Of a stretch of DNA of 64,000 bases, positions 1-64,000 are shown in pieces. The notes beneath the pieces are model-generated. The model did no database searches, was not told the DNA's origin, and worked only from the letters and a program-made list of their open reading frames with translations. Position 1 is the first letter of the stretch; the number at the start of each line of letters is the position of its first letter. A program made the translations under genes and the position numbers. Source of the DNA: Lachnoclostridium phytofermentans (GTDB taxonomy: Bacteria; Bacillota; Clostridia; Lachnospirales; Lachnospiraceae). Location of the stretch: positions 310,001 to 374,000 of the forward strand of contig NZ_JPOF01000003.1 in NCBI RefSeq assembly GCF_000733755.1, given 5' to 3'.

Positions 1-10
1 TTATTGCGCC

Positions 11-3000
11 TTACCTTTGGTCTTCATATAGTCTTGGTGGCTGGAAAAGTCCGTAAGAAACAACATTATAATTGGAGCTATATTCTGCACCAGTCGTACG
101 GAAACAAGCATCGTTTGTTACAGCTCTTTTCCTCTCACTTAAGTGGAATGGGCCAAATAGGTTCCTTGGTGACCCCATCACTTCAATGACCAATTGATTC
201 ATTCCTGTTTTTAAAAATGTAGTAATGTCAAGATTTGATACAGCCTTCCATGGAACTTCTATCGCTTTATCGTTAACATAAACAGTGACACAAGTCCCAA
301 AATAATCTTCTAACTCTAAATAAATTCGTCTTGTTTTGTTTTCTACATAATCAAACGAATATTCATAACAGATTGACCCGGCATAATGTAGAAACCCTTG
401 AATCGTCCAATCACCGGTAACGATCTCTTTTGGCAGAGGAATTATCTTACGATCCCTGCTAACTCCAAACTCACCACACAGATAGCAATCTTCCAACTCC
501 ATATCATTCCTATAGTTACAAGAAAGCTGCAGACAATTCTCACCCTCACACAAACCAATTAATTCTACTTTTTTGATACTTCGATCAAGTAGGTAATCCT
601 TAGGTTCCTTTTTTACAAGCTTACCATTGCAATAGATTGTAAAGTATTCCGGATGTTCTATCGCAAGAGAAAGAGAACCTGTCGGTAGCTCGTTTATATC
701 AAAATAAAACTTAAGCTCCAATGGCTTTCCATCCTCTGGATGCGCTTTTGTAATCCATTGATAACGCTGCTCTAATCCGTTTAGATGAATTGGGCGCATA
801 CCTAACTGATCACGTACTTCTTTTTGAGCTTCCCAAACTTCCATCTCCTCTGACCAACCCTCTTGCCCTATTCGATATTGACATCGATCTAAAGTGAAGG
901 TGTTTTCCATTGTATTTCGGATTGTTGTCTTTACCGGGAAGTCATAAAGTATTTTCTTTGTAGCTGGCAGCTTGCTGCCTATATAACATGATGTTGTTGC
1001 TTTCGCTGTATCCCCAGCTACATCCTTATTTAAAATGCGATATAGCTTTGAATCTGCCCCACCTAGTGTTGCCTGAAAACATAGTTTGCCATGACTCATA
1101 CTAGATACTACAGGAAATACTTCTCCAGTCAGAGCATTCCATTCCTCAACAACTCCCAAACGGTATAGCTCAATTTTAACATCATAGCCTCTTGTTCTAT
1201 CATTATTCACTAGAAATAATGTCTCATCTTCCCCAGTGGTTCTTTGCAAAGCCAAACAACGAGTCTCTTCGTTACCAAAGGAATCTTTTACACTGATAGT
1301 TCTGATATTGCTTGCTTCTAAGATGCGCAACAAATCATTCGCATCTTCCGCAATGATACAGCCTTGGTTTTGAAAAAGCGCGGATACTTCTGGGTTCTCC
1401 TCTCCTTCTAACATTGTAGCAAAAGGCTTCATAACAATCAGTCTTCCACCAGCGTCTAAAAATTCCTTTAACAGTTGATAGGTAGAGAGTAGCATGGTAT
1501 CAATTGGTGGTATTATTAAGGTACCATACGTTACTTTACCAACTCTTACTTGGTTTCCTTCAACCGTTGCATATTTTGACATAATAATCTCATCTCCAAG
1601 ATCCATATCAAAATGATGGAAGCAAAGGTCTTTAATAAGTTCATTGTATGCATATCCTATTTCATCTACTTTAGGAACATCTCTTTCATAACGTCGTATC
1701 GGATTACCATAGGGACTAGTCCCAAGCATACTCCATGCTGTACTAGAAGGATGTAATAAAAGAATCTGCTGTTTTGGAACTCCCTCTTCTAATACAGAAC
1801 CAAGCCTTGCAAAATAATCCTCTACAACATGATTTTTCTTCCACCAGGAGGTATTATAATTAAAGCATGGCGGATAATCTCTTTTCCTGCAGCCCTCAAT
1901 TGTATAAAGCGCCAGATGCTGACATCTTAGATTAACACCAAGAGCATACTGCCAGTCACCAACATATCGCTGCCCCTCGAAGGTAAATTCCCACCCAGTG
2001 CAACCATAGGTTTCAGATAGTACATGCTTTCGTCCCAATTGATGGGCTACGCTGGAACATTGCTTCACGGTCATAAACTCTTCTGTTCTCTCTTGTAGCA
2101 TATCAATTCCGGGAATGTGCTCATACTCATAAAGCGGCATAATTGCTCCACTCACTCTGGTTGCCAACCCAAGCTTGTCCTCTTGTAAAAAATGTCCTGT
2201 CAAAGAAAGTCCATGATTCTCACACCACTCTCCAAGTACTTTTGCATAGGATTCACTATACCGAATGGTTATGGTATGCCAATAATCATGTCTGATTTTT
2301 CTACTCTTTTCTCCATTAAAATAAAGATATGGTATCAAGTCCAGCGGGTCGTAACCTCGATTTTCTTCAAAATATGTAATAAATTCATAGGTCCACGGGA
2401 TCCATCCACGATTTGCTGGAAATTTCGTGTGGGTATCTGCCAGACCAGGCTCATCCGTAAATATCCCTGGTATTGTTTTTCCGAATTCTTCACCACATAA
2501 ATTGTAATACTGATCGTGTGTCAAGGAAATAAATCGTCTTACTGTTTCTGGATTCAGATTATCAGGAGGTGCTTCATTATTAAACCACTCACTCGGTTTA
2601 GAAACCTCCAGTCGAGCAATTAAGCACACCTCACCTTCCTCTAATGTATTATGGGTAATAACTTTTAAATTAGTTGACTCTCGCTCTTTCTCTATTCTTC
2701 TAAGCGAAAAAATGTCATGCTCTTTTACTTTAGCTGCATAGACTGCAAGAAGTTCTTTCTCCTTCCAATAGTCTTCACAAAAATTTTCGCATACTTCAAG
2801 CGTTAACCCTTTACAACGATATTCATCTCCTCCTGCGGTAACTTTCCCTCCCGCAGTACCAGACGGCCATCGGTCTTCATCATAAAGCCAGGCATACATT
2901 CCTAGTTTTTTTGCCTCATCAATGGCTGTTACGATACATTGGTTCCACTTCTGTCCCATGTACTCTGTTTCAAGGCCTTCTCTAGAATGCATGAAAAATC

Positions 3001-3151
3001 CACCGATTCCTTGTTCCTGCATCTGTCTTATCTGTCTTCTGATTTCTTCCGTATCAAGTTCTCCATTCCATGCCCAAAAAGGAAAAGAACGAGAAAATGT
3101 TGGTGGATTTATGAATTTATCTTTTATCTTTCTCCTTGTATTTGATTCCAT
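11..3151 (-). CDS. GH106-like family glycoside hydrolase
   Basis: A 1046-residue protein without a signal peptide, so probably cytoplasmic. The N-terminus (about 16-100) carries the signature of the GH106 / alpha-L-rhamnosidase-like family: NPP, PFWAWNGEL, EEIRRQ, GIGGFFMHSREGL and WLYDEDRWPSG. A TIM-barrel-like region follows, and the last 300 residues look like beta-sandwich sugar-binding modules of the GH2 type. It is the last gene of the operon that starts near 11.7 kb, 43 bp after the sialidase-like gene. The role is probably removal of a terminal deoxy sugar such as rhamnose from an imported oligosaccharide. Family membership is fairly secure from recalled motifs; the exact sugar is not shown by the sequence. 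Confidence 0.7.
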   Translation of the reverse strand: MESNTRRKIKDKFINPPTFSRSFPFWAWNGELDTEEIRRQIRQMQEQGIGGFFMHSREGLETEYMGQKWNQCIVTAIDEAKKLGMYAWLYDEDRWPSGTAGGKVTAGGDEYRCKGLTLEVCENFCEDYWKEKELLAVYAAKVKEHDIFSLRRIEKERESTNLKVITHNTLEEGEVCLIARLEVSKPSEWFNNEAPPDNLNPETVRRFISLTHDQYYNLCGEEFGKTIPGIFTDEPGLADTHTKFPANRGWIPWTYEFITYFEENRGYDPLDLIPYLYFNGEKSRKIRHDYWHTITIRYSESYAKVLGEWCENHGLSLTGHFLQEDKLGLATRVSGAIMPLYEYEHIPGIDMLQERTEEFMTVKQCSSVAHQLGRKHVLSETYGCTGWEFTFEGQRYVGDWQYALGVNLRCQHLALYTIEGCRKRDYPPCFNYNTSWWKKNHVVEDYFARLGSVLEEGVPKQQILLLHPSSTAWSMLGTSPYGNPIRRYERDVPKVDEIGYAYNELIKDLCFHHFDMDLGDEIIMSKYATVEGNQVRVGKVTYGTLIIPPIDTMLLSTYQLLKEFLDAGGRLIVMKPFATMLEGEENPEVSALFQNQGCIIAEDANDLLRILEASNIRTISVKDSFGNEETRCLALQRTTGEDETLFLVNNDRTRGYDVKIELYRLGVVEEWNALTGEVFPVVSSMSHGKLCFQATLGGADSKLYRILNKDVAGDTAKATTSCYIGSKLPATKKILYDFPVKTTIRNTMENTFTLDRCQYRIGQEGWSEEMEVWEAQKEVRDQLGMRPIHLNGLEQRYQWITKAHPEDGKPLELKFYFDINELPTGSLSLAIEHPEYFTIYCNGKLVKKEPKDYLLDRSIKKVELIGLCEGENCLQLSCNYRNDMELEDCYLCGEFGVSRDRKIIPLPKEIVTGDWTIQGFLHYAGSICYEYSFDYVENKTRRIYLELEDYFGTCVTVYVNDKAIEVPWKAVSNLDITTFLKTGMNQLVIEVMGSPRNLFGPFHLSERKRAVTNDACFRTTGAEYSSNYNVVSYGLFQPPRLYEDQR

Positions 3152-3194
3152 ATTAAGAGCCTCACTTTCCTGCTACTTGTCTGTAGCTTTCCTA

Positions 3195-4220
3195 TCACTC
3201 ATACTTAATTTTAACAAATACAATTCGTTCTCGTTTCCATGTGTATGTTATTAATATTTCATTGTTATCATTGCAGATTACTGCAGGGTATGCAAAACCA
3301 CCAGGGCCATCCTCAAGTGTTACAAGCTCTTTCCATGTCTCTCCATTGTCCTCGGAATAAGACGCAATCAGTGGGGTCCTTGGTCCTTTATAATAGTTTG
3401 GTAAGTTATCTGTAGGATTATAGATTAGCACCAGTACTTCTCCTGGAAGTTTTACAAGATCAATTCCGCTGTTATTGTTTGGTAATGAGGTTGCATAGGC
3501 AAGATTCCAAGTCCGTCCATTATCCGTAGAATCGCTTCGAAAGATTTTTGAGCTTGTGCTGCGAAGTAACATATGTACCTCACCCTTATCATCCTGCCAC
3601 AGGGTAGGTTGAATCACTCCTTTTCCAAAACAGCGATGTTTACTATAAGGATAATCTACCATTTGAATATTATAACCTGCCCTTCTTACAGGAACAATCT
3701 CACTTTGTTTCCAGGTAGTACCATCATCTTCTGAAATATCCACGAAGGCATCCCATGTTTCGCCCTCGAAAGACGCTGGTGCTAAAATATCTCCATTACT
3801 AAGACGTATCGGTTTATTTTTAACCGGACCTCTCCCTCCAGAGCAATCTCCTTCCACTAACTCTTTTGGCGTTGACCAAGTTTCACCATTATCACTTGAC
3901 GTAATCACCCACGTCTTCCATTCTGGTATCGTAACGCCAACTTTATAAAACAGCATAACCGTCCCGTCTTCCTTCTGAAATAATACTGGATTCCACATTG
4001 CTACTGTTCTAGTCTTTTCTATACATATCGGTCTATTAAAGCCTTTGCTAGTCCTTATACTAATCCAAATAGTAACGTCTGCACCCTTTTCCCAGGAGCC
4101 TCCAAACCAGGCTACAAGTATATTTCCATTGGCTAACTCTACTAACGTAGATGCATGCGCACTATCAAACTCTCTATCTTCTTCAAATATAAACTCCTTT
4201 GTAATATCAACAATCTTCAC
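3195..4220 (-). CDS. sialidase-like BNR-repeat glycosidase (predicted neuraminidase family)
   Basis: A 341-residue beta-propeller protein with four clear Asp-box (BNR) repeats: SSDNGETW, SEDDGTTW, STDNGRTW and SEDNGETW. The N-terminal block AHASTLVEL..GNILVAWFGGS is typical of the BNR_2 predicted-neuraminidase group (COG4692 type) rather than classical FRIP-containing GH33 sialidases. No signal peptide, so it should act on imported oligosaccharide. The start codon is GTG, preceded by CAGGAGG nine bases upstream, and it overlaps the end of the AraC gene by 14 bp, so the two are probably translationally coupled. The substrate may be an acidic ulosonic sugar or another terminal sugar; the name sialidase describes the fold only. 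Confidence 0.7.
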   Translation of the reverse strand: MKIVDITKEFIFEEDREFDSAHASTLVELANGNILVAWFGGSWEKGADVTIWISIRTSKGFNRPICIEKTRTVAMWNPVLFQKEDGTVMLFYKVGVTIPEWKTWVITSSDNGETWSTPKELVEGDCSGGRGPVKNKPIRLSNGDILAPASFEGETWDAFVDISEDDGTTWKQSEIVPVRRAGYNIQMVDYPYSKHRCFGKGVIQPTLWQDDKGEVHMLLRSTSSKIFRSDSTDNGRTWNLAYATSLPNNNSGIDLVKLPGEVLVLIYNPTDNLPNYYKGPRTPLIASYSEDNGETWKELVTLEDGPGGFAYPAVICNDNNEILITYTWKRERIVFVKIKYE

Positions 4221-6543
4221 TTTCTTTGTCCTCCTGTGTGGTGGTAATTATGCGATACTCATTTGGAGAAACACCTTCTAGCTTACGAAATATTCTAAAA
4301 AATGTACTTCTGCTTTCTATCCCAACGGCAACTGCGATATCACCTATTTTCATATTCGTATGAATAAGTAACTGCTTCGATTGCTGGATGCGAACTTTAT
4401 CAATAAAATCCGTTATGTTTTCTCCCGTTTTTATTTTATATATTTTAGAAATATATTTTGCTGTTAGTCCAAATTCGTCTGCAATAGAGTCGAGACTTAA
4501 ATTCAAAGCATAATTTTTCTCAACATATTGCTTGATTTTGTAAACTGTTCCGTATTCTTCTCGTTGCTCTTGACCATTTACAAGTTCTAATACATTGGTT
4601 AAGAACTCCATAATATTTTTTTTACTTATTATGATATCTTCTTCTCTATTTAAATTTTTTACTACTTCAATCATGGCATACATATTTTCCATTTCTGTGT
4701 ACTCAAGCTTGTTTTCTTCTAGACAACGTTGACCGACATAGTATACCTGCATAAAAAGTTCTTTCAAGTCTTGATATTCAATGTTTCGTTTTATATTCTC
4801 ATCCAACAGCTGGTTTAAAAGCTGTAATAGCTTTTCCTTATTACCTATGGTAATGCAGTTTACTATTTTCTTTTGGTCATAGAATGTAAAGGATATCTTA
4901 TTCTTCCGTGACAATTGCTGATAATCCTTTAATTCAAACGCATTATTTGGATTGCAGTTACGTAGTGCCACCATTGCATGGTTATAAGAATAGTTTAACT
5001 TATGAATGAAGCAAGGATAGCTATCCATACCAACTTGTACATGATAAAAATCGATATCCTCTTTAAATATAACTTCAAGTTCATTGATAGAATTCTTAAT
5101 CTCTTCCAAACTTCTATTCCCATCATAGTTCACTATACAGGTAAATAAGCCCTTCTGTATTTGAAATACATAACATAATTCTTTCTTATCCAATATGGTC
5201 TGTAAGATATCACTTAGTTTTTCGGTAATCCTATCCTGTTGTTCTGTAGAAAAACTTTCATAAAATTTTTCTGTGAAGTTAAATAGTATATTGGTACAGA
5301 TATAATTATCGTAAAGAAATCCATGATGCTCTCTTAAGATTTGCAATAGCTCCTCTTTCTTTACTATATCGATTCCATTAATTAAAAGCTGCATCTGATG
5401 TTCCACATAGCTTTCACCATAATATTGGAGTTTACTATTGTAACTTCGGTTTTCCGCAACCATATTTTCGACGCTTTGCTGCAAATAGCTTACCTCATCA
5501 ACAATCGTATCTCCTGTTTCCTCTGAAATAGACGAAATCACTGTATTAATAGGTTTATATATTCGATAGGAGAAAAATACAGACAACAATATGCCGCTAC
5601 CGATAAGAGCAACTCCAAGCATTAATATATAATACAAATTCGAATACATCATACTATTTAATTCTATCACAGGTACTAACGCTACAAATTTAAGACTTGA
5701 ATACTCTGATTTTATGTGAAATACAGAATAATCTGCATTGTCAATTGTTAAGTTATTTCTCCCACTGTTCTGTGATAAACTGTTAATCAGTTTTTCTGTT
5801 CCTTCTGTTGAATAACTAACTTCTGAACTTTGTAACAATAATTGATCATCCTGTAGTATCAAAACATTAATACCATTTAATATCGTTGCACAATCCAATA
5901 TTTCTCTTATCTTTTCACTGCTAACATCCGCAATAAATACGACCTGTTTTCCCCTAATATTTTTTGCATAAACGATAGGTAACACTTCACCCATCGTGCC
6001 ATATGTATTACTATATACTTTAGAAGGTTGTAACAACCGAAATGAATTATTTTTAAATTCCCCTTTCCAATATTCCTCTGGATATAACTCATATTGAAAT
6101 AGTTCATTAAAATAAAAATCTTTCGAATAAACTCCTGCTCCAGAATAAACCTTATCTGATAACGAATAAAACGCATAATAGCGTTTCACAAAATCACTGA
6201 AAAGAGATTCATTTTGTGTTAAAACCTTACATACTCTGTACTGCTCTGCCTGTATCTCGGTTGTTTGTTCCTCTTCAATTCGGTAAAACTCAAGAACTGA
6301 CTCACTGTTAAAGAAAGACAACGCCATCTTTTGAACTGTCTCAATCCTAGTATCGATAGTATCTGAGATAAATGATAGGTTCTTCTCAACTTTACCATAT
6401 ATCTGTTCCTTCAATTCTCTACTGGAAATAACGTAATTTATGACTAAAAACACAAGCAATAATGATAATACACTAAGGCAATACATAAATAGACGACGTA
6501 AAAAGCTTCTTTGGTGTAAGTTTTGTAGAAATTTATATATCAT
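4207..6543 (-). CDS. membrane-bound AraC-family transcriptional regulator
   Basis: A 778-residue one-component regulator of a type common in carbohydrate loci of Paenibacillus and Lachnospiraceae. A first transmembrane helix lies at about 17-40, an extracytoplasmic cache-like sensor region at about 40-295, and a second helix at about 298-322. A long cytoplasmic linker follows, and an AraC HTH pair occupies the last 100 residues (SLDSIADEFGLTAKYIS and the IGDIAVAVGIESRSTFFRIFRK region, ending PNEYR). It sits inside the operon, downstream of the transporter genes, and most likely senses the imported glycan or its binding protein outside the cell and activates the promoter at 11.77 kb. Confidence 0.85.
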   Translation of the reverse strand: MIYKFLQNLHQRSFLRRLFMYCLSVLSLLLVFLVINYVISSRELKEQIYGKVEKNLSFISDTIDTRIETVQKMALSFFNSESVLEFYRIEEEQTTEIQAEQYRVCKVLTQNESLFSDFVKRYYAFYSLSDKVYSGAGVYSKDFYFNELFQYELYPEEYWKGEFKNNSFRLLQPSKVYSNTYGTMGEVLPIVYAKNIRGKQVVFIADVSSEKIREILDCATILNGINVLILQDDQLLLQSSEVSYSTEGTEKLINSLSQNSGRNNLTIDNADYSVFHIKSEYSSLKFVALVPVIELNSMMYSNLYYILMLGVALIGSGILLSVFFSYRIYKPINTVISSISEETGDTIVDEVSYLQQSVENMVAENRSYNSKLQYYGESYVEHQMQLLINGIDIVKKEELLQILREHHGFLYDNYICTNILFNFTEKFYESFSTEQQDRITEKLSDILQTILDKKELCYVFQIQKGLFTCIVNYDGNRSLEEIKNSINELEVIFKEDIDFYHVQVGMDSYPCFIHKLNYSYNHAMVALRNCNPNNAFELKDYQQLSRKNKISFTFYDQKKIVNCITIGNKEKLLQLLNQLLDENIKRNIEYQDLKELFMQVYYVGQRCLEENKLEYTEMENMYAMIEVVKNLNREEDIIISKKNIMEFLTNVLELVNGQEQREEYGTVYKIKQYVEKNYALNLSLDSIADEFGLTAKYISKIYKIKTGENITDFIDKVRIQQSKQLLIHTNMKIGDIAVAVGIESRSTFFRIFRKLEGVSPNEYRIITTTQEDKESEDC

Positions 6544-6567
6544 TTGTAAACACCTCCATAAAGAGCT

Positions 6568-6608
6568 AGACTCTCCCTTTTTCTCTATTTTAGCAAAAGA
6601 GAGAGCCT
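6568..6608 (-). terminator. intercistronic hairpin between binding-protein and AraC genes
   Basis: The arms AGACTCTCCCTTTT and AAAAGAGAGAGCCT pair over 14 positions with two mismatches around a 13-nt loop. The U-tract on the minus strand is weak, so this may attenuate or stabilise the upstream binding-protein mRNA, which is usually needed in excess, rather than end the operon. Confidence 0.45.
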
Positions 6609-6636
6609 ATTTCACTACTTTTTACGTTGTAAATTA

Positions 6637-8295
6637 TTATCTGTTCTGTGCATTATTATAGATCTCTTCTAACTCTCTTGCACCAAGTTTATTTGCTCTT
6701 TCGATTACGGAATCCCAATTGTCAATTGGTTCAACACCCATGATATATTTGTTGTATTCTTGTTCTAGCATAGTGTTTAGTTCAATTAAGATATCAGCTG
6801 CACGTTCTGCCTCATCTGTAGTCATGGATGGATCGATATGTGGTGGTTTATATGCATTATCTGTCTGTACGATATTCCAATATTCATCCATATCATTTGT
6901 CCAGTCACCAACCATTTTTTGGATTTCCATCGTTGTTTTTATATTACATGCATATAAGCTAAAGTTTAACTTAGTAACACCTAGATCAGCAAATACAGCA
7001 TAATAGGTGGATGGATTTGCTCCTTTAAATTGCATTACATAATCTTTAATATATTCTGGTTCCCCTTTCTCATTATAAGTAAAGCTGTATCCCTCTTTAC
7101 CATAATTCGATATATCAGAACCTTCATCTGAGTACATCCAATCAATGAATTTCACAAGTGTATCAATATTGTCAGAACCCGCATTTAGTGCATAGAATCT
7201 GTCTGGTAATGCAGTCTCATAAGAAATAGCTCTGCTTTGTCCAAATGAATTTTTTGGAATAGGTATTAGCTGAAGTGTAGCACTCTCATCTCCTGCAATC
7301 TCTCTTAACGTTGGGTTATAGTTCATACCAAATCCACTATTATCAATGTATAAAAATGACTTTCCACTGGTCATCTTTGACTCTAATTGTTCTCCTGTAG
7401 TAGTTGCAAAGTCAGGATCTAGTACTCCTGCTTCATAAGCTTTATTTAAGAAGGAAAGCACAGCTTTAAACTCTTTTGTAGCAGGTCCATATACATAGGA
7501 GCCTCCATCCACATCATAATCATAATATAATCCAGTATTACCATATCCAGAACCAAGCATGTAGGAAGTTGTTTTTAATAATTGAATGGTTCCCTTTCTT
7601 CCTGTCCAAGGTATAGAATCCGGATATAACTCTTTTAATTGAACTAAAACATCCAATAATTCATCAAAAGTTTGTGGTATATCTATATTGTGTTTTTCCA
7701 AAAGATCAGTACGGATAACCGGTCCAAAGCCATTTGCAATCTCTCCTCTTTGTATTACAGGAAAAGCATATAGTTCACCATCAATTAGATAATTCTCCAT
7801 CTCTGGATACTCTTTCCAAAACTTATAGAAGTTTGGCATTGTCTCCTCATTTACATATTGCATTAAAGGTTGGAATACTCCAGTAGAACCATACTGCACC
7901 AAATCATTTCTTCTCACATAAACAAAGTCTGGAAAATTATTCGTTGCTAATAAAACACTTTTCTTTTCTTCGTAATTACTTGTTGGAACGACTTGATAAT
8001 CAAGCTTTATATTTGTCTTATCAAAGATTTCTTGTTGTGCAGGAGCAAAGTTCTTAATTGGCTGATTTGTATTATCAGACAATAATACACTTACCGTTAT
8101 TTCCTTATCTGAAAGCTTTGTTGAAGTTTCATTTGAATTACTTGTGTCACCTGCACTCTGTGTTGGCTGATTTGACGAACCATTATTTGCATCCTCGTTC
8201 TTAGTATCCTCTGACTTCTTGCACCCCGTTACGCTTAAAACCATTACTACTGATAAAATTAAGCATAATACTTTTCTTAACATTCTTTTTCCCAT
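6637..8295 (-). CDS. ABC transporter extracellular solute-binding lipoprotein (LipO-like)
   Basis: A 552-residue lipoprotein: a basic N-terminus, a hydrophobic stretch and the lipobox LSVTGC with the acylated Cys at position 25, then a Ser/Thr/Asn-rich linker. The mature part has the size and character of the large CUT1 binding proteins that work with LplB/YtcP-type permeases for complex oligosaccharides. It is followed, after a hairpin, by the AraC regulator and preceded by two permease genes. No ATPase gene is present in the cluster, so a shared MsmK/UgpC-type ATPase elsewhere in the genome is expected. The ligand is not evident. Confidence 0.85.
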   Translation of the reverse strand: MGKRMLRKVLCLILSVVMVLSVTGCKKSEDTKNEDANNGSSNQPTQSAGDTSNSNETSTKLSDKEITVSVLLSDNTNQPIKNFAPAQQEIFDKTNIKLDYQVVPTSNYEEKKSVLLATNNFPDFVYVRRNDLVQYGSTGVFQPLMQYVNEETMPNFYKFWKEYPEMENYLIDGELYAFPVIQRGEIANGFGPVIRTDLLEKHNIDIPQTFDELLDVLVQLKELYPDSIPWTGRKGTIQLLKTTSYMLGSGYGNTGLYYDYDVDGGSYVYGPATKEFKAVLSFLNKAYEAGVLDPDFATTTGEQLESKMTSGKSFLYIDNSGFGMNYNPTLREIAGDESATLQLIPIPKNSFGQSRAISYETALPDRFYALNAGSDNIDTLVKFIDWMYSDEGSDISNYGKEGYSFTYNEKGEPEYIKDYVMQFKGANPSTYYAVFADLGVTKLNFSLYACNIKTTMEIQKMVGDWTNDMDEYWNIVQTDNAYKPPHIDPSMTTDEAERAADILIELNTMLEQEYNKYIMGVEPIDNWDSVIERANKLGARELEEIYNNAQNR

Positions 8296-8317
8296 AAAAT
8301 CCTCTCCTTTGTTTTAT

Positions 8318-9205
8318 TTATCCTTTTACAGCACCTACCATAACGCCTTTTGTAAAATACTTCTGTAATAATGGGTAGATCAGTAATATTGGTACTACTG
8401 CTACTATTATAACAGCATATTTGTAGTTGGTTGCTACAATATTCAGTGCACTGGAAATATCACTTCCCTGATCCGTCATTTCACCTTGTACAACAATATC
8501 ACGTAAGATAATCTGTAATGGATACTTTCTGGAATCGTTAAGATACAGCATTGCTGGGAAATAGCTATTCCAATGTTGCACTGCATAAAAAAGCGTCATA
8601 GTCGCCATAATTGGTTTTGATAGTGGAAGTACAATTTTAGTTAAAATATGAATATCATTTGCTCCATCGAGGTAAGCAGACTCTGTTAGTGATGTAGGAA
8701 TCGCCTGGAATGAGGTTCTCATTACAATCATATTGTAGGTACTAATTGCAGATGGTAATACAATTGCCCATATTGTATTAATCAATCCCAAATTCATAAT
8801 TACTAAGTATAGTGGTATCATTCCACCATTAATAAACATTGTAACTGTAACAAATATCGTAAATACCTTTCTTCCATAAAAATCTGGTCTCGATAGAGGA
8901 TAAGCACACATTGCTGTACATAATAGATTAATTAGAGTACCTAATCCGGTATAGATAATCGTATTTTTATAGGAAGTCCAGATTCGTTCTGTATTAAGAA
9001 CTATCTCATAAGCCTTAAATGTGATTCCTTTCGGTAATAAGGTAATATCACCTTTATTAATATGACTCGCTGAACTGATCGAGACAATAAAAATATAATA
9101 CATCGGATAAAACATAATGATCGCAACGATTGCTAAAATAATGTAGTTAAAGATGTTAAAGCAACGGCTGCCCTTACTGTATATTTGTTTTTTCGTATTT
9201 TTCAT
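8318..9205 (-). CDS. carbohydrate ABC transporter permease (LplC/YtcP type)
   Basis: 295 residues with about six membrane helices. The inner-membrane EAA-like loop (SAYLDGANDIHILTKIVLPLSKP) is clear and contacts the ATPase. The C-terminal ending KYFTKGVMVGAVKG is characteristic of the CUT1 LplC/MalG-side permeases. The gene lies 22 bp upstream of the binding-protein gene and 12 bp downstream of the partner permease. The two permeases presumably form the heterodimeric channel for the oligosaccharide bound by the 6637-8295 lipoprotein. Confidence 0.88.
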   Translation of the reverse strand: MKNTKKQIYSKGSRCFNIFNYIILAIVAIIMFYPMYYIFIVSISSASHINKGDITLLPKGITFKAYEIVLNTERIWTSYKNTIIYTGLGTLINLLCTAMCAYPLSRPDFYGRKVFTIFVTVTMFINGGMIPLYLVIMNLGLINTIWAIVLPSAISTYNMIVMRTSFQAIPTSLTESAYLDGANDIHILTKIVLPLSKPIMATMTLFYAVQHWNSYFPAMLYLNDSRKYPLQIILRDIVVQGEMTDQGSDISSALNIVATNYKYAVIIVAVVPILLIYPLLQKYFTKGVMVGAVKG

Positions 9206-9217
9206 GCCGTCACCCCT

Positions 9218-10159
9218 CTACCACATACTAGTCTCGCTGACCTTTTTAGAAATCTTATTCGCGGATATTAAAAGTATCAAGCCTATGATTGACTGAAACA
9301 AACCAACTGCAGTTGCATAACTTAAGTCATTGTTTATGATTCCTCGACGATATACATAAGTCGATATAACATCTGCTGTTTCATAGGTAGATCCGTTATA
9401 TAGCAACAATATCTTTTCATATCCTAAGTTCATAAGTTTACCAATCTGCATGATTAACATAACAGATACGGTAGGTGCGATACTCGGCAACATGACATGA
9501 CGAATTCTCTTTAATCGTCCTGCACCATCAATCATTGCAGCCTCAACAACCTCTTGATCTACTGCTGTCAATGCAGAAAGATAGATAATAGAATTCCAGC
9601 CTGCTGATTGCCAAATTCCAGTCGTTGTAAAAATAGTTCTAAAATACTCTGGAAACATTAAAAATTGAACTGAGTCGTGACCAAAGTAATTAAGAATTTT
9701 ATTTATCAATCCATCCGATGCTAAGAAGTTTGTTACCATACCGCAAACAACTACGCTTGATATAAAATGAGGTAAATAACTGACACTTTGCACAACTCTT
9801 TTAAAAACACCATTTTTTAATTCATTTAACAGTAGTGCTAAAATAATTGGAATTGGAAATCCCCATAGCAAACCGTATATATTCAGCAATAAAGTATTTC
9901 TTACCAGCTTCCAAAAATAACTATCTGTCAGAAACTTTTCAAAGTGCTTAAATCCAACCCATTCACTACCACTAAAGCCTTTTACAATGTTATAGTCCTG
10001 AAAAGATACGATGACACCATACATTGGTAAATAGTGAAACAATATAAAATAAATAAAAGGAATTACAAAGATAATATAAAGATACATACTTTTTTTTATC
10101 ATTTTCAGTCTAGAACTTTTGACTCTTGTTGGAATCGCGTTATTTTTATTTCTCTTCAT
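9218..10159 (-). CDS. carbohydrate ABC transporter permease (LplB type)
   Basis: About 313 residues with six predicted membrane helices, the EAA loop AAMIDGAGRLKRIRHVMLPS, and motifs usual for LplB/YteP-like permeases (FHYLPMYGVIVSFQDYN, PIILALLLNE). I place the start at the ATG at 10159 because GAGGCGGTGAAAG precedes it. A longer reading from 10177 (six more residues) would overlap the stop of the upstream glycosidase as ATGA and has only a weak ribosome site. It pairs with the 8318-9205 permease. Confidence 0.87.
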   Translation of the reverse strand: MKRNKNNAIPTRVKSSRLKMIKKSMYLYIIFVIPFIYFILFHYLPMYGVIVSFQDYNIVKGFSGSEWVGFKHFEKFLTDSYFWKLVRNTLLLNIYGLLWGFPIPIILALLLNELKNGVFKRVVQSVSYLPHFISSVVVCGMVTNFLASDGLINKILNYFGHDSVQFLMFPEYFRTIFTTTGIWQSAGWNSIIYLSALTAVDQEVVEAAMIDGAGRLKRIRHVMLPSIAPTVSVMLIMQIGKLMNLGYEKILLLYNGSTYETADVISTYVYRRGIINNDLSYATAVGLFQSIIGLILLISANKISKKVSETSMW

Positions 10160-10173
10160 TCTTTCACCGCCTC

Positions 10174-11706
10174 TCATTTCTCTATTTTTGCAGTAAGTCG
10201 TATTGCCATATAGGTTTTTCCAGGCATCGGTACCTCAAATTTACCTTTACCAGTTCCCATATCTGTAATTGTCATATCCCAAGTGTCAATTAATTCAATC
10301 TGATACTCTGTCTCATCATCAATATAAAAAGGCTTTCTCATTGGCCTAGTGCGGTCAAAATAGCAAAGTAGAAAACTCGGATGCTCATCATCATCCTCTT
10401 GTAAGATTGCTGTTGTACCAAACTTAGATGGTGTTCGAAGCTTAAGACCATGTCCAGGTATTTCATTCATGATTTGCAACAAAAATTCAAGACGAGGTGC
10501 TGATTCACCATGAAGGTCTCCTCCGTGAGACCACCAAAGTATCCCTTCTGGGTTTTCAAACGTTTCCCCATGTCCTGCATAACAACCTCTACAGACAGAT
10601 TGCCAAAATCTTCTTACCATGTCTTCTCCTGTGATATTCCCCCAGTCACCATATATGTTCCCTTCATAGCAGAGTTCATCAATCACTACTGGCTTTTGAT
10701 ACTGACTTCTCCATTGGTCTGATAATTCTACAGGTTTGAAATAATCCGTTCTTTGGATACTGCAATGAGTGATCCAATCTTTTGTGTGATCATAAAATGT
10801 TCGCCAGTTATGTATTGACCTGAGATGATCATATGGATCTATGTTCTTGATGGTATTTCCATAATGTTCCCATTCCTCAATCGTTCTGTTTTGCATCAAA
10901 TCAAATTCATTAGCAAGGGACCACCAAACATTTCGATAAGCAGCAAATCTTGCTACAATATAATGGAGATATAAATCATTTTCTTCTGGAGTCATATAAG
11001 AAAATCGCCAACGATCATATGGATGAAATATAATGATATCCGCTTCTATGCTCATATCCATTAGATTTTGTAACTGCTTTTCTATACTTCTAAAAAATTC
11101 AGGAACAAATTTTGTACAGTCAAACTGATTTTCATCACTGTAATCATAATCCTTAAAATTATCAGGAGTCATATTTTCAATGTTAACTGGTGTTCCTTCA
11201 TAAGGAAATTGAATTGGATCTTTATAATTGAACCAATAATGCTTTGGAAAGATACAAAATCGAATCTTATTAAATGGACTTTTAGAAAGTGCCTGTAATG
11301 TCTTTGACTGAAGTTTCTCACTTTGGTGTATCCATGCATAACAGGTCGTTCCAATGGAGTAATATGGTGTACCATCCTCGTAAGCAAAATGAAACTGATT
11401 CGCTACCTTAACTTTACCATGATTTCCATTCTGCGCTTTGGTTACCACAAAAGCTCCCTTATAGGTAGTGTCAATGGCCGAGCCAATAATATTAAACTGG
11501 TACTCTTCTATATAGGATGGCATAAAACGTATCCGGTAAATCCCATCGCCATCGTAAAAGCCTTCTACCTTTTTCGTTTCACTTTTACTCACAAATTCTC
11601 CGAATATGTTAAAATCCACATAAGGATTCCCTTCTTTTTTTCCATTTACTGCAACTTCCCATACACACCACTGTTCGATTGTTTTACAAAACTTGATGTC
11701 ATTCAT
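10174..11706 (-). CDS. DUF5060/DUF4038/DUF5605 putative glycoside hydrolase (GH140-like fold)
   Basis: A 510-residue cytoplasmic protein. Residues 1-90 look like a DUF5060 beta-sandwich, residues 105-400 like a DUF4038 TIM barrel, and the C-terminal 90 residues like a DUF5605 beta domain. Two acidic residues fit clan GH-A chemistry: Glu267 in WWSLANEFD as acid/base and Glu344 in VVIDELCYEG as nucleophile. Related barrels include the GH140 apiosidases. It is the first gene of the operon, 67 bp from the promoter, with ribosome site AAGGAAC. The true sugar specificity is unknown; the combination with GH106-like and sialidase-like enzymes suggests a heterogeneous plant-type side chain. Confidence 0.72.
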   Translation of the reverse strand: MNDIKFCKTIEQWCVWEVAVNGKKEGNPYVDFNIFGEFVSKSETKKVEGFYDGDGIYRIRFMPSYIEEYQFNIIGSAIDTTYKGAFVVTKAQNGNHGKVKVANQFHFAYEDGTPYYSIGTTCYAWIHQSEKLQSKTLQALSKSPFNKIRFCIFPKHYWFNYKDPIQFPYEGTPVNIENMTPDNFKDYDYSDENQFDCTKFVPEFFRSIEKQLQNLMDMSIEADIIIFHPYDRWRFSYMTPEENDLYLHYIVARFAAYRNVWWSLANEFDLMQNRTIEEWEHYGNTIKNIDPYDHLRSIHNWRTFYDHTKDWITHCSIQRTDYFKPVELSDQWRSQYQKPVVIDELCYEGNIYGDWGNITGEDMVRRFWQSVCRGCYAGHGETFENPEGILWWSHGGDLHGESAPRLEFLLQIMNEIPGHGLKLRTPSKFGTTAILQEDDDEHPSFLLCYFDRTRPMRKPFYIDDETEYQIELIDTWDMTITDMGTGKGKFEVPMPGKTYMAIRLTAKIEK

Positions 11707-11772
11707 CTTATCTGTTCCTTTCTTTCATTTTTGCTATGTGATTAAAGATTGTTGCTTGCTCCTTACACCTAA

Positions 11773-11801
11773 AGTATAAACTGAGCAATTTGTGATGTAA
11801 A
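11773..11801 (-). promoter_or_regulatory. sigma-A promoter of the 11.7-kb glycan operon
   Basis: On the minus strand TTTACA (11796-11801) and TATACT (11773-11778) are separated by exactly 17 bp, about 67 bp upstream of the first start codon. This is the likely target of the membrane AraC regulator encoded in the operon. Confidence 0.8.
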
Positions 11802-12023
11802 TTTCCACTTTTCCTTCTTTCAGTTCAGTTTTCCCCTATCTTTTTTTGTGTCTTATTTTTCTGCCTATTTATGTGTCATATTTCCTCTTTCCTTTATTTA
11901 TAAGGCTTCCCGGTATATGAAATGGATCATTTCATTATTTTTTTCTATCAGAATTAAGAAGCGTTTGCGAAATATATATATAAGCGGAGCGGTTTTAATG
12001 ATAGAACGCAAGTTCCTATAAAA

Positions 12024-12063
12024 AAAATATCTCCAACTACATAATCATAGTTGGAGATATTTT
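12024..12063 (-). terminator. rho-independent terminator after DUF386 gene
   Basis: A perfect 16-bp stem (AAAATATCTCCAACTA with its complement) around an 8-nt loop, flanked by an A-run on the left and a T-run on the right, so it can work in both directions. On the minus strand it ends the DUF386 transcript. Confidence 0.9.
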
Positions 12064-12125
12064 TATTTTTATTTTCACTTTGCTTTGACAAAGAGTGTTA
12101 ATCTATTATTTTGATCAACTCAATA

Positions 12126-12566
12126 TTATTTTATGGGTAATTTAATTACTATTTTATGATACTCCTTAGGCGCTGTGAAATGACAGCAGGGTTTATGTGC
12201 ATCCTCTGGAAATAAGATATATATCATTCCCGCTTTCATTTCTATTGCTGTTCCATTTCCCGTTAGAAACTTACAATCTTTTTCTGTGTTATAAGGTTCA
12301 CTGATAGTAAGATCATCTATACTTGCCCATTCTACAATTTCCTCACCATGAACCAGAATCTGAACGTCGATGTATCTTTCATGTGCCTCAAACCGTCCTT
12401 CATTTATTGGTATCGTAGTTCCTTTTTGTATCATATAAAATCCTTTACTCAACTCATATCTGCCTACTTCTGATTCGTTTTGAGCATATAGTTCATCAAA
12501 TGCTTTTCTAAGTCCTGGTATCATTGCTTCATATTTCTTAATTTCACTTTCGTTACATAAAATCAT
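12126..12566 (-). CDS. YhcH/YjgK/YiaL (DUF386) family protein
   Basis: 146 residues spanning the whole DUF386 cupin-like family. Conserved features include GRYEL..GFYMIQ, EAHERYIDVQILVHGEE and the C-terminal FPEDAHKPCC with a metal-binding His/Glu/Asp pattern. Characterised relatives (NanQ/YhcH) are anomerases for sialic acid and related sugars, so a role in sugar anomer interconversion is likely. It has its own promoter and terminator and is not part of the neighbouring operon, although the sialidase-like gene 8 kb away makes a link possible. No gene symbol is assigned because specificity cannot be read from the sequence. Confidence 0.85.
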   Translation of the reverse strand: MILCNESEIKKYEAMIPGLRKAFDELYAQNESEVGRYELSKGFYMIQKGTTIPINEGRFEAHERYIDVQILVHGEEIVEWASIDDLTISEPYNTEKDCKFLTGNGTAIEMKAGMIYILFPEDAHKPCCHFTAPKEYHKIVIKLPIK

Positions 12567-12641
12567 GTATTTATCATTCCTTTCGCTTTATTGATAGAAG
12601 CATTCCACTAGTAGCTAACGAAATGAACCACTGTTATTCTA

Positions 12642-12712
12642 TTCTAACATTGTTAATCATCTGTAACAACATCTATTCCAATATATACATTGTTTGCAAA
12701 CACTTGCCATGA
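12642..12712 (-). promoter_or_regulatory. promoter and palindromic site upstream of DUF386 gene
   Basis: TTGTTA (12665-12670) and TAGAAT (12642-12647) are 17 bp apart on the minus strand. A perfect 12-bp palindrome TGTTTGCAAACA lies at 12701-12712, about 30 bp upstream of the -35 box, and resembles LacI/GalR-type operators. The regulator is unknown. Confidence 0.6.
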
Positions 12713-12792
12713 TTATATTATAGAAGCAATATCGATACGCTACGCATACCTGCATAAATCCGGTGTAAAAATACTCTTTTTTGGTGGGTATA

Positions 12793-13980
12793 TCAGAGGT
12801 TTTCCTTCTCTGTCAACAGCTTACGATAGGATCTGTCTATAAAAATTGCTCCCAGTGGTGCTGTGATTAAAATAGAGATCACCGCTACGGTTAAAACAAT
12901 CTCACCACATGGTAAACCCATGGAAAAAGGAATAGCACCAATCGCTGCCTGAACAGTTGCTTTCGGTGTATAAGCAAGTATACAAAATATTCTCTCTTTC
13001 CTGGTCAGAGGGGTTTTGATAAGACAAAGCAGTACTCCTAACATTCGAAAACAGAGTGCACCAAGAACTAAGATAATTACAACTCCTCCTGCCTTCACAG
13101 CATAGGAAAGGTCCACAGATGCACCAACTAAAGCAAATAGAATGATCTCCGCAGCCACCCATAATTTGTTGTACTTTGCAGATAATCGTTCCGAAAGCAT
13201 TGGATAAGTTTGATATAAGGTAATACCTAAGCTCATGATAGCAAGTAACCCTGACATTGACAGAAAACCTTCCATTCTTGTCTCTAACTCTAATAGTAAA
13301 AAAGATATGCTTAGCAGTATCAGTATCTTCACAGAATCTCGAAAATGAAAGTTCCGAAAGAACCAATTTGAAAGAATTCCGACAAATACTCCAACTAAAA
13401 TTCCTAAAACAATCGATACAGGGATTCTTACAAAAGCTCCAACAGATACTCCTTCTCCTTGTGCTAATGACGTAAATGCAGTAAATAACACAATCACAAA
13501 TACATCATCCACCGATGCACCTGCTAAAATAAGCTCTGGGATACTATGTTTTTTTCCGTATCCTTCTTCCATAATACGAAGCATTCTTGGTACAATGACC
13601 GCCGGGGACACTGCAGCAATTACTGCTCCTATTATCGCTGCCTCTAATATAGAAACATGCAACAGAGGGGGAGCTAATAAAATTACACTGACAATCTCAA
13701 TACTTGCAGGAACAAAACACATTAGAATAGCAGGACGACCAACTTTTTTTAGTGACTTTAAATCAAGAGATAACCCTGCACGTGTTAAAATAATTACTAA
13801 GGCTAATTTTCTTAAATCCGGAGATATCAAAAGAATTGAGCCATCTAATAAATTAAATGCATAGGGACTTAATATCATACCAGCTAATAGTATGCCTAAT
13901 AAGCTAGGTAATTTGAACTTTTGAGCAATCCCTCCTAATAGTAGTCCAAGCAAAAATATGAGAGCTAAACTAGTTAACAT
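12793..13980 (-). CDS. cation:proton antiporter (CPA superfamily)
   Basis: A 395-residue integral membrane protein with about 12 hydrophobic helices and no soluble tail. Features of monovalent cation:proton antiporters are visible: LLGGIAQKFKLPSLLGILLAG at the N-terminus, AGLSLDLKSLKKVG, a mid-protein GASVDDVFVIVLF segment carrying the twin acidic residues expected for ion exchange, and the C-terminal YTPKATVQAAIGAIP block. It is a single gene. It probably exports Na+ or K+ in exchange for protons for pH and ion homeostasis. The cation cannot be told from the sequence. Confidence 0.85.
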   Translation of the reverse strand: MLTSLALIFLLGLLLGGIAQKFKLPSLLGILLAGMILSPYAFNLLDGSILLISPDLRKLALVIILTRAGLSLDLKSLKKVGRPAILMCFVPASIEIVSVILLAPPLLHVSILEAAIIGAVIAAVSPAVIVPRMLRIMEEGYGKKHSIPELILAGASVDDVFVIVLFTAFTSLAQGEGVSVGAFVRIPVSIVLGILVGVFVGILSNWFFRNFHFRDSVKILILLSISFLLLELETRMEGFLSMSGLLAIMSLGITLYQTYPMLSERLSAKYNKLWVAAEIILFALVGASVDLSYAVKAGGVVIILVLGALCFRMLGVLLCLIKTPLTRKERIFCILAYTPKATVQAAIGAIPFSMGLPCGEIVLTVAVISILITAPLGAIFIDRSYRKLLTEKENL

Positions 13981-14314
13981 ACAAATCTCCTTGTATATGT
14001 TCTTTATTTTTGTACCTAATTCATTTTTTGTACTTTTATTGTTATTCTTTCCTCTTTCGCTGTTTTTCCCTTGTTTTTATTCTCTTGGTCTTTTTATTCT
14101 TTTGTTTTTACACGCGATTTTTCCTTGTCATGTACAAAAAAAGCTGACTTCTCCTGTGATATCCTCACAGAAGTCATCAGCTTAATAAGCGGTTTAGGTT
14201 ATAACCAAGGGAGAACTTCATTCCCGTTAGTCAGTATATCAGTTATTATCCTGTATGTCAATCTGACTTCGATTCTTTTATTAAGTATTACTTTAACACT
14301 ATTTCAATCATGTG
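13981..14314. other. intergenic region with terminator
   Basis: This contains pyrimidine-rich upstream sequence of the antiporter gene, the terminator of the GH130 operon (14134-14183) and a partial copy of the dispersed repeat at about 14110-14133 (CGCGA.TTTTTCCTTGTCATG). No coding signal is visible in 14184-14314. Confidence 0.6.
14134..14183 (-). terminator. terminator of the GH130/LacI/mannan operon
   Basis: AAGCTGA, CTTCT and GTGA pair with TCAC, AGAAG and TCAGCTT through two small bulges. The minus-strand transcript then enters a run of seven U. It lies 130 bp beyond the GH130 stop and marks the end of the operon that begins at 25 kb. Confidence 0.8.
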
Positions 14315-15400
14315 TTAAGACTCAACAGATTCCAAATCATCGAAAACATCACATAAAGCAACATCCGCACGACAAATTTTATCGTCTGCTGCACCATAGT
14401 ATATGATTAATGTCTCTTCTTCTAACAAAACACCACAAGTAAACACAACATTACCAAAGAAACCTTCTGTCTCATAGATTGCTTCTGGTTCTAAAATCGG
14501 ATGTTTGGTGTTTGCTAAAATTTTAGTTGGATCATTGAAATCTAATAATAATGCTCCTAAGCAATAACGATTATCGCGATCCGCAGCGTGGTAAACAACA
14601 AGCCAACCTTTTTCTGTCTTAATTGGAACTGCTCCGCCACCGATACGACCATTAATCCAAGAGCTTTCCTCTGATACGCCAAGAAAATGCTTTTGATTTC
14701 CCCAATGTAGCAAGTCTGGTGACTTTGCTATCCACATATCCGGATTGCCAATTGCCATCGGCACTGGACGATTTAGGGCGTAATAAGAATCACCAATTTT
14801 TTCAGGAAATATGGTAACGTCTTTATTTTCCGCAGCAAAGATGATACCCTTACGATCATATTCCACAAAGTCTTTGGTTACAATTAAGGAGGTGGAAGCT
14901 CCATAACAAGATACCGATGTATACGTTATGTAATAAGCTCCATTTATGAATGTAATTCTCGGGTCCTCAATCCCCCAACTTTCCGATTCTTCTGGGAAAA
15001 TGTCTGGTGTTTCACTAATGGTAAAATTGACTCCATCTTTGGATCTTGCAATACGAAAGTGAGATAGTGAAGTCAAGTACAGAATCTTTCTTGGTCCATT
15101 TTCGCCATTGGTCCATACACTTCTGCTGTCTGAAAAGTCATAGTCTGGATGCTCAGATTTTGATATTGTTTCCACTACGATTGTTTCCACACCATCAATC
15201 TTTTTTACCATAGGAATGACTACTTTATCCTCCTCAGTGTTATGAACGGATTCCGCAACACGGCAAAGTAAAATCACTTCACCTTGATACTTTGTTACTC
15301 CGCAATTAAATACGCCCTCTACTTTAAAGTCTTCCCTACTAGGTTTTACCTGACTTGGAATAATGAGAGGATTTTGCTCACATCTTCTTATTGCTGTCAT
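14315..15400 (-). CDS. GH130 glycoside phosphorylase, beta-1,2-mannobiose phosphorylase-like
   Basis: A 361-residue five-bladed propeller of family GH130, cytoplasmic. The general-acid Asp146 lies in SWGIEDPRIT, and phosphate-site motifs occur around NRPVPM and GRIGGGAVP. The N-terminus (ENPLI-like CEQNPLIIP, VFNCGVTKYQGEV, LCRVAES) and the FFGNVVFTCG block resemble, from memory, Listeria Lin0857-type enzymes that phosphorolyse beta-1,2-mannobiose, more than the mannosylglucose phosphorylases. The expected products are mannose 1-phosphate and mannose. It starts with ATG after AAGGAG, 16 bp behind the LacI gene, and is the last gene of the operon. Family certain; linkage preference inferred. 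Confidence 0.85.
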   Translation of the reverse strand: MTAIRRCEQNPLIIPSQVKPSREDFKVEGVFNCGVTKYQGEVILLCRVAESVHNTEEDKVVIPMVKKIDGVETIVVETISKSEHPDYDFSDSRSVWTNGENGPRKILYLTSLSHFRIARSKDGVNFTISETPDIFPEESESWGIEDPRITFINGAYYITYTSVSCYGASTSLIVTKDFVEYDRKGIIFAAENKDVTIFPEKIGDSYYALNRPVPMAIGNPDMWIAKSPDLLHWGNQKHFLGVSEESSWINGRIGGGAVPIKTEKGWLVVYHAADRDNRYCLGALLLDFNDPTKILANTKHPILEPEAIYETEGFFGNVVFTCGVLLEEETLIIYYGAADDKICRADVALCDVFDDLESVES

Positions 15401-15416
15401 GTTAATCTCCTTATGT

Positions 15417-16403
15417 CTATCCTCTGTCTATGCACTCAAAGACAGAGTCACGTTCTATCATCTTACATTCCACTGTTACAGTTCTAATTTCTGCAGCTGG
15501 ATTTTGAATTCGATATAGCAACATGTCAAGTGCCTGTTTTGCCATATCTTTTCTGGTAATTCTCATCGTAGTAATCGCTGGTTCAGAGATACTACTGTAG
15601 ATAACGTCATCAAAACCAACCACACTAATCTCTTTTGGTATCTGATAGCCCTGCTTTTTTAACTGCTTTATTAGTAAATAAGCAATGTGGTCATTGTTAC
15701 ATACAAATGCGGTTGGCAAATCATGAGGTAATTTCAATTCATTGAATTCTCCTGATAGATCACGATCATCTATTCTAAAGTCTTGTCGATATTCTATTCC
15801 AGCCTCTAAAATTGCTTTATAGTATCCTAAGAAACGATCATTAATGCTACTTGTTACATTTAAATTGCCAACAAAAGCAATCTTTTTATGTCCTTTATCA
15901 ATCAGGCTAGCTGTTATGTTATAACTTGCTTGATAATTATTGCAGATAATGGTATCTAATCCGCTGTTGCGATAATAAAAATCGACGCAAACTGTTGGTA
16001 ATGCAATTTTTTTAATTTCATCGATACATGTTTTAGAAAGCTGTCCTAAAACAATGATGCCATTGAAATTTTTCAAATCGCTCTCTATAATTCCTTTTTC
16101 ACCCTCCATTTTTGTTATCACCTTCAGTGATAACACCATGTTGTGTAACCCAGATAGTTCATTCATCCGTTTATATAATTCTCCATAGAATTCTTCTGTC
16201 TTATCTAGGAATATGTCGGTTGCTAAAATAAGAATTTTATATCGAGCCTGCTTACTATATACATATCCAAGTTTTCCAGCGACCTGCATAATTTTTGCTT
16301 TCATCTCTTCTGAAATATCATCACTTCCTTGAAAGCACTTAGATACAGTCATTCGTGATACTCCGATTTCATTTGCAATATCTTGCATAGTTACTTTTTT
16401 CAT
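15417..16403 (-). CDS. LacI-family transcriptional regulator
   Basis: 328 residues: an N-terminal LacI helix-turn-helix (VTMQDIANEIGVSRMTVSKCFQG) with the hinge region, then a periplasmic-binding-like effector domain ending in PAITTMRITRKDMAKQALDML. It sits between the GH13 and GH130 genes, with short gaps on both sides (29 and 16 bp). It is thus part of the operon it probably controls from 25 kb. The effector is likely a mannose-containing disaccharide or phosphosugar. The candidate operator is the TTGTAA-CT-TTACAA palindrome upstream of the binding-protein gene. Confidence 0.88.
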   Translation of the reverse strand: MKKVTMQDIANEIGVSRMTVSKCFQGSDDISEEMKAKIMQVAGKLGYVYSKQARYKILILATDIFLDKTEEFYGELYKRMNELSGLHNMVLSLKVITKMEGEKGIIESDLKNFNGIIVLGQLSKTCIDEIKKIALPTVCVDFYYRNSGLDTIICNNYQASYNITASLIDKGHKKIAFVGNLNVTSSINDRFLGYYKAILEAGIEYRQDFRIDDRDLSGEFNELKLPHDLPTAFVCNNDHIAYLLIKQLKKQGYQIPKEISVVGFDDVIYSSISEPAITTMRITRKDMAKQALDMLLYRIQNPAAEIRTVTVECKMIERDSVFECIDRG

Positions 16404-16432
16404 AACAATACCCCTTTATGGTAATAATCCTA

Positions 16433-17926
16433 TTATAATTTTAGACTTTCATCCTTTCCTAAACATAAAGCAACTGCATTCATTGGTTTTAGTACCTCTG
16501 ATTCTTCTTGCGTTCCAAGTACCTTTTGATATCCCTTTGGTAACAAAACTTCTGTTTCTCCAAAATTAAGATAGAACGTAATAGACTGATTTCCACTCGT
16601 TCTTCTATAACTTAGTACAAAGTCTTCTAAAGCAATAAAATCATAATTACCTGTTTGCAAGATTTCATTCTCGTTGCGAAATGCGATCATTGTTTGATAA
16701 AATTGATAAAAATCCTCATTCAAATCTTCGTCTTTCCACTCTAATAAACTTCGGGAAAAATCTCTCGTGTTCTGATATGCGAGTGCAAATGCTTCTTCCT
16801 TGTTAAATCCTTGTTTTATAGCATTATTGTACCATAATCTTCCTTGAATGTCTTGTATTTCCTCGATGCTCTTTGGTCTGAAATCCTTCGTCGGAATTTC
16901 TTCTCCTTGATATAAAAATGGAACTCCTTTTAAAGTTAACATCATAAATGCAAGTAATTTCGCATGATTAACCTGTTCTTTACATAACCTAGAAAAGTGT
17001 CGTTTCATATCATGAGTTGAAAAAAATAGTGTAGGAACTATCTGATGTTTTTCACATTTTACTAATTCCTCATAGATTTTCTTCAAATCAAAATTTTCAA
17101 TACTTCCGATATTAAAATTAAAACAAGCATCCAACTTTTCCTTTCCCACGTATGGTAACATATCTTCTAGATAATCTTCTCCTATCTCACCTAATAAGAA
17201 CTTATCGTTCCAGTTTGATACGAATGATTTCAATTCTTCAATAAATTTTAAGATTCCAGGTTGGTTTTTGTCGTACTTATGAAGCTGTTTCCCATTTTCA
17301 TACGGATTGTCAGGCCACTTATCTCGCTGCATTTTCAAAAAATTAATGACATCGAATCGAAAGCCATCCACACCTAGGTCTAACCAAAATTTTAAGACCT
17401 GAAAGATTTCTTCTTTTACACGTGGATTACTATAATTTAAACATACTTGCTCTTTGGAAAAGGCATGATAGTAATACTCGTTTGTTTCTTTCTCATATTC
17501 CCAAGCACTACCTGCAAAGAACGATTCCCAATTATTCTTAGGTTTTTCTTCCCAGATGTAGTAATTACGATATGGATTCTCCTTACTCTTTTTACTTTCT
17601 AAAAACCAAGGATGTTGATTCGAAGTATGATTGATAACAACATCAATAATAACTCGAATCCCATACTCATGCGCTCGTTCTAACAAATGTTTAAAATCTT
17701 CCATCGTTCCGAAGGTTTTATCTACATCATAATAATTACTTATATCATATCCATTGTCTACACGAGGAGAAGGATAAAATGGAGTCAACCAGATTCCTTT
17801 GATGCCAAGTTCGGATAAATAAGGTATTTTTGAAATAATCCCTTGTAAGTCACCAATTCCATCCCCATTGCTATCGCAAAAACTAGGCACATAAATTTCA
17901 TAAAATACTGTACGCTGATACCACAT
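16433..17926 (-). CDS. GH13 alpha-glucosidase / oligo-glucosidase family enzyme
   Basis: A 497-residue cytoplasmic GH13 enzyme of the oligo-1,6-glucosidase/alpha-glucosidase type. Visible motifs are the VVINHTSNQHPWF region, nucleophile Asp192 in GFRFDVINF, acid/base Glu247 in LLGEIGED and Asp306 in FFSTHDMKR. The ATG at 17926 is preferred: ATGGAG six bases upstream is a good ribosome site, and a longer start at 17938 would place that site inside the gene. Its presence in a beta-mannoside operon is odd; it may trim an alpha-glucosyl end or act on a mixed oligosaccharide. It lies 29 bp from the LacI gene. Confidence 0.82.
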   Translation of the reverse strand: MWYQRTVFYEIYVPSFCDSNGDGIGDLQGIISKIPYLSELGIKGIWLTPFYPSPRVDNGYDISNYYDVDKTFGTMEDFKHLLERAHEYGIRVIIDVVINHTSNQHPWFLESKKSKENPYRNYYIWEEKPKNNWESFFAGSAWEYEKETNEYYYHAFSKEQVCLNYSNPRVKEEIFQVLKFWLDLGVDGFRFDVINFLKMQRDKWPDNPYENGKQLHKYDKNQPGILKFIEELKSFVSNWNDKFLLGEIGEDYLEDMLPYVGKEKLDACFNFNIGSIENFDLKKIYEELVKCEKHQIVPTLFFSTHDMKRHFSRLCKEQVNHAKLLAFMMLTLKGVPFLYQGEEIPTKDFRPKSIEEIQDIQGRLWYNNAIKQGFNKEEAFALAYQNTRDFSRSLLEWKDEDLNEDFYQFYQTMIAFRNENEILQTGNYDFIALEDFVLSYRRTSGNQSITFYLNFGETEVLLPKGYQKVLGTQEESEVLKPMNAVALCLGKDESLKL

Positions 17927-17984
17927 AGTAATCTCCATTCTATAGCAACAAAATTGTTATCATGCCTTCCCAAATGCACTTAGT

Positions 17985-18072
17985 GAAGAATGCGTACTTT
18001 GCATTCTTCGCGTGTGAAGTTTTAGAATCTCTTAGGTGGTGTCTTATAGCACCTAAGAAACTATCTTCACAC
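17985..18072 (-). other. double-hairpin structured intercistronic element
   Basis: Between the DUF1861 and GH13 genes, GAAGAATGC (17985-17993) pairs with GCATTCTTC (18001-18009). GTGTGAAG (18012-18019) pairs with CTTCACAC (18065-18072), enclosing an inner stem TCTTAGGTG/CACCTAAGA (18030-18038 with 18050-18058). No long U-run follows. It could be an mRNA-processing or stability element, or a weak attenuator within the operon. Confidence 0.6.
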
Positions 18073-18081
18073 TGAAATCAA

Positions 18082-18996
18082 TTATTGAAATGGATTTGGG
18101 ATGACTAAAGTTTGAACTTCACAGTCAGAAACACCAACAAAAAGTTCCGCTTCATTTTCATTAATTAGATTCAACCCACCACTAAATAATACATCAACTA
18201 AATCCTCACGTTTGCTTGGTCCATCAATTAAATCTGCACGTTCTGCAATTATTTTTGCATCTGTATATTCTCCAGTAATCGGATCTAGGATAAAACTCAT
18301 TGCGTAATAGTGGCGTACATCACCAGGTGTAAACTTTGCTATATGCCCAAGCACACCGATTCTACCATCCTCTAACAATACTGGTTCATTCGCTCCGCCC
18401 CATTCTTCATCATCGAATAACTCAAGTAATTCTGCACGATCAATGACATCTGCATTTAAATCGGTAATTGCATCAATTGTTGTAAAACCTATTTTACCAC
18501 GACCACCTACGATACCTTGTGGACGACTAAAAACACCGATACGCCCATCTTTTAATTCAACGACACGAACGTCCTTCATTCCTTTTGGTCCAGTTGCGAG
18601 CTCTTTTAAATTGTCTAAGCTTGTTCCATAATAAAACTTTGTATGCCACCATAGTGCATCTGGATTGTCTGGGTGAGGAAAAATCTCAGTTCCGCCAAAA
18701 ACATAATAATCAGACACTTTAGTAATGAATGGATCTTGAAGATCATAGCTTTTTAAACCTTCTAATGGATAATAACAATTCTCTTCTTTTTCATAGAAAA
18801 ATACTGCTTTGGAATGTTCACTATCTCTTTTTTCCACTCTAGCACAGATTACTTTCTTCCCTTCATATAAAAATGCTGCAGTAGGGTTATATACATCGCA
18901 GTCTGAAACTTCAAAAAAGGAAAGTTTCTTTGGGTCTTTTACTTGTTTTGTTGCGCGATATTCTTCTAATAAAGTATCAATTAATCTAATTGCCAT
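18082..18996 (-). CDS. DUF1861 family protein, GT108/GH130-related five-bladed propeller
   Basis: A 304-residue protein matching the DUF1861 family over its full length: CDVYNPTAAF, ICARVEKRDSEHSK, LQDPFITKV, GMKDVRVVELKDGRIG, VFSRPQG.VGGRGKIGFT, EEWGGANEP and DVLFSGGL. DUF1861 proteins share the GH130 propeller fold. Established work places Leishmania mannosyltransferase/phosphorylases of mannogen (GT108) close to Gram-positive members of this group. It probably phosphorolyses or transfers beta-1,2-linked mannose in the cytoplasm, together with the GH130 enzyme of the same operon. The start follows AGGAG, 11 bp after the lipoprotein gene. The family assignment is strong, the activity inferred. 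Confidence 0.8.
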   Translation of the reverse strand: MAIRLIDTLLEEYRATKQVKDPKKLSFFEVSDCDVYNPTAAFLYEGKKVICARVEKRDSEHSKAVFFYEKEENCYYPLEGLKSYDLQDPFITKVSDYYVFGGTEIFPHPDNPDALWWHTKFYYGTSLDNLKELATGPKGMKDVRVVELKDGRIGVFSRPQGIVGGRGKIGFTTIDAITDLNADVIDRAELLELFDDEEWGGANEPVLLEDGRIGVLGHIAKFTPGDVRHYYAMSFILDPITGEYTDAKIIAERADLIDGPSKREDLVDVLFSGGLNLINENEAELFVGVSDCEVQTLVIPNPFQ

Positions 18997-19007
18997 CTGT
19001 CATTCTC

Positions 19008-20954
19008 CTACTCTAAAATTAAACGAATTTCTGTTTTATCAGTTAAACCACTATTCATAATCACTTCAATGACGAAGTTTTTACTTCCTGTTCCTAAGTC
19101 ATCTACAGAGAACGTAAGATCATCTAAACTCTTTACCGTTCTCTCTTCATTATTGATTGTTACTTTTACTTCTTTTACTTCATCATCTTTTATTGTGCTT
19201 AAGCATTCGGCTTTTATTGTAAACTTTTTAGTTACTTTAGAAAGATTTTCTAAATTAGTGATACTAACTGTCATATAGTCACTTCCGATAACTTCACCGT
19301 TTACTTTATATGCATTATTTTCTTTCGTAACAGTCCCACCACTTGGTATCTCAACAATCACAACACTATCCTTGGCATCGATTGTTAGTTCCACGTCACC
19401 AGATACCCCTTTTGCTAGATATTGCTTTGTTACATTATCATATAAGTCTACGGATCCATTACTTGTAACAACATAGGACACGGTCTGTTTTGTATCATGT
19501 GGATTATACATAAGATATGCAGGATATTCTCTATGGAATAAATCAGCCGTTGTCAAATTAATTCTTAAGATTGCTTCTACATTCGTTGGCTCTATGATTG
19601 CTCCTAATAAGCCAACATGGGCAGCACTGTATAAAGAAAAGTCCGTTTCTGCCCAGCCATACACGGTTGGATCTCCACCAAACCATGGAGTTTTCGAATT
19701 GGAACTTTTACGAATTCCCTCATAAGGAACAATGCTTTTTGCCACTTGATTAAACTCCCTAGCTTTCTCATAAAGATTGGTGGATTGATTTTCTTTATTT
19801 GTCTGATCTGCAAAGAAGTATCTAGAATTACTAACAAGATTTAAGTACCATTTTCCTAAAGTGGAGGCATATTTAGCATCATATTTTACAAGCGGTGAAA
19901 TGGCATAGGCTGCAGTAAAAGTATTCATGGCAAATGCATAACCGCCACCATCTGTAGTACTTCCCATAAGTCCATTCATGCTGTAATCACCCCAATCACC
20001 AACAATAGAGCCCCAGCCACCACGAGGAATGGAGTTCCCATTCATGACGTCATCTAATATATCTTCTACATCAATGCTTGTTCCATAGTTTGCATTAAAC
20101 ATCGCTGCTAGATAAGGTGCAAAATATAATAATGCTTCGTACAACGGACTTCCAAAGTAAGTATTTAAGTAAGCAGTTGCATCGATTGCTGCTTCTAGGT
20201 ACTCTTCTTTTCCGGTAAGTTCATAACCATAATAAAGTAATAGCGCTATACCAGCTGCACAATCCGGTTCTGTCCAAATATCATTTTTATAAGGTTGCAT
20301 CGTGCTAAAATTAAAACCTGTATAATCAAAACTTCCACTTTCTTTCATGATCTGATACGCTTGATACCAGCTATCAATACAAGTAAGAGCTTGATCTCTA
20401 ATCTCAGTTTCATTCGGATAAAGAACCGATACCTGCGTAAATAGAATTGCTGGATAAAGCAGATACCACATGGATGTTGTCTCTGAATTTCCACTTGGAT
20501 TATTTAACATGATCTTTTCTTTTTCTGAATAAAAAGCACTTAACATCGACACATAATTCCTACCGTCTTGGCTGCTTTTATCAACTCCTAGTTGAGTAGC
20601 ACTTAATACTGCTGCAATTGCAGTAACAGCCTCCTGAGCGCCATCTTTATGCATTCTTTGATCACCAACATAAGCTGGGATACCAAAAGACTTGTAGGTG
20701 TTATCCTCCCAAATCAGTGGTAGGTAAGTACCCTCTGCGGTCTGGTCAAACATAAGTTGGTCTAATTTTAATGCGGTTGCTTCATAATCATAAAAACTAT
20801 AATTCTTTGGAATTGCACTTTCATATCTAGCAATTCGATTTAACTCTTTTTGAGATGTTGCATCACGTAATGCGGTGGTTGGTTTTGCAATACTACAACC
20901 AGTTAAGCTTACGATTAAGGTAAGGCTTAAAATGGAATAGAATTTTTTCTTCAT
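19008..20954 (-). CDS. uncharacterised surface lipoprotein, predicted alpha/alpha-toroid glycan-active protein
   Basis: About 648 residues. I start it at 20954, where GGAGG precedes MKKKFYSIL and a lipobox SLTGC puts the lipid Cys at position 20. A longer frame to 21011 would translate the dispersed repeat. The mature region (about 40-470) is helix-rich, with repeated Trp/Tyr/Gly patches (DIWTEPDCAAGIALLLYYG, GGWGSIVGDWGDYSM, TPWFGGDPTVYGWAETDFS) suggestive of a six-hairpin alpha/alpha barrel; the last 170 residues look like beta-sandwich domains. I do not recognise the family. Location in the operon suggests an outer-surface enzyme or binding protein that cleaves the polymer before import. 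Function unassigned. Confidence 0.75.
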   Translation of the reverse strand: MKKKFYSILSLTLIVSLTGCSIAKPTTALRDATSQKELNRIARYESAIPKNYSFYDYEATALKLDQLMFDQTAEGTYLPLIWEDNTYKSFGIPAYVGDQRMHKDGAQEAVTAIAAVLSATQLGVDKSSQDGRNYVSMLSAFYSEKEKIMLNNPSGNSETTSMWYLLYPAILFTQVSVLYPNETEIRDQALTCIDSWYQAYQIMKESGSFDYTGFNFSTMQPYKNDIWTEPDCAAGIALLLYYGYELTGKEEYLEAAIDATAYLNTYFGSPLYEALLYFAPYLAAMFNANYGTSIDVEDILDDVMNGNSIPRGGWGSIVGDWGDYSMNGLMGSTTDGGGYAFAMNTFTAAYAISPLVKYDAKYASTLGKWYLNLVSNSRYFFADQTNKENQSTNLYEKAREFNQVAKSIVPYEGIRKSSNSKTPWFGGDPTVYGWAETDFSLYSAAHVGLLGAIIEPTNVEAILRINLTTADLFHREYPAYLMYNPHDTKQTVSYVVTSNGSVDLYDNVTKQYLAKGVSGDVELTIDAKDSVVIVEIPSGGTVTKENNAYKVNGEVIGSDYMTVSITNLENLSKVTKKFTIKAECLSTIKDDEVKEVKVTINNEERTVKSLDDLTFSVDDLGTGSKNFVIEVIMNSGLTDKTEIRLILE

Positions 20955-20973
20955 AAAACCTCCATTTTGTCGA

Positions 20974-21019
20974 AACAAGAAAAAGTACGCTTCGCGAGCT
21001 TTCCTTGTCATGAATTAAA
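20974..21019. repeat. dispersed 46-bp palindromic repeat, copy A
   Basis: Written on the plus strand it begins AACAAGAAAAAGTACGCTTC and ends CCTTGTCATGAATTAAA. Its outer arms (CAAG.AAAAG with CTTT.CCTTG) and the core CGCTTCGCG can fold. It lies between two lipoprotein genes of the mannan operon, just upstream of the 20954 start. Confidence 0.85.
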
Positions 21020-21078
21020 TTGAATGATTCAAATTCAATGAGTAAATTTGGTCGGCAGCACAATAGTTAGAAATCTTT

Positions 21079-21139
21079 CGCTTACACACTACCTTCGTTA
21101 TAGTAAGAAAGGACTCTTGTAATAGATACAAAAGCCCTT
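21079..21139 (-). other. two consecutive hairpins in the lipoprotein intergenic region
   Basis: Near 21079-21110, CTTTCGCTTAC pairs with GTAAGAAAG. AAGGACTCTTGTA (21109-21121) pairs with TACAAAAGCCCTT (21127-21139), with two mismatches. Only a short U-rich stretch follows, so partial termination or mRNA stabilisation after the 21179-21757 gene is more likely than full termination. Confidence 0.5.
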
Positions 21140-21178
21140 ATATTTATCAGTCACTAGAAACAAGAGGAAGAGAATGAA

Positions 21179-21757
21179 TTATTTTGTATTAATCACTTTT
21201 AATTCAGATACTGATACTGTAGATTCTGGGCCACCTGCTGCAAATACCCATAATTTAACTTTTACTTTAGTGCCGTAGATTGCTTGAAAATCTTCATCTA
21301 ATACATCAGTTACCTTCACACCAGCGTATTTATTCCACTTTAAGTTGTTATCTGGAACTAAGTAAAGTCCCCACTGATGATCTTCAATTGCATTTTCAGG
21401 TACCACTTTTAATCCCCAATTACTTCCGTCTGGATTTTCAAAAATTTGTGCAAAAATCATTGGATCTTTCTCTAAGTCAAGTTCAATATAATCAGACTCT
21501 AATCCACCCCAGCCATCATCTGCTGCTTTTATAGTTACAAATCCGTCTGTTGTGTTAGTCTCAACTGCAGAACCACTTCCACTTCCTTCGTTAGGAGTTT
21601 TCATTGTTCCCCACTTAGCGATCTCATCATAACTAAAATTCTCTGTTACAGTCCAAGTTTCTAAACCTTCGTCTGCCTTCTTAGAATTACTTGTCCCACA
21701 TGCTGTAAGCATTAATGCCATACCTAATACTAAACCTGCTACTTTAACTTTTCTCAT
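21179..21757 (-). CDS. small secreted lipoprotein, carbohydrate-binding-module-like
   Basis: About 192 residues from the ATG at 21757, which follows GGAGGAG by six bases; a longer start at 21772 is less likely. The lipobox LMLTAC puts the lipid Cys at position 20, then a Ser/Gly linker. The mature part is beta-rich with many aromatic residues (ETWTVTENF, DDGWGGLESDYIELDL, WGLKVVPEN, WGLYLVPDNN), like a single jelly-roll carbohydrate-binding module. It lies between the permeases and the large lipoprotein of the operon. I infer that it holds the glycan at the cell surface. No named family is recognised. Confidence 0.7.
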   Translation of the reverse strand: MRKVKVAGLVLGMALMLTACGTSNSKKADEGLETWTVTENFSYDEIAKWGTMKTPNEGSGSGSAVETNTTDGFVTIKAADDGWGGLESDYIELDLEKDPMIFAQIFENPDGSNWGLKVVPENAIEDHQWGLYLVPDNNLKWNKYAGVKVTDVLDEDFQAIYGTKVKVKLWVFAAGGPESTVSVSELKVINTK

Positions 21758-21896
21758 ATGAATCTCCTCCACAATTTAACATTATATTTCTTTTTTAACT
21801 ACTTTAATGAAATTTTTCTTAATCTATTCTTTGGTTATTACTATTTTATTGACTGATATTATTGCGACTCTTCCTCTTATCTGTTATCTGTTATCA

Positions 21897-22769
21897 CTAA
21901 CCTTTAATACCTGACATCTTAACACCTTCTACGAAGTACTTTTGTGCATATAATAATAATGCAATGATTGGAACTAACGCCACAAAGGATGCTGCCATTA
22001 ATGGACCCCACAACACTTCTCCGGTCATACTACTAAAAGAAGCTAAACCAAGTTGAATCGTAAGCTTATCTGTTGAGTTAATGTAAATTAACTGTCCTAA
22101 TAAATCATTCCATGTTCCCATGAATGCCCACAATGCAATGGTTACAAGTGCAGGTTTTGATAATGGTAAGAATATTTTTGTAAATATTTGACGATATTTT
22201 GCACCATCTAAAAGTGCAGATTCTTCATAACTTACTGGGAATGTTTCAAAATACATCTTTAAGAAAAAGATAAAAGATGCAGACCCAAAGTATGCCGGTA
22301 ATATCAATGGCACATAACTATCTACTAATCCAAGTTCTGACCATACAATAAAGGTTGGAATCATCGTAACCTCATATGGAAGCATCATTGTAGCAAGCAA
22401 TACCATAAATAAGAAGTTTCTACCTTTAAACTTAAATCTTGAAAATCCGTACGCTACCAATGCAGAGACGAATACTTCACCGATAATTTTACCTCCGGCA
22501 ATCACCAAGGTATTTTTCATATATTTAAAAATCGGAACTACTTCAAATGCACGAACAAAGTTGTCAAATGTTATCTCTGATGGAAACCACTTAATTGGAA
22601 CTGAAAAGATATCATTTTCTACCTTTAAACTTGTGCTAATCATCCAAAAAAATGGAAGAAGCATAATAAAGGAACCTGCGATTGCAACGAAATACCATAA
22701 AAATTTTCGAAAGCGCTGCATTCCTACTGATTGCTTTTTGCGTGCTCTCTTTACCTTCTGTGAACTCAT
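21897..22769 (-). CDS. carbohydrate ABC transporter permease (MalG type)
   Basis: About 290 residues with six membrane helices, the EAA loop (ESALLDGAKYRQIFTKIFLPLSKP) and the typical ending YFVEGVKMSGIKG. I choose the ATG at 22769, which follows AGAGG and begins MSSQKVKRARKK. The longer frame to 22826 overlaps the partner permease gene by 35 bp. Together with the 22792-23646 permease it forms the channel of a CUT1 importer; no ATPase is encoded nearby, so a shared MsmK-like subunit is expected. Confidence 0.88.
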   Translation of the reverse strand: MSSQKVKRARKKQSVGMQRFRKFLWYFVAIAGSFIMLLPFFWMISTSLKVENDIFSVPIKWFPSEITFDNFVRAFEVVPIFKYMKNTLVIAGGKIIGEVFVSALVAYGFSRFKFKGRNFLFMVLLATMMLPYEVTMIPTFIVWSELGLVDSYVPLILPAYFGSASFIFFLKMYFETFPVSYEESALLDGAKYRQIFTKIFLPLSKPALVTIALWAFMGTWNDLLGQLIYINSTDKLTIQLGLASFSSMTGEVLWGPLMAASFVALVPIIALLLYAQKYFVEGVKMSGIKG

Positions 22770-22791
22770 ACTATACCTCTTTTCTTCTTTC

Positions 22792-23646
22792 CTATTCTGT
22801 ATGCACCCAGTATTTCTTAGTTGCATTTACAATAATAGTTAAGGTAAGAATGATAGCAAATAATATCCAAGCGATTGCTGTCGCATACCCCATATTATAG
22901 TTGCTGAATGCTTCTTCATATAAATGAACCATAATAAAATTACCTTCTTTTCCGGCTCCACCTAAAACATAAGCATCCGTAAACTTTCGAAATGCACCGA
23001 TGATACCTAAAATCAAGTTATAAAAGATAATTGGTGTCATCAATGGAACAGTTACAAATTTTACTTTTTGAAATGTATTAGCACCATCAATCATTGCTGC
23101 CCCATACAAATCCTGAGGAATATCCTTTAATGCAGCTAAGTAAGTTAAGATACTGCCACCTGCACCCCAGACTGCCATAACAAGATAGGATGGCAATACC
23201 CAGTCTGGATCGTAAAGCCAATCTGGTCCTTGAATATTAAAAATTGCTAAGACAGAGTTGATTAATCCAAAATTAGGATCTAAAATCCACTTGAATACGA
23301 TTGCTACTGCCACACCAGAAACAATCGCTGGCATATAATAAATAACTCGAAATACGGATACTCCTTTATGTCCACGATCTAACATAACTGCCATAGAAAG
23401 CGAAGTAATGATAATCAATGGAACTGCTAAGATTGCATATCGTACTGTAATCCACAAACTTTTATAGAACTCAGGAGATTTAAAAATGTTCTTATAATTT
23501 TCAAACCCAATAAAATGGGCATCTCCTACAATGGACCAATCCGTTAAACTAATATAAGCTGCTGCTATCATCGGTAGCAAAGTAAATAAGATTAACCCTA
23601 TCAGCCATGGAAGTATAAATAAAAACCCAACTCTTTGTTTTTTCAT
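22792..23646 (-). CDS. carbohydrate ABC transporter permease (MalF/UgpA type)
   Basis: 284 residues with six membrane helices; it starts MKKQRVGFLFILPWLIGLILF, the usual CUT1 permease opening. The EAA loop GAAMIDGANTFQKVKFVTVPL is present. It lies 49 bp after the binding-protein gene and 22 bp before its partner. It is predicted to import the oligosaccharide that the downstream GH130 and DUF1861 enzymes process. Confidence 0.88.
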   Translation of the reverse strand: MKKQRVGFLFILPWLIGLILFTLLPMIAAAYISLTDWSIVGDAHFIGFENYKNIFKSPEFYKSLWITVRYAILAVPLIIITSLSMAVMLDRGHKGVSVFRVIYYMPAIVSGVAVAIVFKWILDPNFGLINSVLAIFNIQGPDWLYDPDWVLPSYLVMAVWGAGGSILTYLAALKDIPQDLYGAAMIDGANTFQKVKFVTVPLMTPIIFYNLILGIIGAFRKFTDAYVLGGAGKEGNFIMVHLYEEAFSNYNMGYATAIAWILFAIILTLTIIVNATKKYWVHTE

Positions 23647-23695
23647 AACGCCTTCTTTCTACCTACCAAACAAAGCTTTTATTCATCATTTCTTT

Positions 23696-24970
23696 TTATT
23701 TTCTAGTAGATATTTTTTCTCTTGCATAATCTGCAATTGTCTTCATCTCTGACTCATAATCAAATGTTGCATCGTTTAACAGCTTCACATAAAGGTTGTA
23801 CCAAAGTTTATCATTGATATCAGACCACTCAGGAATGTAGTTTGCAGAACGCGCATTGTTTAGAGTATAAGCTATTGTTTCTAATGCTGGCTCCTTTAAT
23901 GGGGCTACTACTGCAACATTTTCAACATTACCTTTAACTGGAGCTGCCACTTTCCACTCAAAGAAAGCTAAAGTTAGATCTTCCAATGCTTTATAAGCTA
24001 AGCTATTACCTTCTAAATCCTTTTTCATAACGGTAGAAGCTGTCCAGTCAAAGGACCATGCAGTACCATCATCTGCAACTGGCATTGGAGCGTAACCTAT
24101 TTCAAACTGATCTTTTTCATCCATCTGACTTACTTTGTATTCAAAATTATCTTGTAGCCCACCTATGAACATTCCGACACGCTGTTTTTCAAACCATACG
24201 TTATTGGAACCAAGACTTGCTACTTCAGAATATTTTGGAGTTAATTTTTCCTGAATCATTGTTTGCAAATAGCTCACACCTTTTAATGATTCCTGTGTAT
24301 CGAGTAGGATTGTTTTACCATCTTTGTCGATGATGTCACCGCCTCCAGCCCAGATAAAAGTTTCAATGTTTGGCCATCCATCAACCACAGTTCCGTAAAT
24401 GGATTCCCCTTTGTAATTTTGCTTTCCGTTCAGTTCTCTAGCAACATCAATAAATTCACTCCAAGTCCAATCATCCGTAACTGATGGAGCTTCTATGCCT
24501 AAATTATCAAACATTGTCTTGTTGTAATACACCATTAATGGATTTGCAATCCAAGGTAGTCCCCAATACTTACCTTCGTAAGTCGCTGATGCCAAAACAC
24601 CTTCATAATAATGATCTGCATTAAGGCGAGTGCTTGCTTCCAACTGATTTGTTAGATCAGCGATTGCACCAAGTTCTGCATATTTAGAGATTAACTCTTG
24701 AGTCATCCAAAAGAAATCTGGTGAACGCTTTCCTGCAATTTGCGTTGAAATCTTTACATAATAATCGGAAGGAATACTCTGAACTTCAATGACATACTCT
24801 CCGTTTGCCTGTTCATTTACCTTATCTACAATTTGATTTAATTCGTTAAGCTCCGTACCAGCTGCCCAGGTAGCAAATACAAAATGATTGTCTTCTTTGT
24901 CTTTCTTACCACAAGCTGATATACTAAAGCCTAATATACAAACCATTGCCAACATAATCAGTTTCTTCAT
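23696..24970 (-). CDS. ABC transporter sugar-binding lipoprotein (CUT1)
   Basis: About 424 residues from the ATG at 24970, which follows AAGGAG; earlier in-frame starts fall in the promoter leader. The lipobox SISAC puts the lipid Cys at position 20. The mature protein shows the usual family-1 binding-protein features: FATWAAGTELNELNQIVDKVN, GLPWIANPLMVYYNKTMFDNLGI, and the TWSEFIDVARELNG block. It is the first gene of the operon, directly behind a strong promoter. The ligand is predicted to be a beta-mannooligosaccharide, from the enzymes encoded downstream. Confidence 0.88.
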   Translation of the reverse strand: MKKLIMLAMVCILGFSISACGKKDKEDNHFVFATWAAGTELNELNQIVDKVNEQANGEYVIEVQSIPSDYYVKISTQIAGKRSPDFFWMTQELISKYAELGAIADLTNQLEASTRLNADHYYEGVLASATYEGKYWGLPWIANPLMVYYNKTMFDNLGIEAPSVTDDWTWSEFIDVARELNGKQNYKGESIYGTVVDGWPNIETFIWAGGGDIIDKDGKTILLDTQESLKGVSYLQTMIQEKLTPKYSEVASLGSNNVWFEKQRVGMFIGGLQDNFEYKVSQMDEKDQFEIGYAPMPVADDGTAWSFDWTASTVMKKDLEGNSLAYKALEDLTLAFFEWKVAAPVKGNVENVAVVAPLKEPALETIAYTLNNARSANYIPEWSDINDKLWYNLYVKLLNDATFDYESEMKTIADYAREKISTRK

Positions 24971-25015
24971 GTCACCACGCTCCTTAAATAACTTTACTAT
25001 ATATTTTGTAACTTT

Positions 25016-25044
25016 ATTATACTCACCCTTTTCCATTTTGTCAA
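25016..25044 (-). promoter_or_regulatory. sigma-A promoter of the beta-mannoside operon
   Basis: Consensus TTGACA (25039-25044), a 17-bp spacer and consensus TATAAT (25016-25021) on the minus strand, about 45 bp upstream of the binding-protein start. An inverted repeat CAATAATA-N4-TATTATTG runs into the -35 box. The AAGTTACAA motif at 25006-25014 overlaps the predicted transcription start, a good place for a repressor. Confidence 0.88.
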
Positions 25045-25224
25045 TAATATTGTTATTATTGTATATATTATATTTTTATGTCTTATTTTTTTTGTCGAAA
25101 TGTTCATAATTGTAGACATATATACCAATTTATGATATTTTTTTGTATAAACTGTAATTTTTATCTGAGATAAAAACATTGCTCACACATAAAAGAAAGT
25201 GATTATTCTTTACTTTTCACATTT

Positions 25225-25238
25225 TTGTAACTTTACAA
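25225..25238. promoter_or_regulatory. candidate LacI-regulator operator
   Basis: TTGTAACTTTACAA is a dyad of TTGTAA and TTACAA around CT. Half-site versions recur at 25006-25019 (over the operon start) and near 25256-25264. Spacing between sites would allow looping by a LacI-type tetramer. The assignment to the operon-encoded regulator is inference. Confidence 0.4.
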
Positions 25239-25545
25239 TAATCCATTGCAATACATTGTAACTTGACTGATATCCTATTGAATATTATTGTTTATTTTAA
25301 TAAAATAAATCCATCTATTTCAATCTTCCTCTTTTGCTATCTATGAGTTAGAATGGTATAGATTGGTAGACTAGGTAATCGAAGATGTTACATTAGAACT
25401 AATCTCTTGTGTCATACTATAGACAATAACATACGATATCGTTACATATAGCAAAAGATAGGTATGTAATCATCTCATTTTAATTACAGACAACGTACAT
25501 TTTGATTAATAAATAATGTACGAATATAAATAAAGGAGTTTTATC

Positions 25546-26772
25546 TTGAAAACATTAAAAGATTTATACAAAATTGGAACCGGTCCATCCAGTTCTCACA
25601 CCATGGGTCCATCCAAAGCAGCATCACTTTTCCAGGCTGAATTCCCAGATGTAGATTATTATGAAATCGTTCTATATGATTCCTTAGCTAAAACTGGACG
25701 CGGGCATCGTACTGACCGTGCACTACGTCAAGCACTTGCACCTAATGAAGTGAAAATCATATTTGATACAACGACGGAAGGACTTCCTCATCCAAACACC
25801 CTTGATTTTCGTGCAATGAGGCAAGGAGAGATGGTGGGTAGTTGGCGTGTATATAGCGTAGGTGGAGCAAGTATCCAAATTGAAGGACGTAAAGATGCCG
25901 AGTTACCGGACATCTATCCGTTAAATAGTTTTACTGAAATCTCAGAATATTGTCGAACGAACAATTTACGTATCTGGCAATATGTTGAAGAAATTGAGGG
26001 GCCTTCGATATGGGACTATCTTTCCGATATCTGGTTTCAGATGAAAACTTCCATTCATCAAGGGCTATCTACACAAGGGGAACTTCCTGGCGGTCTGCAT
26101 ATCCAACGAAAGGCTTACTATCTCTTAAATCAACGCCATATGGATGAATCCACAGAAACCAGAGAAAACCGTACAGTTTGTGCTTATGCCTATGCTGTAA
26201 GTGAACAAAATGCAGATAATGGAATTATTGTAACTGCTCCGACTTGTGGTGCTGCCGGAGTAGTACCTGCTGTTCTTAAATATATGCAAGAAAAAAAGGG
26301 ATTTTCTGATACCGACATCTTACATGCCCTTGCTACTGGAGGAATCATAGGAAACTTAATTAAAACCAATGCTTCCATAAGCGGAGCAGAGTGTGGATGT
26401 CAAGCTGAGGTTGGAAGTGCTTGTTGTATGGCTTCTGCCGCTTTAGCAGAATTATTTGGTATGGGAATCAATCAGATTGAATATGCCGCCGAAGTCGCTA
26501 TGGAACACCATCTTGGACTTACTTGTGATCCAATTAAAGGAATGGTACAAATACCTTGCATTGAGCGAAATGCGGTGGCAGCTATGCGTGCGATTAATGC
26601 ATTAAGTTTAGCAAACTTTCTTGCGGAAACTAGAAAAATCTCCTTTGATATGGTCATAGCAACAATGTATCAAACTGGAAAAGATATGCTTCGTCATTAT
26701 AAAGAAACTTCCGAAGGTGGACTTGCCAAGATGTACCCCATTGATGAGAATGACAACACTGAGGAGGAATAA
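25546..26772 (+). CDS. sdaA: L-serine ammonia-lyase, single-chain iron-sulfur type
   Basis: 408 residues. The protein converts L-serine to pyruvate and ammonia with an oxygen-sensitive [4Fe-4S] cluster. The N-terminal beta-domain carries GTGPSSSHTMGPSKAA. The alpha-domain has cluster-type cysteines in TAPTCGAAGVVP, GAECGCQAEVGSACC and LTCDPIKGMVQIPC. The start codon is TTG, seven bases after AAAGGAG. It is a single gene on the plus strand, ending at a convergent terminator at 26822-26865. At 408 residues it is a little shorter than the E. coli enzymes but has both domains. Confidence 0.92.
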   Translation: MKTLKDLYKIGTGPSSSHTMGPSKAASLFQAEFPDVDYYEIVLYDSLAKTGRGHRTDRALRQALAPNEVKIIFDTTTEGLPHPNTLDFRAMRQGEMVGSWRVYSVGGASIQIEGRKDAELPDIYPLNSFTEISEYCRTNNLRIWQYVEEIEGPSIWDYLSDIWFQMKTSIHQGLSTQGELPGGLHIQRKAYYLLNQRHMDESTETRENRTVCAYAYAVSEQNADNGIIVTAPTCGAAGVVPAVLKYMQEKKGFSDTDILHALATGGIIGNLIKTNASISGAECGCQAEVGSACCMASAALAELFGMGINQIEYAAEVAMEHHLGLTCDPIKGMVQIPCIERNAVAAMRAINALSLANFLAETRKISFDMVIATMYQTGKDMLRHYKETSEGGLAKMYPIDENDNTEEE

Positions 26773-26821
26773 GACTATCCTATCCAGTGATATTAAAGTG
26801 AGTTTTCCCTATCCTAAACAA

Positions 26822-26865
26822 AAGAACTGCCAAGTGACACTACGATACTTCACTTGGCAGTTCTT
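26822..26865. terminator. bidirectional terminator between sdaA and the NMO gene
   Basis: A perfect 16-bp stem AAGAACTGCCAAGTGA with its complement, around a 12-nt loop. The U-rich tail is best on the minus strand (TTCTTTTGTTT), serving the NMO-family gene, but the position also serves sdaA. Confidence 0.88.
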
Positions 26866-26888
26866 ATAAAACAGGAATAGTATTTCTA

Positions 26889-27947
26889 CTAACCCATAAC
26901 TAATTCTCTCATTAACTTCTTAACAGTTGTCATTTCTTTCAAACGATAAACTTCTGAACCACAAAATAGTAACGCATTATCGATATTCCCTTTGACTGCA
27001 TTAATCAATGCTTTTGTAATGCAATATGGGGTATTGCTTGGGTTGCAGCTTACAATACAACGTAAGCAATAATCAATTCTTTCTCTTTCTGTTTTTAATT
27101 TCTCTAAAAATTTATTATGAATCGCTCTTCCTGGCATTCCAACAGGGCTAATAACAATTTCAATATCTTCCTTCTTTGCATTTAAATACTCATTCTTATA
27201 TGCTTGTGAAGCATCGCATTCTTCCGTTACAACAAATCTCGATGCAATTTGAACGCCGTCTGCTCCCAAGGATACGCAATGTATGATATCATCATGATCA
27301 AAGACACCTCCTGCTATAATCACTGGTATTTTAACTTGGTATTTCTCTTCGTAACTCTTTTTGCAATCAATGATTTTCTTAATTTCTTCTTCGTAGTTCC
27401 AATGTTCAAATCCTTTCAGCTCTTCTAAGGAAAATCCTAGGTGACCTCCTGCTTTTGGTCCTTCGATAACTAGAAAATCAGCAGTTCGTTGATATTTTCT
27501 GTCCCACATCTTTAAAATTACATTAGTCGCTTTTACACTAGATACAATTGGTGCAATCTTAGTATGGAATCCTTTCACATACTCTGGTAATGAAATTGGT
27601 AACCCCGCCCCTGATATAATAACGTCTGCACCACTTTTTGCTGCACCAATGACATATTCCTTATAGTTTTGCGATGCCACCATGATATTAACGCCAACAA
27701 TTCCATTCTCAGAAATCTCTTTTGCCTTTTTCAAGTGTTTATCAATAGCACGTAGATTTGCACTCATTGGATTGGTATAAAAATCTTCCTCTTCAAAACC
27801 AATCTGTGCAGTGGAAATAATACCAATTCCACCTTCCTTCGCAACATTACCAGCAAGGCGACTAAGACTAATTCCAACTCCCATTCCCCCTTGAATTATT
27901 GGAAATTTTGATATTAAGTTACCTATAATAAGCGGTTTTAGTTCCAT
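26889..27947 (-). CDS. nitronate monooxygenase / FabK-like flavin-dependent TIM-barrel enzyme
   Basis: About 352 residues from the ATG at 27947 (behind AAAAGGAG). FMN-binding barrel motifs of the NMO/2-nitropropane dioxygenase family are visible: PIIQGGMGVGISLSRLAG, GGIGIIS, VNIMVAS, GPKAGGHLG, IIAGGVFD and DGVQIASRF. The C-terminus adds a cysteine cluster CLRCIVSCNPSNTPYC that may bind metal and is usual for the clostridial subgroup. It may oxidise nitronates or act as an enoyl reductase-like enzyme; the sequence does not decide. Monocistronic. Confidence 0.82.
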   Translation of the reverse strand: MELKPLIIGNLISKFPIIQGGMGVGISLSRLAGNVAKEGGIGIISTAQIGFEEEDFYTNPMSANLRAIDKHLKKAKEISENGIVGVNIMVASQNYKEYVIGAAKSGADVIISGAGLPISLPEYVKGFHTKIAPIVSSVKATNVILKMWDRKYQRTADFLVIEGPKAGGHLGFSLEELKGFEHWNYEEEIKKIIDCKKSYEEKYQVKIPVIIAGGVFDHDDIIHCVSLGADGVQIASRFVVTEECDASQAYKNEYLNAKKEDIEIVISPVGMPGRAIHNKFLEKLKTERERIDYCLRCIVSCNPSNTPYCITKALINAVKGNIDNALLFCGSEVYRLKEMTTVKKLMRELVMG

Positions 27948-28474
27948 GATATTACTCCTTTTCATCTTAAAATGCTTAAAAATAAAATCCATTCGATTGG
28001 TATTACATAATTACTCTAATCAAATATACAAAAAATCTTTTTATTATACTCATCAGTTTTAGTACCTATTTATCTATTTGGATTTAAAATCTGTGTTTTA
28101 TAGTCATTATCTCTCTTTTATCTGGTATTAAATACTATATTATAGTTACAATTATCCCTCTAGTAGATCCATGTTTGGACTGTACTAGAGTTAATTATTC
28201 AGTTTTTTCTTCTCTCTCCCTTCCTGAGTCAATTTCGATAGAAATGTTTTTAACAAAAATATATGATAAAGCACTTTGTTACTTTCTTACACTCTTATAC
28301 ACTGTACTTAGAGAATTCTTGCGGTAGTATTTTCATTATTTATTCCGCATATTTAATATGTTGTCAATCTCAAACGAAAGAATGAACGCATTGGTGTTTG
28401 GTGGAACGCTATTATAAAATAAGATTTGACTATATAAATCCGAGATAGGAAATCCCCATATTTATCGAAAGACA
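27948..28474. other. gene-free region upstream of the NMO-family gene
   Basis: A minus-strand TATAAT (28043-28048) lies about 100 bp from the NMO start, with a poor -35 region. The rest is AT-rich with no convincing reading frame, conserved motif or strong structure. Confidence 0.5.
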
Positions 28475-28506
28475 CAAAAAAGCCCCCTGCAATGGTGCAG
28501 GTGGCT
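28475..28506 (-). terminator. terminator of HAD phosphatase gene
   Basis: AGCC and CTGCA pair with TGCAG and GGCT across a two-base internal loop (tetraloop ATGG), and the minus-strand transcript then runs into six U (28475-28480). Beside it at 28508-28524 is TTATTCATGACAAGGAA, an end fragment of the dispersed repeat in inverted orientation. Confidence 0.88.
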
Positions 28507-28567
28507 ATTATTCATGACAAGGAATTTGATTATGATATCTAAATTTCTTGATTTGTTAATTATATTA

Positions 28568-29224
28568 TTACATTAAATTAAGATAATCTATAATATCTTC
28601 TGGCTTTTCAGCTATATATTGAGCACCGCTGCGAACTAATTCATCTCTTGTTCGAAAGCCCCAATCAACTGCTAATAATCTTAATCCAGCATTTTTTGCA
28701 GTCTCCACATCTACTTCGGAATCACCGATATACAATACTTCCTCTGCACTACATCCTACTTCTTCAAGAGCAATATTTACAGTATCAGGAAATGGTTTTC
28801 TTCGGACCCCTTCCCGTTGTCCAACAGCAACATCAATGAATTTCGAAAAATATAACTGATTTAAATCTTTTACCGCTGCATCAAACTTATTCGATACAAT
28901 TGCTAGCTGATACCCTTGATTTTTAAGCTGCTCCAAAAGTGTAAGAATACCATCATAGGGTCTAGTCTTATGATTACAATTTTTAGCATAATGCATTTTA
29001 AAAAATTCTAAAATTTCTTTTGCTTGCTCATTCTCCAGTTGCCAAGGAACTGCCAATTCCATTAAGCGAGCTACCCCATTTCCAACAAACTTACGTACTT
29101 CATCTAAGCTTCTTTCAGGAAAACCATAAGCGGAAAGAGTCGCATTGACACTATCCTTAAGGTCATCTAATGTATTTAATAAAGTTCCATCTAGGTCAAA
29201 AATAACTGTCTTTATTTTCTGCAT
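28568..29224 (-). CDS. HAD-family phosphatase, phosphoglycolate phosphatase-like
   Basis: 218 residues with all HAD motifs: the nucleophile FDLDGTLLNT at 9-18, motif II IVSNKFD, a conserved Lys in GVRRKPFPD and the acidic motif YIGDSEVDVETAKNAG. The helical cap inserted between motifs I and II fits subfamily IA (Gph/PpaX). It probably removes phosphate from phosphoglycolate or another small phosphoester in the cytoplasm. It lies 35 bp downstream of the YbaK-like gene, so the two may be co-transcribed. Confidence 0.85.
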   Translation of the reverse strand: MQKIKTVIFDLDGTLLNTLDDLKDSVNATLSAYGFPERSLDEVRKFVGNGVARLMELAVPWQLENEQAKEILEFFKMHYAKNCNHKTRPYDGILTLLEQLKNQGYQLAIVSNKFDAAVKDLNQLYFSKFIDVAVGQREGVRRKPFPDTVNIALEEVGCSAEEVLYIGDSEVDVETAKNAGLRLLAVDWGFRTRDELVRSGAQYIAEKPEDIIDYLNLM

Positions 29225-29259
29225 ATTTTCCTCCTTACTAGTAATTACTAGCTAACTTC

Positions 29260-29730
29260 TTACTCCCAATTTTTACACACATCAACCCACTCTACGTAAA
29301 GAGAGAATTTTTCTAATTCTTCTAAGGTAAGGCCAATAGCGCTATTACTACTTCCACAAGCAGGATAAACTAGATCAAATCGTCGCAATGAATTGTCTAA
29401 ATATACTTTAACTCCATCTTTCACAGCAAAGGGACATACGCCTCCAATTGCATGCCCAACTAGATTCTCTACTTCATCCGGAGCAAGCATCTTAGCTTTC
29501 GTCTGAAACTTAGCCTTATATTTAGCATTATCTATCTTCGCATCTCCAGCTGCCACAATCAGGATAGCCTTTCCTTCTATCTTGAAAGACAATGTTTTTG
29601 CAATTCTTTCTGGTTCGCAGGAAAGCGCCATCGCTGCTAATTCTACTGTTGCACTAGAAACTTCAAATTCTTTCATTCGCTGATCTGCTTTCCATTGTTT
29701 TAAATATTCCCGAACTGTTTCAATCGCCAT
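29260..29730 (-). CDS. YbaK/EbsC-family aminoacyl-tRNA deacylase
   Basis: About 156 residues from the ATG at 29730, preceded by AGGAGG; a longer frame to 29811 adds an unlikely hydrophobic extension. YbaK-domain features are visible: the catalytic Lys in KTLSFK, AAGDAKIDNAKYKAKF, GHAIGGVCPFAVKDGVKVYLD, and a C-terminal GSSNSAIGLTLEEL. The protein hydrolyses mischarged aminoacyl-tRNA in trans (Cys-tRNA-Pro type). It precedes the HAD phosphatase gene in the same direction. Confidence 0.85.
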   Translation of the reverse strand: MAIETVREYLKQWKADQRMKEFEVSSATVELAAMALSCEPERIAKTLSFKIEGKAILIVAAGDAKIDNAKYKAKFQTKAKMLAPDEVENLVGHAIGGVCPFAVKDGVKVYLDNSLRRFDLVYPACGSSNSAIGLTLEELEKFSLYVEWVDVCKNWE

Positions 29731-29839
29731 ATTGTGCCTCCTAATTTCATCCCTGGTTTTAAATACTATTATTATAACAAGCTGTATTAAAAAATCAAAT
29801 ATGATAAGCATAGAATGTATACCAATTTAGTGATACATC

Positions 29840-29885
29840 AACAAGAAAAAGCACACTTCGCGAACTTTTCCTTGTCATAAATAAA
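29840..29885. repeat. dispersed 46-bp palindromic repeat, copy B
   Basis: A copy of the AACAAGAAAAAGCACGCTTC element, with ACACTTCGCG in the centre and CTTGTCATAAATAAA at the end. It directly abuts the terminator at 29882-29929 of the DUF2752 gene and lies upstream of the YbaK-like gene. Confidence 0.85.
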
Positions 29886-29929
29886 AAAAGAGTATAGTCT
29901 TATCGTATTAATAAATAAGACTATACTCT
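29882..29929 (-). terminator. terminator of the DUF4234/DUF2752 pair
   Basis: A perfect 15-bp stem AGAGTATAGTCTTAT with its complement and an 11-nt loop, followed on the minus strand by seven U. The U-tract merges into repeat copy B. Confidence 0.92.
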
Positions 29930-29950
29930 ATGATTATTCTTTAACCCCTG

Positions 29951-30322
29951 CTATATCATATTTCGATAAATTGTAAATCCAACTAAGATTACAATCGTTA
30001 GATAATACCAAATCGTCAGATACTTACCAGAAGCACATTTTCCATATCGAATATATCGAAATATTTGTACTATCCCAATGACCAAGTAGATTGGAAATAA
30101 GATAAATAGAGCTGGATTAAAATAAAATGCTTCCTTAAACTTAAAATTAATTAGTGATATACACATTCTAGTTATACCGCATCCAGGGCATAGAAAACCT
30201 GTTGTCTTATAATAGAGACACGGAATACCCAGACCAGTAATGCTATAGAATATGGCGTATATAAAACCTAAGAGAAGAATGCAACCTCCCACCTTAAGCA
30301 GTCGTATTGCTCTTTGTTTCAT
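29951..30322 (-). CDS. DUF2752 membrane protein
   Basis: 123 residues with three or four hydrophobic helices and the DUF2752 hallmark FLCPGCGITRMC (about 43-54). The function of this family is not known; members often sit beside small membrane proteins. It begins four bases after the stop of the DUF4234 gene, so the two form an operon. The paired cysteines could bind metal or be oxidised. No homologous neighbours hint at a pathway here. Confidence 0.8.
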   Translation of the reverse strand: MKQRAIRLLKVGGCILLLGFIYAIFYSITGLGIPCLYYKTTGFLCPGCGITRMCISLINFKFKEAFYFNPALFILFPIYLVIGIVQIFRYIRYGKCASGKYLTIWYYLTIVILVGFTIYRNMI

Positions 30323-30326
30323 ATAT

Positions 30327-30665
30327 CTAAGCTAACTTATTAAGCTCATTCTGTAGTAAAATATAATTGATAATTCCAGCACCTACAATAAAAAGAATAA
30401 GATATAGTACTCCACTATTATTGGAATATTGACCGCGTGCAGTTTTGATACGATCAAGCTTTTCTCCCATCTTGTAAGACCAATAAAATCCATACAAACC
30501 ACAGGTTACTATTGTTAAAATCAGTGCCATACCACCTGAAGTCTCAGGTGCCCCCAAAAGCTCATTTGCGTCATTCGTTAAACATACGAACCAGTAAAGA
30601 CCAAATAATCCGCATGTAACAATAGAAAGTATTACATATAAAGCGATGTTTTTACGTTGTATCAT
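30327..30665 (-). CDS. DUF4234 membrane protein
   Basis: 112 residues. Two similar hydrophobic hairpins carry the DUF4234 repeat IVTCGLFGLYWF and IVTCGLYGFYWSYKM, followed by a charged loop and a third helix pair (YLILFIVGAGIINYILLQNELN). The family is widespread in Firmicutes and of unknown function. It is upstream of the DUF2752 gene with a four-base gap. Start supported by GGGAGG. Confidence 0.8.
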   Translation of the reverse strand: MIQRKNIALYVILSIVTCGLFGLYWFVCLTNDANELLGAPETSGGMALILTIVTCGLYGFYWSYKMGEKLDRIKTARGQYSNNSGVLYLILFIVGAGIINYILLQNELNKLA

Positions 30666-30827
30666 TTATAACCTCCCATAAAATATTTATTAATATTATA
30701 TAATATTTTTCTAAATTCGTCTATTATTGATTTTATACTACAAATTTCCACTTTTTTTGTATCTAATAGACAAATTATATTATTTACAATATAAAATCTA
30801 TATAAAGAAATACGTCCTTCTATGTAT

Positions 30828-30867
30828 CTTATTACTGAATTTCTTTACTTATTACTGAATTTCTTGA
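30828..30867. repeat. 20-bp tandem duplication
   Basis: Two adjacent units, CTTATTACTGAATTTCTTTA and CTTATTACTGAATTTCTTGA, differ in one base. Probably slippage; no function is evident. Confidence 0.85.
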
Positions 30868-31003
30868 CTCCTTCCTTCATACCTATCTTTAAATAAAAAA
30901 TTTAGCTCCGTCCATAGTACGCCCCTTTTTTCTCTATTCACAAAGGCCCATCTATTTTAATATATATCTATTCGACATCTTTTTACATTTTTGTCATATT
31001 ATA

Positions 31004-31059
31004 TTGACGCATGCTTACTATTATGATAGTATATTTATATCAATACTATTGCAATAGTA
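31004..31059 (+). promoter_or_regulatory. promoter with two dyad operators of the BlaI-like repressor
   Basis: TTGACG (31004-31009), 17 bp, TAGTAT (31027-31032). Two 16-bp dyads overlap it: TACTATTATGATAGTA (31016-31031, imperfect centre) over the spacer and -10 box, and the perfect palindrome TACTATTGCAATAGTA (31044-31059) after the start point. The layout is classic autorepression by a BlaI/MecI dimer pair. Confidence 0.8.
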
Positions 31060-31074
31060 CAAAGGAGTATTTAC

Positions 31075-31434
31075 ATGTCTATAAAGTTATTTGATTCCGA
31101 ACTAAAGGTGATGAATTTGTTATGGGAACGAGGTGATATGACAGCGAAAGAATTGTCCGATTGTTTACTTGAAGATATTGGTTGGAATATCAATACTACT
31201 TATACTGTGATAAAAAAATGTATTCAAAAAGACGCCATTGAACGAATTGAACCAAATTTTCTATGTCATGCACTGATTTCTAAACATGAAATTCAAGAAC
31301 AGGAAACAAATGCTCTCATCGAGAAGCTTTTCAATGGCTCAAGTAACCTATTATTTGCAAACCTTTTACACAAAAAAAAGCTATCTGACCAACAACTCAA
31401 AAAGCTCTATGAGATTATACAAGAGAAGGAATAG
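31075..31434 (+). CDS. BlaI/MecI-family transcriptional repressor
   Basis: 119 residues. Winged-helix N-terminus (FDSELKVMNLLWERGDMTAKELSDCL, NTTYTVIKKCIQKDAIERIEPNF) and a C-terminal dimerisation helix region match BlaI/MecI repressors. Family members are inactivated by cleavage through a partner M56 metalloprotease, which is the next gene. Two matching 16-bp dyads cover its promoter. It starts with ATG after AAAGGAG. Confidence 0.9.
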   Translation: MSIKLFDSELKVMNLLWERGDMTAKELSDCLLEDIGWNINTTYTVIKKCIQKDAIERIEPNFLCHALISKHEIQEQETNALIEKLFNGSSNLLFANLLHKKKLSDQQLKKLYEIIQEKE

Positions 31435-31444
31435 GGATTTGCTC

Positions 31445-32476
31445 ATGAAATTTTTACAAATACAAATTCTAGGTGCAGAATTCATACTTGTTAACTTACT
31501 GGTACGAATCATAGCAAAGCGTATACTTCCAAAAAGATATATTGTTATCTTATGGGACTTTATTATGTTATCATTTCTGCTTCCATTATTATTTACCCTA
31601 AAGCCTTTTACGGACACGAACTATCTTAGTTCCTTAAGCACTACGATAACAACAGTAAACCATAATATTTCGGAAATCATGATGCGTTATCTGCCACCTC
31701 TTAGAGCTATCTGGTTCATTGGGACAGCATTTATTTTAATTCACTTTACTACGACATATTTAATTTCTATACATAAATTTAAAAAAGCCAATACCATTGC
31801 GGATTCCTTTATCATTGATTGGCTGTTATTACATAAAACAAAACGCAAAATCGAGGTACGTGAATCACAAGAAATCGATTCGCCATTAACTTTTGGTTTT
31901 CTACGCCCGATTATACTATTACCTGTGTCTTCTATGAAGGAAAATCAAAGCCATTTATCTTTAATTTTGCAGCATGAATATCTTCATATTCGACATTTTG
32001 ATGCAATTCGAAAGCTAGTAATGCTTGTTGTTGTATCACTCAACTGGTTTAATCCACTCGTTTGGATTATGTGTATAATGTATAATAAAGATATTGAATA
32101 TGCTTGCGATGAATCTGTAATTAAATCAAAGGGGGTAGATTTTAAAACGGAATATTCACTTATATTGGTTGATTCCGTAAAACGCATTCATAACCATGAT
32201 ATGTTAAATAGTTATTTTAGCAGAAATTCTATGGAAGAAAGGATATCATTGATTATGAAGCAAACTAAGAGATCATTCAGTTACAAACTTCTCTCACTTG
32301 CTATTTTAGCAAGCTTACTAGTGATAATGTTTACTGCCCAAAAGATAAACGCTAATTCAGCTGACCAGGGTTATATTGAAATTAATAATTTTCCAGCAGC
32401 AAGTCAGAATATACAAGATGCCTATACTGAAAAAGTGACTACTATAGAAGTTCCTTATTTACCAAATATAAATTAA
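31445..32476 (+). CDS. M56-family membrane metallopeptidase (BlaR1/MecR1-like signal transducer)
   Basis: About 343 residues from the ATG at 31445; an in-frame extension to 31286 overlaps the repressor gene in another frame and is rejected. Membrane helices near 5-25, 33-52 and 88-110 surround a cytoplasmic loop. The zinc motif H177-E-Y-L-H181 is present, with the downstream YACDESV acidic motif. A last helix near 280-300 is followed by only about 45 extracellular residues, so the penicillin-binding sensor of BlaR1 is absent. It should sense an extracellular signal and relieve repression by the BlaI-like protein. Confidence 0.87.
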   Translation: MKFLQIQILGAEFILVNLLVRIIAKRILPKRYIVILWDFIMLSFLLPLLFTLKPFTDTNYLSSLSTTITTVNHNISEIMMRYLPPLRAIWFIGTAFILIHFTTTYLISIHKFKKANTIADSFIIDWLLLHKTKRKIEVRESQEIDSPLTFGFLRPIILLPVSSMKENQSHLSLILQHEYLHIRHFDAIRKLVMLVVVSLNWFNPLVWIMCIMYNKDIEYACDESVIKSKGVDFKTEYSLILVDSVKRIHNHDMLNSYFSRNSMEERISLIMKQTKRSFSYKLLSLAILASLLVIMFTAQKINANSADQGYIEINNFPAASQNIQDAYTEKVTTIEVPYLPNIN

Positions 32477-32504
32477 CTTTCCTATAAGAAAGAGAGGATA
32501 CACT

Positions 32505-32993
32505 ATGAAAAAAATTATTTCATTTCTTTTGGTACTTGGATTATTAACTCTTACCATAGCTCCAAGTAATGTAAAAGCTGCATCTACTGAACCAGAAAAT
32601 ATGTTTCAAATTGGAGATTATGTATTTACAGTATCAACTAATATGAGCAATGGGCCAACTACTTTTTCTTCTACCCAAACTCATACCACAATTGTTAACA
32701 TAACCGATACCTCAGGAGGTTATATCGCTACAGTTTATATGACAACATCATGGATTTACGAAGATGGTTCTTATGTTAGATGCACAGCATGTCAAGCACC
32801 TACTTACAATCCAACCACATATAAGCTAACTTATGGAGAAGCAGCTTATTATACAGCCTCTGCCTCTTACACAACCGTATCAAGGCCTATGGTTTTTGCG
32901 ATTCCTCCAACTCAGATGCTTTTCTATGTGAACGTCACATGTGACACTTATGGGGAAATAACTGCTAGCGTAACCTCCAGCAGACCTTTCTAA
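32505..32993 (+). CDS. small secreted protein, unknown function
   Basis: 162 residues with a cleavable signal peptide (MKKIISFLLVLGLLTLTIAP, likely cleaved after VKAAS). The mature part is about 135 residues, rich in Thr, Ser and Tyr, beta-structured in character, with a possible disulfide (CTAC). No family recognised. It is the third gene of the BlaI/M56 operon, 28 bp behind the peptidase gene, so it is the likely regulated output, for example a secreted inhibitor, binding or immunity protein. A T-rich hairpin follows at 33085. Confidence 0.72.
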   Translation: MKKIISFLLVLGLLTLTIAPSNVKAASTEPENMFQIGDYVFTVSTNMSNGPTTFSSTQTHTTIVNITDTSGGYIATVYMTTSWIYEDGSYVRCTACQAPTYNPTTYKLTYGEAAYYTASASYTTVSRPMVFAIPPTQMLFYVNVTCDTYGEITASVTSSRPF

Positions 32994-33084
32994 GGAATAA
33001 TTATAATACATTATATTCTTTCGTTTCGTTGCAAGAGAATGTAACTAAAATTTTGGCCCCTTTTTTTATTTTTATATCAATATA

Positions 33085-33133
33085 GTAAAGCTCTATAATA
33101 TTGTAAAAGGTATTATAGAGCTTTACGTTTTTT
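33085..33133 (+). terminator. terminator after the BlaI/M56 operon
   Basis: A perfect 15-bp stem GTAAAGCTCTATAAT with its complement (33112-33126), a 12-nt loop and a plus-strand T-tract GTTTTTT. It lies 92 bp after the secreted-protein stop. Confidence 0.9.
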
Positions 33134-33459
33134 ATGTACTTAAACTATAAATTAGTTCCAGACAAATCAATCATATCCCATTCTTTTTTATCATGTTGAT
33201 GTATGATTTTTTACTTTTCCATTAGACACTCGTCAGCTTATAAAGTAAGCTCTCGTAGCGATTGCCAAGCTATCCGTTTAAAAGCTTCTTTACACTTAAT
33301 GTCATACTCTATAATACCTTTTCATATATCTTAAACCAGTCAAGACCATAGCAGCTAAGTCCATTTCATAGAGAACTATTATAAGGAAGGACAAATAGAA
33401 TCATACTCCGAAAAAGTTCTTGCATGGAATATAACTCAACTTGCCCTATATAATTCTAA
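33134..33459. other. gene-free stretch with possible coding remnants
   Basis: No intact reading frame. On the minus strand near 33310-33380 there is a short stretch reading MDLAAMVLTGLRYMKRYYRV before a stop, which may be the tail of a decayed gene, but I cannot assign it. Confidence 0.35.
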
Positions 33460-34017
33460 TTAACAAACATAGAATTGCCTAATTAATCCCTCAAACATAT
33501 AATCTGCCATTTTTAAAGCTTCTTCCTCAATTTCATCATATAGTGCTACATCCTCTGCATATTGGCCACCTAACCTTAAAACAGCTTCCTTTTCCGTCAT
33601 CTGAAGATGGCTATATAAGAAATCTCTCCATTCCTCAACATCCCAATATGGATTAATTGTAGCTAAAAAATTTGCTATCTCATCTGCATTTTCATACCAT
33701 TTTCGACGTGCTTCTTCCGCCGCCGCAGTATCTCCTTTTTTCGCAGCATTCACTAAATCAGCAGCAATGAGCAAATGTTGTGTAAATAGACCCTCAAACT
33801 CTAGCCCTATCTGTCTTCCATAAAAAAGCCTTAGTAGATTTCCAAAATCAGTTGGGTTTCTTAATAACCGTTTTGTTACAGCCTCTAGATCTCCCAAGGA
33901 AGCTGCTGTACTAATGATAAAAGAACGCGTCCAATGAACATGCTGTTCCCATAATTTCCGTAGCTCGTTTAAAAGATCTACCTGTTTTCTTGTGTATTCG
34001 TAGTTCATACAATCCAT
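33460..34017 (-). CDS. conserved hypothetical protein (clostridial helical protein)
   Basis: 185 residues, predicted all-helical and soluble, with no signal peptide or membrane segment. Notable blocks are LWEQHVHWTRSFIISTAASLGDLEAV, RLLRNPTDFGNLLR and INPYWDVEEWRDFLYSHLQMTEKEA. I recall similar proteins in Firmicutes as hypothetical, sometimes misnamed acetylglutamate kinase-like, so I assign no function. The start ATG has AGGAG seven bases upstream. Single gene flanked by the BlaI/M56 operon and the LRR protein gene. Confidence 0.75.
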   Translation of the reverse strand: MDCMNYEYTRKQVDLLNELRKLWEQHVHWTRSFIISTAASLGDLEAVTKRLLRNPTDFGNLLRLFYGRQIGLEFEGLFTQHLLIAADLVNAAKKGDTAAAEEARRKWYENADEIANFLATINPYWDVEEWRDFLYSHLQMTEKEAVLRLGGQYAEDVALYDEIEEEALKMADYMFEGLIRQFYVC

Positions 34018-34127
34018 AAAATAACTCCTACAAGAAGCTTTCTATAGTCTATTGTATGCAAGCATAAACTATGGGTTACATGTTATATAAATAAAAGTCT
34101 CTTCCTCAGTTTCATAGTATATCAGAA

Positions 34128-36083
34128 CTATTTCGCTTTATACTTATATCCGTTTAGATTTGCATATTGATTTCCATAAGATCCTTTTTTCGCTATTACC
34201 GTGTTACTGTCGTCTCTTCCCAAAGCAAAGATCTCAATATTCTTAATTTTATCAGGCAATGTAATTATCATATTCTTGTTATCAAAAGGTACCGCATAAT
34301 TACAAATCTTCGTTACCGTATTAGGTATAACTAAACTCTTAAGCTTTGCACAATAAGAAAATGCAGACTCACCAAGATAAGTAAGACCTTCCGGTAATGT
34401 TATTTTGGTAAGACCTGAGCAATTATAAAATGCACTTGCTTCTATTACTTTCACATTTTTGGGAACCTTAATCTCTTTTATCTCCCAGCAATCATTGAAA
34501 GCTTCTTCACCAATCGTTATTAAAGACGATGGTAACGTCACACTTTTTACTTTGTAGGAGACAGAGCCTCCACATACTTTTATAACACCATTTGGAACTT
34601 TTACATTCGTAACGGAATCTTTTACTTTTAGTAAATGGCGATTAACTACAACATATTCTTTTTCTTCGCTTAAATTCTCTATCCATGGAGTGGAGGTAAA
34701 TACATGCGAACCAATCTCCGTTACATTAGTAGAAAACGATACATTCTTTAGACTTTCACATCCAAAAAAAGCTCGATTTAAAATAGATGTCACTCCATCT
34801 GGTATACTAATTGTTTCAAGGTTTTTACAATGTACAAAACACTCCTCAGGTATCACATTAACAGAGTTTGGCCAATTAACTTTTTCTAAACCTACACACC
34901 ATGCAAATGCTTCTCTATCAATCTCTTTCACTGTATCAGGAATATTTATAATTTGTAAACCTGCATTGTCAAAAAAAGCTAACGCTGCAATGGTCTTAAC
35001 TTCACTTGGAATGGTAACTTCGCCATATGCATTCGAACTGATTAAAATTCCGTTTATGATAACAAATTCATTATCTTTTTCCATACGGTGTAACCAAGGA
35101 GTACGAGAAAACGCTGAACCACCAATCTCAGTCACAGTGCTAGGAATTACAATAGTATCTAATTTAAGACAACGTAAGAATGCAGCTTCTCCAATACTTA
35201 TTAATCCATCATTAAACTTAACTGATTTTAAGAGTTCACATCCTTCAAAAGCCTTAGCTTCTACTACTTTTAAACCCTTCCCAAAAGTAATCTTAGTCAG
35301 CTTATTACACAAACGGAACGCTTCTTCTTTAATTGAATGTACGGAATCCGGTATTACTACTTCTGTGACACGCTGGTTAGCACTAAATGCACACTCAGCA
35401 ATTATTGTCACATTCGATGGAATAATAACCTTACCTTTGGCACTTTCTCCATCAATCAATATATTATTAATAATTACGAAAGCATTTTTCTTCCTTTGCT
35501 CTTTCAGCCAAGGGGTATCTTCGAATGCTAAGCATCCAATGTCCGTAACGCTCTCAGGGATGCTTATTGTTTTTAAGTTGGCATATGCAAACGCTGCAGC
35601 CCGAATACTTGTAACTGGATAGCCATCAATCGTGCAAGGTATCGTGATACTTGTTAAGGATTTATCTGCTCCTTGGATACAAACTTCCTTATTTTCTATA
35701 TTATAGAGAAATTTTGATTTGTTCGTTGCTTCTTGAATCCTTATTGGAAATGTCATCGATTTTCCCGATATTCCATCCTTAACTGTTACTTTTACAGTGC
35801 CCGCCTTTTGTGGTTTAAAATATCCTGTTTTTTTATGAATCGTTGCCAAGTTAGGTTTATCCACTGAAAATGTAATATCGATTTTACTAGAATCGTATGA
35901 CTTTACTTTAAACGTATACGAATCATGAATACTGATTTGGCTCAATTGATTCGATACAAAAATTCCCTCTTGTTTTTCTTTTGCATCTACAATAACTATA
36001 TGAAACATTACGATACAAAACACCATTACTGCTACTATTGCAACAACCTTGTGAAATAAAATGTGTAACTTTTCTTTCAACAT
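34128..36083 (-). CDS. BspA-like leucine-rich-repeat (LRR_5) secreted protein
   Basis: About 651 residues from the ATG at 36083 (GGGGAG upstream). A membrane-anchoring or signal helix occupies 10-35, followed by a Big_2-like beta domain (about 45-120). About 20 LRR_5 repeats of the BspA/TpLRR type follow (units like VTEIGGSAFSRTPWL, KTISIPESVTDIGCLAFEDTPWL). The recurrent TPWL..FVIINNILI insert is usual for this family. There is no LPXTG or S-layer domain. Such proteins sit on the surface and bind host or substrate components. It is transcribed alone. Confidence 0.85.
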   Translation of the reverse strand: MLKEKLHILFHKVVAIVAVMVFCIVMFHIVIVDAKEKQEGIFVSNQLSQISIHDSYTFKVKSYDSSKIDITFSVDKPNLATIHKKTGYFKPQKAGTVKVTVKDGISGKSMTFPIRIQEATNKSKFLYNIENKEVCIQGADKSLTSITIPCTIDGYPVTSIRAAAFAYANLKTISIPESVTDIGCLAFEDTPWLKEQRKKNAFVIINNILIDGESAKGKVIIPSNVTIIAECAFSANQRVTEVVIPDSVHSIKEEAFRLCNKLTKITFGKGLKVVEAKAFEGCELLKSVKFNDGLISIGEAAFLRCLKLDTIVIPSTVTEIGGSAFSRTPWLHRMEKDNEFVIINGILISSNAYGEVTIPSEVKTIAALAFFDNAGLQIINIPDTVKEIDREAFAWCVGLEKVNWPNSVNVIPEECFVHCKNLETISIPDGVTSILNRAFFGCESLKNVSFSTNVTEIGSHVFTSTPWIENLSEEKEYVVVNRHLLKVKDSVTNVKVPNGVIKVCGGSVSYKVKSVTLPSSLITIGEEAFNDCWEIKEIKVPKNVKVIEASAFYNCSGLTKITLPEGLTYLGESAFSYCAKLKSLVIPNTVTKICNYAVPFDNKNMIITLPDKIKNIEIFALGRDDSNTVIAKKGSYGNQYANLNGYKYKAK

Positions 36084-36288
36084 ATTCTCTCCCCGTCCCT
36101 CTAGTCTGACTTTTGAAACCATTCCTGATAAGTTTCATTTGCATCCATTTTTATTCCCGCTTAAATCCATATTTTACCACTTTATTTCTTGCGAAGCAAG
36201 AATATATTTTGTTTTCTATGGTTTAGACTTTCATTTATAGATCGAATTCGCTATAATTGAACTTATCAAGGATGAGAGTGGTGTTACT

Positions 36289-37143
36289 ATGATCTATTTA
36301 GATTCTTTTACTTTTCCAGACGATGAGATGGAATTTGACTTCATTTTGTCTATTAAACGAAAATGTTATGATACATTTTATCCCTTTAAGATTTTATCAA
36401 GAAAAGAACTTCGCATCTTAAATTTTGAGCCCATCACAATTTTATATGGTGGTAATGGTTCAGGGAAAACAACTGCTTTAAATGTGATTTCTGAGAAATT
36501 ACACCTAAGCAGAGATTCTAGATTTAATCAATCTAACTTTTTTCCTGATTATATTAATCTATGTGATTATTCATTGCTACGTGAGCTTCCTACCCACAGT
36601 AGAACGATTACCAGTGATGATGTATTTGATTATATGCTTAATGTTCGCATGATGAATGAAGGTATCGATTCCAAAAGAGAGGACCTTTTTGAGGATTATT
36701 TAGAAGCAAAATATTCAACTTTTAAATTCAACTCCATGGCGGATTATGAACAGTTAAAAAAGGTAAATCAAGCAAGAAGCAAAACACAATCAAAATATGT
36801 AAGAAATAATCTTATGGAGAATATTAGAGAACATTCCAATGGAGAAAATGCATTTCAATATTTTCTTGAAAAGATTGGAGAAAATGGTTTATATCTTCTG
36901 GACGAGCCCGAAAATAGTCTGTCCCCAGAACGACAGATGGAATTAGTAAACTTCATCCAGGACTCTGTAAGATTTTTCGGCTGTCAATTTATAATCTCAA
37001 CTCACTCTCCTTTTTTATTAGGTATGAAAGATGTTAAGATTTATGATCTTGATGAAAGTCCAGTAAAGGTAAAACCTTGGACGAAACTAAAGAATATAAA
37101 AGTATATCATGAGTTTTTTGAAGCACATAGGAGTGAGTTTTAA
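36289..37143 (+). CDS. AAA/ABC-type ATPase (RecF/SMC-like, DUF-type single protein)
   Basis: 284 residues. Walker A GGNGSGKTT at 54-62, a signature-like region near ENSLSPERQ, Walker B LYLLDEPENSL at about 203-212 and an H-loop STHSPFLLGM near 240 show a complete ABC-type head. There is no transmembrane part and no coiled coil of SMC length. Such stand-alone ATPases are found in defence modules and as housekeeping proteins of unknown role. No partner nuclease or toxin is adjacent here, so no system is claimed. Confidence 0.8.
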   Translation: MIYLDSFTFPDDEMEFDFILSIKRKCYDTFYPFKILSRKELRILNFEPITILYGGNGSGKTTALNVISEKLHLSRDSRFNQSNFFPDYINLCDYSLLRELPTHSRTITSDDVFDYMLNVRMMNEGIDSKREDLFEDYLEAKYSTFKFNSMADYEQLKKVNQARSKTQSKYVRNNLMENIREHSNGENAFQYFLEKIGENGLYLLDEPENSLSPERQMELVNFIQDSVRFFGCQFIISTHSPFLLGMKDVKIYDLDESPVKVKPWTKLKNIKVYHEFFEAHRSEF

Positions 37144-37221
37144 CCCCATACTATCTTGTTTAAGAGTGCGCATCCCTCGGAGAGTTTTTGATTTATAGGA
37201 TATTGAACGCAATTTCCTATA

Positions 37222-37267
37222 AACAAGAAAAAGCACGCTTCGCGAACTTTTCCTTTTCATGAATAAA
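37222..37267. repeat. dispersed 46-bp palindromic repeat, copy C
   Basis: Sequence begins AACAAGAAAAAGCACGCTTC and ends CCTTTTCATGAATAAA. It lies between the ATPase gene and the rubrerythrin terminator, and is preceded at 37205-37223 by GAACGCAATTTCCTATAAA, a motif also found at 12004-12022. Confidence 0.85.
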
Positions 37268-37269
37268 GT

Positions 37270-37316
37270 AAAGTGACTATCTCCCCTTATGATGATAACG
37301 GAGTGATAGCCACTTT
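37270..37316. terminator. terminator between ATPase and rubrerythrin genes
   Basis: AAAGTG-CTATC-CTCC pairs with GGAG-GATAG-CACTTT with small interruptions, and on the plus strand is followed by TCTAATTTTTAT. The convergent position suggests it serves both genes. Confidence 0.75.
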
Positions 37317-37423
37317 CTAATTTTTATCTTGTATTCTTATTTTATACTTATCTACATTAGTTCAATAAATTTCTGTTTTATGGTCTTCTGATCATAATCT
37401 GCTTCAAGAACTTCTGCTTTTGA

Positions 37424-37978
37424 TTAGAATTCCTTGTACATCTCCTTTTTCGCACCACAAACTGGGCAATTATCAGGAGCATCATCTAGAATGGTATGAC
37501 CGCAAATTGGACAAATGTGAACGGATGTAAACTCCATATCTTTGCCTTCCTTCGCACACTCTTGTGCTTTAGCAAACATATCAGCGTGAATTTTTTCTGC
37601 TTCCAATGCATAGTGGAAGGAACGTTGTGCTCCTTTTTCCTCTTGAAATTCAGCAGCATTTAAATATACTGGATACATCTGCTCAACTTCATGAAGCTCA
37701 CCATTGATTGCTCCTTGAAGGTTATCCACAGTTTTTCCAGTACCAAACACACCACCTGCGGTTACTGTTGCATCTGTTGTCTCGCCACCAATTTCACGAA
37801 AATGATTGTTCGCATGAACTAGCTCAGCATAAGCGATTGCTTCAAATAATCTTGCAATGTTTTTAAATCCTTCTTTTTCTGCCATCTTAGCCCATGTTAA
37901 GTATCTCATATGAGCTAAACTTTCTCCGCCATATGCGGAATGTAAAAAATCACTTGTCATTGGGTTTTTAACTGCCAT
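37424..37978 (-). CDS. rubrerythrin-family di-iron peroxidase
   Basis: 184 residues. The N-terminal four-helix ferritin-like domain has Glu/His ligands in GGESLAHMRYLTWAKMAEKEG, AIAYAELVHANNHF and ALEAEKIHADMF. The C-terminal rubredoxin-like domain has two CxxC pairs, HICPICGH and NCPVCGAKK. It reduces hydrogen peroxide in anaerobes with electrons from rubredoxin or NADH. The order (ferritin then rubredoxin) is the classical one. Ribosome site GGAGG; monocistronic. Confidence 0.92.
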   Translation of the reverse strand: MAVKNPMTSDFLHSAYGGESLAHMRYLTWAKMAEKEGFKNIARLFEAIAYAELVHANNHFREIGGETTDATVTAGGVFGTGKTVDNLQGAINGELHEVEQMYPVYLNAAEFQEEKGAQRSFHYALEAEKIHADMFAKAQECAKEGKDMEFTSVHICPICGHTILDDAPDNCPVCGAKKEMYKEF

Positions 37979-38209
37979 TTTATAACCTCCTAATTTTTAG
38001 GGAAAAATCTTGTATTATTAATTGAATAAGCTTTGCCTATAATCAAAATACAACAAAATTCCCTTGTTTTTATTTAATAAGGTTCCCGCGAAAGTACCAA
38101 GATGTTTAATACTTTCCCTAGTTCCTATATTACAAGGTGAACGGAATATCAGACATAATTTGTCATTAATAAATTAAGCAACAAGTATATCAAACAATAA
38201 AATAATTAT

Positions 38210-39055
38210 TTAAACAAATTCTTTGATCAAATTATTTATAACCGAATTATCTCTTATTCGATCCACAAGAGGCTCTCGTCCCGCTAGAACTATATTTTTT
38301 TGATGGAATGTCTGTTTTTGCTCTTGATAAAGTACACCGATTGGTATTCTATCGTCAAATTCCATCGCACGTTGCATAGCTTCTAACTTATTGGATGGAT
38401 CATAGTCCTCCTCCAAGTGATATACTCTGCTCTTATAATATGCATAGGTGTTAACCTTATTAAAGCTAATACACGGCTGTAGGATATCTACAATAGCATA
38501 ACCAGGATAAGAGATTGCCTGCTTCATAATCTCAGTCAAATGCTTCGTATCTCCACTAAACGCTCTGGCTACAAATCCTGCTCCTGCTGCGATTGCCATT
38601 AGCACTGGATTTAGCGGTGTATTTACACTTCCCGTTACTTGAACACCAGTGATTTGTCCTTCTGATGTGGTTGGAGATGCCTGACCTTTCGTTAGACCAT
38701 AAATCTGATTGTCATGAACGAAATGTGTAATATCAACATTTCTACGAATGTTATGAATAAAATGATTCCCACCTTCACCATAGGAATCACCGTCGCCAGT
38801 GTCAACAATTACCGTCAGTTTTTCATTGGTAATCTTAGCAGCAACTGCTGCTGGTAATGATCTACCATGTAATCCACAAAAACTATTGGCACTGATATAT
38901 TGCGGTGTCTTTGCTGCCTGACCAATTCCACCAACCATTAATACTTCATATGGATCTTTCCCTAACTCTTCTAGCGCTGTCTTAAGACATTGTAGAATAC
39001 TAAAATTTCCGCACCCAGGACACCATGCTGTTTCATACGTTTTAAATTCACACAT
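38210..39055 (-). CDS. 2-oxoacid:ferredoxin oxidoreductase, beta (TPP-binding) subunit
   Basis: 281 residues. CPGCGNF near the N-terminus supplies Fe-S cluster cysteines, and the TPP/Mg site GDGDSYGEGGNHF is intact. IYGLTKGQASPTT and the later QPCISFNKVNTYAYY block match KorB/VorB-type subunits. With the partner subunit it oxidatively decarboxylates a 2-oxoacid such as 2-oxoglutarate to the acyl-CoA and passes electrons to ferredoxin, or runs in reverse. It begins one base after the stop of the alpha-gamma gene, so the two are tightly coupled. Confidence 0.9.
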   Translation of the reverse strand: MCEFKTYETAWCPGCGNFSILQCLKTALEELGKDPYEVLMVGGIGQAAKTPQYISANSFCGLHGRSLPAAVAAKITNEKLTVIVDTGDGDSYGEGGNHFIHNIRRNVDITHFVHDNQIYGLTKGQASPTTSEGQITGVQVTGSVNTPLNPVLMAIAAGAGFVARAFSGDTKHLTEIMKQAISYPGYAIVDILQPCISFNKVNTYAYYKSRVYHLEEDYDPSNKLEAMQRAMEFDDRIPIGVLYQEQKQTFHQKNIVLAGREPLVDRIRDNSVINNLIKEFV

Positions 39056-39056
39056 A

Positions 39057-40727
39057 TTACTTTTGACCTCCTTTTCGTACTCTTTCTACAATCTCTTCTC
39101 CAGAAATCTGTCTTCCATCGTATTTTAAAATACTACTAGTACAAAGAATTCCTGTTTGCTCACGAATCAAGTCTTTTAACTGACCTGTCGCATTTTGTTC
39201 AATATTAATAATTTGCTTTGCCTTACTAGCTTTTTCCTTTAAAACTTTAGTAGGAAGCGGATAAACATCACCGAACGATAATGCTCCATACTTTCCAGGC
39301 TCGGCTTTATTTAGAGTATGGACTGCTTCTGCAATTGGACCATAGGTAGAACCCCAGCCAATTAATAATATCTCACAGTTTACTTCGCCCAAAAATTCTG
39401 GCTCTAATAACTCTTTCCTAAGAAGGTCAAGTTTCTTCATACGTTTATCCATCATTTGATTACGTACATCCGCTGATTCCGTAATGAAACCACGTTCATC
39501 GTGTTCATCACTGTCCGCAGATACAAAGTTTCTTGACTTCCCAGGAATCAGTCGTGGTGAAATCCCACTCTCCGTTAATTGATACCTTAAGTATTCACCT
39601 TCTTGATATTCACCCTTAGATGGTTCCGAAACTTTAATATTAGATAGATCAAATGGCTCCACTGTTGCAGTCGAATCTCCCAAGTATTGATCGCTTAATA
39701 GGATAACCGGTATCTGATATTTTTCTGCAATATCAAAAGCACGTATTGTTTGGTAAAATGCATCCTTATGATTCTTTAGTGCAATTACCATCCTTGGGAA
39801 TTCCCCTTGAGCTGCTGATATTACGAATTTTAAATCACTCTGCTCCGTTCTGGTAGGAAGACCGGTTGCAGGACCCGGACGTTGCACATCTACAGCAACT
39901 AAAGGAATCTCTGCTATGCCAGAAAGCCCTAATGCCTCAACTTTTAAGCAAAATCCTCCGCCAGAGGTTCCTGTCATCGCCCTTGCACCTGCATACGAAG
40001 CTCCAATTGCCATATTAATAGCAGCGATTTCATCTTCTGCCTGTTCTACTACGAAATCTGCTTCCACACTCTTAGAAGCTAGATATTCCATAATCGCTGT
40101 GGAAGGTGACATCGGATATGCAGAATAGAAATTAACTCCTGCTGCGATTGCCCCAAGTGCTAATGACTTACTTCCAGAGATAACCATCCAATCTTTAAAG
40201 TTACCATTTGAGATGGAATATCTTGTTTCAACACTATCAAAGCCAAGCTTAACTGCTTTTAAGTTCATATCAAGATACGCTTCTTTTACTAAGGTCTTCA
40301 TCGTCTCCTCAACATGATCCATACCGATTCCAAAAAGCTTTAATATGGCACCAATTGCTATACTTCCAGAAACTCGGAAATTACCAAGCTCCTTTGCCAT
40401 GCCATTCATATTAAGCTTGATTGCTTTAGCATCTGTTGTTGATAACTTCGTATCGCATAAAATAAACCCATCTTCTTTTAAATTTTTTTTATGTAATTCG
40501 ACAGTATCATCATCAAGAGCAATCATACCATCCACTTGATTGCTATGTGAGGTTATCATTTCATTTCCAAAACGTATCATGCAAAAATTATGACCACCTC
40601 GTACACGAGACATAAAATCCCTTATCGTGAATACATAATATCCTGCTTTTTTTAGTAAAACTTCTAGGTTTGCAACTGTCGTATCAATTCCTTGACCTGC
40701 TGCACCACCAACCAATATATTATACAT
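39057..40727 (-). CDS. 2-oxoacid:ferredoxin oxidoreductase, fused gamma-alpha subunit
   Basis: 556 residues. Residues 1-175 are the gamma domain (LVGGAAGQGIDTTVANLEVLL, RVRGGHNF) and residues 185-556 the alpha/pyrimidine-binding domain (GSKSLALGAIAAGVNFYSAYPMSPSTAIMEYLA, MTGTSGGGFCLKVEALGLSG, PTRTEQSDL). Fused gamma-alpha chains with a separate beta chain are typical of KorAB-type 2-oxoglutarate:ferredoxin oxidoreductases, but branched-chain substrates cannot be excluded. A promoter lies at 40758-40786. Two-gene operon with the beta subunit. Confidence 0.9.
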   Translation of the reverse strand: MYNILVGGAAGQGIDTTVANLEVLLKKAGYYVFTIRDFMSRVRGGHNFCMIRFGNEMITSHSNQVDGMIALDDDTVELHKKNLKEDGFILCDTKLSTTDAKAIKLNMNGMAKELGNFRVSGSIAIGAILKLFGIGMDHVEETMKTLVKEAYLDMNLKAVKLGFDSVETRYSISNGNFKDWMVISGSKSLALGAIAAGVNFYSAYPMSPSTAIMEYLASKSVEADFVVEQAEDEIAAINMAIGASYAGARAMTGTSGGGFCLKVEALGLSGIAEIPLVAVDVQRPGPATGLPTRTEQSDLKFVISAAQGEFPRMVIALKNHKDAFYQTIRAFDIAEKYQIPVILLSDQYLGDSTATVEPFDLSNIKVSEPSKGEYQEGEYLRYQLTESGISPRLIPGKSRNFVSADSDEHDERGFITESADVRNQMMDKRMKKLDLLRKELLEPEFLGEVNCEILLIGWGSTYGPIAEAVHTLNKAEPGKYGALSFGDVYPLPTKVLKEKASKAKQIINIEQNATGQLKDLIREQTGILCTSSILKYDGRQISGEEIVERVRKGGQK

Positions 40728-40757
40728 GTGACACCTCCTAATCTTGTTATTTATTGT

Positions 40758-40786
40758 ATTATATATCTTTTATTACCAAAAAACAA
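40758..40786 (-). promoter_or_regulatory. promoter of the 2-oxoacid oxidoreductase operon
   Basis: TTGTTT (40781-40786), 17 bp, TATAAT (40758-40763) on the minus strand, 31 bp upstream of the start, with GGAGG following. The rest of 40787-41000 is AT-rich with no gene. Confidence 0.75.
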
Positions 40787-41000
40787 CCGATTATAAATAG
40801 TATTTTCATTACTTTTAAATATATTTCTTTATTTTAATAGTTAATATGATGATATTTTCGTTTTTTCTCGCCTTATCATGATTAGTTTTATTTACTCAGA
40901 TTTATTAACGAATTTTTTATTATTACTAATACAATTCTACATAATAACACTTAAAAACTATTTATATAAATAGTCTTACAAGATTCTTTTTAACTTGTAA

Positions 41001-41060
41001 AACAAAAAACTTCCTCCCAGTCAAGAATTACGTTCACCATAATTTTCAACTGAAAGGAAG
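41001..41060 (-). terminator. terminator of the amt-PII gene
   Basis: CTTCCTTTCAGT pairs with ACTGGGAGGAAG over 12 positions including G-U pairs, extended by AATTA/TAATT above one mismatch. The minus strand then reads TTTTTTGTT. It lies just beyond the stop at 41101. Confidence 0.88.
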
Positions 41061-41100
41061 CTTATCATTTATTTATATGCAAAGTATTCTACAGTTTTCT

Positions 41101-42834
41101 CTAGTCTTCATCCTGCAATGCATCGTAACCGTGTTCGTTGGTACGAATCTTGATAACATCTTCCACATCGTAAATGAAGATTTTTCCGTCACCAATCTTT
41201 CCTGTATAAAGCACTTTTTGAACAGTGTCAACGAGCGTTTGAGTAGGAATTTTACATATGATAACATCAATCTTAATCTTAGGAAGCAATCTTGTCTCCA
41301 TAGGTGCACCTCGGAAGTAAGTTTGGTGGCCTTTTTGCATACCATGGCCAAAAACATTCGTAATTGTAAGCCCTGTGATGCCTAGTTTATCAAGCGCATC
41401 CTGAAGTTCTGAAAATTTGGTTTGATTTGTAATAATTGTAACCTTTGTCATTTTTGCTCCTGGATGTTCCTTGTGAACAACAGGGATAGCAGTATCTGCC
41501 GAAACAGCAGGTGCATTTGTAATATCTAACTTGACATCTTCAATGCCATTTGAAAATTCTGAACCCGTCGCAACTAAAGCGAAGTCTGGATATGCTGAAT
41601 TTCCATGCTCACCAATGTCAAGACCGGCGATTTCTTCCTCACGTGATACTCGAATCCCAATTGTTTTCTTAATTATCATCCATACGAGGGATGAGGATGT
41701 GAATACGAAAGCTCCGACAGCAACTATGCCAAGCAGTTCAACACCGAGTAGCTCAAATCCTCCACCGTAAAATAGACCATTTTTAGTGGAAAGACTTGTA
41801 ACACCCTCTTTTGCAAATAGTCCAACGCTAATTGTACCTAAAATACCACAACAAAGGTGAACTGATGTTGCACCAACCGGATCGTCAACTTTTATTCGAT
41901 CAAAGAATAAAACTGCAAATACTACAATGATACCAGCTATCGCACCGATTAATAAGGAGGCTTCGATACTGACATAGGCACAGCTACCAGTAATTCCTAC
42001 TAAACCTGCAAGACATCCATTAATTGTCATACCTAAGTCTGGCTTTCCTATGAAAATCCAAGAGGTAATGGTGGATGTTAAAACAGCCGCAATCGCTGCA
42101 GTGTTCGTTGTCATTAGAATGTACATGACGTCCGAAGGATTCTGAAAGCTCATGGTTGATCCAGGATTGAAACCAAACCATCCAAGCCATAGAACGAACA
42201 GACCGATAACGGCAAGGGACATATTGTGACCTGGAATTGCCTTAGCTTTACCGTCTTTACCATATTTACCAATCCGAGGACCTAGAATCAACGCCCCAGA
42301 AAGAGCTGCCCAACCGCCAACAGAGTGAACCACAGTGTCGCCAGCGAAGTCCATAAATCCTAGATCTGCAAGCCAGCCACCACCCCATACCCAGTGGCCT
42401 ACGATTGGGTAGATAACAAGTGTGAGTACAAACGAAAAGATAATGAATGCAACGTATTTAACACGCTCAGCAACAGCACCGGAAACAATGGTTGCTGCAG
42501 TACCACAGAACACCAACTGGAAGAAGAACTTACCCCAAAAAGGAACGTTTGAAGTCAGAGTGACATCGTAAAAAGAAAGATCAGTGTTTCCTAAGATAAA
42601 GAGATTCTTTGTTCCGACAAAAGGATTGTCACCACCAAACATCAGCCCCCAACCAAGTAGCAGGAATCCTAAGGATGAAACTGCAAAAACGATAAAGTTT
42701 TTTGACAGGATATTTACAGTATTCTTAGATCTCGCAAAACCCGCTTCAACAGCTGCAAAGCCAAGGTTCATAAAGAAAACCAAAATAGCTGCAAGAAATA
42801 CCCACAGTGTGTCAATAATCATAGTAGTATTCAT
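41101..42834 (-). CDS. amt: ammonium transporter fused to a C-terminal PII signalling domain
   Basis: 577 residues. Residues 1-430 are a complete Amt channel with 11 helices, DFAGDTVVHSVGG (first pore His), GHNMSLAVIGLFVLWLGWFGFN and ATSVHLCCGILG (second pore His). After a 30-residue linker, residues 462-577 form a PII protein: TKVTIITNQTKFSEL, the T-loop GMQKGHQTYFRGAPMETRL and TGKIGDGKIFIYDVEDVIKIRT. In the T-loop the position equivalent to the uridylylated Tyr51 of GlnB is Met, so uridylylation is unlikely. The channel is presumably gated in cis by 2-oxoglutarate/ATP-ADP binding. Expression passes through a leader terminator (42856-42902). Confidence 0.93.
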   Translation of the reverse strand: MNTTMIIDTLWVFLAAILVFFMNLGFAAVEAGFARSKNTVNILSKNFIVFAVSSLGFLLLGWGLMFGGDNPFVGTKNLFILGNTDLSFYDVTLTSNVPFWGKFFFQLVFCGTAATIVSGAVAERVKYVAFIIFSFVLTLVIYPIVGHWVWGGGWLADLGFMDFAGDTVVHSVGGWAALSGALILGPRIGKYGKDGKAKAIPGHNMSLAVIGLFVLWLGWFGFNPGSTMSFQNPSDVMYILMTTNTAAIAAVLTSTITSWIFIGKPDLGMTINGCLAGLVGITGSCAYVSIEASLLIGAIAGIIVVFAVLFFDRIKVDDPVGATSVHLCCGILGTISVGLFAKEGVTSLSTKNGLFYGGGFELLGVELLGIVAVGAFVFTSSSLVWMIIKKTIGIRVSREEEIAGLDIGEHGNSAYPDFALVATGSEFSNGIEDVKLDITNAPAVSADTAIPVVHKEHPGAKMTKVTIITNQTKFSELQDALDKLGITGLTITNVFGHGMQKGHQTYFRGAPMETRLLPKIKIDVIICKIPTQTLVDTVQKVLYTGKIGDGKIFIYDVEDVIKIRTNEHGYDALQDED

Positions 42835-42855
42835 ATAAGCACCTCCAAGTTAATT

Positions 42856-42902
42856 AAAAAAAAGAGGACAAAGACATTCTTTTTAAGAACGCCTTTATCC
42901 TC
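42856..42902 (-). terminator. leader terminator (possible attenuator) upstream of amt-PII
   Basis: A long hairpin (GAGGA-AAAG-TTCTT with AAGAA-CTTT-TCCTC) followed on the minus strand by eight U (42856-42863), ending about 20 bases before the start codon. A consensus promoter lies immediately upstream, so the hairpin is inside the amt leader. It also terminates the upstream flavin-reductase-like gene. Confidence 0.82.
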
Positions 42903-42918
42903 TTTTTTTGATAAACAC

Positions 42919-42947
42919 ATGATATTACACCAAATTTATTTTGTCAA
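42919..42947 (-). promoter_or_regulatory. sigma-A promoter of amt-PII
   Basis: Consensus TTGACA (42942-42947), 17 bp, TATCAT (42919-42924) on the minus strand. The predicted start point is about 10 bases before the leader hairpin. Confidence 0.82.
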
Positions 42948-42987
42948 TATATTTTTTAGTTTTTTTTACCATTTTTTTAGGATGCAA

Positions 42988-43551
42988 TTACCGTTGACTT
43001 CTCCATTCTCCGCAGCCACCGATTCTTTTATCAATCGAAAAATAATTATATGGCGCATAGATAACAGGATCTAACTTTTCTAAATCAATCATCTCCATAT
43101 TCATATCTTCCAAGCTCTTATCTATTTGTATATTTTCAATTCTAGCTAAAAACAAATGACTTCCCTCTAGTTCAATTGTTTTGCTTACACTACATTCATA
43201 GACCCATTTACTTTGGTCAAGTATAGGTACTTTTCGATGATTTCCCCAACTATAATGGAAACTCATATCGTTTTTTAGCTTTTCTTCCCCTGTTGTTGTT
43301 CCAAAGTAATCTGCTAACCATATCATATCAGTGCTAATTAAATTTGCTGAAAAGGACTGTTCTCTCATAATATTGGTCTTTGTCTGTTTACTCCCTCCTA
43401 TTGTTAACATAAGATGCGGTCCATTATCAAAGCTAAATCCCAACCAAGTAATGATGCAAAAATTCGGTGTATCATCTTCATTTTTAGTACCTATAAGATA
43501 CATAGGTTGCGGACTAAATACCCATGCAGGTTTCATATTTATTTTATCCAT
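42988..43551 (-). CDS. flavin reductase-like / flavoredoxin family protein
   Basis: 187 residues with the split-barrel flavin reductase fold: KPAWVFSPQPMYLIGT, FCIITWLGFSFDNGPHLMLTIG and a SANLISTDM block, ending GGCGEWR. Relatives bind FMN and shuttle electrons in anaerobes (flavoredoxin) or reduce flavin. It is located upstream of the amt gene and separated from it by a terminator and promoter. The substrate is not known. Confidence 0.8.
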   Translation of the reverse strand: MDKINMKPAWVFSPQPMYLIGTKNEDDTPNFCIITWLGFSFDNGPHLMLTIGGSKQTKTNIMREQSFSANLISTDMIWLADYFGTTTGEEKLKNDMSFHYSWGNHRKVPILDQSKWVYECSVSKTIELEGSHLFLARIENIQIDKSLEDMNMEMIDLEKLDPVIYAPYNYFSIDKRIGGCGEWRSQR

Positions 43552-43770
43552 GTTAATAGGCCTCCCTTTATAATGATATTACTCTCACTTACATTAAGAA
43601 TGTAATAAAAAAGTATGTTCCTAACATATTGACAGTTTTAAAGTTATTCTCTTATCAGTATCTGCCTCATCATATGATAGATTTCATGTTATGTACATGA
43701 TAAAGAGATAGCATGTTCCTGCTGTTTTTACTTACTCAGATAAACGAAAAATATCCATTTTGCTCCTGGT

Positions 43771-44096
43771 TTAAATGCTATATTTTAATATACTTCCATT
43801 CATACTGTCTTTCATCGTTATGATATCGCACTTAAAAACATCTGTAAGAATCTGCTCTTTTAGTTGAAATTGGGTTTTAAAAACTTTTGCTCCAAATTTT
43901 TTGTAAAATGAGTTCGATGATGAATGATGGAAATTATAAATAATAATCTCCTTTAATCCCAAAGTTTCATAAAAACTTAAAATCTTGGACATTAACATTA
44001 ACGAAATCCCTCTCCCCCTCTTATCAGGGTAGACCCATAATCCATTTAATTCTACGCCACAAGCCGAAACATAAAGCCCACATAGCCCCAGCGATA
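43771..44096 (-). pseudogene. truncated GNAT acetyltransferase
   Basis: The readable frame contains the acetyl-CoA motif VYPDKRGRGISLML and a GNAT tail IIIYNFHHSSSNSFYKKFGAKVF. The first methionine (43998) lies after the acetyl-CoA motif, and the frame upstream closes at a TAA near 44097, so the N-terminal half is missing. Just beyond lies the end of a membrane-protein gene in another frame, which suggests a deletion joined the two. Confidence 0.75.
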
Positions 44097-44128
44097 GGCA
44101 TTAGAAGTGGTACTACTGCACCAATCAG

Positions 44129-44434
44129 TCATATTGGACCAGCCAGTCCTGCTCCAAAGAATAACAATCGGATTGCTTTTTGTTCTTTCTCCTTATGAAA
44201 GACGAAGGCTATGAAAAATGATGAGATACATAAAAACAAATAAGACCCCATCAATGCATAGAATATCGAATTGGAGTTGCCTGCGACCAGAATCTCCAAT
44301 CCATCCAGCTGATAGTTTTTAAGACTTGGTATTACTGTGATAATCTGAATTAGATAATTTGCTGTTGAAATAATCGCATAAATAAGTCCGAAAGCTATCG
44401 ATAATTCCATCATTACCTCCCAAAAATTTATCAT
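44129..44434 (-). CDS. small membrane protein, possibly interrupted by in-frame TGA
   Basis: 101 residues with three hydrophobic segments (FGLIYAIISTANYLIQI, FYALMGSYLFLCISSFFIAFV, AIRLLFFGAGLAGPI). The start follows GGAGG. After the TGA at 44129-44131 the same frame continues as another hydrophobic stretch, LIGAVVPLLMPIAGAMWALCFG, for about 34 codons. A nonsense mutation, a sequencing error, or a frame joined by deletion to the GNAT remnant are all possible. Unknown function. Confidence 0.5.
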   Translation of the reverse strand: MINFWEVMMELSIAFGLIYAIISTANYLIQIITVIPSLKNYQLDGLEILVAGNSNSIFYALMGSYLFLCISSFFIAFVFHKEKEQKAIRLLFFGAGLAGPI

Positions 44435-44576
44435 TCCATAATTTACTTTAGAAATGATAAAAAGTATACCTTTTTTACAACAATATTATATATGATTACT
44501 TTTATTCCTAAATTATGATAGCATATTACAATGCAGAGTTAAACATAATTTTCCATTAAAATATAATCATCCGATA

Positions 44577-44622
44577 AACAAGAAAAAGCAAGCTTCGCGA
44601 ACTTTTCCTTGTCATGAATAAA
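44577..44622. repeat. dispersed 46-bp palindromic repeat, copy D
   Basis: It begins AACAAGAAAAAGCAAGCTTC and ends CCTTGTCATGAATAAA, three bases before the terminator hairpin of the flavodoxin gene. Confidence 0.88.
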
Positions 44623-44624
44623 GT

Positions 44625-44667
44625 AACCCCTTCTGTTAGGCAAAAACAATTGTCTAATGAAAGGGTT
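44625..44667 (-). terminator. hairpin after flavodoxin gene
   Basis: AACCC.TTCTGTTAG.CA pairs with TTGTCTAATGAAAGGGTT with few mismatches. U-tracts on both sides are weak. It lies 44 bp beyond the stop at 44711, with repeat copy D on its far side. Confidence 0.65.
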
Positions 44668-44710
44668 ATTCTATGTATGAAAGGAAAAATTATATGATTA
44701 ACATTTTGTT

Positions 44711-45187
44711 TTACACACTTATTTCTCTAACAAAATCCTCTAAGCTCTCATGTGAAATCTTCAAATTCTTATAATTTCCTTTTGTGGCAGACTTCACAAT
44801 TAACTTATCTAAAAAACTCATTTTTTCTAACCGCGCTTCACCACCAAACATCTTTACTGTCTTTGTGTTTTTTAACAATGTTGATGGAAAATTAGCGGAC
44901 AGATAATCATTTGCTTGTTCTGGAAATGCACAACACAGGAAAATACCTACTCTTTTTTGAGTTAATAACTCAATGTTCTCATGACATAATGTGCGGAGCT
45001 TTTTTGAAATCGCGCCTACATAGATCGAACTACCAATAATAATAGTGTCGTATTTTTCTATCTCAATTTTTATGTTCGATTTATTTATGTCAGTAAGTGT
45101 CACTTGGCCAGTTAATTTGCCTTTTAAGTTACATGCACAGTCCGCTGTACACCCATATTTACTTGAAAAAATAATAATGGTATTCAT
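44711..45187 (-). CDS. flavodoxin-domain protein
   Basis: 158 residues from the ATG at 45187, preceded by GGGGAA; the start at 45211 is less likely. The N-terminal FMN-phosphate loop IIFSSKYGCTADCA, followed by YDTIIIGSSIYVGAISKKL and VGIFLCCAFPEQ, matches the Flavodoxin_5/HemG-like group. It is probably a low-potential electron carrier or a menaquinone-dependent oxidoreductase-like protein. It ends a short row of decayed genes reading in the same direction. Confidence 0.82.
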   Translation of the reverse strand: MNTIIIFSSKYGCTADCACNLKGKLTGQVTLTDINKSNIKIEIEKYDTIIIGSSIYVGAISKKLRTLCHENIELLTQKRVGIFLCCAFPEQANDYLSANFPSTLLKNTKTVKMFGGEARLEKMSFLDKLIVKSATKGNYKNLKISHESLEDFVREISV

Positions 45188-45237
45188 TTTATTCCCCTTC
45201 CCCAAAAACATTTTCTACTGTTTTTCGCATCGTGTTG

Positions 45238-45372
45238 CTACTGTAAGTTGCTTATCGAGATTTTTTTAGTCTGGCTTTTCTCTTTATTAGGCTTAAATCC
45301 TTCTGCAAAGAGTTGATCAAGCATACTTATTTCCTTGTTAATACTCCTAGTTGTATCATCTTTCAGCTTCAT
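45238..45372 (-). CDS. small 44-residue reading frame, unknown
   Basis: Begins MKLKDDTTRSINKEI and ends ISISNLQ. Its ATG overlaps the TGA of the preceding frame as ATGA, a common sign of translational coupling. It is lysine-rich, with no membrane segment. Because the preceding frame looks truncated, this could be a genuine small gene or the tail of the same decayed unit. Confidence 0.35.
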   Translation of the reverse strand: MKLKDDTTRSINKEISMLDQLFAEGFKPNKEKSQTKKISISNLQ

Positions 45373-45641
45373 ATTCCGTATTTATCTTTTATTTCTTTAG
45401 AACACCTACTAACTCCATACACTTTTATTGATTCAACCACTTGCTCAAATAATTCTAAGCTAACATCTTTCGCTAAAAAAAATAATCCTACATGTACTAT
45501 TTTCATTTTTTTATTCTCGGATATCGCTGTTTCTAAGTCTTTCCTTGTCATACCGCCAATACCAACTATAAGTTGGCAATCGCTGTTTTCTTTTTGTTTG
45601 ATTAGCCTTTTTGTTTCTTCTTCATGTTTTTCTAACTGCAG
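45369..45641 (-). pseudogene. C-terminal remnant of an unidentified protein
   Basis: An open frame of 90 codons after a TAG at 45642-45644; the first methionine (45551) starts inside a hydrophobic strand (LIVGIGGMTRKDLE). The residues read like the end of an alpha/beta domain (KIVHVGLFFLAKDVSLELFEQVV). No start signal precedes it. I do not recognise the family. Confidence 0.45.
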
Positions 45642-45672
45642 CTAGTGTGTCAATCCATATTCTTCTAATGAT

Positions 45673-45816
45673 TTACAATTTTATTTCATATAATGCCATC
45701 GACTGGCCATTATCATGATCAATGATTTTTACAATTTTGAACCCTGCATTAAGATATATCTGCACTAATACTTTTTTGTTTACAACTTCTCCCATGTTTA
45801 GCTTTAACTCATTCAT
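45673..45816 (-). pseudogene. C-terminal fragment of a GNAT acetyltransferase
   Basis: 47 codons, MNELKLNMGEVVNKKVLVQI then YLNAGFKIVKIIDHDNGQSM, which has the pattern of a GNAT C-terminal strand-helix-strand (N.KVLVQ.YLNAGF). GGAG stands upstream, so it may still be translated. The catalytic core is absent. Confidence 0.5.
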
Positions 45817-45860
45817 ATAAGAACTCCATAACTAAAAATCTTCCTAATTATCCTTTTAAA

Positions 45861-46358
45861 TTAATTTGATATTTTATAACAATATCGGTATCCTTTTTCA
45901 GTTTCCTCGTATTTAGTAAATCCACAGCTTTCAAATAATTTTTGAGAAGATATATTAAACTTGTATATTTCATCTACTCTGATTTCTCCATAGCCTAGTG
46001 TTTTAGCTCTATTTATCAATGCAGTGATTACAAGTTTTCCAATTCCTTTCCCCCTATACTTCTTTTCTCCAATCACTATGGGCATATCATCCTTCCAAAA
46101 TGTCACATCACCTATTGGGACGAATGTTTCACCTTCTATAATTTCAATAAAATATTCTTCTCCCTGATTTGCTAAGAAAGTATACATTCTTTTAAGTCGA
46201 TCCATATCATATTTATCCGGTGTGTTATTTACAGATAGTAACGTTTCCTCGTCTTGATACCACTTTAATGCAAAGTCAAATACTCCGTCGTATTTTCTTA
46301 ATCTCAGTTTATTTGTAATAACGATAATTTCAGGTTGTTCAATATTTTTAATTGGCAT
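45861..46358 (-). CDS. GNAT-family N-acetyltransferase
   Basis: 165 residues, full length. The acetyl-CoA loop is GEKKYRGKGIGKLVI, followed by ALINRAKTLGYGEIRVDEIYKFNISSQKLFESCGFTKYE, the usual GNAT C-terminus. The start follows GAAGGAG. The substrate could be an amino group of a small molecule or a protein N-terminus; context gives no hint. Confidence 0.87.
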   Translation of the reverse strand: MPIKNIEQPEIIVITNKLRLRKYDGVFDFALKWYQDEETLLSVNNTPDKYDMDRLKRMYTFLANQGEEYFIEIIEGETFVPIGDVTFWKDDMPIVIGEKKYRGKGIGKLVITALINRAKTLGYGEIRVDEIYKFNISSQKLFESCGFTKYEETEKGYRYCYKISN

Positions 46359-46486
46359 TTATTTTCTCCTTCGTTTATGTCAGATTTAGCTCTATGTTAT
46401 TTAATTATACTTTTTCCAATATTATCTAGTCAAGCTTTTAATGAGTATACTCCTTCACCCTATATGCATAAATTCTTTCATAATAC

Positions 46487-47281
46487 CTATTTTTTCCCTA
46501 CTATAATTACATGATTACTTGCACCTAATACTGATTTTTCACGACATATACTATAATGATAATTGCACCAAACCTCAAATTGGGCAGCACTCAAGGCATC
46601 TATTCTCTCTCGCAGCAATGGTGACATTCCATCTTGTGCAAAATGTTCTATTATTTTTAGACCATTTCTTATGTATAACTCCTCCATTTCATCCATACTG
46701 GAATAATAAGTATCTGTCCAAAAACAATTCTCATCATCATGTTTTAAAACTCCAGTGTCGATTAACTGCTTTGCTAATTTCATATCCACATATCGTCTAT
46801 CACTCATAGCTATATGTTGAAAAACATAATATCTAGGAATATAGGAGGTTACTAAAAGTCCTCCCTTTTTAAGAACCCTAAGTGATTCAGAAATACATTT
46901 TTGTCTCAGATCTTCCGTAATTAAGTGATAAAGTGGTCCCATATTAAGGACAATATCAAATGATTCATCTTCATAAATCTTCATATCCGTTGCATCTAAA
47001 ATCGAAGTATTCATATAATATTTTTTATTCTTCAACTTTTGTTCAATTATTTCAATATGTCTTGGAGTTATATCTGTGGCAGTCACCTCATGTCCCTTAT
47101 TCGCTAAATAAAATGCATATACCCCTGTTCCTGCCGCGCAATCTAACACTTTCATTTTATTTTCGAATAATTCATCAAAGATTCTAGTTGTTGTTATGAA
47201 CTCAATCCTTCTAGCATTATTGGTTGTTAGTCTATCTTCTTCTTTAGAATTCTCATAGCTTTCTATTATAAAATTTTTCAT
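46487..47281 (-). CDS. class I SAM-dependent methyltransferase under T-box control
   Basis: About 264 residues from the ATG at 47281, seven bases after GGAGG (the ATG at 47287 is too close to that site). Motif I is VLDCAAGTGVYAFYLA, then VTATDITPRHIEI, DATDM, and FDIVLNMGPLYHLI (motif IV). The C-terminal 100 residues are not typical of rRNA or quinone methyltransferases, so the substrate is open. The gene is alone behind a complete T-box leader, so expression is tied to the charging of one tRNA. Confidence 0.87.
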   Translation of the reverse strand: MKNFIIESYENSKEEDRLTTNNARRIEFITTTRIFDELFENKMKVLDCAAGTGVYAFYLANKGHEVTATDITPRHIEIIEQKLKNKKYYMNTSILDATDMKIYEDESFDIVLNMGPLYHLITEDLRQKCISESLRVLKKGGLLVTSYIPRYYVFQHIAMSDRRYVDMKLAKQLIDTGVLKHDDENCFWTDTYYSSMDEMEELYIRNGLKIIEHFAQDGMSPLLRERIDALSAAQFEVWCNYHYSICREKSVLGASNHVIIVGKK

Positions 47282-47322
47282 ATCCATTCCTCCTACATAA
47301 ACAATAATTAATTTAGAACAAC

Positions 47323-47600
47323 AAAAAAGCTCCCTCCTTGCTTATATTTCAAGGACGAGAGCGTAAGCTTCGTGTTACCACCTTAATTCATCTGTATCTC
47401 ACAATACAGACCTTAACAAGTACGGAATACATTCGATACTCAGACGCTATAATGGGCGCACCCAGTGTAGCCTATACAATGTAGTCAGTACACAGCTCCA
47501 AGACTGGTTCAACATTTCATCAATAAAGTTTTTCACCAACCAACTTCTCTCTGTAATATCCAAAATGTTTACTATCTCTTTTCATTGCTTTTCATTCTTT
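47323..47600 (-). promoter_or_regulatory. T-box riboswitch leader of the methyltransferase gene
   Basis: The minus-strand RNA has Stem I elements (AGTAAAC, ACAGAGAG, GGTTGGTGAAAAAC, TTGGAGCTG), a GGGTGCGCCC stem, the T-box sequence AAGGTGGTAACACGAAG (47368-47384) and a terminator whose arms GCTC.C.TCCTTG and CAAGGA.GGAGC (47329-47362) precede six U. The specifier cannot be fixed by eye: GTA (Val) or TAC (Tyr) in GAGCTGTGTACTGA are candidates. Confidence 0.93.
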
Positions 47601-47606
47601 TTCGGA

Positions 47607-47635
47607 ATTATAATCTTTTTACTATTTCATGTCAA
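47607..47635 (-). promoter_or_regulatory. sigma-A promoter of the T-box leader
   Basis: Perfect TTGACA (47630-47635), 17 bp, perfect TATAAT (47607-47612) on the minus strand, just before the T-box RNA. The remaining 47640-47816 has no gene. Confidence 0.92.
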
Positions 47636-47816
47636 GAACTATAATGTATTATAAAATCCAATAATAGGCATTTTTATCATATTCAGAGTAAACTGTGTTA
47701 AAGGTGGTCTCTAATCCTTTGATTATTGGCATAAACATAATCTCCTTGTATAATTTCTGTTATTTTTATACTTACATTCCTGCACACATGAGAATTATTC
47801 ATCGTTTGTGCAGAAA

Positions 47817-48833
47817 TTAGCATACAGCAGATTCAATAACAGTAAAAGATATTTTTTCGCAATCAATTTCTGCCATTGCACCTACAGGCATTATTGTCAT
47901 TGGAGTGCGATGAGAGAAATCGACATTCTCCAAAACTATAATATCTTCTCTATTTGCCTCATATTTAAGAAATTTCAATAAAATTTTTTCTTCTTCTTCA
48001 TTCAATTGATGCACTATAAGTCCATTTGCATGTTTAAAAAGTCCAGCTGCATCAAAAGCTCGAAGCTCATGCAGTCCAGCCAATGAACTACCATATGGTG
48101 AACCGATTTCTAAAAAGAGAATACAATCATTGAAAAATTCTGGTTTCGGGAAATATTTTGTCCCCATAATCTGTCTTAATGGGGCTCCGCAGCCACCAAA
48201 TAACCTTCCTTTTACTTTACCTTTCCCTTGTAATAACTTATAACCTGTATTCTTAGTCCATACTATATCATTTTCAGATACATCTCGCCATTCAATATTG
48301 GTATATGAATCGCATGGCTTAATTTCTCCTATCATTTCCTTACTAAATAAGCTTTTGTTTATGGCTTGCATTGTATAATCATCAAGCTTTACAGGTTGAG
48401 CAATTGGTGTAAGAAGATTAGGACCGTAAAATGACATGACGCCAGCGACCGCAAATAAGGTATTCCAAGATGCTATGTCAGAATATCCCATAAACACCTT
48501 AGGATTATTATGTATTACTTCAGCATCTATAAAAGGGAATACGCGATAAGAGTCATCACCACCCATAATACAGATGATTCCATTAACATCTTTATTATTC
48601 AATGCCCACATTAAATCAGCTCCACGTGCTTCTGGATGTTGATAAAGATAGTCGCTTCCCTTTAGTGCATTAGGAGTCGTAATAACTTTTACTCCGAATA
48701 AACTTTCTAAACGTCTTTTTCCTTCATTAAATCTGGTAAGCAGGTCAGCATCTCCACCCCTGCCACCAGATAATGAAATGAGAGCAATTGTATCTCCTGG
48801 TTTTAATACCTTTGGCTTTAATAGTTCCTTCAA
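47817..48833 (-). CDS. LD-carboxypeptidase family protein (peptidase S66)
   Basis: 338 residues. S66 features: GDTIALISLSGGRGGD near the N-terminus, ICIMGGDDSYRVFPFID, catalytic Ser118 in MGYSDIAS, LFLEIGSPYG with the Glu, and a C-terminal His in SHRTPMTIMPVGA. Members cleave the terminal D-Ala of the LD-linked murein tetrapeptide (LdcA) or, in the MccF branch, confer self-immunity to microcin-like nucleotide peptides. The length and absence of a signal peptide fit a cytoplasmic recycling or MccF-like enzyme. Single gene. Confidence 0.87.
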   Translation of the reverse strand: MKELLKPKVLKPGDTIALISLSGGRGGDADLLTRFNEGKRRLESLFGVKVITTPNALKGSDYLYQHPEARGADLMWALNNKDVNGIICIMGGDDSYRVFPFIDAEVIHNNPKVFMGYSDIASWNTLFAVAGVMSFYGPNLLTPIAQPVKLDDYTMQAINKSLFSKEMIGEIKPCDSYTNIEWRDVSENDIVWTKNTGYKLLQGKGKVKGRLFGGCGAPLRQIMGTKYFPKPEFFNDCILFLEIGSPYGSSLAGLHELRAFDAAGLFKHANGLIVHQLNEEEEKILLKFLKYEANREDIIVLENVDFSHRTPMTIMPVGAMAEIDCEKISFTVIESAVC

Positions 48834-48965
48834 AATTTTATCCTCCTAAAATTGCCTTTTTACTCAGTATATTTTTTCCAAACCAGAAAGTCAAATATTT
48901 CTTTGGAAAATAGTGTATTTTGACCTGTACATATCATATTCAATTATGCACTCCTCTTATACTCC

Positions 48966-51500
48966 CTACTTCAAAACCTTCTTCACCCCACTGACATAAT
49001 ATCCATTTAGTAAATCCAAGATTCCTTCCATCATGCTCTCTGTAATTAATCCATCCCCTGATGCAACCATTGCAAAGAATGGCATTTCCTTAATCATTGC
49101 TATCATCATCCCTTCTTGACCATCTTCTAACTTAGATACTTTATTCAATATCATATCTGCATACCTATTCACTAATTTTCCAACAAAGGTATGCTTAATA
49201 TCTTCTAAGGTATGGTTTTGATTAAATGGCCTTGTAATCTGACTGTTACTTACTGGCAGTGATTTTCCATACAGAGCTTCAAATTCTTTGGAATCAACGG
49301 TGAAATTTTCTTTTGGTAATTGATAATACGTTGGTGCACTTTTCCTAAAATCAGGTTGTGCCTGTTCCGTACTTTCTAAATTTATCTTTGAATTAAGTGA
49401 GCAATCCTTAGTAGAAGCTCCAACCATAATTTCATACTCTCCACTTTCTGCGTACCAATCTTTGATGATTGTGTTATAATACCCAAAAGTCTTGGTATCT
49501 AAGGTAAGTGAAATCTCCTTACTCTCTCCCTTATTTAGATGAACTTTCGTAAATTCCTTCATTTCTTTCTTTGGCAAAAATACTTTCTTATTCTTATGTG
49601 CTACAAAAACATAAGCAATTTCCTTCGCATCATAATCTCCTATATTTTTAACAGTGAATTTCACCTGAATGTCATCGCCATACTTACAAGCCATCTTATC
49701 TAATCTAAGATTCGAGTACTGAAACTTCGAATAGGATAATCCGTAGCCAAATGGAAATAGCACTTCTTTTCCCGCAGCCTCATAATATCGGTATCCAATA
49801 AAGATACTTTCCCGATATTCAACGGTTTGATTGCCACCTGGAAAATAAGAATAACTTGGGGTATCCTCTAATTTTAATGGCCAAGTCTCAGCTAACTTAC
49901 CACATGGTACACTTACCCCTAAGAGTAGATTAACGATTGCTTTTCCTACCCCTTCTCCTCCAAGGTAAGCAAGTAAAACAGCTTTTACTTGATGAATCCA
50001 TGGTAGTTCTATAGGAGCACCCCCGATTAATATAGCAACCACATTAGGATTACATTTACTAACCTCTTCTACCAAACGATTCTGTTCCCTAGGTAATCCT
50101 AAACTAACTCGGTCAAAACCTTCTGATTCATATCCTTCTGGTAATCCAACAAATAGATATACTACCTCTTTCCCTTTTGCCACTTCACATGCTTCTTTTA
50201 TTAACTGTTCTTGTTCTTCCAATTCTTCTTTATTCAGTTTAGCACCTAACGGCTTCACCTTTAACTGATATCCTTGGGCAAAGACTGCATTCACTCCACG
50301 AACAATGAGTTCACTCCATGGTTGATCAACTTGAATCGGATTGATTTTGGAACTACCGGCACCTTGGTAACGAATATTCTTTGCAAATGCTCCGATAACT
50401 GCAACTTGTTTCGTTGGATTTTTAAGTAAGTCCTTAGATGGTAATAGAGAGTCTTCATTTTTTAATAATACACAAGATTGTTCTGATGCAGATACCGCTA
50501 ACTTGTGGTGTTCCTCTTTGTCATAACCAAAGCAATCCTTTTCGGTATTCTCATCCTTCTTATGAAGAGCATCATCATTCTCATTAAGAGCGTTATCTTT
50601 CTTTACTTTTCGATTCTCTAGTGCCTCTAAAATAAAGGCAGTTACTCTCTCCGCCACTTGATTTAATTCGCCTTCTGTTAACTCCCCACTCTTAATGGCC
50701 GCCAACACTTTATTATCGTTATATCCTTTATTTCCAGGCATTTCAATATCCAGTCCTGCCCTTACTCCAAGTGCCCGATTATTCACCGCACCCCAATCAG
50801 AGACAATTAACCCTTCATATCCCCACTCTTCTCTTAGAACCTTAGTCAGTAGATAAGGGTTCTCACTGGAATACACTCCGTTAATCTTATTATAAGAGCA
50901 CATTACCGTTCCTGGTTTTCCCTTCTTCACCGCAATTTCAAAAGCTCTCAGATAAATTTCCCGAAGTGTTCTCTCATCAATAACAGCATCTATGGTCATT
51001 CTTCTCTTTTCCTGATTATTCACTGCAAAATGTTTTAAAGATGTTTTCGTCCCTGTGCTTTCAATTCCGTTAATTGCACTAACGGCTAATTCTCCAGAGA
51101 GAATCGGGTCTTCGCTATAGTACTCAAAATTTCTACCACACAAAGGACTTCTCTTCATATTTACACCTGGCCCAAGAACAACCGATACCCCCTCAGCCAC
51201 ACACTCTTCGCCAATTGCCCTTCCTACTTGGTACACCAACGATCGGTCGAAACTACAAGCTAGCGCACTGGCTGTTGGAAAGCAAACCGCTGGTTCACTA
51301 TTTCCTATGCCTAGATTATCTGTTGATCCTAGTTGCTTTCTTAGCCCATGAGGTCCATCTGACATCATAATGGAATCCATGTCCAACCGTTCTATCGGTT
51401 TGGTATTCCAACAATCAAGACCAGAACACAACCCTGCTTTTTCTTCTAATGTCATTTGAGAAACTAGTATATTTGCCTTCTCTATTATTTCACTCCTCAT
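48966..51500 (-). CDS. GH3 family beta-glycosidase
   Basis: 844 residues, cytoplasmic. The GH3 N-terminal barrel shows KHFAVNNQEKRRM and nucleophile Asp235 in LIVSDWGAVN. The second domain carries GLPEGYESEGFDR, and a fibronectin III-like domain (about 600-690) is followed by a 130-residue helical C-terminal extension. This arrangement is usual for beta-glucosidases and beta-xylosidases acting on imported oligosaccharides. It follows the symporter gene by 11 bp and is its operon partner. Confidence 0.9.
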   Translation of the reverse strand: MRSEIIEKANILVSQMTLEEKAGLCSGLDCWNTKPIERLDMDSIMMSDGPHGLRKQLGSTDNLGIGNSEPAVCFPTASALACSFDRSLVYQVGRAIGEECVAEGVSVVLGPGVNMKRSPLCGRNFEYYSEDPILSGELAVSAINGIESTGTKTSLKHFAVNNQEKRRMTIDAVIDERTLREIYLRAFEIAVKKGKPGTVMCSYNKINGVYSSENPYLLTKVLREEWGYEGLIVSDWGAVNNRALGVRAGLDIEMPGNKGYNDNKVLAAIKSGELTEGELNQVAERVTAFILEALENRKVKKDNALNENDDALHKKDENTEKDCFGYDKEEHHKLAVSASEQSCVLLKNEDSLLPSKDLLKNPTKQVAVIGAFAKNIRYQGAGSSKINPIQVDQPWSELIVRGVNAVFAQGYQLKVKPLGAKLNKEELEEQEQLIKEACEVAKGKEVVYLFVGLPEGYESEGFDRVSLGLPREQNRLVEEVSKCNPNVVAILIGGAPIELPWIHQVKAVLLAYLGGEGVGKAIVNLLLGVSVPCGKLAETWPLKLEDTPSYSYFPGGNQTVEYRESIFIGYRYYEAAGKEVLFPFGYGLSYSKFQYSNLRLDKMACKYGDDIQVKFTVKNIGDYDAKEIAYVFVAHKNKKVFLPKKEMKEFTKVHLNKGESKEISLTLDTKTFGYYNTIIKDWYAESGEYEIMVGASTKDCSLNSKINLESTEQAQPDFRKSAPTYYQLPKENFTVDSKEFEALYGKSLPVSNSQITRPFNQNHTLEDIKHTFVGKLVNRYADMILNKVSKLEDGQEGMMIAMIKEMPFFAMVASGDGLITESMMEGILDLLNGYYVSGVKKVLK

Positions 51501-51511
51501 AGCCCACCTCG

Positions 51512-52879
51512 TTATTCTTTTTCTGAAATCATCTTCTTGGCATCCTCAAAACTAGACTTTTCGATTGGAAGTAACTTCATAAAAATAATAGATACTACTA
51601 AGCTAAGAGCTGGAACACATCCCATCAAGAAACGGATTCCAAGCACTGCGCTGGCGGATTGCGTAATTACTGCACCACTTGCACTTTCCACATAACCAAA
51701 CCATCCCATAGCCGCGGTTACCACTGCAACTAAGATGGCGGAGCTAATTTTATAAAGGAGCATAGTCGCCCCATACATCATTCCTTCTCTTCTGACTCCA
51801 TTCTTCATCTCATCAACTTCAACCACATCAGGTAAGATGGAGAATACCAACACTTGCGACGCTGAGATACCAACTCCAATAAGTACAGCAATGATAATTG
51901 TGATTACAATATTTCCAGCAGGAATCAACATGCAAGATAACAATGGAAGAATGAAGTAAATAGAAGAAATTATATACGCCCTCTTCTTCCCAAGCTTATT
52001 ACTAACACTAACCCAAAGAGGAGTTGCTATAACTGCTGCAACTAGTGGAACTGCCATAAAGACATAACTTAAATCATCTGAAATCTGAAGTGAATATTTT
52101 AAGAAGAATATGTAAATTGCCATAATGATATCAAAAGCAACCATGTTAAAGATGAAAACCCCTAATACAAGGCGGAATTCCTTTAACTTTAGTAAAGATT
52201 TTAAATTTCTCCCTATGTTACCGTTGATTTCACCTGATTTATCTTTCACACGTTCTTTGGTCCCTATAAAGGCAAGTAAAATACAGATCATTAAGACTAC
52301 TCCCATAACAACTCCCATGACCGGAAAGCTCCTTGTGTAGCTTTCTTTCCCTTGAAAAATAGTATCAACAATTAAAGTAACTCCCACTGCTGATAGTAAT
52401 GAACCAATAAAAGAAAATGCCATCTTAAACCCTGAGATACTGGTACGCTCATTATAATCTTGGGACATTTCTGGTAATAATGCATTGTAAGGGATAGCAA
52501 CTAGTGAATATAAGGTATTAAAACCAATACCTATTAGAGTATAGTAAAAGACTTGTTGTAGATGATCTTTAAAAGGTACTAACCATAAAAGGCCAAAGAA
52601 AATTCCAAGTGGAATTGCTCCGAATAATAAGTATGGTCGTCTTCGACCAAATCTTGATTTGGTATGATCCGAAATCACTCCCATCAATAAATCACATACC
52701 GCATTCCACATACGGATCACCATAAATATGTACCCTGCCCATAGTGGCGAGATTCCTGCCACATCCGTTAAGAAAAATACAAAATAAAAACCAATCGCAC
52801 CATAGGCAATATTATTTCCCATATCACCTAATCCGTAAAACACCTTTTCCCGTTTGGATAAACTGTTCTCTTTCTTCAT
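51512..52879 (-). CDS. GPH-family sugar:cation symporter (MelB-like)
   Basis: 455 residues with 12 membrane helices. GPH-family signatures: KVFYGLGDMGNNIAYGAIGFY at the N-terminus, MRMWNAVCDLLMG..SDHTKSRFGRRRPYLL in the first cytoplasmic loop and VEVDEMKNGVRREGMMYG in the central loop. It couples sugar uptake to Na+ or H+. Operon with the GH3 glycosidase, probably importing a beta-linked disaccharide that GH3 hydrolyses. Divergent from the AraC gene that likely controls it. Confidence 0.9.
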   Translation of the reverse strand: MKKENSLSKREKVFYGLGDMGNNIAYGAIGFYFVFFLTDVAGISPLWAGYIFMVIRMWNAVCDLLMGVISDHTKSRFGRRRPYLLFGAIPLGIFFGLLWLVPFKDHLQQVFYYTLIGIGFNTLYSLVAIPYNALLPEMSQDYNERTSISGFKMAFSFIGSLLSAVGVTLIVDTIFQGKESYTRSFPVMGVVMGVVLMICILLAFIGTKERVKDKSGEINGNIGRNLKSLLKLKEFRLVLGVFIFNMVAFDIIMAIYIFFLKYSLQISDDLSYVFMAVPLVAAVIATPLWVSVSNKLGKKRAYIISSIYFILPLLSCMLIPAGNIVITIIIAVLIGVGISASQVLVFSILPDVVEVDEMKNGVRREGMMYGATMLLYKISSAILVAVVTAAMGWFGYVESASGAVITQSASAVLGIRFLMGCVPALSLVVSIIFMKLLPIEKSSFEDAKKMISEKE

Positions 52880-52996
52880 ACGACCACCCTCTCTACATAA
52901 TTTTTAATTCCTTTGTCACTAATTAATTACGTTCTTCTTTATCTAATAATATGTTACCATTAACGTATTGGAAAAGATATTAATTTATCCCTTTTT

Positions 52997-53039
52997 ATGT
53001 CAATATTTCTTGACATTTACATCGGTATTAGAGTATATC
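52997..53039 (+). promoter_or_regulatory. promoter and inverted repeat of the AraC gene (53136)
   Basis: TTGACA (53010-53015), 18 bp, TATATC (53034-53039). The -35 box is one arm of an inverted repeat ATGTCAA-N6-TTGACAT (52997-53016), a candidate regulator site. A leader hairpin CAAGTTTG/CAAACTTG lies at 53067-53090. Confidence 0.6.
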
Positions 53040-53135
53040 TAATAGTAGATAACAATGCATATGAACCAAGTTTGTGCTGCGTCAAACTTGAGCCATTAAC
53101 TGCTCCTAAAATCAGTCGCAGTATGGAGGCTAAAT

Positions 53136-54332
53136 ATGAATTTTGAGATACTAAAAGGCCTATATGAATACAATCGAATTCCCCTTTGGATTTTTGATGG
53201 TAATTTAGAATTGCATCAACTTTATTTATCAGACATTTCTACTTCTGTGAAAGAAAAACTCACCACTTATATAAAGAATCTAATTACGAAAATCACTACT
53301 CCTGACTTTGATATCCTATGTTTTGAAAATGAACTATACTATCTCTTTTCTTATATTCATAATCAACAAACTTATTATCTCTTTAGCGGACCTATGCTAC
53401 TAACAGGGTTCTATCATATAGCCGAAATGCATAATCTCTCCTTTGCAAAGGCTATGAACACCAAAGAGATAAAGTCCTTAGTAGAACATCTACCTATCGT
53501 TACGTTTGCTACTTTTGGCTCATGCTTAAGAGTAATGATGTTATTATTGAAACAAATCGCGCCCCCCATGGAGGAAATTCAAACTTACAAAGCTTCTAAC
53601 CTACATCATGCTTTCCATAGAACCTTTGTTAGTGAGCTATTTGATAATATCGAAGAGGTAAGAAGCCATACTCCATATAGTCACGAAGTAGCTGTATTAA
53701 ATTGTGTAAGGGATGGAGATTTAATCAATTTAGAATCAATTTATAAGACACTTCCCCAGACCAAGTACGGCAATATGTCAAGCAATCCTTTAAAGCAACT
53801 CTTTTATGGTTGTATTGCAAATACCACCCTAGTGACAAGATATGCCATCGAAGGTGGTCTGGAAGAAGAAACTGCATTTACCTTAAGTGATGTCTATATT
53901 AAACAAATGGAACAATGCAGAAACCTATATGAATTATCTATAATTAACGAAAGAATGGCGGTGGACTTTACAAAGCGAGTTGCAGAAATAAAACCAACAA
54001 AAATCCCCCACTATAGCAGGGCTATCTCAAAAACTATAGACTATATATTACGCGAAATACATAAGAATATATCACTTAAGGATCTAGCAAAAGAAGTAGG
54101 TCTCACACCCAAATACTTATCTGCTCTATTTCATAAAGAAACAAATCAAACCTTATGTAATTATATTATGGCGCAAAAAATCAAAGAAGCAAAAAGACTA
54201 CTAACCTATTCCGACTATCGTTATATTCAAATCAGTCAGCTTTTATCTTTTTCTTCCCAAAGTTATTTTGTCGCAACATTCAAAAAGATTGAGGGGATAA
54301 CCCCGAAGGAATTTAGAGAGCAAACTAGATAA
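53136..54332 (+). CDS. AraC-family transcriptional regulator
   Basis: 398 residues. The N-terminal 280 residues are a soluble ligand or dimerisation region without membrane helices. The AraC HTH pair covers about 300-395 (ISLKDLAKEVGLTPKYLSALF, YIQISQLLSFSSQSYFVATFKK, ending TPKEFRE). Ribosome site GGAGG nine bases before the ATG. Divergent orientation next to the symporter-GH3 operon makes that operon its most likely target, with the imported glycoside as signal. Confidence 0.88.
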   Translation: MNFEILKGLYEYNRIPLWIFDGNLELHQLYLSDISTSVKEKLTTYIKNLITKITTPDFDILCFENELYYLFSYIHNQQTYYLFSGPMLLTGFYHIAEMHNLSFAKAMNTKEIKSLVEHLPIVTFATFGSCLRVMMLLLKQIAPPMEEIQTYKASNLHHAFHRTFVSELFDNIEEVRSHTPYSHEVAVLNCVRDGDLINLESIYKTLPQTKYGNMSSNPLKQLFYGCIANTTLVTRYAIEGGLEEETAFTLSDVYIKQMEQCRNLYELSIINERMAVDFTKRVAEIKPTKIPHYSRAISKTIDYILREIHKNISLKDLAKEVGLTPKYLSALFHKETNQTLCNYIMAQKIKEAKRLLTYSDYRYIQISQLLSFSSQSYFVATFKKIEGITPKEFREQTR

Positions 54333-54373
54333 GCTAGAAGGTGTGTGTTCTGTTGTATAAATTTTAATTTTCG

Positions 54374-54461
54374 ATTAGCATGATATGAATTAGTGTTGTT
54401 TTGTTTTATCAATTACTAATTTCTATTATCACGATATGTATTAGTCTTATTTTGCTTTATC
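54374..54461. repeat. imperfect 37-bp direct repeat at the end of a membrane-protein gene
   Basis: Copy 1 (54374-54410) and copy 2 (54425-54461) match at about 31 of 37 positions (ATTA.CA.GATATG.ATTAGT). Copy 2 covers the last codons of the 54447 gene; copy 1 lies beyond its stop. Probably a local duplication. Confidence 0.7.
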
Positions 54462-54719
54462 TTCTCCAAAAGATGATTGCATCCACAACCAATTGATTAT
54501 TGTGGCTAATATTACCATCAATCCAAATATAAATAAAATTAATCCAATCTCTTGGTATGCCACTTGTTGAATTGCCCATATTGTATCTTCACGAGGCCCG
54601 CTATAGCCAAAATTCCCTTTTGGCCAAGACATATCGTATGCAAAGATACGTAATACAAATCCGATAATGGCAAAGATAATGCCAAGAACACCTGCTATCA
54701 TTTGCTTTGAGTTAAGCAT
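54447..54719 (-). CDS. small membrane protein, unknown
   Basis: 90 residues. Two hydrophobic helices (IAGVLGIIFAIIGFVLRIFAY, IGLILFIFGLMVILATIINWL) flank a short extracellular loop with WPKGNFGYSGPRED. The start has GGAGG upstream. No family recognised. The last residues lie in a 37-bp repeated sequence. Confidence 0.65.
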   Translation of the reverse strand: MLNSKQMIAGVLGIIFAIIGFVLRIFAYDMSWPKGNFGYSGPREDTIWAIQQVAYQEIGLILFIFGLMVILATIINWLWMQSSFGEDKAK

Positions 54720-54787
54720 AATTTTCCTCCTTTCTATACTTAGTTATCCCGAATTAAACACATCTTACCTTTTATCTTTGTTAAAAC

Positions 54788-55327
54788 CTATTTAATGTAC
54801 TTTTGAATGGTTTCATCACTCCAAATATGTGCTTCTATATATCGTTCTGGTCCAAATCTACCGTCATCATTCCAGTCTTGTGGCAAGCCGTATTTTAATA
54901 TTATATCAAGGATTTCATCATATAAATAAAGTTTTTTACGATATTCCTTGTCATCTGTTATACGAGGGCTGAAGGTTGGGTGAGAATCTCCGTATGTAAA
55001 GGATACTGTCGTTAAATCAAACTCCTCTATTGAAATTTTTATATATGCGCAATTGTCAAACCAAGTACTTAACCATGGACTATGTTCCATAACCATATAA
55101 TAAGGCACTTGCCTATGGATTATTCCGCCCTTTTCCCTAAATTTTTCTCTTAATATTTCTTCATAGTGTAAGCGGTCATCCATATAAGTTGGATGTCTTT
55201 TCGCACATTGCACATCAGGTTTCTTACTTTTTATTTCATCTAAGATTCTTTTTGCATCTTCAATGGAAGCATCAGATAGATTCCTAAATGGTCCTATTGT
55301 TTTATCATAATAATGATATAGATACAT
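54788..55327 (-). CDS. conserved hypothetical protein
   Basis: 179 residues, soluble. N-terminus MYLYHYYDKTIGPFRNLSDA resembles group-specific Firmicutes hypothetical proteins; later blocks include HSPWLSTWFDNCAYIKISIEEF and QDWNDDGRFGPERYIEAHIW, rich in aromatic and acidic residues. I do not recognise a catalytic motif. The gene starts after GGAG and stands alone in the accessory zone. Confidence 0.6.
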   Translation of the reverse strand: MYLYHYYDKTIGPFRNLSDASIEDAKRILDEIKSKKPDVQCAKRHPTYMDDRLHYEEILREKFREKGGIIHRQVPYYMVMEHSPWLSTWFDNCAYIKISIEEFDLTTVSFTYGDSHPTFSPRITDDKEYRKKLYLYDEILDIILKYGLPQDWNDDGRFGPERYIEAHIWSDETIQKYIK

Positions 55328-55418
55328 CTTTCACTTGCTCCTATAATAAACAATATGTAGTTTTCTAGTATTCTGAATAGCAACATCTCTATTTTCGTGA
55401 TAAATTGAAACTTGCTTC

Positions 55419-55679
55419 TTAGTCAATCGTCAATGTACAAAGATATCTGTTTATACCACTATTATATTTATCGCCTAATGGCAACACAGAGAAACCAACT
55501 TTTCTATAAAATCCAACTGCATCATCGTCCGTCTCAGCTAAAATAGTATCTGGTTTAAACGTTTCTACACAAAAAGCAGTAGTATCAGGATTGCTTACGG
55601 CTAATTCATGCGCTAATGAAAATGCTGCTTTTACAGGTAACCTAACTATATTTTTAAAGGAATACAATTTTGATGACAA
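55419..55679 (-). pseudogene. C-terminal fragment of a GNAT acetyltransferase
   Basis: 86 codons ending LAETDDDAVGFYRKVGFSVLP, the typical GNAT tail, but the acetyl-CoA loop is missing and no ribosome site precedes the first ATG. A short 19-codon frame (MEELEIKNVNHLW...) at about 55790 may be the remains of its 5' part or of a neighbour. Confidence 0.6.
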
Positions 55680-56153
55680 TAATTTACTATTTATAATTCA
55701 TCAATATTAATCATTACTTACCTCCGAATGCTGATACGCCAAAGATGATTTACATTCTTTATTTCCAGTTCTTCCATGATAACATACCTCTCAAAATACA
55801 GATAATGTTTAGTTCATAATCTAAAATGATAGTGAATTAATTTTACATCAAATAAGAATATACTTAATTATACTTTTCCTAAAATAGGAAGTCAATATTT
55901 TACAGAAGATTATTCACTTTACAAAAATGAACCCCATTAAAACAGACATGATAAAAGATCAGCCATGGGATATCTCTACAATTACCATGAAATTGAGTAA
56001 AATCGTTCCTTACATAAACATAGCTTTATAAACTGATCTGACTTCAGTGAATGATTCACACATCCCGCATACATGAATTTAAGTGCAAAAAAATATAAAG
56101 CTTGATTTATTAGCTTTCATGTCATTTTTATTATTTAGCGTATAGGTTTTTAA
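55680..56153. other. decayed intergenic region with integrase scar
   Basis: No intact gene. It contains a 3' fragment of a tyrosine recombinase on the plus strand (55970-56030) and an AT-rich flank. Confidence 0.5.
55970..56030 (+). pseudogene. 3' end fragment of a tyrosine recombinase
   Basis: The stretch TATCTCTACAATTACCATGA and what follows aligns closely with the end of the integrase remnant at 62882-62940 (YxYNYxEIExNR in both). Here a stop codon replaces the codon after EIE, and the catalytic part is gone. Confidence 0.6.
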
Positions 56154-56495
56154 CTATGAACAAAAGTACTTACTCCTATTTTTAATATAGCGAACTAATA
56201 TAATAAACATATTTATAAAAACAACAGCAAATATTATATTCTGTAGATACCATGAAGTACCTAAATAACTATCAGAAAACATAGTTGTAAATATATTTAC
56301 TGGTCCTAAATCACTTCTGCTATAGCATTCAATCCATGGGTATATTAAGCCATATTTATATACATAGAAATTGTCATATTGAGTTATAGGAGATATTGAT
56401 TGGATAAACGATAAAAAAATCAACAATAAAATTATTAATAAATTCTGTTTTAATGACAAAGCATATTTTTTTATATATTTTTTTAAACCTTTCAT
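56154..56495 (-). CDS. putative small membrane protein
   Basis: 113 residues with two hydrophobic segments (NLLIILLLIFLSFIQSI, NIIFAVVFINMFIILVRYI) and a Tyr-rich loop between. Basic N-terminus MKGLKKYIKKYAL. Very AT-rich, with a weak ribosome site (GAGAGG). No family recognised; it may be real but poorly supported. Confidence 0.45.
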   Translation of the reverse strand: MKGLKKYIKKYALSLKQNLLIILLLIFLSFIQSISPITQYDNFYVYKYGLIYPWIECYSRSDLGPVNIFTTMFSDSYLGTSWYLQNIIFAVVFINMFIILVRYIKNRSKYFCS

Positions 56496-56519
56496 TATGT
56501 CTATCCTCTCTCACGATAC

Positions 56520-56789
56520 AAAACTAAATGTTTGGCTAACTTCACAGAGGTTTGCCATTCGACTTCTCTCAGATTCGATCACAACAATCAATGGGGAACA
56601 ATGCTGACAAATAAGAGCGTTGCTTCCTTGGATAATAGCCAAGCTCAGATAGAATTTATTTCTTTCATCAGGGGGTAATCCTGATAATTTTCCGTAATCT
56701 CTCTCAATCAGATTATCTTCTATGCAAACTTTTTCAATCCCAACATAGGATGCAATAATTGATGCTGTTTCTTTTACGCTTTTAATGGG
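56520..56789 (-). pseudogene. remnant of a histidine-phosphatase (phosphoglycerate-mutase-like) gene
   Basis: The minus-strand frame reads SVKETASIIASYVGIEKVCI then EDNLIERDYGKLSGLPPDER, the central helix and acidic motif of the family. The N-terminal RHG motif and a start codon are absent, and the sequence after about 56690 no longer follows the family clearly. Confidence 0.6.
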
Positions 56790-57045
56790 CTAATTGTTAA
56801 CTTCTGTGTATTTTGAGACATTCTCGCTTTCTATCTTGGGTTGGAGAATTGAAATTCAATATCTTCTTCTCTCCTTGGAAGCAATTTGATTATACCATTT
56901 TATTCCATAAATTATACCTTGCTTATTTTATTATGTCAATCTATACATAATGTAGCTTCTACTCTTTTAAAAGTGCACTACCTTTTCAATCAAGAAAATG
57001 CGAGATGATCTCCGGAATCATTTCATTACTACTTTTTTAAGCAAC

Positions 57046-57082
57046 AAAAAATCGCTAGCCCTTTGATTTAAAAGATTAGCGA
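57046..57082 (-). terminator. terminator of the AraC/GyrI-like gene
   Basis: TCGCTA (57052-57057) pairs with TAGCGA (57077-57082), with an inner CTTT/AAAG pairing, followed on the minus strand by six U and on the plus strand by ATTTTTTC. Confidence 0.8.
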
Positions 57083-57175
57083 CTATTTTTTCATAAAGTA
57101 CAAGATGGGATTTAAACAAATCCCTGAAAACACAAATGTGTATTACTACGATTAATGCTTACTAGTCACAGAACA

Positions 57176-58018
57176 TTACTTTTTAATAACTGGTATCCAA
57201 ATTTCACTTTTGTAATCAGACGAACTCATATCACCGTTTGAGTACCATTCTACTTCTGGGGCTTCTGCATGCTCATAACCAGATGTAGGAAACCATTCAG
57301 AAAATATTCGTCCCCATATATCTGCCATTGCAGTAGGCATAGGCCCGGTTATCTCAAAAATTGCCCAGGTAAGAGATGGTATCTCAAGCTTGTATAAAGT
57401 TTTAGGGAAATCTTTTTCTGTTATCGCGGCAATATAGTAATCAGTTGTATTATCTTCATACATCCCACTGTATACGCCTACTAACCCGTTTCCAAGTTCA
57501 GCAATTTGTGAAATAGTTTCCCTTGGAGTTTCACTCCACATCTTCCCAATATTCTCACCCAAGCCATTAATTTGTGAAAACCTCTGTTTTACACCTACAA
57601 TATTAAATGATTCTTTTTGCTCAATTCTGTAGTTCATCTCAACCACTCCTTTTATTGATAATGAGAACGTTACACGAGGATACGCTTTTAGCGATATACC
57701 TTTTTCTCTTGCTTTGGAGGGTGTAACGCCATGCATTGCCAGAAAAGCGCGAGAAAACGAGTCAGGTGAATTATAACCATACTTCAAAGCAAGATCGATA
57801 ATTTTTTCATTGCTATTTTGCAACTCAAAGGCAGCAAGTGTTAATCGCCTACGGCGTATGTACTCGGATAGCGGTATGCCAATAAGGAATGCAAACATGC
57901 GTTGAAAGTGATATTGGGAACATAATGCTATTTGTGCAACCCTCACGTATTCAATTTCAGTATCAAGATTATCTTCAATATAATTAATCGCTTTTTTCAT
58001 ATTCTCAAGTGTATCCAT
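57176..58018 (-). CDS. AraC-family regulator with GyrI-like effector-binding domain
   Basis: 280 residues. The N-terminal AraC HTH pair (about 8-105: YVRVAQIALCSQYHFQRMFAFL, IIDLALKYGYNSPDSFSRAFLAMHGVTPSKAR) precedes a GyrI-like ligand-binding domain (about 125-280: FNIVGVKQRFS, LVGVYSGMYED, WAIFEITGPMP, YSNGDMSSSDYKSEIWIPV). This Rob/SoxS-like layout often responds to drugs or other small hydrophobic molecules. Single gene with its own terminator. Confidence 0.9.
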   Translation of the reverse strand: MDTLENMKKAINYIEDNLDTEIEYVRVAQIALCSQYHFQRMFAFLIGIPLSEYIRRRRLTLAAFELQNSNEKIIDLALKYGYNSPDSFSRAFLAMHGVTPSKAREKGISLKAYPRVTFSLSIKGVVEMNYRIEQKESFNIVGVKQRFSQINGLGENIGKMWSETPRETISQIAELGNGLVGVYSGMYEDNTTDYYIAAITEKDFPKTLYKLEIPSLTWAIFEITGPMPTAMADIWGRIFSEWFPTSGYEHAEAPEVEWYSNGDMSSSDYKSEIWIPVIKK

Positions 58019-58230
58019 ATACTTCTCCTTTCAAAATAAGTGTAATATAATTTTTTCTCTAATACCCGATAATATTTGCAAGATTTTGCAGGTTGTTGTA
58101 TTTAGAAGTTAGTTCCTACGATTGTATGCTTATTCGTCTTATCCATACAAGATTAAATCCTGTTTATCAATCTCTATTACTATAATATCTCATTAATTAT
58201 AATAAATAAGCTAAATTTACCACTAACCTG

Positions 58231-58273
58231 TGTATACCAATTAATAATGTATACCAATTAATAATGTTTACCA
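58231..58273. repeat. 17-bp tandem repeat upstream of the AraC/GyrI gene
   Basis: Units at 58231-58247 and 58248-58264 are identical, and 58265-58273 starts a third with TGTTTACCA. About 210 bp upstream of the regulator start; it could be slippage or a set of binding sites. Confidence 0.75.
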
Positions 58274-58359
58274 AACACTACCTTAAATTGGTGTATGATT
58301 CCTACCTACTGGAAATGCATAAAGCAGTTGGTAAGAACATACGGTGTATATATCATTGC

Positions 58360-58404
58360 AACAAGAAAAGTACGCTTCGTTAACTTTTCCTTATCATGAA
58401 TAAA
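58360..58404. repeat. dispersed palindromic repeat, copy E (45 bp)
   Basis: Begins AACAAGAAAAGTACGCTTCG and ends CCTTATCATGAATAAA. The central CGCG is changed to CGTT, and one A of the A-run is lost, so it is the most diverged full copy. Confidence 0.8.
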
Positions 58405-58573
58405 AAATCCATTGAAACTCAAGGCATTCCGTACCATTTAATAAGTAATACATCCAAAACTCTCAACTCCCCTATGAGATTGGTTGTTGAGATTACCGGT
58501 TTGTTAAATGAATTTCCTATCGCTTTGTTTTACTTTGACTACAGGAGAAAATACTAAAACTATACGGATTTAT

Positions 58574-58816
58574 TTATTTTGCCGTATGGTTGATAAAATC
58601 AACTTCATACTGCTGCTCGCCGTATTTTCTTTCATTGTCAGTAATAGTACCCTCTGTAAGGGTGATACGCAGAACGATTGAGGGCGGATTGTCTTCGTCG
58701 CCAACTTCATCGAACCAATCAAAGATACTTTTAAATTTTGCTCTGATTTCTGCATTCTTCTCTTCTTTAACCCAACCGAGATTTTCAGCTTCATTTATGT
58801 TGTAATGATAATAGAA
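58574..58816 (-). pseudogene. C-terminal remnant of an unidentified protein
   Basis: The coding-like frame reads NEAENLGWVKEEKNAEIRAK, then IFDWFDEVGDEDNPPSIVLR and ends EVDFINHTAK, an acidic alpha/beta tail. An in-frame TAG at 58817-58819 cuts it from any start. Another frame of similar length overlaps it but is low-complexity and is rejected. Confidence 0.5.
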
Positions 58817-58844
58817 CTACTTGAATTGAAAAATGCTTCAATAT

Positions 58845-59471
58845 TTATAATTCCAAGCTCAGCCACAGAGCAGGACGAACTCCACCACTGTTATCGCCTG
58901 TTGAAGGATGAATTGTGTTGCTACTGTATCGGAAGGTACCGTTTCCCTGAATGCCAATATTACCATCACCGTGTATATATACGGCTCTTCTATTGTCACG
59001 CCCGGACGACCGAAGCCACCACCACCATACATACCCGTCGAATGTCGATCTTCGCTTGATGTTGTTTATGTCTTTCCTTTGGAACCAATATCGTTGTTTG
59101 GCACTGCGATTTTCAAGGTTTTTACTGCTGTCACCGAAATATTTGCAGACTACTTCTTCCATGCTTAGAAGAAATATGTAATCTTTTGTATCTTCACCAC
59201 CTCTTGAACCGTACCACTGATTGTCGTGGTTTTTGTTCCATACTGGAAGGATTCTTGACTGTTCGGCTTCGGTGAATTTGTTATAAAACTCATCATTAAG
59301 ATATTTTCTTAGCGAGCAGTCAGCCCACGTCACATCACCAGCGTAATTATTATAGGGGGACTGTTCGATTATGTATTCCGTTATAATCAAAGCCGCATTG
59401 CCCTGTATATCAAGAATGCGCCAATGATAACTGCCAAATGGCACGATTGAGCCGATATTATATTCCCTCAT
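58845..59471 (-). CDS. DUF6273 domain protein
   Basis: 208 residues. N-terminus SIVPFGSYHWRILDIQGNAALIITE, a middle WADCSLRKYLNDEFYNKFTEAEQSRI and C-terminus WWWWLRSSGRDN, YIHGDGNIG, GGVRPALWL match the DUF6273 family, a clostridial protein with a C-type-lectin/SUMF1-like look. Function unknown. Its ATG overlaps the TGA of a 20-codon leader, and the ribosome site GAGGAGAAAG lies within that leader. Expression is probably driven by a duplicated MerR-type promoter. Confidence 0.8.
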   Translation of the reverse strand: MREYNIGSIVPFGSYHWRILDIQGNAALIITEYIIEQSPYNNYAGDVTWADCSLRKYLNDEFYNKFTEAEQSRILPVWNKNHDNQWYGSRGGEDTKDYIFLLSMEEVVCKYFGDSSKNLENRSAKQRYWFQRKDINNIKRRSTFDGYVWWWWLRSSGRDNRRAVYIHGDGNIGIQGNGTFRYSSNTIHPSTGDNSGGVRPALWLSLEL

Positions 59472-59530
59472 TCTCTTTCTCCTCGTAAATTCTTACTTGA
59501 TTTATCTTTGATTTTAATTAGGTTATTCAT
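59468..59530 (-). pseudogene. truncated MerR N-terminus acting as a leader peptide
   Basis: Twenty codons, MNNLIKIKDKSSKNLRGERE. The first nine residues equal the MerR regulator start at 60695 (MNNLIKIKD). The frame ends in TGA overlapping the DUF6273 ATG as ATGA. It arises from a partial duplication of the MerR gene. Confidence 0.75.
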
Positions 59531-59690
59531 TTGACTTGACCTCTTTTCTAGTATTGTGATGAGTCTAGTATAAAGGCTTCCCCAAAGGAAGAGTCAAGGG
59601 GTAATGACGCTTTTCTGTAAAGATATAAAATTCTCGTATAGTTGCAGCTTCAGCACAGCTTAAATACTACCCTAGGATAAATCTATAACC
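59483..59690. repeat. direct duplication of the MerR promoter region
   Basis: 59493-59690 is closely similar to 60660-60850 in the same orientation, covering the first MerR codons, the 19-bp-spacer promoter and about 90 bp upstream (shared landmarks: AAAATTCTCGTA, GCAGCTTCAG, AAATACTACCCTAG). Confidence 0.85.
59567..59597 (-). promoter_or_regulatory. duplicated MerR-type promoter driving DUF6273
   Basis: TTGACT (59592-59597) and TATACT (59567-59572) are separated by 19 bp, and the spacer carries CTTCC-TTTG-GGGAAG. This over-long spacer with a central dyad is the hallmark of promoters activated by DNA-twisting MerR proteins. Confidence 0.85.
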
Positions 59691-59717
59691 GTCTATATCT
59701 TCCTGCCTACTTATATA

Positions 59718-60695
59718 TTACCTAATATCATCTTTTAACTTGATTGGAACATATCTTTGAAGTTGTTTATAGCCAAGTCCCTTTTCAATGTCTTTATTGG
59801 CTATATCCCCTTCATCCAAATAAGGCATATTGCACATAAAATCGCGGCTATTGTCAAGCTCAAAATTTGTGCTTTCAAGCCACCTGAAAATTTTATTTTG
59901 CACTTTATTTATGCTCTCATCATCTTCGTCAATGCTTACCGCCATAGCGTATAAGCCTCCCGGAAAATCGATTAAATTTAAAGGACTTACCTCGGCGTCA
60001 GTAACACCTTCTTTCACCGCACATATCCATTCTGCTTTGTCGTTTTTCGGTAGTAAAAAATCAAAACAATCGAAAATCACGCTCTTATACAAATGCAAAT
60101 GTTTCCATAGTTGATTCATATATCCACCGTTCTCAAATATATCCCCCCACAGTTGGTCACCGGACGTTACCGCTTTGAATCTTGGTATCCGTACGACCAT
60201 TACATCAGGAATTTTATTATCTAATTTTTCCGTTATTTCAATTAAGCGGTTTACATTGGAAGGCTTACCAATATAGTCAACGCTTATCAACTGTGTTTCT
60301 AGTTCTCTCGCTTTATCATACAGCAGTTTTATGTCGGAATTGTCAGAAAAATCTACTCGCTCTATTTCATGTATGAAGTCCAGAACAATATCTTTCAACT
60401 CATGCAGGAGAGCAACTTCATCGTCTATGTTTTGCACTTTCTTTTCTAACACTTCTAAAACTATGTCAGAACTGGAAGTGCTGAAAATACGTTGAATGTC
60501 CTTTATGCTAATGTTAAGCTTACGTAAAATGAGTATTTGCTCAAGCCTTCTGACCGCATTTTCGTCGTACATCCTATACGCGTAATCATCGCTTCTGGCA
60601 CTGTTTATCAGTCCCATATCCTCATAATAACGCAATGTGCGTGCTGTAATGCTATACTTGCTTGATACATCTTTGATTTTGATTAGGTTATTCAT
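59718..60695 (-). CDS. MerR-family transcriptional regulator with C-terminal effector domain
   Basis: 325 residues. The MerR DNA-binding domain (IKIKDVSSKYSITARTLRYY, EDMGLINSAR, RRLEQILILRKLNISIKDI) is followed by a dimerisation helix (about 80-130) and a 190-residue C-terminal domain resembling GyrI-type effector folds (VMVVRIPRFKAVTSGDQ, FPGGLYAMAVSIDEDDE). It probably senses a small molecule. Its own promoter has the 19-bp spacer and dyad typical of autoregulated MerR genes. Confidence 0.88.
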   Translation of the reverse strand: MNNLIKIKDVSSKYSITARTLRYYEDMGLINSARSDDYAYRMYDENAVRRLEQILILRKLNISIKDIQRIFSTSSSDIVLEVLEKKVQNIDDEVALLHELKDIVLDFIHEIERVDFSDNSDIKLLYDKARELETQLISVDYIGKPSNVNRLIEITEKLDNKIPDVMVVRIPRFKAVTSGDQLWGDIFENGGYMNQLWKHLHLYKSVIFDCFDFLLPKNDKAEWICAVKEGVTDAEVSPLNLIDFPGGLYAMAVSIDEDDESINKVQNKIFRWLESTNFELDNSRDFMCNMPYLDEGDIANKDIEKGLGYKQLQRYVPIKLKDDIR

Positions 60696-60731
60696 TTGAT
60701 TTGACCTCTTTTCTAGTTTTGTAATGAGTTT

Positions 60732-60762
60732 AGTATAAAGGCTTCCCTAAAGGAAGAGTCAA
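60732..60762 (-). promoter_or_regulatory. MerR-type autoregulated promoter
   Basis: TTGACT (60757-60762), 19 bp, TATACT (60732-60737) on the minus strand, with CTTCC-TTTA-GGGAAG in the spacer. It lies 37 bp upstream of the MerR start codon. Confidence 0.88.
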
Positions 60763-61306
60763 TGGGTAATGGCAATTTTAGAAAAATAAAATTCTCGTAA
60801 AGCTGCAGCTTCAGTACAACTCAAATACTACCCTAGATATATCGAAATCCAATATTTATCATAGATTACTTATGTCCTTATCATCCATTAGCACTTTTCA
60901 CAACAACTTTAATATTATCAATGTCTGTTAATTTTTGCTTTACCCAATTGTTCAGTATCTCTAAGAAAAATCTTCATTCCCAAATATTGATATATCTGAT
61001 TTCAAAATTATCGCTGTACCCGATGAACCTACTAAGTTGTTAATATAAAGTAAAAGAAAAAATTGGAATACCGCTTAATTCTTCTTACTGATGTAGCTAA
61101 AGAAATCATAAGTAAGGCCAGAGAACTTAATCCCGAAAGTGAAATTATCTATGAAAGAAATGATGAGTGAAACTGAAAATTATGAATTAAGCTCTGAGAA
61201 AGAGCGACAAACACATGTGATGTGCTATTTTAAAGCTGTTAATTTTTGTCTGATTGAATGAGAATTAAGTCAACTAAAAACGTGAAATTCAAGTCTCATA
61301 TTCGTT
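60763..61306. other. gene-free stretch with remnants
   Basis: Apart from the upstream end of the duplicated MerR promoter region and an integrase fragment (61060-61170), this holds only a short minus-strand remnant (ILNNWVKQKLTDIDNIKVVV, near 60870-60960) that I cannot assign. Confidence 0.5.
61060..61170 (+). pseudogene. internal fragment of a tyrosine recombinase
   Basis: The frame reads LTDVAKEIISKARELNPESE then IIYERNDE and stops. This resembles the beta-hairpin region of phage/ICE integrases (IPLTD.AKEII..A...NP.SE.IF). No start or C-terminal catalytic part is present. Confidence 0.5.
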
Positions 61307-62155
61307 TTAATCATTTTTATAGATGATATTACCAATTTTTCCATCTGCCCGCATAATACCATCCTCTTCATCTACTTTTTTTGCAATATAAGATTGATAA
61401 AAACCGTTAAACTCAAAAGGAATCTTGTCGCTTCTCCCATCCATTACTTCTTCACATACGTGAATTATTTCAGTCAATATCTCTTTTTTTGCATCTCTTG
61501 GCCTATGTGATAATAAAACTCGGTCGTAGTCAGCTTCTCTTGATTTAATTTTTAATAATGAATTTCTGTAATCGGCTACACTGGTTGATTCTTGAAGATG
61601 TACCCATGTACATGGATGACAAGCATCACCAAAAATTATGGTTCGTAATTCTTTGATTAATATCATTACACTTCCTTTGGTGTGTCCCGGACAAGTAAGA
61701 ACTTCTAAAGAAATATTTCCAAGGTCAAAGACATCACCATCAGATAGAAGCTCAAACTTTCTTTTATATGGGGTGACTATATCCTCAATATCAATATCTC
61801 CTATCTGTCGATTTGAAGCTATTGCAAATTCTATTAGTGAGTTTTTCATTTCGTTACACTGATTACTGTTGAATTCTAAATCCAAAAGCTTGGCATCTTC
61901 CGACGTCAGATAAACCTGACTAAAATAAAAACTCCCCGCGGAGTGGTCAATGTGTGCGTGTGTCAAAATCACGTATATTGGCAGATTTGTTAAGGATTCT
62001 ACATATTCGCGGATATTCCCTATACCTGCTCCAGTATCTACTAATGCAGCTTTATTGTTACCAATAATCAAATAACACAACTCATTTCCTATTCCAATAA
62101 TTCTTATAATACCTTTATAAAACTGTTCATGATGAAAATATTCTTGACGATTCAT
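61307..62155 (-). CDS. MBL-fold metallo-hydrolase
   Basis: About 282 residues from the ATG at 62155 (GGAGAG upstream); a longer frame to 62263 adds an unlikely leader. Metallo-beta-lactamase-fold motifs are intact: ALVDTGAGIG, ILTHAHIDHSAG (HxHxDH), CPGHTKGSVMIL, IIFGDACHPC and LLSHRPRD. It is probably a hydrolase of the glyoxalase II-like or general MBL type acting on a small thioester or phosphate compound. Single gene between integrase remnants. Confidence 0.87.
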   Translation of the reverse strand: MNRQEYFHHEQFYKGIIRIIGIGNELCYLIIGNNKAALVDTGAGIGNIREYVESLTNLPIYVILTHAHIDHSAGSFYFSQVYLTSEDAKLLDLEFNSNQCNEMKNSLIEFAIASNRQIGDIDIEDIVTPYKRKFELLSDGDVFDLGNISLEVLTCPGHTKGSVMILIKELRTIIFGDACHPCTWVHLQESTSVADYRNSLLKIKSREADYDRVLLSHRPRDAKKEILTEIIHVCEEVMDGRSDKIPFEFNGFYQSYIAKKVDEEDGIMRADGKIGNIIYKND

Positions 62156-62431
62156 ATGATCTCTCCAGTTGTAATTTTTATATAAAATTATTATCGTTCC
62201 ATCAAGTCGATAAATAATATTACTTAATTGGCTTATTATACCAATTTTTAGACTAAAACTCAACCAATATGAAAAGTGTATCTCTACACATTTGAAGAAA
62301 TGTACACCTTCATTATGTTGATAACAAACTTGTCAGAATTCCAGTAAGGAAAATAACCACCAGAATGCTGAATGATTTTCCGAATGATTCCATTGCCACA
62401 TTTAAGCTTTCACGAAAAGAATTTAATACAT

Positions 62432-62945
62432 GAAAACTATCTTAAATGCAGTCTTTCAGATTGCATTGGATAAGGAACTTCTATCGGTAAATCCACTACT
62501 TAACGCACATACGGATGTTAAATTCCACTCTATTCAGAAGAAAAAGGATGGTTCCAGACTATATCTTGAAAAAGAAAAGAAACCCCCTTGAAGAATTTCT
62601 TTATCAGAAAGGGACTATAGAAGCCTATACGATTCTGATGGACTTCCAAATCGGTGAGGTGAAAAAGTTTTCACCTGACAGTAAGTACTTGTTTACACAG
62701 TCAAACGGTAAAAGAATGACGAGCAGAAGCTTCAACTATTGGCTTGAGAAGTATTGCAGAGAAGCCGAAGTACCGTTTACGATCAGTCATTGTATCCAAA
62801 GAACCTTTTACAGCAGATTGTATGCAGAAGCATGCCGTTAGAGGAAACCAGAGTGTATATGGGGCATGAAGATACTGAAACTACAAAAGCTATATCTACA
62901 ATTACAATGAAATCGAAAAGAATCGTGCCTATATGGACAAAACAT
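62432..62945 (+). pseudogene. degenerate tyrosine recombinase (integrase)
   Basis: Three frames together give an integrase: MKTILNAVFQIALDKELLSVN (62432 on), KYLFTQSNGKRMTSRSFNYW and EVPFTISHCIQRTF in a second, and MPLEETRVYMGHEDTETTKA then YIYNYNEIEKNRAYMDKTL after a further shift. Frameshifts near 62588, 62835 and 62880 break it. The conserved HxxR motif reads HCIQR, and the active-site Tyr region is out of frame. It lies about 100 bp from tRNA-Gly. Confidence 0.8.
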
Positions 62946-62991
62946 TATAGCGGTTCGAGTACGTAAAAGGATGTTGCACACATTATTTTAA

Positions 62992-63029
62992 GAAAAAAAA
63001 ACAGGAAAGCTCCTTTACTAGCTTTCCTG
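62992..63029 (-). terminator. terminator of tRNA-Gly
   Basis: A perfect 10-bp stem CAGGAAAGCT/AGCTTTCCTG with an 8-nt loop, followed on the minus strand by a run of about nine U. Confidence 0.92.
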
Positions 63030-63042
63030 CCCTTTTCAATTA

Positions 63043-63114
63043 AGCACGAGACGGGATTCGAACCCGCGACCCTCGCCTTGGCAAGGCGATACTCCACCAC
63101 TGAGCCACTCGTGC
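63043..63114 (-). tRNA. tRNA-Gly (anticodon GCC)
   Basis: A full cloverleaf on the minus strand: acceptor GCACGAG/CTCGTGC, D-arm GCTC/GAGT, anticodon arm TCGCC-TTGCCAA-GGCGA giving anticodon GCC, T-arm GCGGG-TTCGAAT-CCCGT. CCA is not encoded. It has its own promoter and terminator, and an integrase remnant lies next to its 3' end. Confidence 0.96.
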
Positions 63115-63157
63115 ATTTCATATTCTATTCATTCGCCGTTTGCCGAATGCAAGATAT

Positions 63158-63186
63158 ATGATACTATAGGATTATGTTTTTGTCAA
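63158..63186 (-). promoter_or_regulatory. promoter of tRNA-Gly
   Basis: TTGACA (63181-63186), 17 bp, TATCAT (63158-63163) on the minus strand. A small hairpin (CATTCG/CGAATG, 63130-63149) lies between it and the tRNA. Confidence 0.88.
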
Positions 63187-63221
63187 TGCTCTTTTATAAC
63201 TTTTTTATTACCACTTTATGG

Positions 63222-63938
63222 TTATTTTAATTGCTCTTTTAACAGTCTAAAATCACTTCGATGATAATCAATTAATCCTTCTTCCTTTAACTTACTTAAC
63301 TCATTTGACATGGCACTTCGGTCTACACATAAATAGTCCGCTAGCTCCTGGCGATTAAAAGGTACTGAAAAAATCTTACTATTGCTCTTAGCCGCTTGTT
63401 CGGATAAATAAGATAATAATTTATCTCTTGTTGAACGTTTTGTCATATGTTCCATCTTCTGAGTTAGTAATACATTTTTCACCGCAAGAATCTTCATCAT
63501 ATTTTGAATGAGACTAGTATGAAAATAACAGGAACTAGAGCATGTAGTTACAATACGACGATAATCAAGAAACATTACCGTACAGTCTGTAATCGCTACT
63601 ACCTGAAATGGTAACCTCTGTGATTCTGCACAAGCAAACGCCTCGGCAAACATATCGCCAACCTCAAGATTTGATAAAATATTTCGATTTCCCATAATAT
63701 CTTCACGTATGATCTGTCCTCTGCCAGATAATATAATTCCAAGGTGAGAAATCACCTCTCCTGCTCTTAATATTGTCTCATTTTTTAAAAATGTTTTCTT
63801 TTTTGCTTGAAGGCATGCAAACATACTTCCAATATCTTTCTGATCAATCCCTTGAAATAATGATATCTTACTAAGTAAACCAATATTTGATCCTAAATCC
63901 ATTGGAATTATACCGCTTATACTATCTTTTTGTTTCAT
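63222..63938 (-). CDS. Crp/Fnr-family transcriptional regulator
   Basis: 238 residues. An N-terminal cyclic-nucleotide-binding-like domain (about 20-145: LFQGIDQKDIG, ILRAGEVISHLGIILSGRGQI, GDMFAEAFACAE), a dimer helix, and a C-terminal Crp-type winged helix (TRDKLLSYLSEQAAKS, VPFNRQELADYLCVDRSAMS). It lacks the N-terminal FNR-type cysteine cluster. In clostridia such proteins often respond to redox or small molecules. An internal start at residue 13 is possible. Upstream sequence to the window end is gene-free. Confidence 0.9.
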   Translation of the reverse strand: MKQKDSISGIIPMDLGSNIGLLSKISLFQGIDQKDIGSMFACLQAKKKTFLKNETILRAGEVISHLGIILSGRGQIIREDIMGNRNILSNLEVGDMFAEAFACAESQRLPFQVVAITDCTVMFLDYRRIVTTCSSSCYFHTSLIQNMMKILAVKNVLLTQKMEHMTKRSTRDKLLSYLSEQAAKSNSKIFSVPFNRQELADYLCVDRSAMSNELSKLKEEGLIDYHRSDFRLLKEQLK

Positions 63939-64000
63939 CCTATGCCAAACCCCTTCCTACAGTTTACTGTTGATTATGAAAATATCTTTCAGTACTAAAT

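Follow-up and report, generated by a model that had tools for sequence, protein, structure and literature searches.

The gene studied here encodes a class I SAM-dependent methyltransferase (MT) and lies within a 64,000-nucleotide stretch of the Lachnoclostridium phytofermentans genome (contig NZ_JPOF01000003.1, positions 310,001 to 374,000), which we call the window and to which all coordinates below refer. The features of the locus are listed in the order in which they would be transcribed.

47817..48833, minus strand: S66 LD-carboxypeptidase superfamily gene, upstream, given as context (Pfam Peptidase_S66, 2.2e-27)
47607..47635, minus strand: promoter TTGACA - 17 nt - TATAAT (12/12 consensus positions)
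47348..47594, minus strand: T-box leader, Stem I to antiterminator (RF00230, 117.2 bits; covariation across six leaders)
47505..47507, minus strand: specifier codon CCA (Pro) in UUGAA-CCA-G-UCUUGGAGC (register from own and related T-boxes and from the TBDB rule)
47377..47380, minus strand: T-box UGGU in AAGG-UGGU-AACACG, complementary to the ACCA of tRNA-Pro (A73)
47323..47362, minus strand: intrinsic terminator GCUCUCGUCCUUG...CAAGGAGGGAGC-UUUUUU (folding energy; a compensated G-C to A-U pair)
46487..47287, minus strand: MT, class I SAM-dependent methyltransferase, 266 aa (Pfam Methyltransf_25, 9e-18; Methyltransf_11, 1.3e-17)
45861..46358, minus strand: GNAT acetyltransferase, downstream of MT (Pfam Acetyltransf_3, 1.2e-8)

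Translation of MT probably begins at the second ATG (47281), giving a protein of 264 aa, because an AGGAGG sequence abuts the first ATG. The original prediction placed MT alone behind its T-box, which seems a fair description: the GNAT gene follows only after a gap of 128 bases and is preceded by a promoter-like site of its own (46433-46404, matching 11/12 positions), so that it probably forms a separate transcription unit. An operon of MT and GNAT was rejected as the default reading on account of this site and because the pair is not kept elsewhere. Upstream on this strand, the S66 peptidase gene ends about 180 bases ahead of the promoter. Some S66 relatives, such as MccF, cut aminoacyl-nucleotide antibiotics, and the position of this gene directly upstream of the T-box makes a link via MccF-type relatives an enticing possibility. 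The surroundings of MT also contain short remnants, one from the C-terminal part of an RHH_8 regulator (45551-45369) and one that by eye resembles a GNAT C-terminus (43998-43771), which suggests that accessory genes are decaying in this zone. Elsewhere in the window, a cation/proton antiporter-like gene (13980-12793) is preceded by a fluoride riboswitch (RF01734, 48.7 bits) at 14234-14161.

A search with Rfam cmscan matched the leader (minus strand, 47594-47348) to RF00230 with 117.2 bits (gathering threshold 93, E 2.8e-25), covering the full model (1-219). The K-turn, the AGUA/GAA specifier loop, the AG bulge with the distal loop, stems II, IIA-B and III, the antiterminator and the terminator could all be located, and the Stem I landmarks read AUAGUA / UUGAA-CCA-G and CAGAGA / GGUUGGUG. 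The leader is therefore not truncated, and the earlier claim of a complete T-box behind a perfect promoter was borne out by both the full-length match and the 12/12 promoter. TTGACA and a -10-like hexamer were also recognized by eye ahead of the T-box in the orthologous leaders of two other genomes (G012 and G309). Weaker promoter-like matches in the AT-rich DNA of the window were no commoner than in shuffled sequence (23 vs 20.5). The antiterminator, AAGG..UGGUAAC..ACGA paired with UCGUCCUU, overlaps a strand of the terminator, which makes the two structures mutually exclusive, and the terminator is conserved in all six leaders. The calculated folding energy of the terminator is -16.7 kcal/mol vs -6.1 kcal/mol for the antiterminator alone, which predicts a switch that stays off without the help of tRNA, the usual behavior of a T-box. 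By every feature that can be tested in its sequence, the leader reads as a genuine, ordinary T-box.

We then assigned the specifier by comparison with other leaders. Before the same lower stem, the alaT and metG leaders of the same genome read GAA-GCA-G and GAAC-AUG-G, and the proS leader of a relative reads GAA-CCG-G-UCUUGG, a layout that matches the GAA-CCA-G-UCUUGG of the MT leader. According to TBDB, the specifier comprises nucleotides 2-4 counted from the 3' end of the loop (PMC7778990). These registers together with the TBDB rule give CCA, proline, as the specifier, and CCA is invariant in the six leaders. Readings as Thr (ACC), Gln (CAG) or His were ruled out by the GAA-(N)-XXX-R register of the metG, alaT, lysS and proS leaders in this genome and its relatives. 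The genome carries a tRNA-Pro(UGG) that ends in ...CCCCGA with A73 as its discriminator base, in agreement with the CCA specifier as well as with the UGGU T-box. From the anatomy of the leader and established T-box biology we infer a switching step in which transcription would begin at the perfect promoter and, as long as prolyl-tRNA is charged, the terminator would form and MT would stay off. When charging fails, the uncharged tRNA-Pro(UGG) would pair with the leader at two sites, through its anticodon at CCA in Stem I and through its ACCA end at the UGGU sequence; the antiterminator would then form and MT would be made. That the leader acts as such a proline-dependent switch is, judged from these features, very probable.

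To see whether related genomes keep the pairing of leader and methyltransferase, as the original prediction had proposed, we compared the loci of MT relatives. Close orthologues (E <= 1e-60) occur in 6 of the 397 genomes of the family. Full-length leaders were also found in G012 (84% identical; 119 bits against RF00230) and G309 (81%), in two further genomes of G012's genus (G443 and G450) and in a third genus (G655), the last being 85% identical to the G309 leader. An intact MT comes immediately after the leader in five species from three genera (G000, the genome of the window, with G012, G443, G450 and G655). In G309, which represents a fourth genus, a RimJ/RimL-type GNAT is wedged behind the leader and the MT that follows is broken. 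In a sister species from the window's own genus (G003), only a terminator remnant precedes MT and two other genes fill the rest of the space; at this locus (contig C155, 4245-1322), the T-box body is replaced by a second methyltransferase gene and an effector-binding (Cass2/GyrI-like) gene.

The six leaders share 46 base pairs that are formed in 100% of the alignment cells with letters, a percentage favored by the structure having been drawn from these same leaders, and 5 of the pairs show double changes, which are independent of that choice. None of 500 shuffles reached the real result, and structures slid along the alignment paired in 42-53% of cells. Since the orthologous gene in other genera is likewise preceded by the T-box, whose helices show compensatory base-pair changes, a chance origin of the match can be excluded on this comparative evidence, and the pair is no recent accident.

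No T-box was found before seven MT orthologues of 49-68% identity (in G332, G261, G178 and G062 and at loci L054, L055 and L056), from which it follows that the coupling of the T-box to MT is optional and that the job of MT does not require control by proline. Among paralogues of 24-38% identity, no T-box reached the gathering threshold in the loci examined. On the MT tree, the T-box state changes at least three times, which is compatible with one early gain followed by losses or with cassette exchange. Spread by phages or plasmids was considered and rejected, as viral contigs contained no close relative, the phages only one relative at 27% identity and the plasmids none above 40%.

Comparison with other T-boxes in three segments indicated that the leader is composite. 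Stem I of the G000 leader gave mean scores of 63 against proS, 60 against Ala and 29 against Met T-boxes, while stems II-III and the terminator region scored 57 and 54 against Met vs 17 and 21 against proS. The other three leaders scored in segments show the same mosaic pattern. The T-boxes used for this comparison were partly selected by their likeness to the MT leader; when only T-boxes of the same genome were used, an unbiased set, the contrast persisted, with Ala and proS at the top for Stem I and metG and lysS for the 3' half. The leader thus seems to consist of a Pro/Ala-type Stem I joined to a Met-type expression platform, whose UGGU is suited by A73 of tRNA-Pro. The proS T-boxes found here and in relatives (L031, L077, L079 and L085) share with it the Pro specifier, the GAA-CCN-R loop layout and a similar Stem I, but control prolyl-tRNA synthetase and differ from it in stems II-III and the terminator. 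Conversely, the metG, metA and metNIQ T-boxes (L044, L066, L067 and L104) share its stem II-III, antiterminator and terminator sequences, whereas their specifier is AUG and methionine genes lie downstream.

Compared with transcriptional T-boxes of the RF00230 type with a long Stem I, the MT leader has the same signature elements and the same terminator/antiterminator arrangement, and its specifier and UGGN likewise correspond to a tRNA of the genome, but it differs in its stand-alone MT target and in combining a Pro/Ala-like Stem I with a Met-like remainder. The genome contains 23 T-box matches, and all others but one precede aminoacyl-tRNA synthetase or amino-acid genes, with gene names assigned mostly by eye and some checked. 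The exception is an Ala (GCA) T-box followed by an IS1182-type transposase gene (G000:C7:53121-53367), probably the result of an insertion behind the leader. Another leader in this set, that of leuA (G000:C3:404469-404886, minus strand), has one Stem I and apparently two successive T-box/terminator modules; AGAGTGGTA occurs twice in it, and the first copy has a terminator of its own. In the main text of a 2008 survey, about 8% of T-boxes are stated to precede genes of unknown function or without an apparent amino-acid link, and no SAM methyltransferase of the MT type is named there (PMC2494555). The 25 T-box units listed for C. difficile involve amino-acid genes only (PMC11477304), and our literature search found no published account of a T-box before such a methyltransferase. 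As had been claimed from the sequence, the target is an unusual one, a SAM methyltransferase with no aminoacylation, amino-acid synthesis or transport gene downstream, although as a category it is not unprecedented.

The composite leader and its patchy association with MT bear on the main rival explanation, in which the T-box is a mobile inducible leader placed before a cargo gene, and proline charging and MT are functionally unlinked. The many orthologues without a T-box, the GNAT that took its place behind the G309 leader next to a broken MT, and the mosaic itself all fit such promoter capture. So do other Met-type T-boxes (GAA-A-AUG-G) that precede non-amino-acid genes, a GNAT followed by a MATE-like transporter in one case (L105 in G733) and a CPBP-type membrane protease in another (L103 in G596). 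However, the invariant specifier, the matched T-box and the compensated helices across four genera argue for continued selection on a response to tRNA, and the changes of T-box state on the MT tree also fit a single gain with later losses. We regard promoter capture as unlikely, although a serious contender. The related concern that MT was inserted behind the T-box of another gene is weakened by the recurrence of the pair in three genera and kept alive by the T-box-less orthologues and the pieced-together leader.

We next considered what MT itself may do. The protein has the features of a class I SAM methyltransferase, with a glycine-rich SAM motif (LDCAAGTG) and matches to Rossmann folds, and family searches assigned it only to this generic class. 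PADLOC matches, considered as a sign of a defence system, were to generic methyltransferase domains and this reading was rejected; nor was there a specific match of MT to a known drug-inactivating or target-modifying methyltransferase. The AF2 model of MT has a pLDDT of 87.6, falling below 50 for residues 1-15. The solved structures nearest to it are CmoM bound to tRNA (8joz) and TM1389 (2avn), both with a Z score of 26.1, followed by one at 21.4 and then by scores below 20, and TM1389 is also the top structural relative of CmoM itself (PMC10516636). The likeness to CmoM (8joz/4htf) and TM1389 covers the class I fold including the N-terminal helix and the C-terminal extension, whereas identity to MT is only 16-21%.

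This likeness raises the possibility that MT modifies tRNA, e.g., tRNA-Pro(UGG) or a related tRNA at its wobble uridine, such that the shortage signal would induce an enzyme acting on the same tRNA. CmoM of E. coli is the tRNA 5-carboxymethoxyuridine methyltransferase, which forms an ester at the wobble uridine, and it acts on tRNA-Pro3 (PMC6599085). Residues W124, R246 and Y247 of CmoM lie near the wobble base (PMC10516636). In an hhalign comparison with a CmoM sequence verified against the PDB entry, none of the three is kept in MT: W124 is replaced by His121 and the C-terminal GRYIH by GASNH, this last part being aligned by eye. The N-terminus of MT was left unaligned, a region of CmoM contacts (the contact list comprises K12, N16, K22, R26, N164 and R178). 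MT scored 33.7 bits against the CmoM family NF008264, far under the cut-off of 366, and no CmoB, which together with CmoA makes the cmo5U substrate, was found above cut-off in the genome. For these reasons, the modeled protein appears to be CmoM-like in its fold and not a CmoM. The acidic character of MT (pI 5.7) and its presence in just the 6 genomes mentioned above also speak against a tRNA substrate, and the Clostridia are reported to possess TrmR, which would imply mo5U (PMC6599085). The earlier guess of a role in tRNA or translation therefore retains its support at the level of the fold but not at the testable CmoM residues; it is the more exciting idea and a weaker one than promoter capture, and we consider it very unlikely.

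An amino-acid-derived metabolite pathway had also been suggested for MT, and the proline specificity of the leader and the glycine/sarcosine N-methyltransferases among the distant relatives of MT would be in keeping with a role in making N-methylproline or proline betaine, or in proline scavenging. No amino-acid pathway genes lie beside MT in any genome examined, however, orthologues without a T-box exist, and methylating proline during a proline shortage would be regulation in the wrong direction. This makes a proline-metabolite enzyme highly improbable.

The neighbors of MT orthologues are single genes for modifying enzymes, in company that changes from genome to genome: GNATs, NUDIX proteins, a nucleotidyltransferase, a streptomycin adenylyltransferase and a glyoxalase/bleomycin-type protein. 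These resistance-type neighbors are circumstantial support for protection. We favor a protective role for MT because the gene is patchy, stands alone and is found among modifying enzymes, and because a methylated proline makes little sense in proline shortage; judged from sequence and context, this role is possible but must be held tentatively. Once induced, MT would methylate a small molecule, such as an inhibitor of prolyl-tRNA formation or of translation, the making of a proline compound being less likely. As a whole, the proposal that MT, switched by tRNA-Pro, is an accessory, horizontally exchanged and most likely protective enzyme is our best explanation, though a provisional one that falls a little short of an even chance. 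It is tempting to speculate further that the locus forms a self-protection circuit, in which the mosaic T-box senses agents that stop prolyl-tRNA formation and the induced MT (or the GNAT in G309) either inactivates such an agent or protects what it attacks, although we think such a circuit rather unlikely.

T-boxes are usually read as markers of amino-acid genes. The conservation of a Pro T-box ahead of a single modifying enzyme suggests that accessory, possibly protective genes can likewise come under the control of tRNA charging. The mosaic leader further suggests that the sensing and switching halves of T-boxes are exchangeable between amino-acid classes. For MT itself, tRNA-Pro, proline limitation and inhibition of ProRS offer a testable handle.
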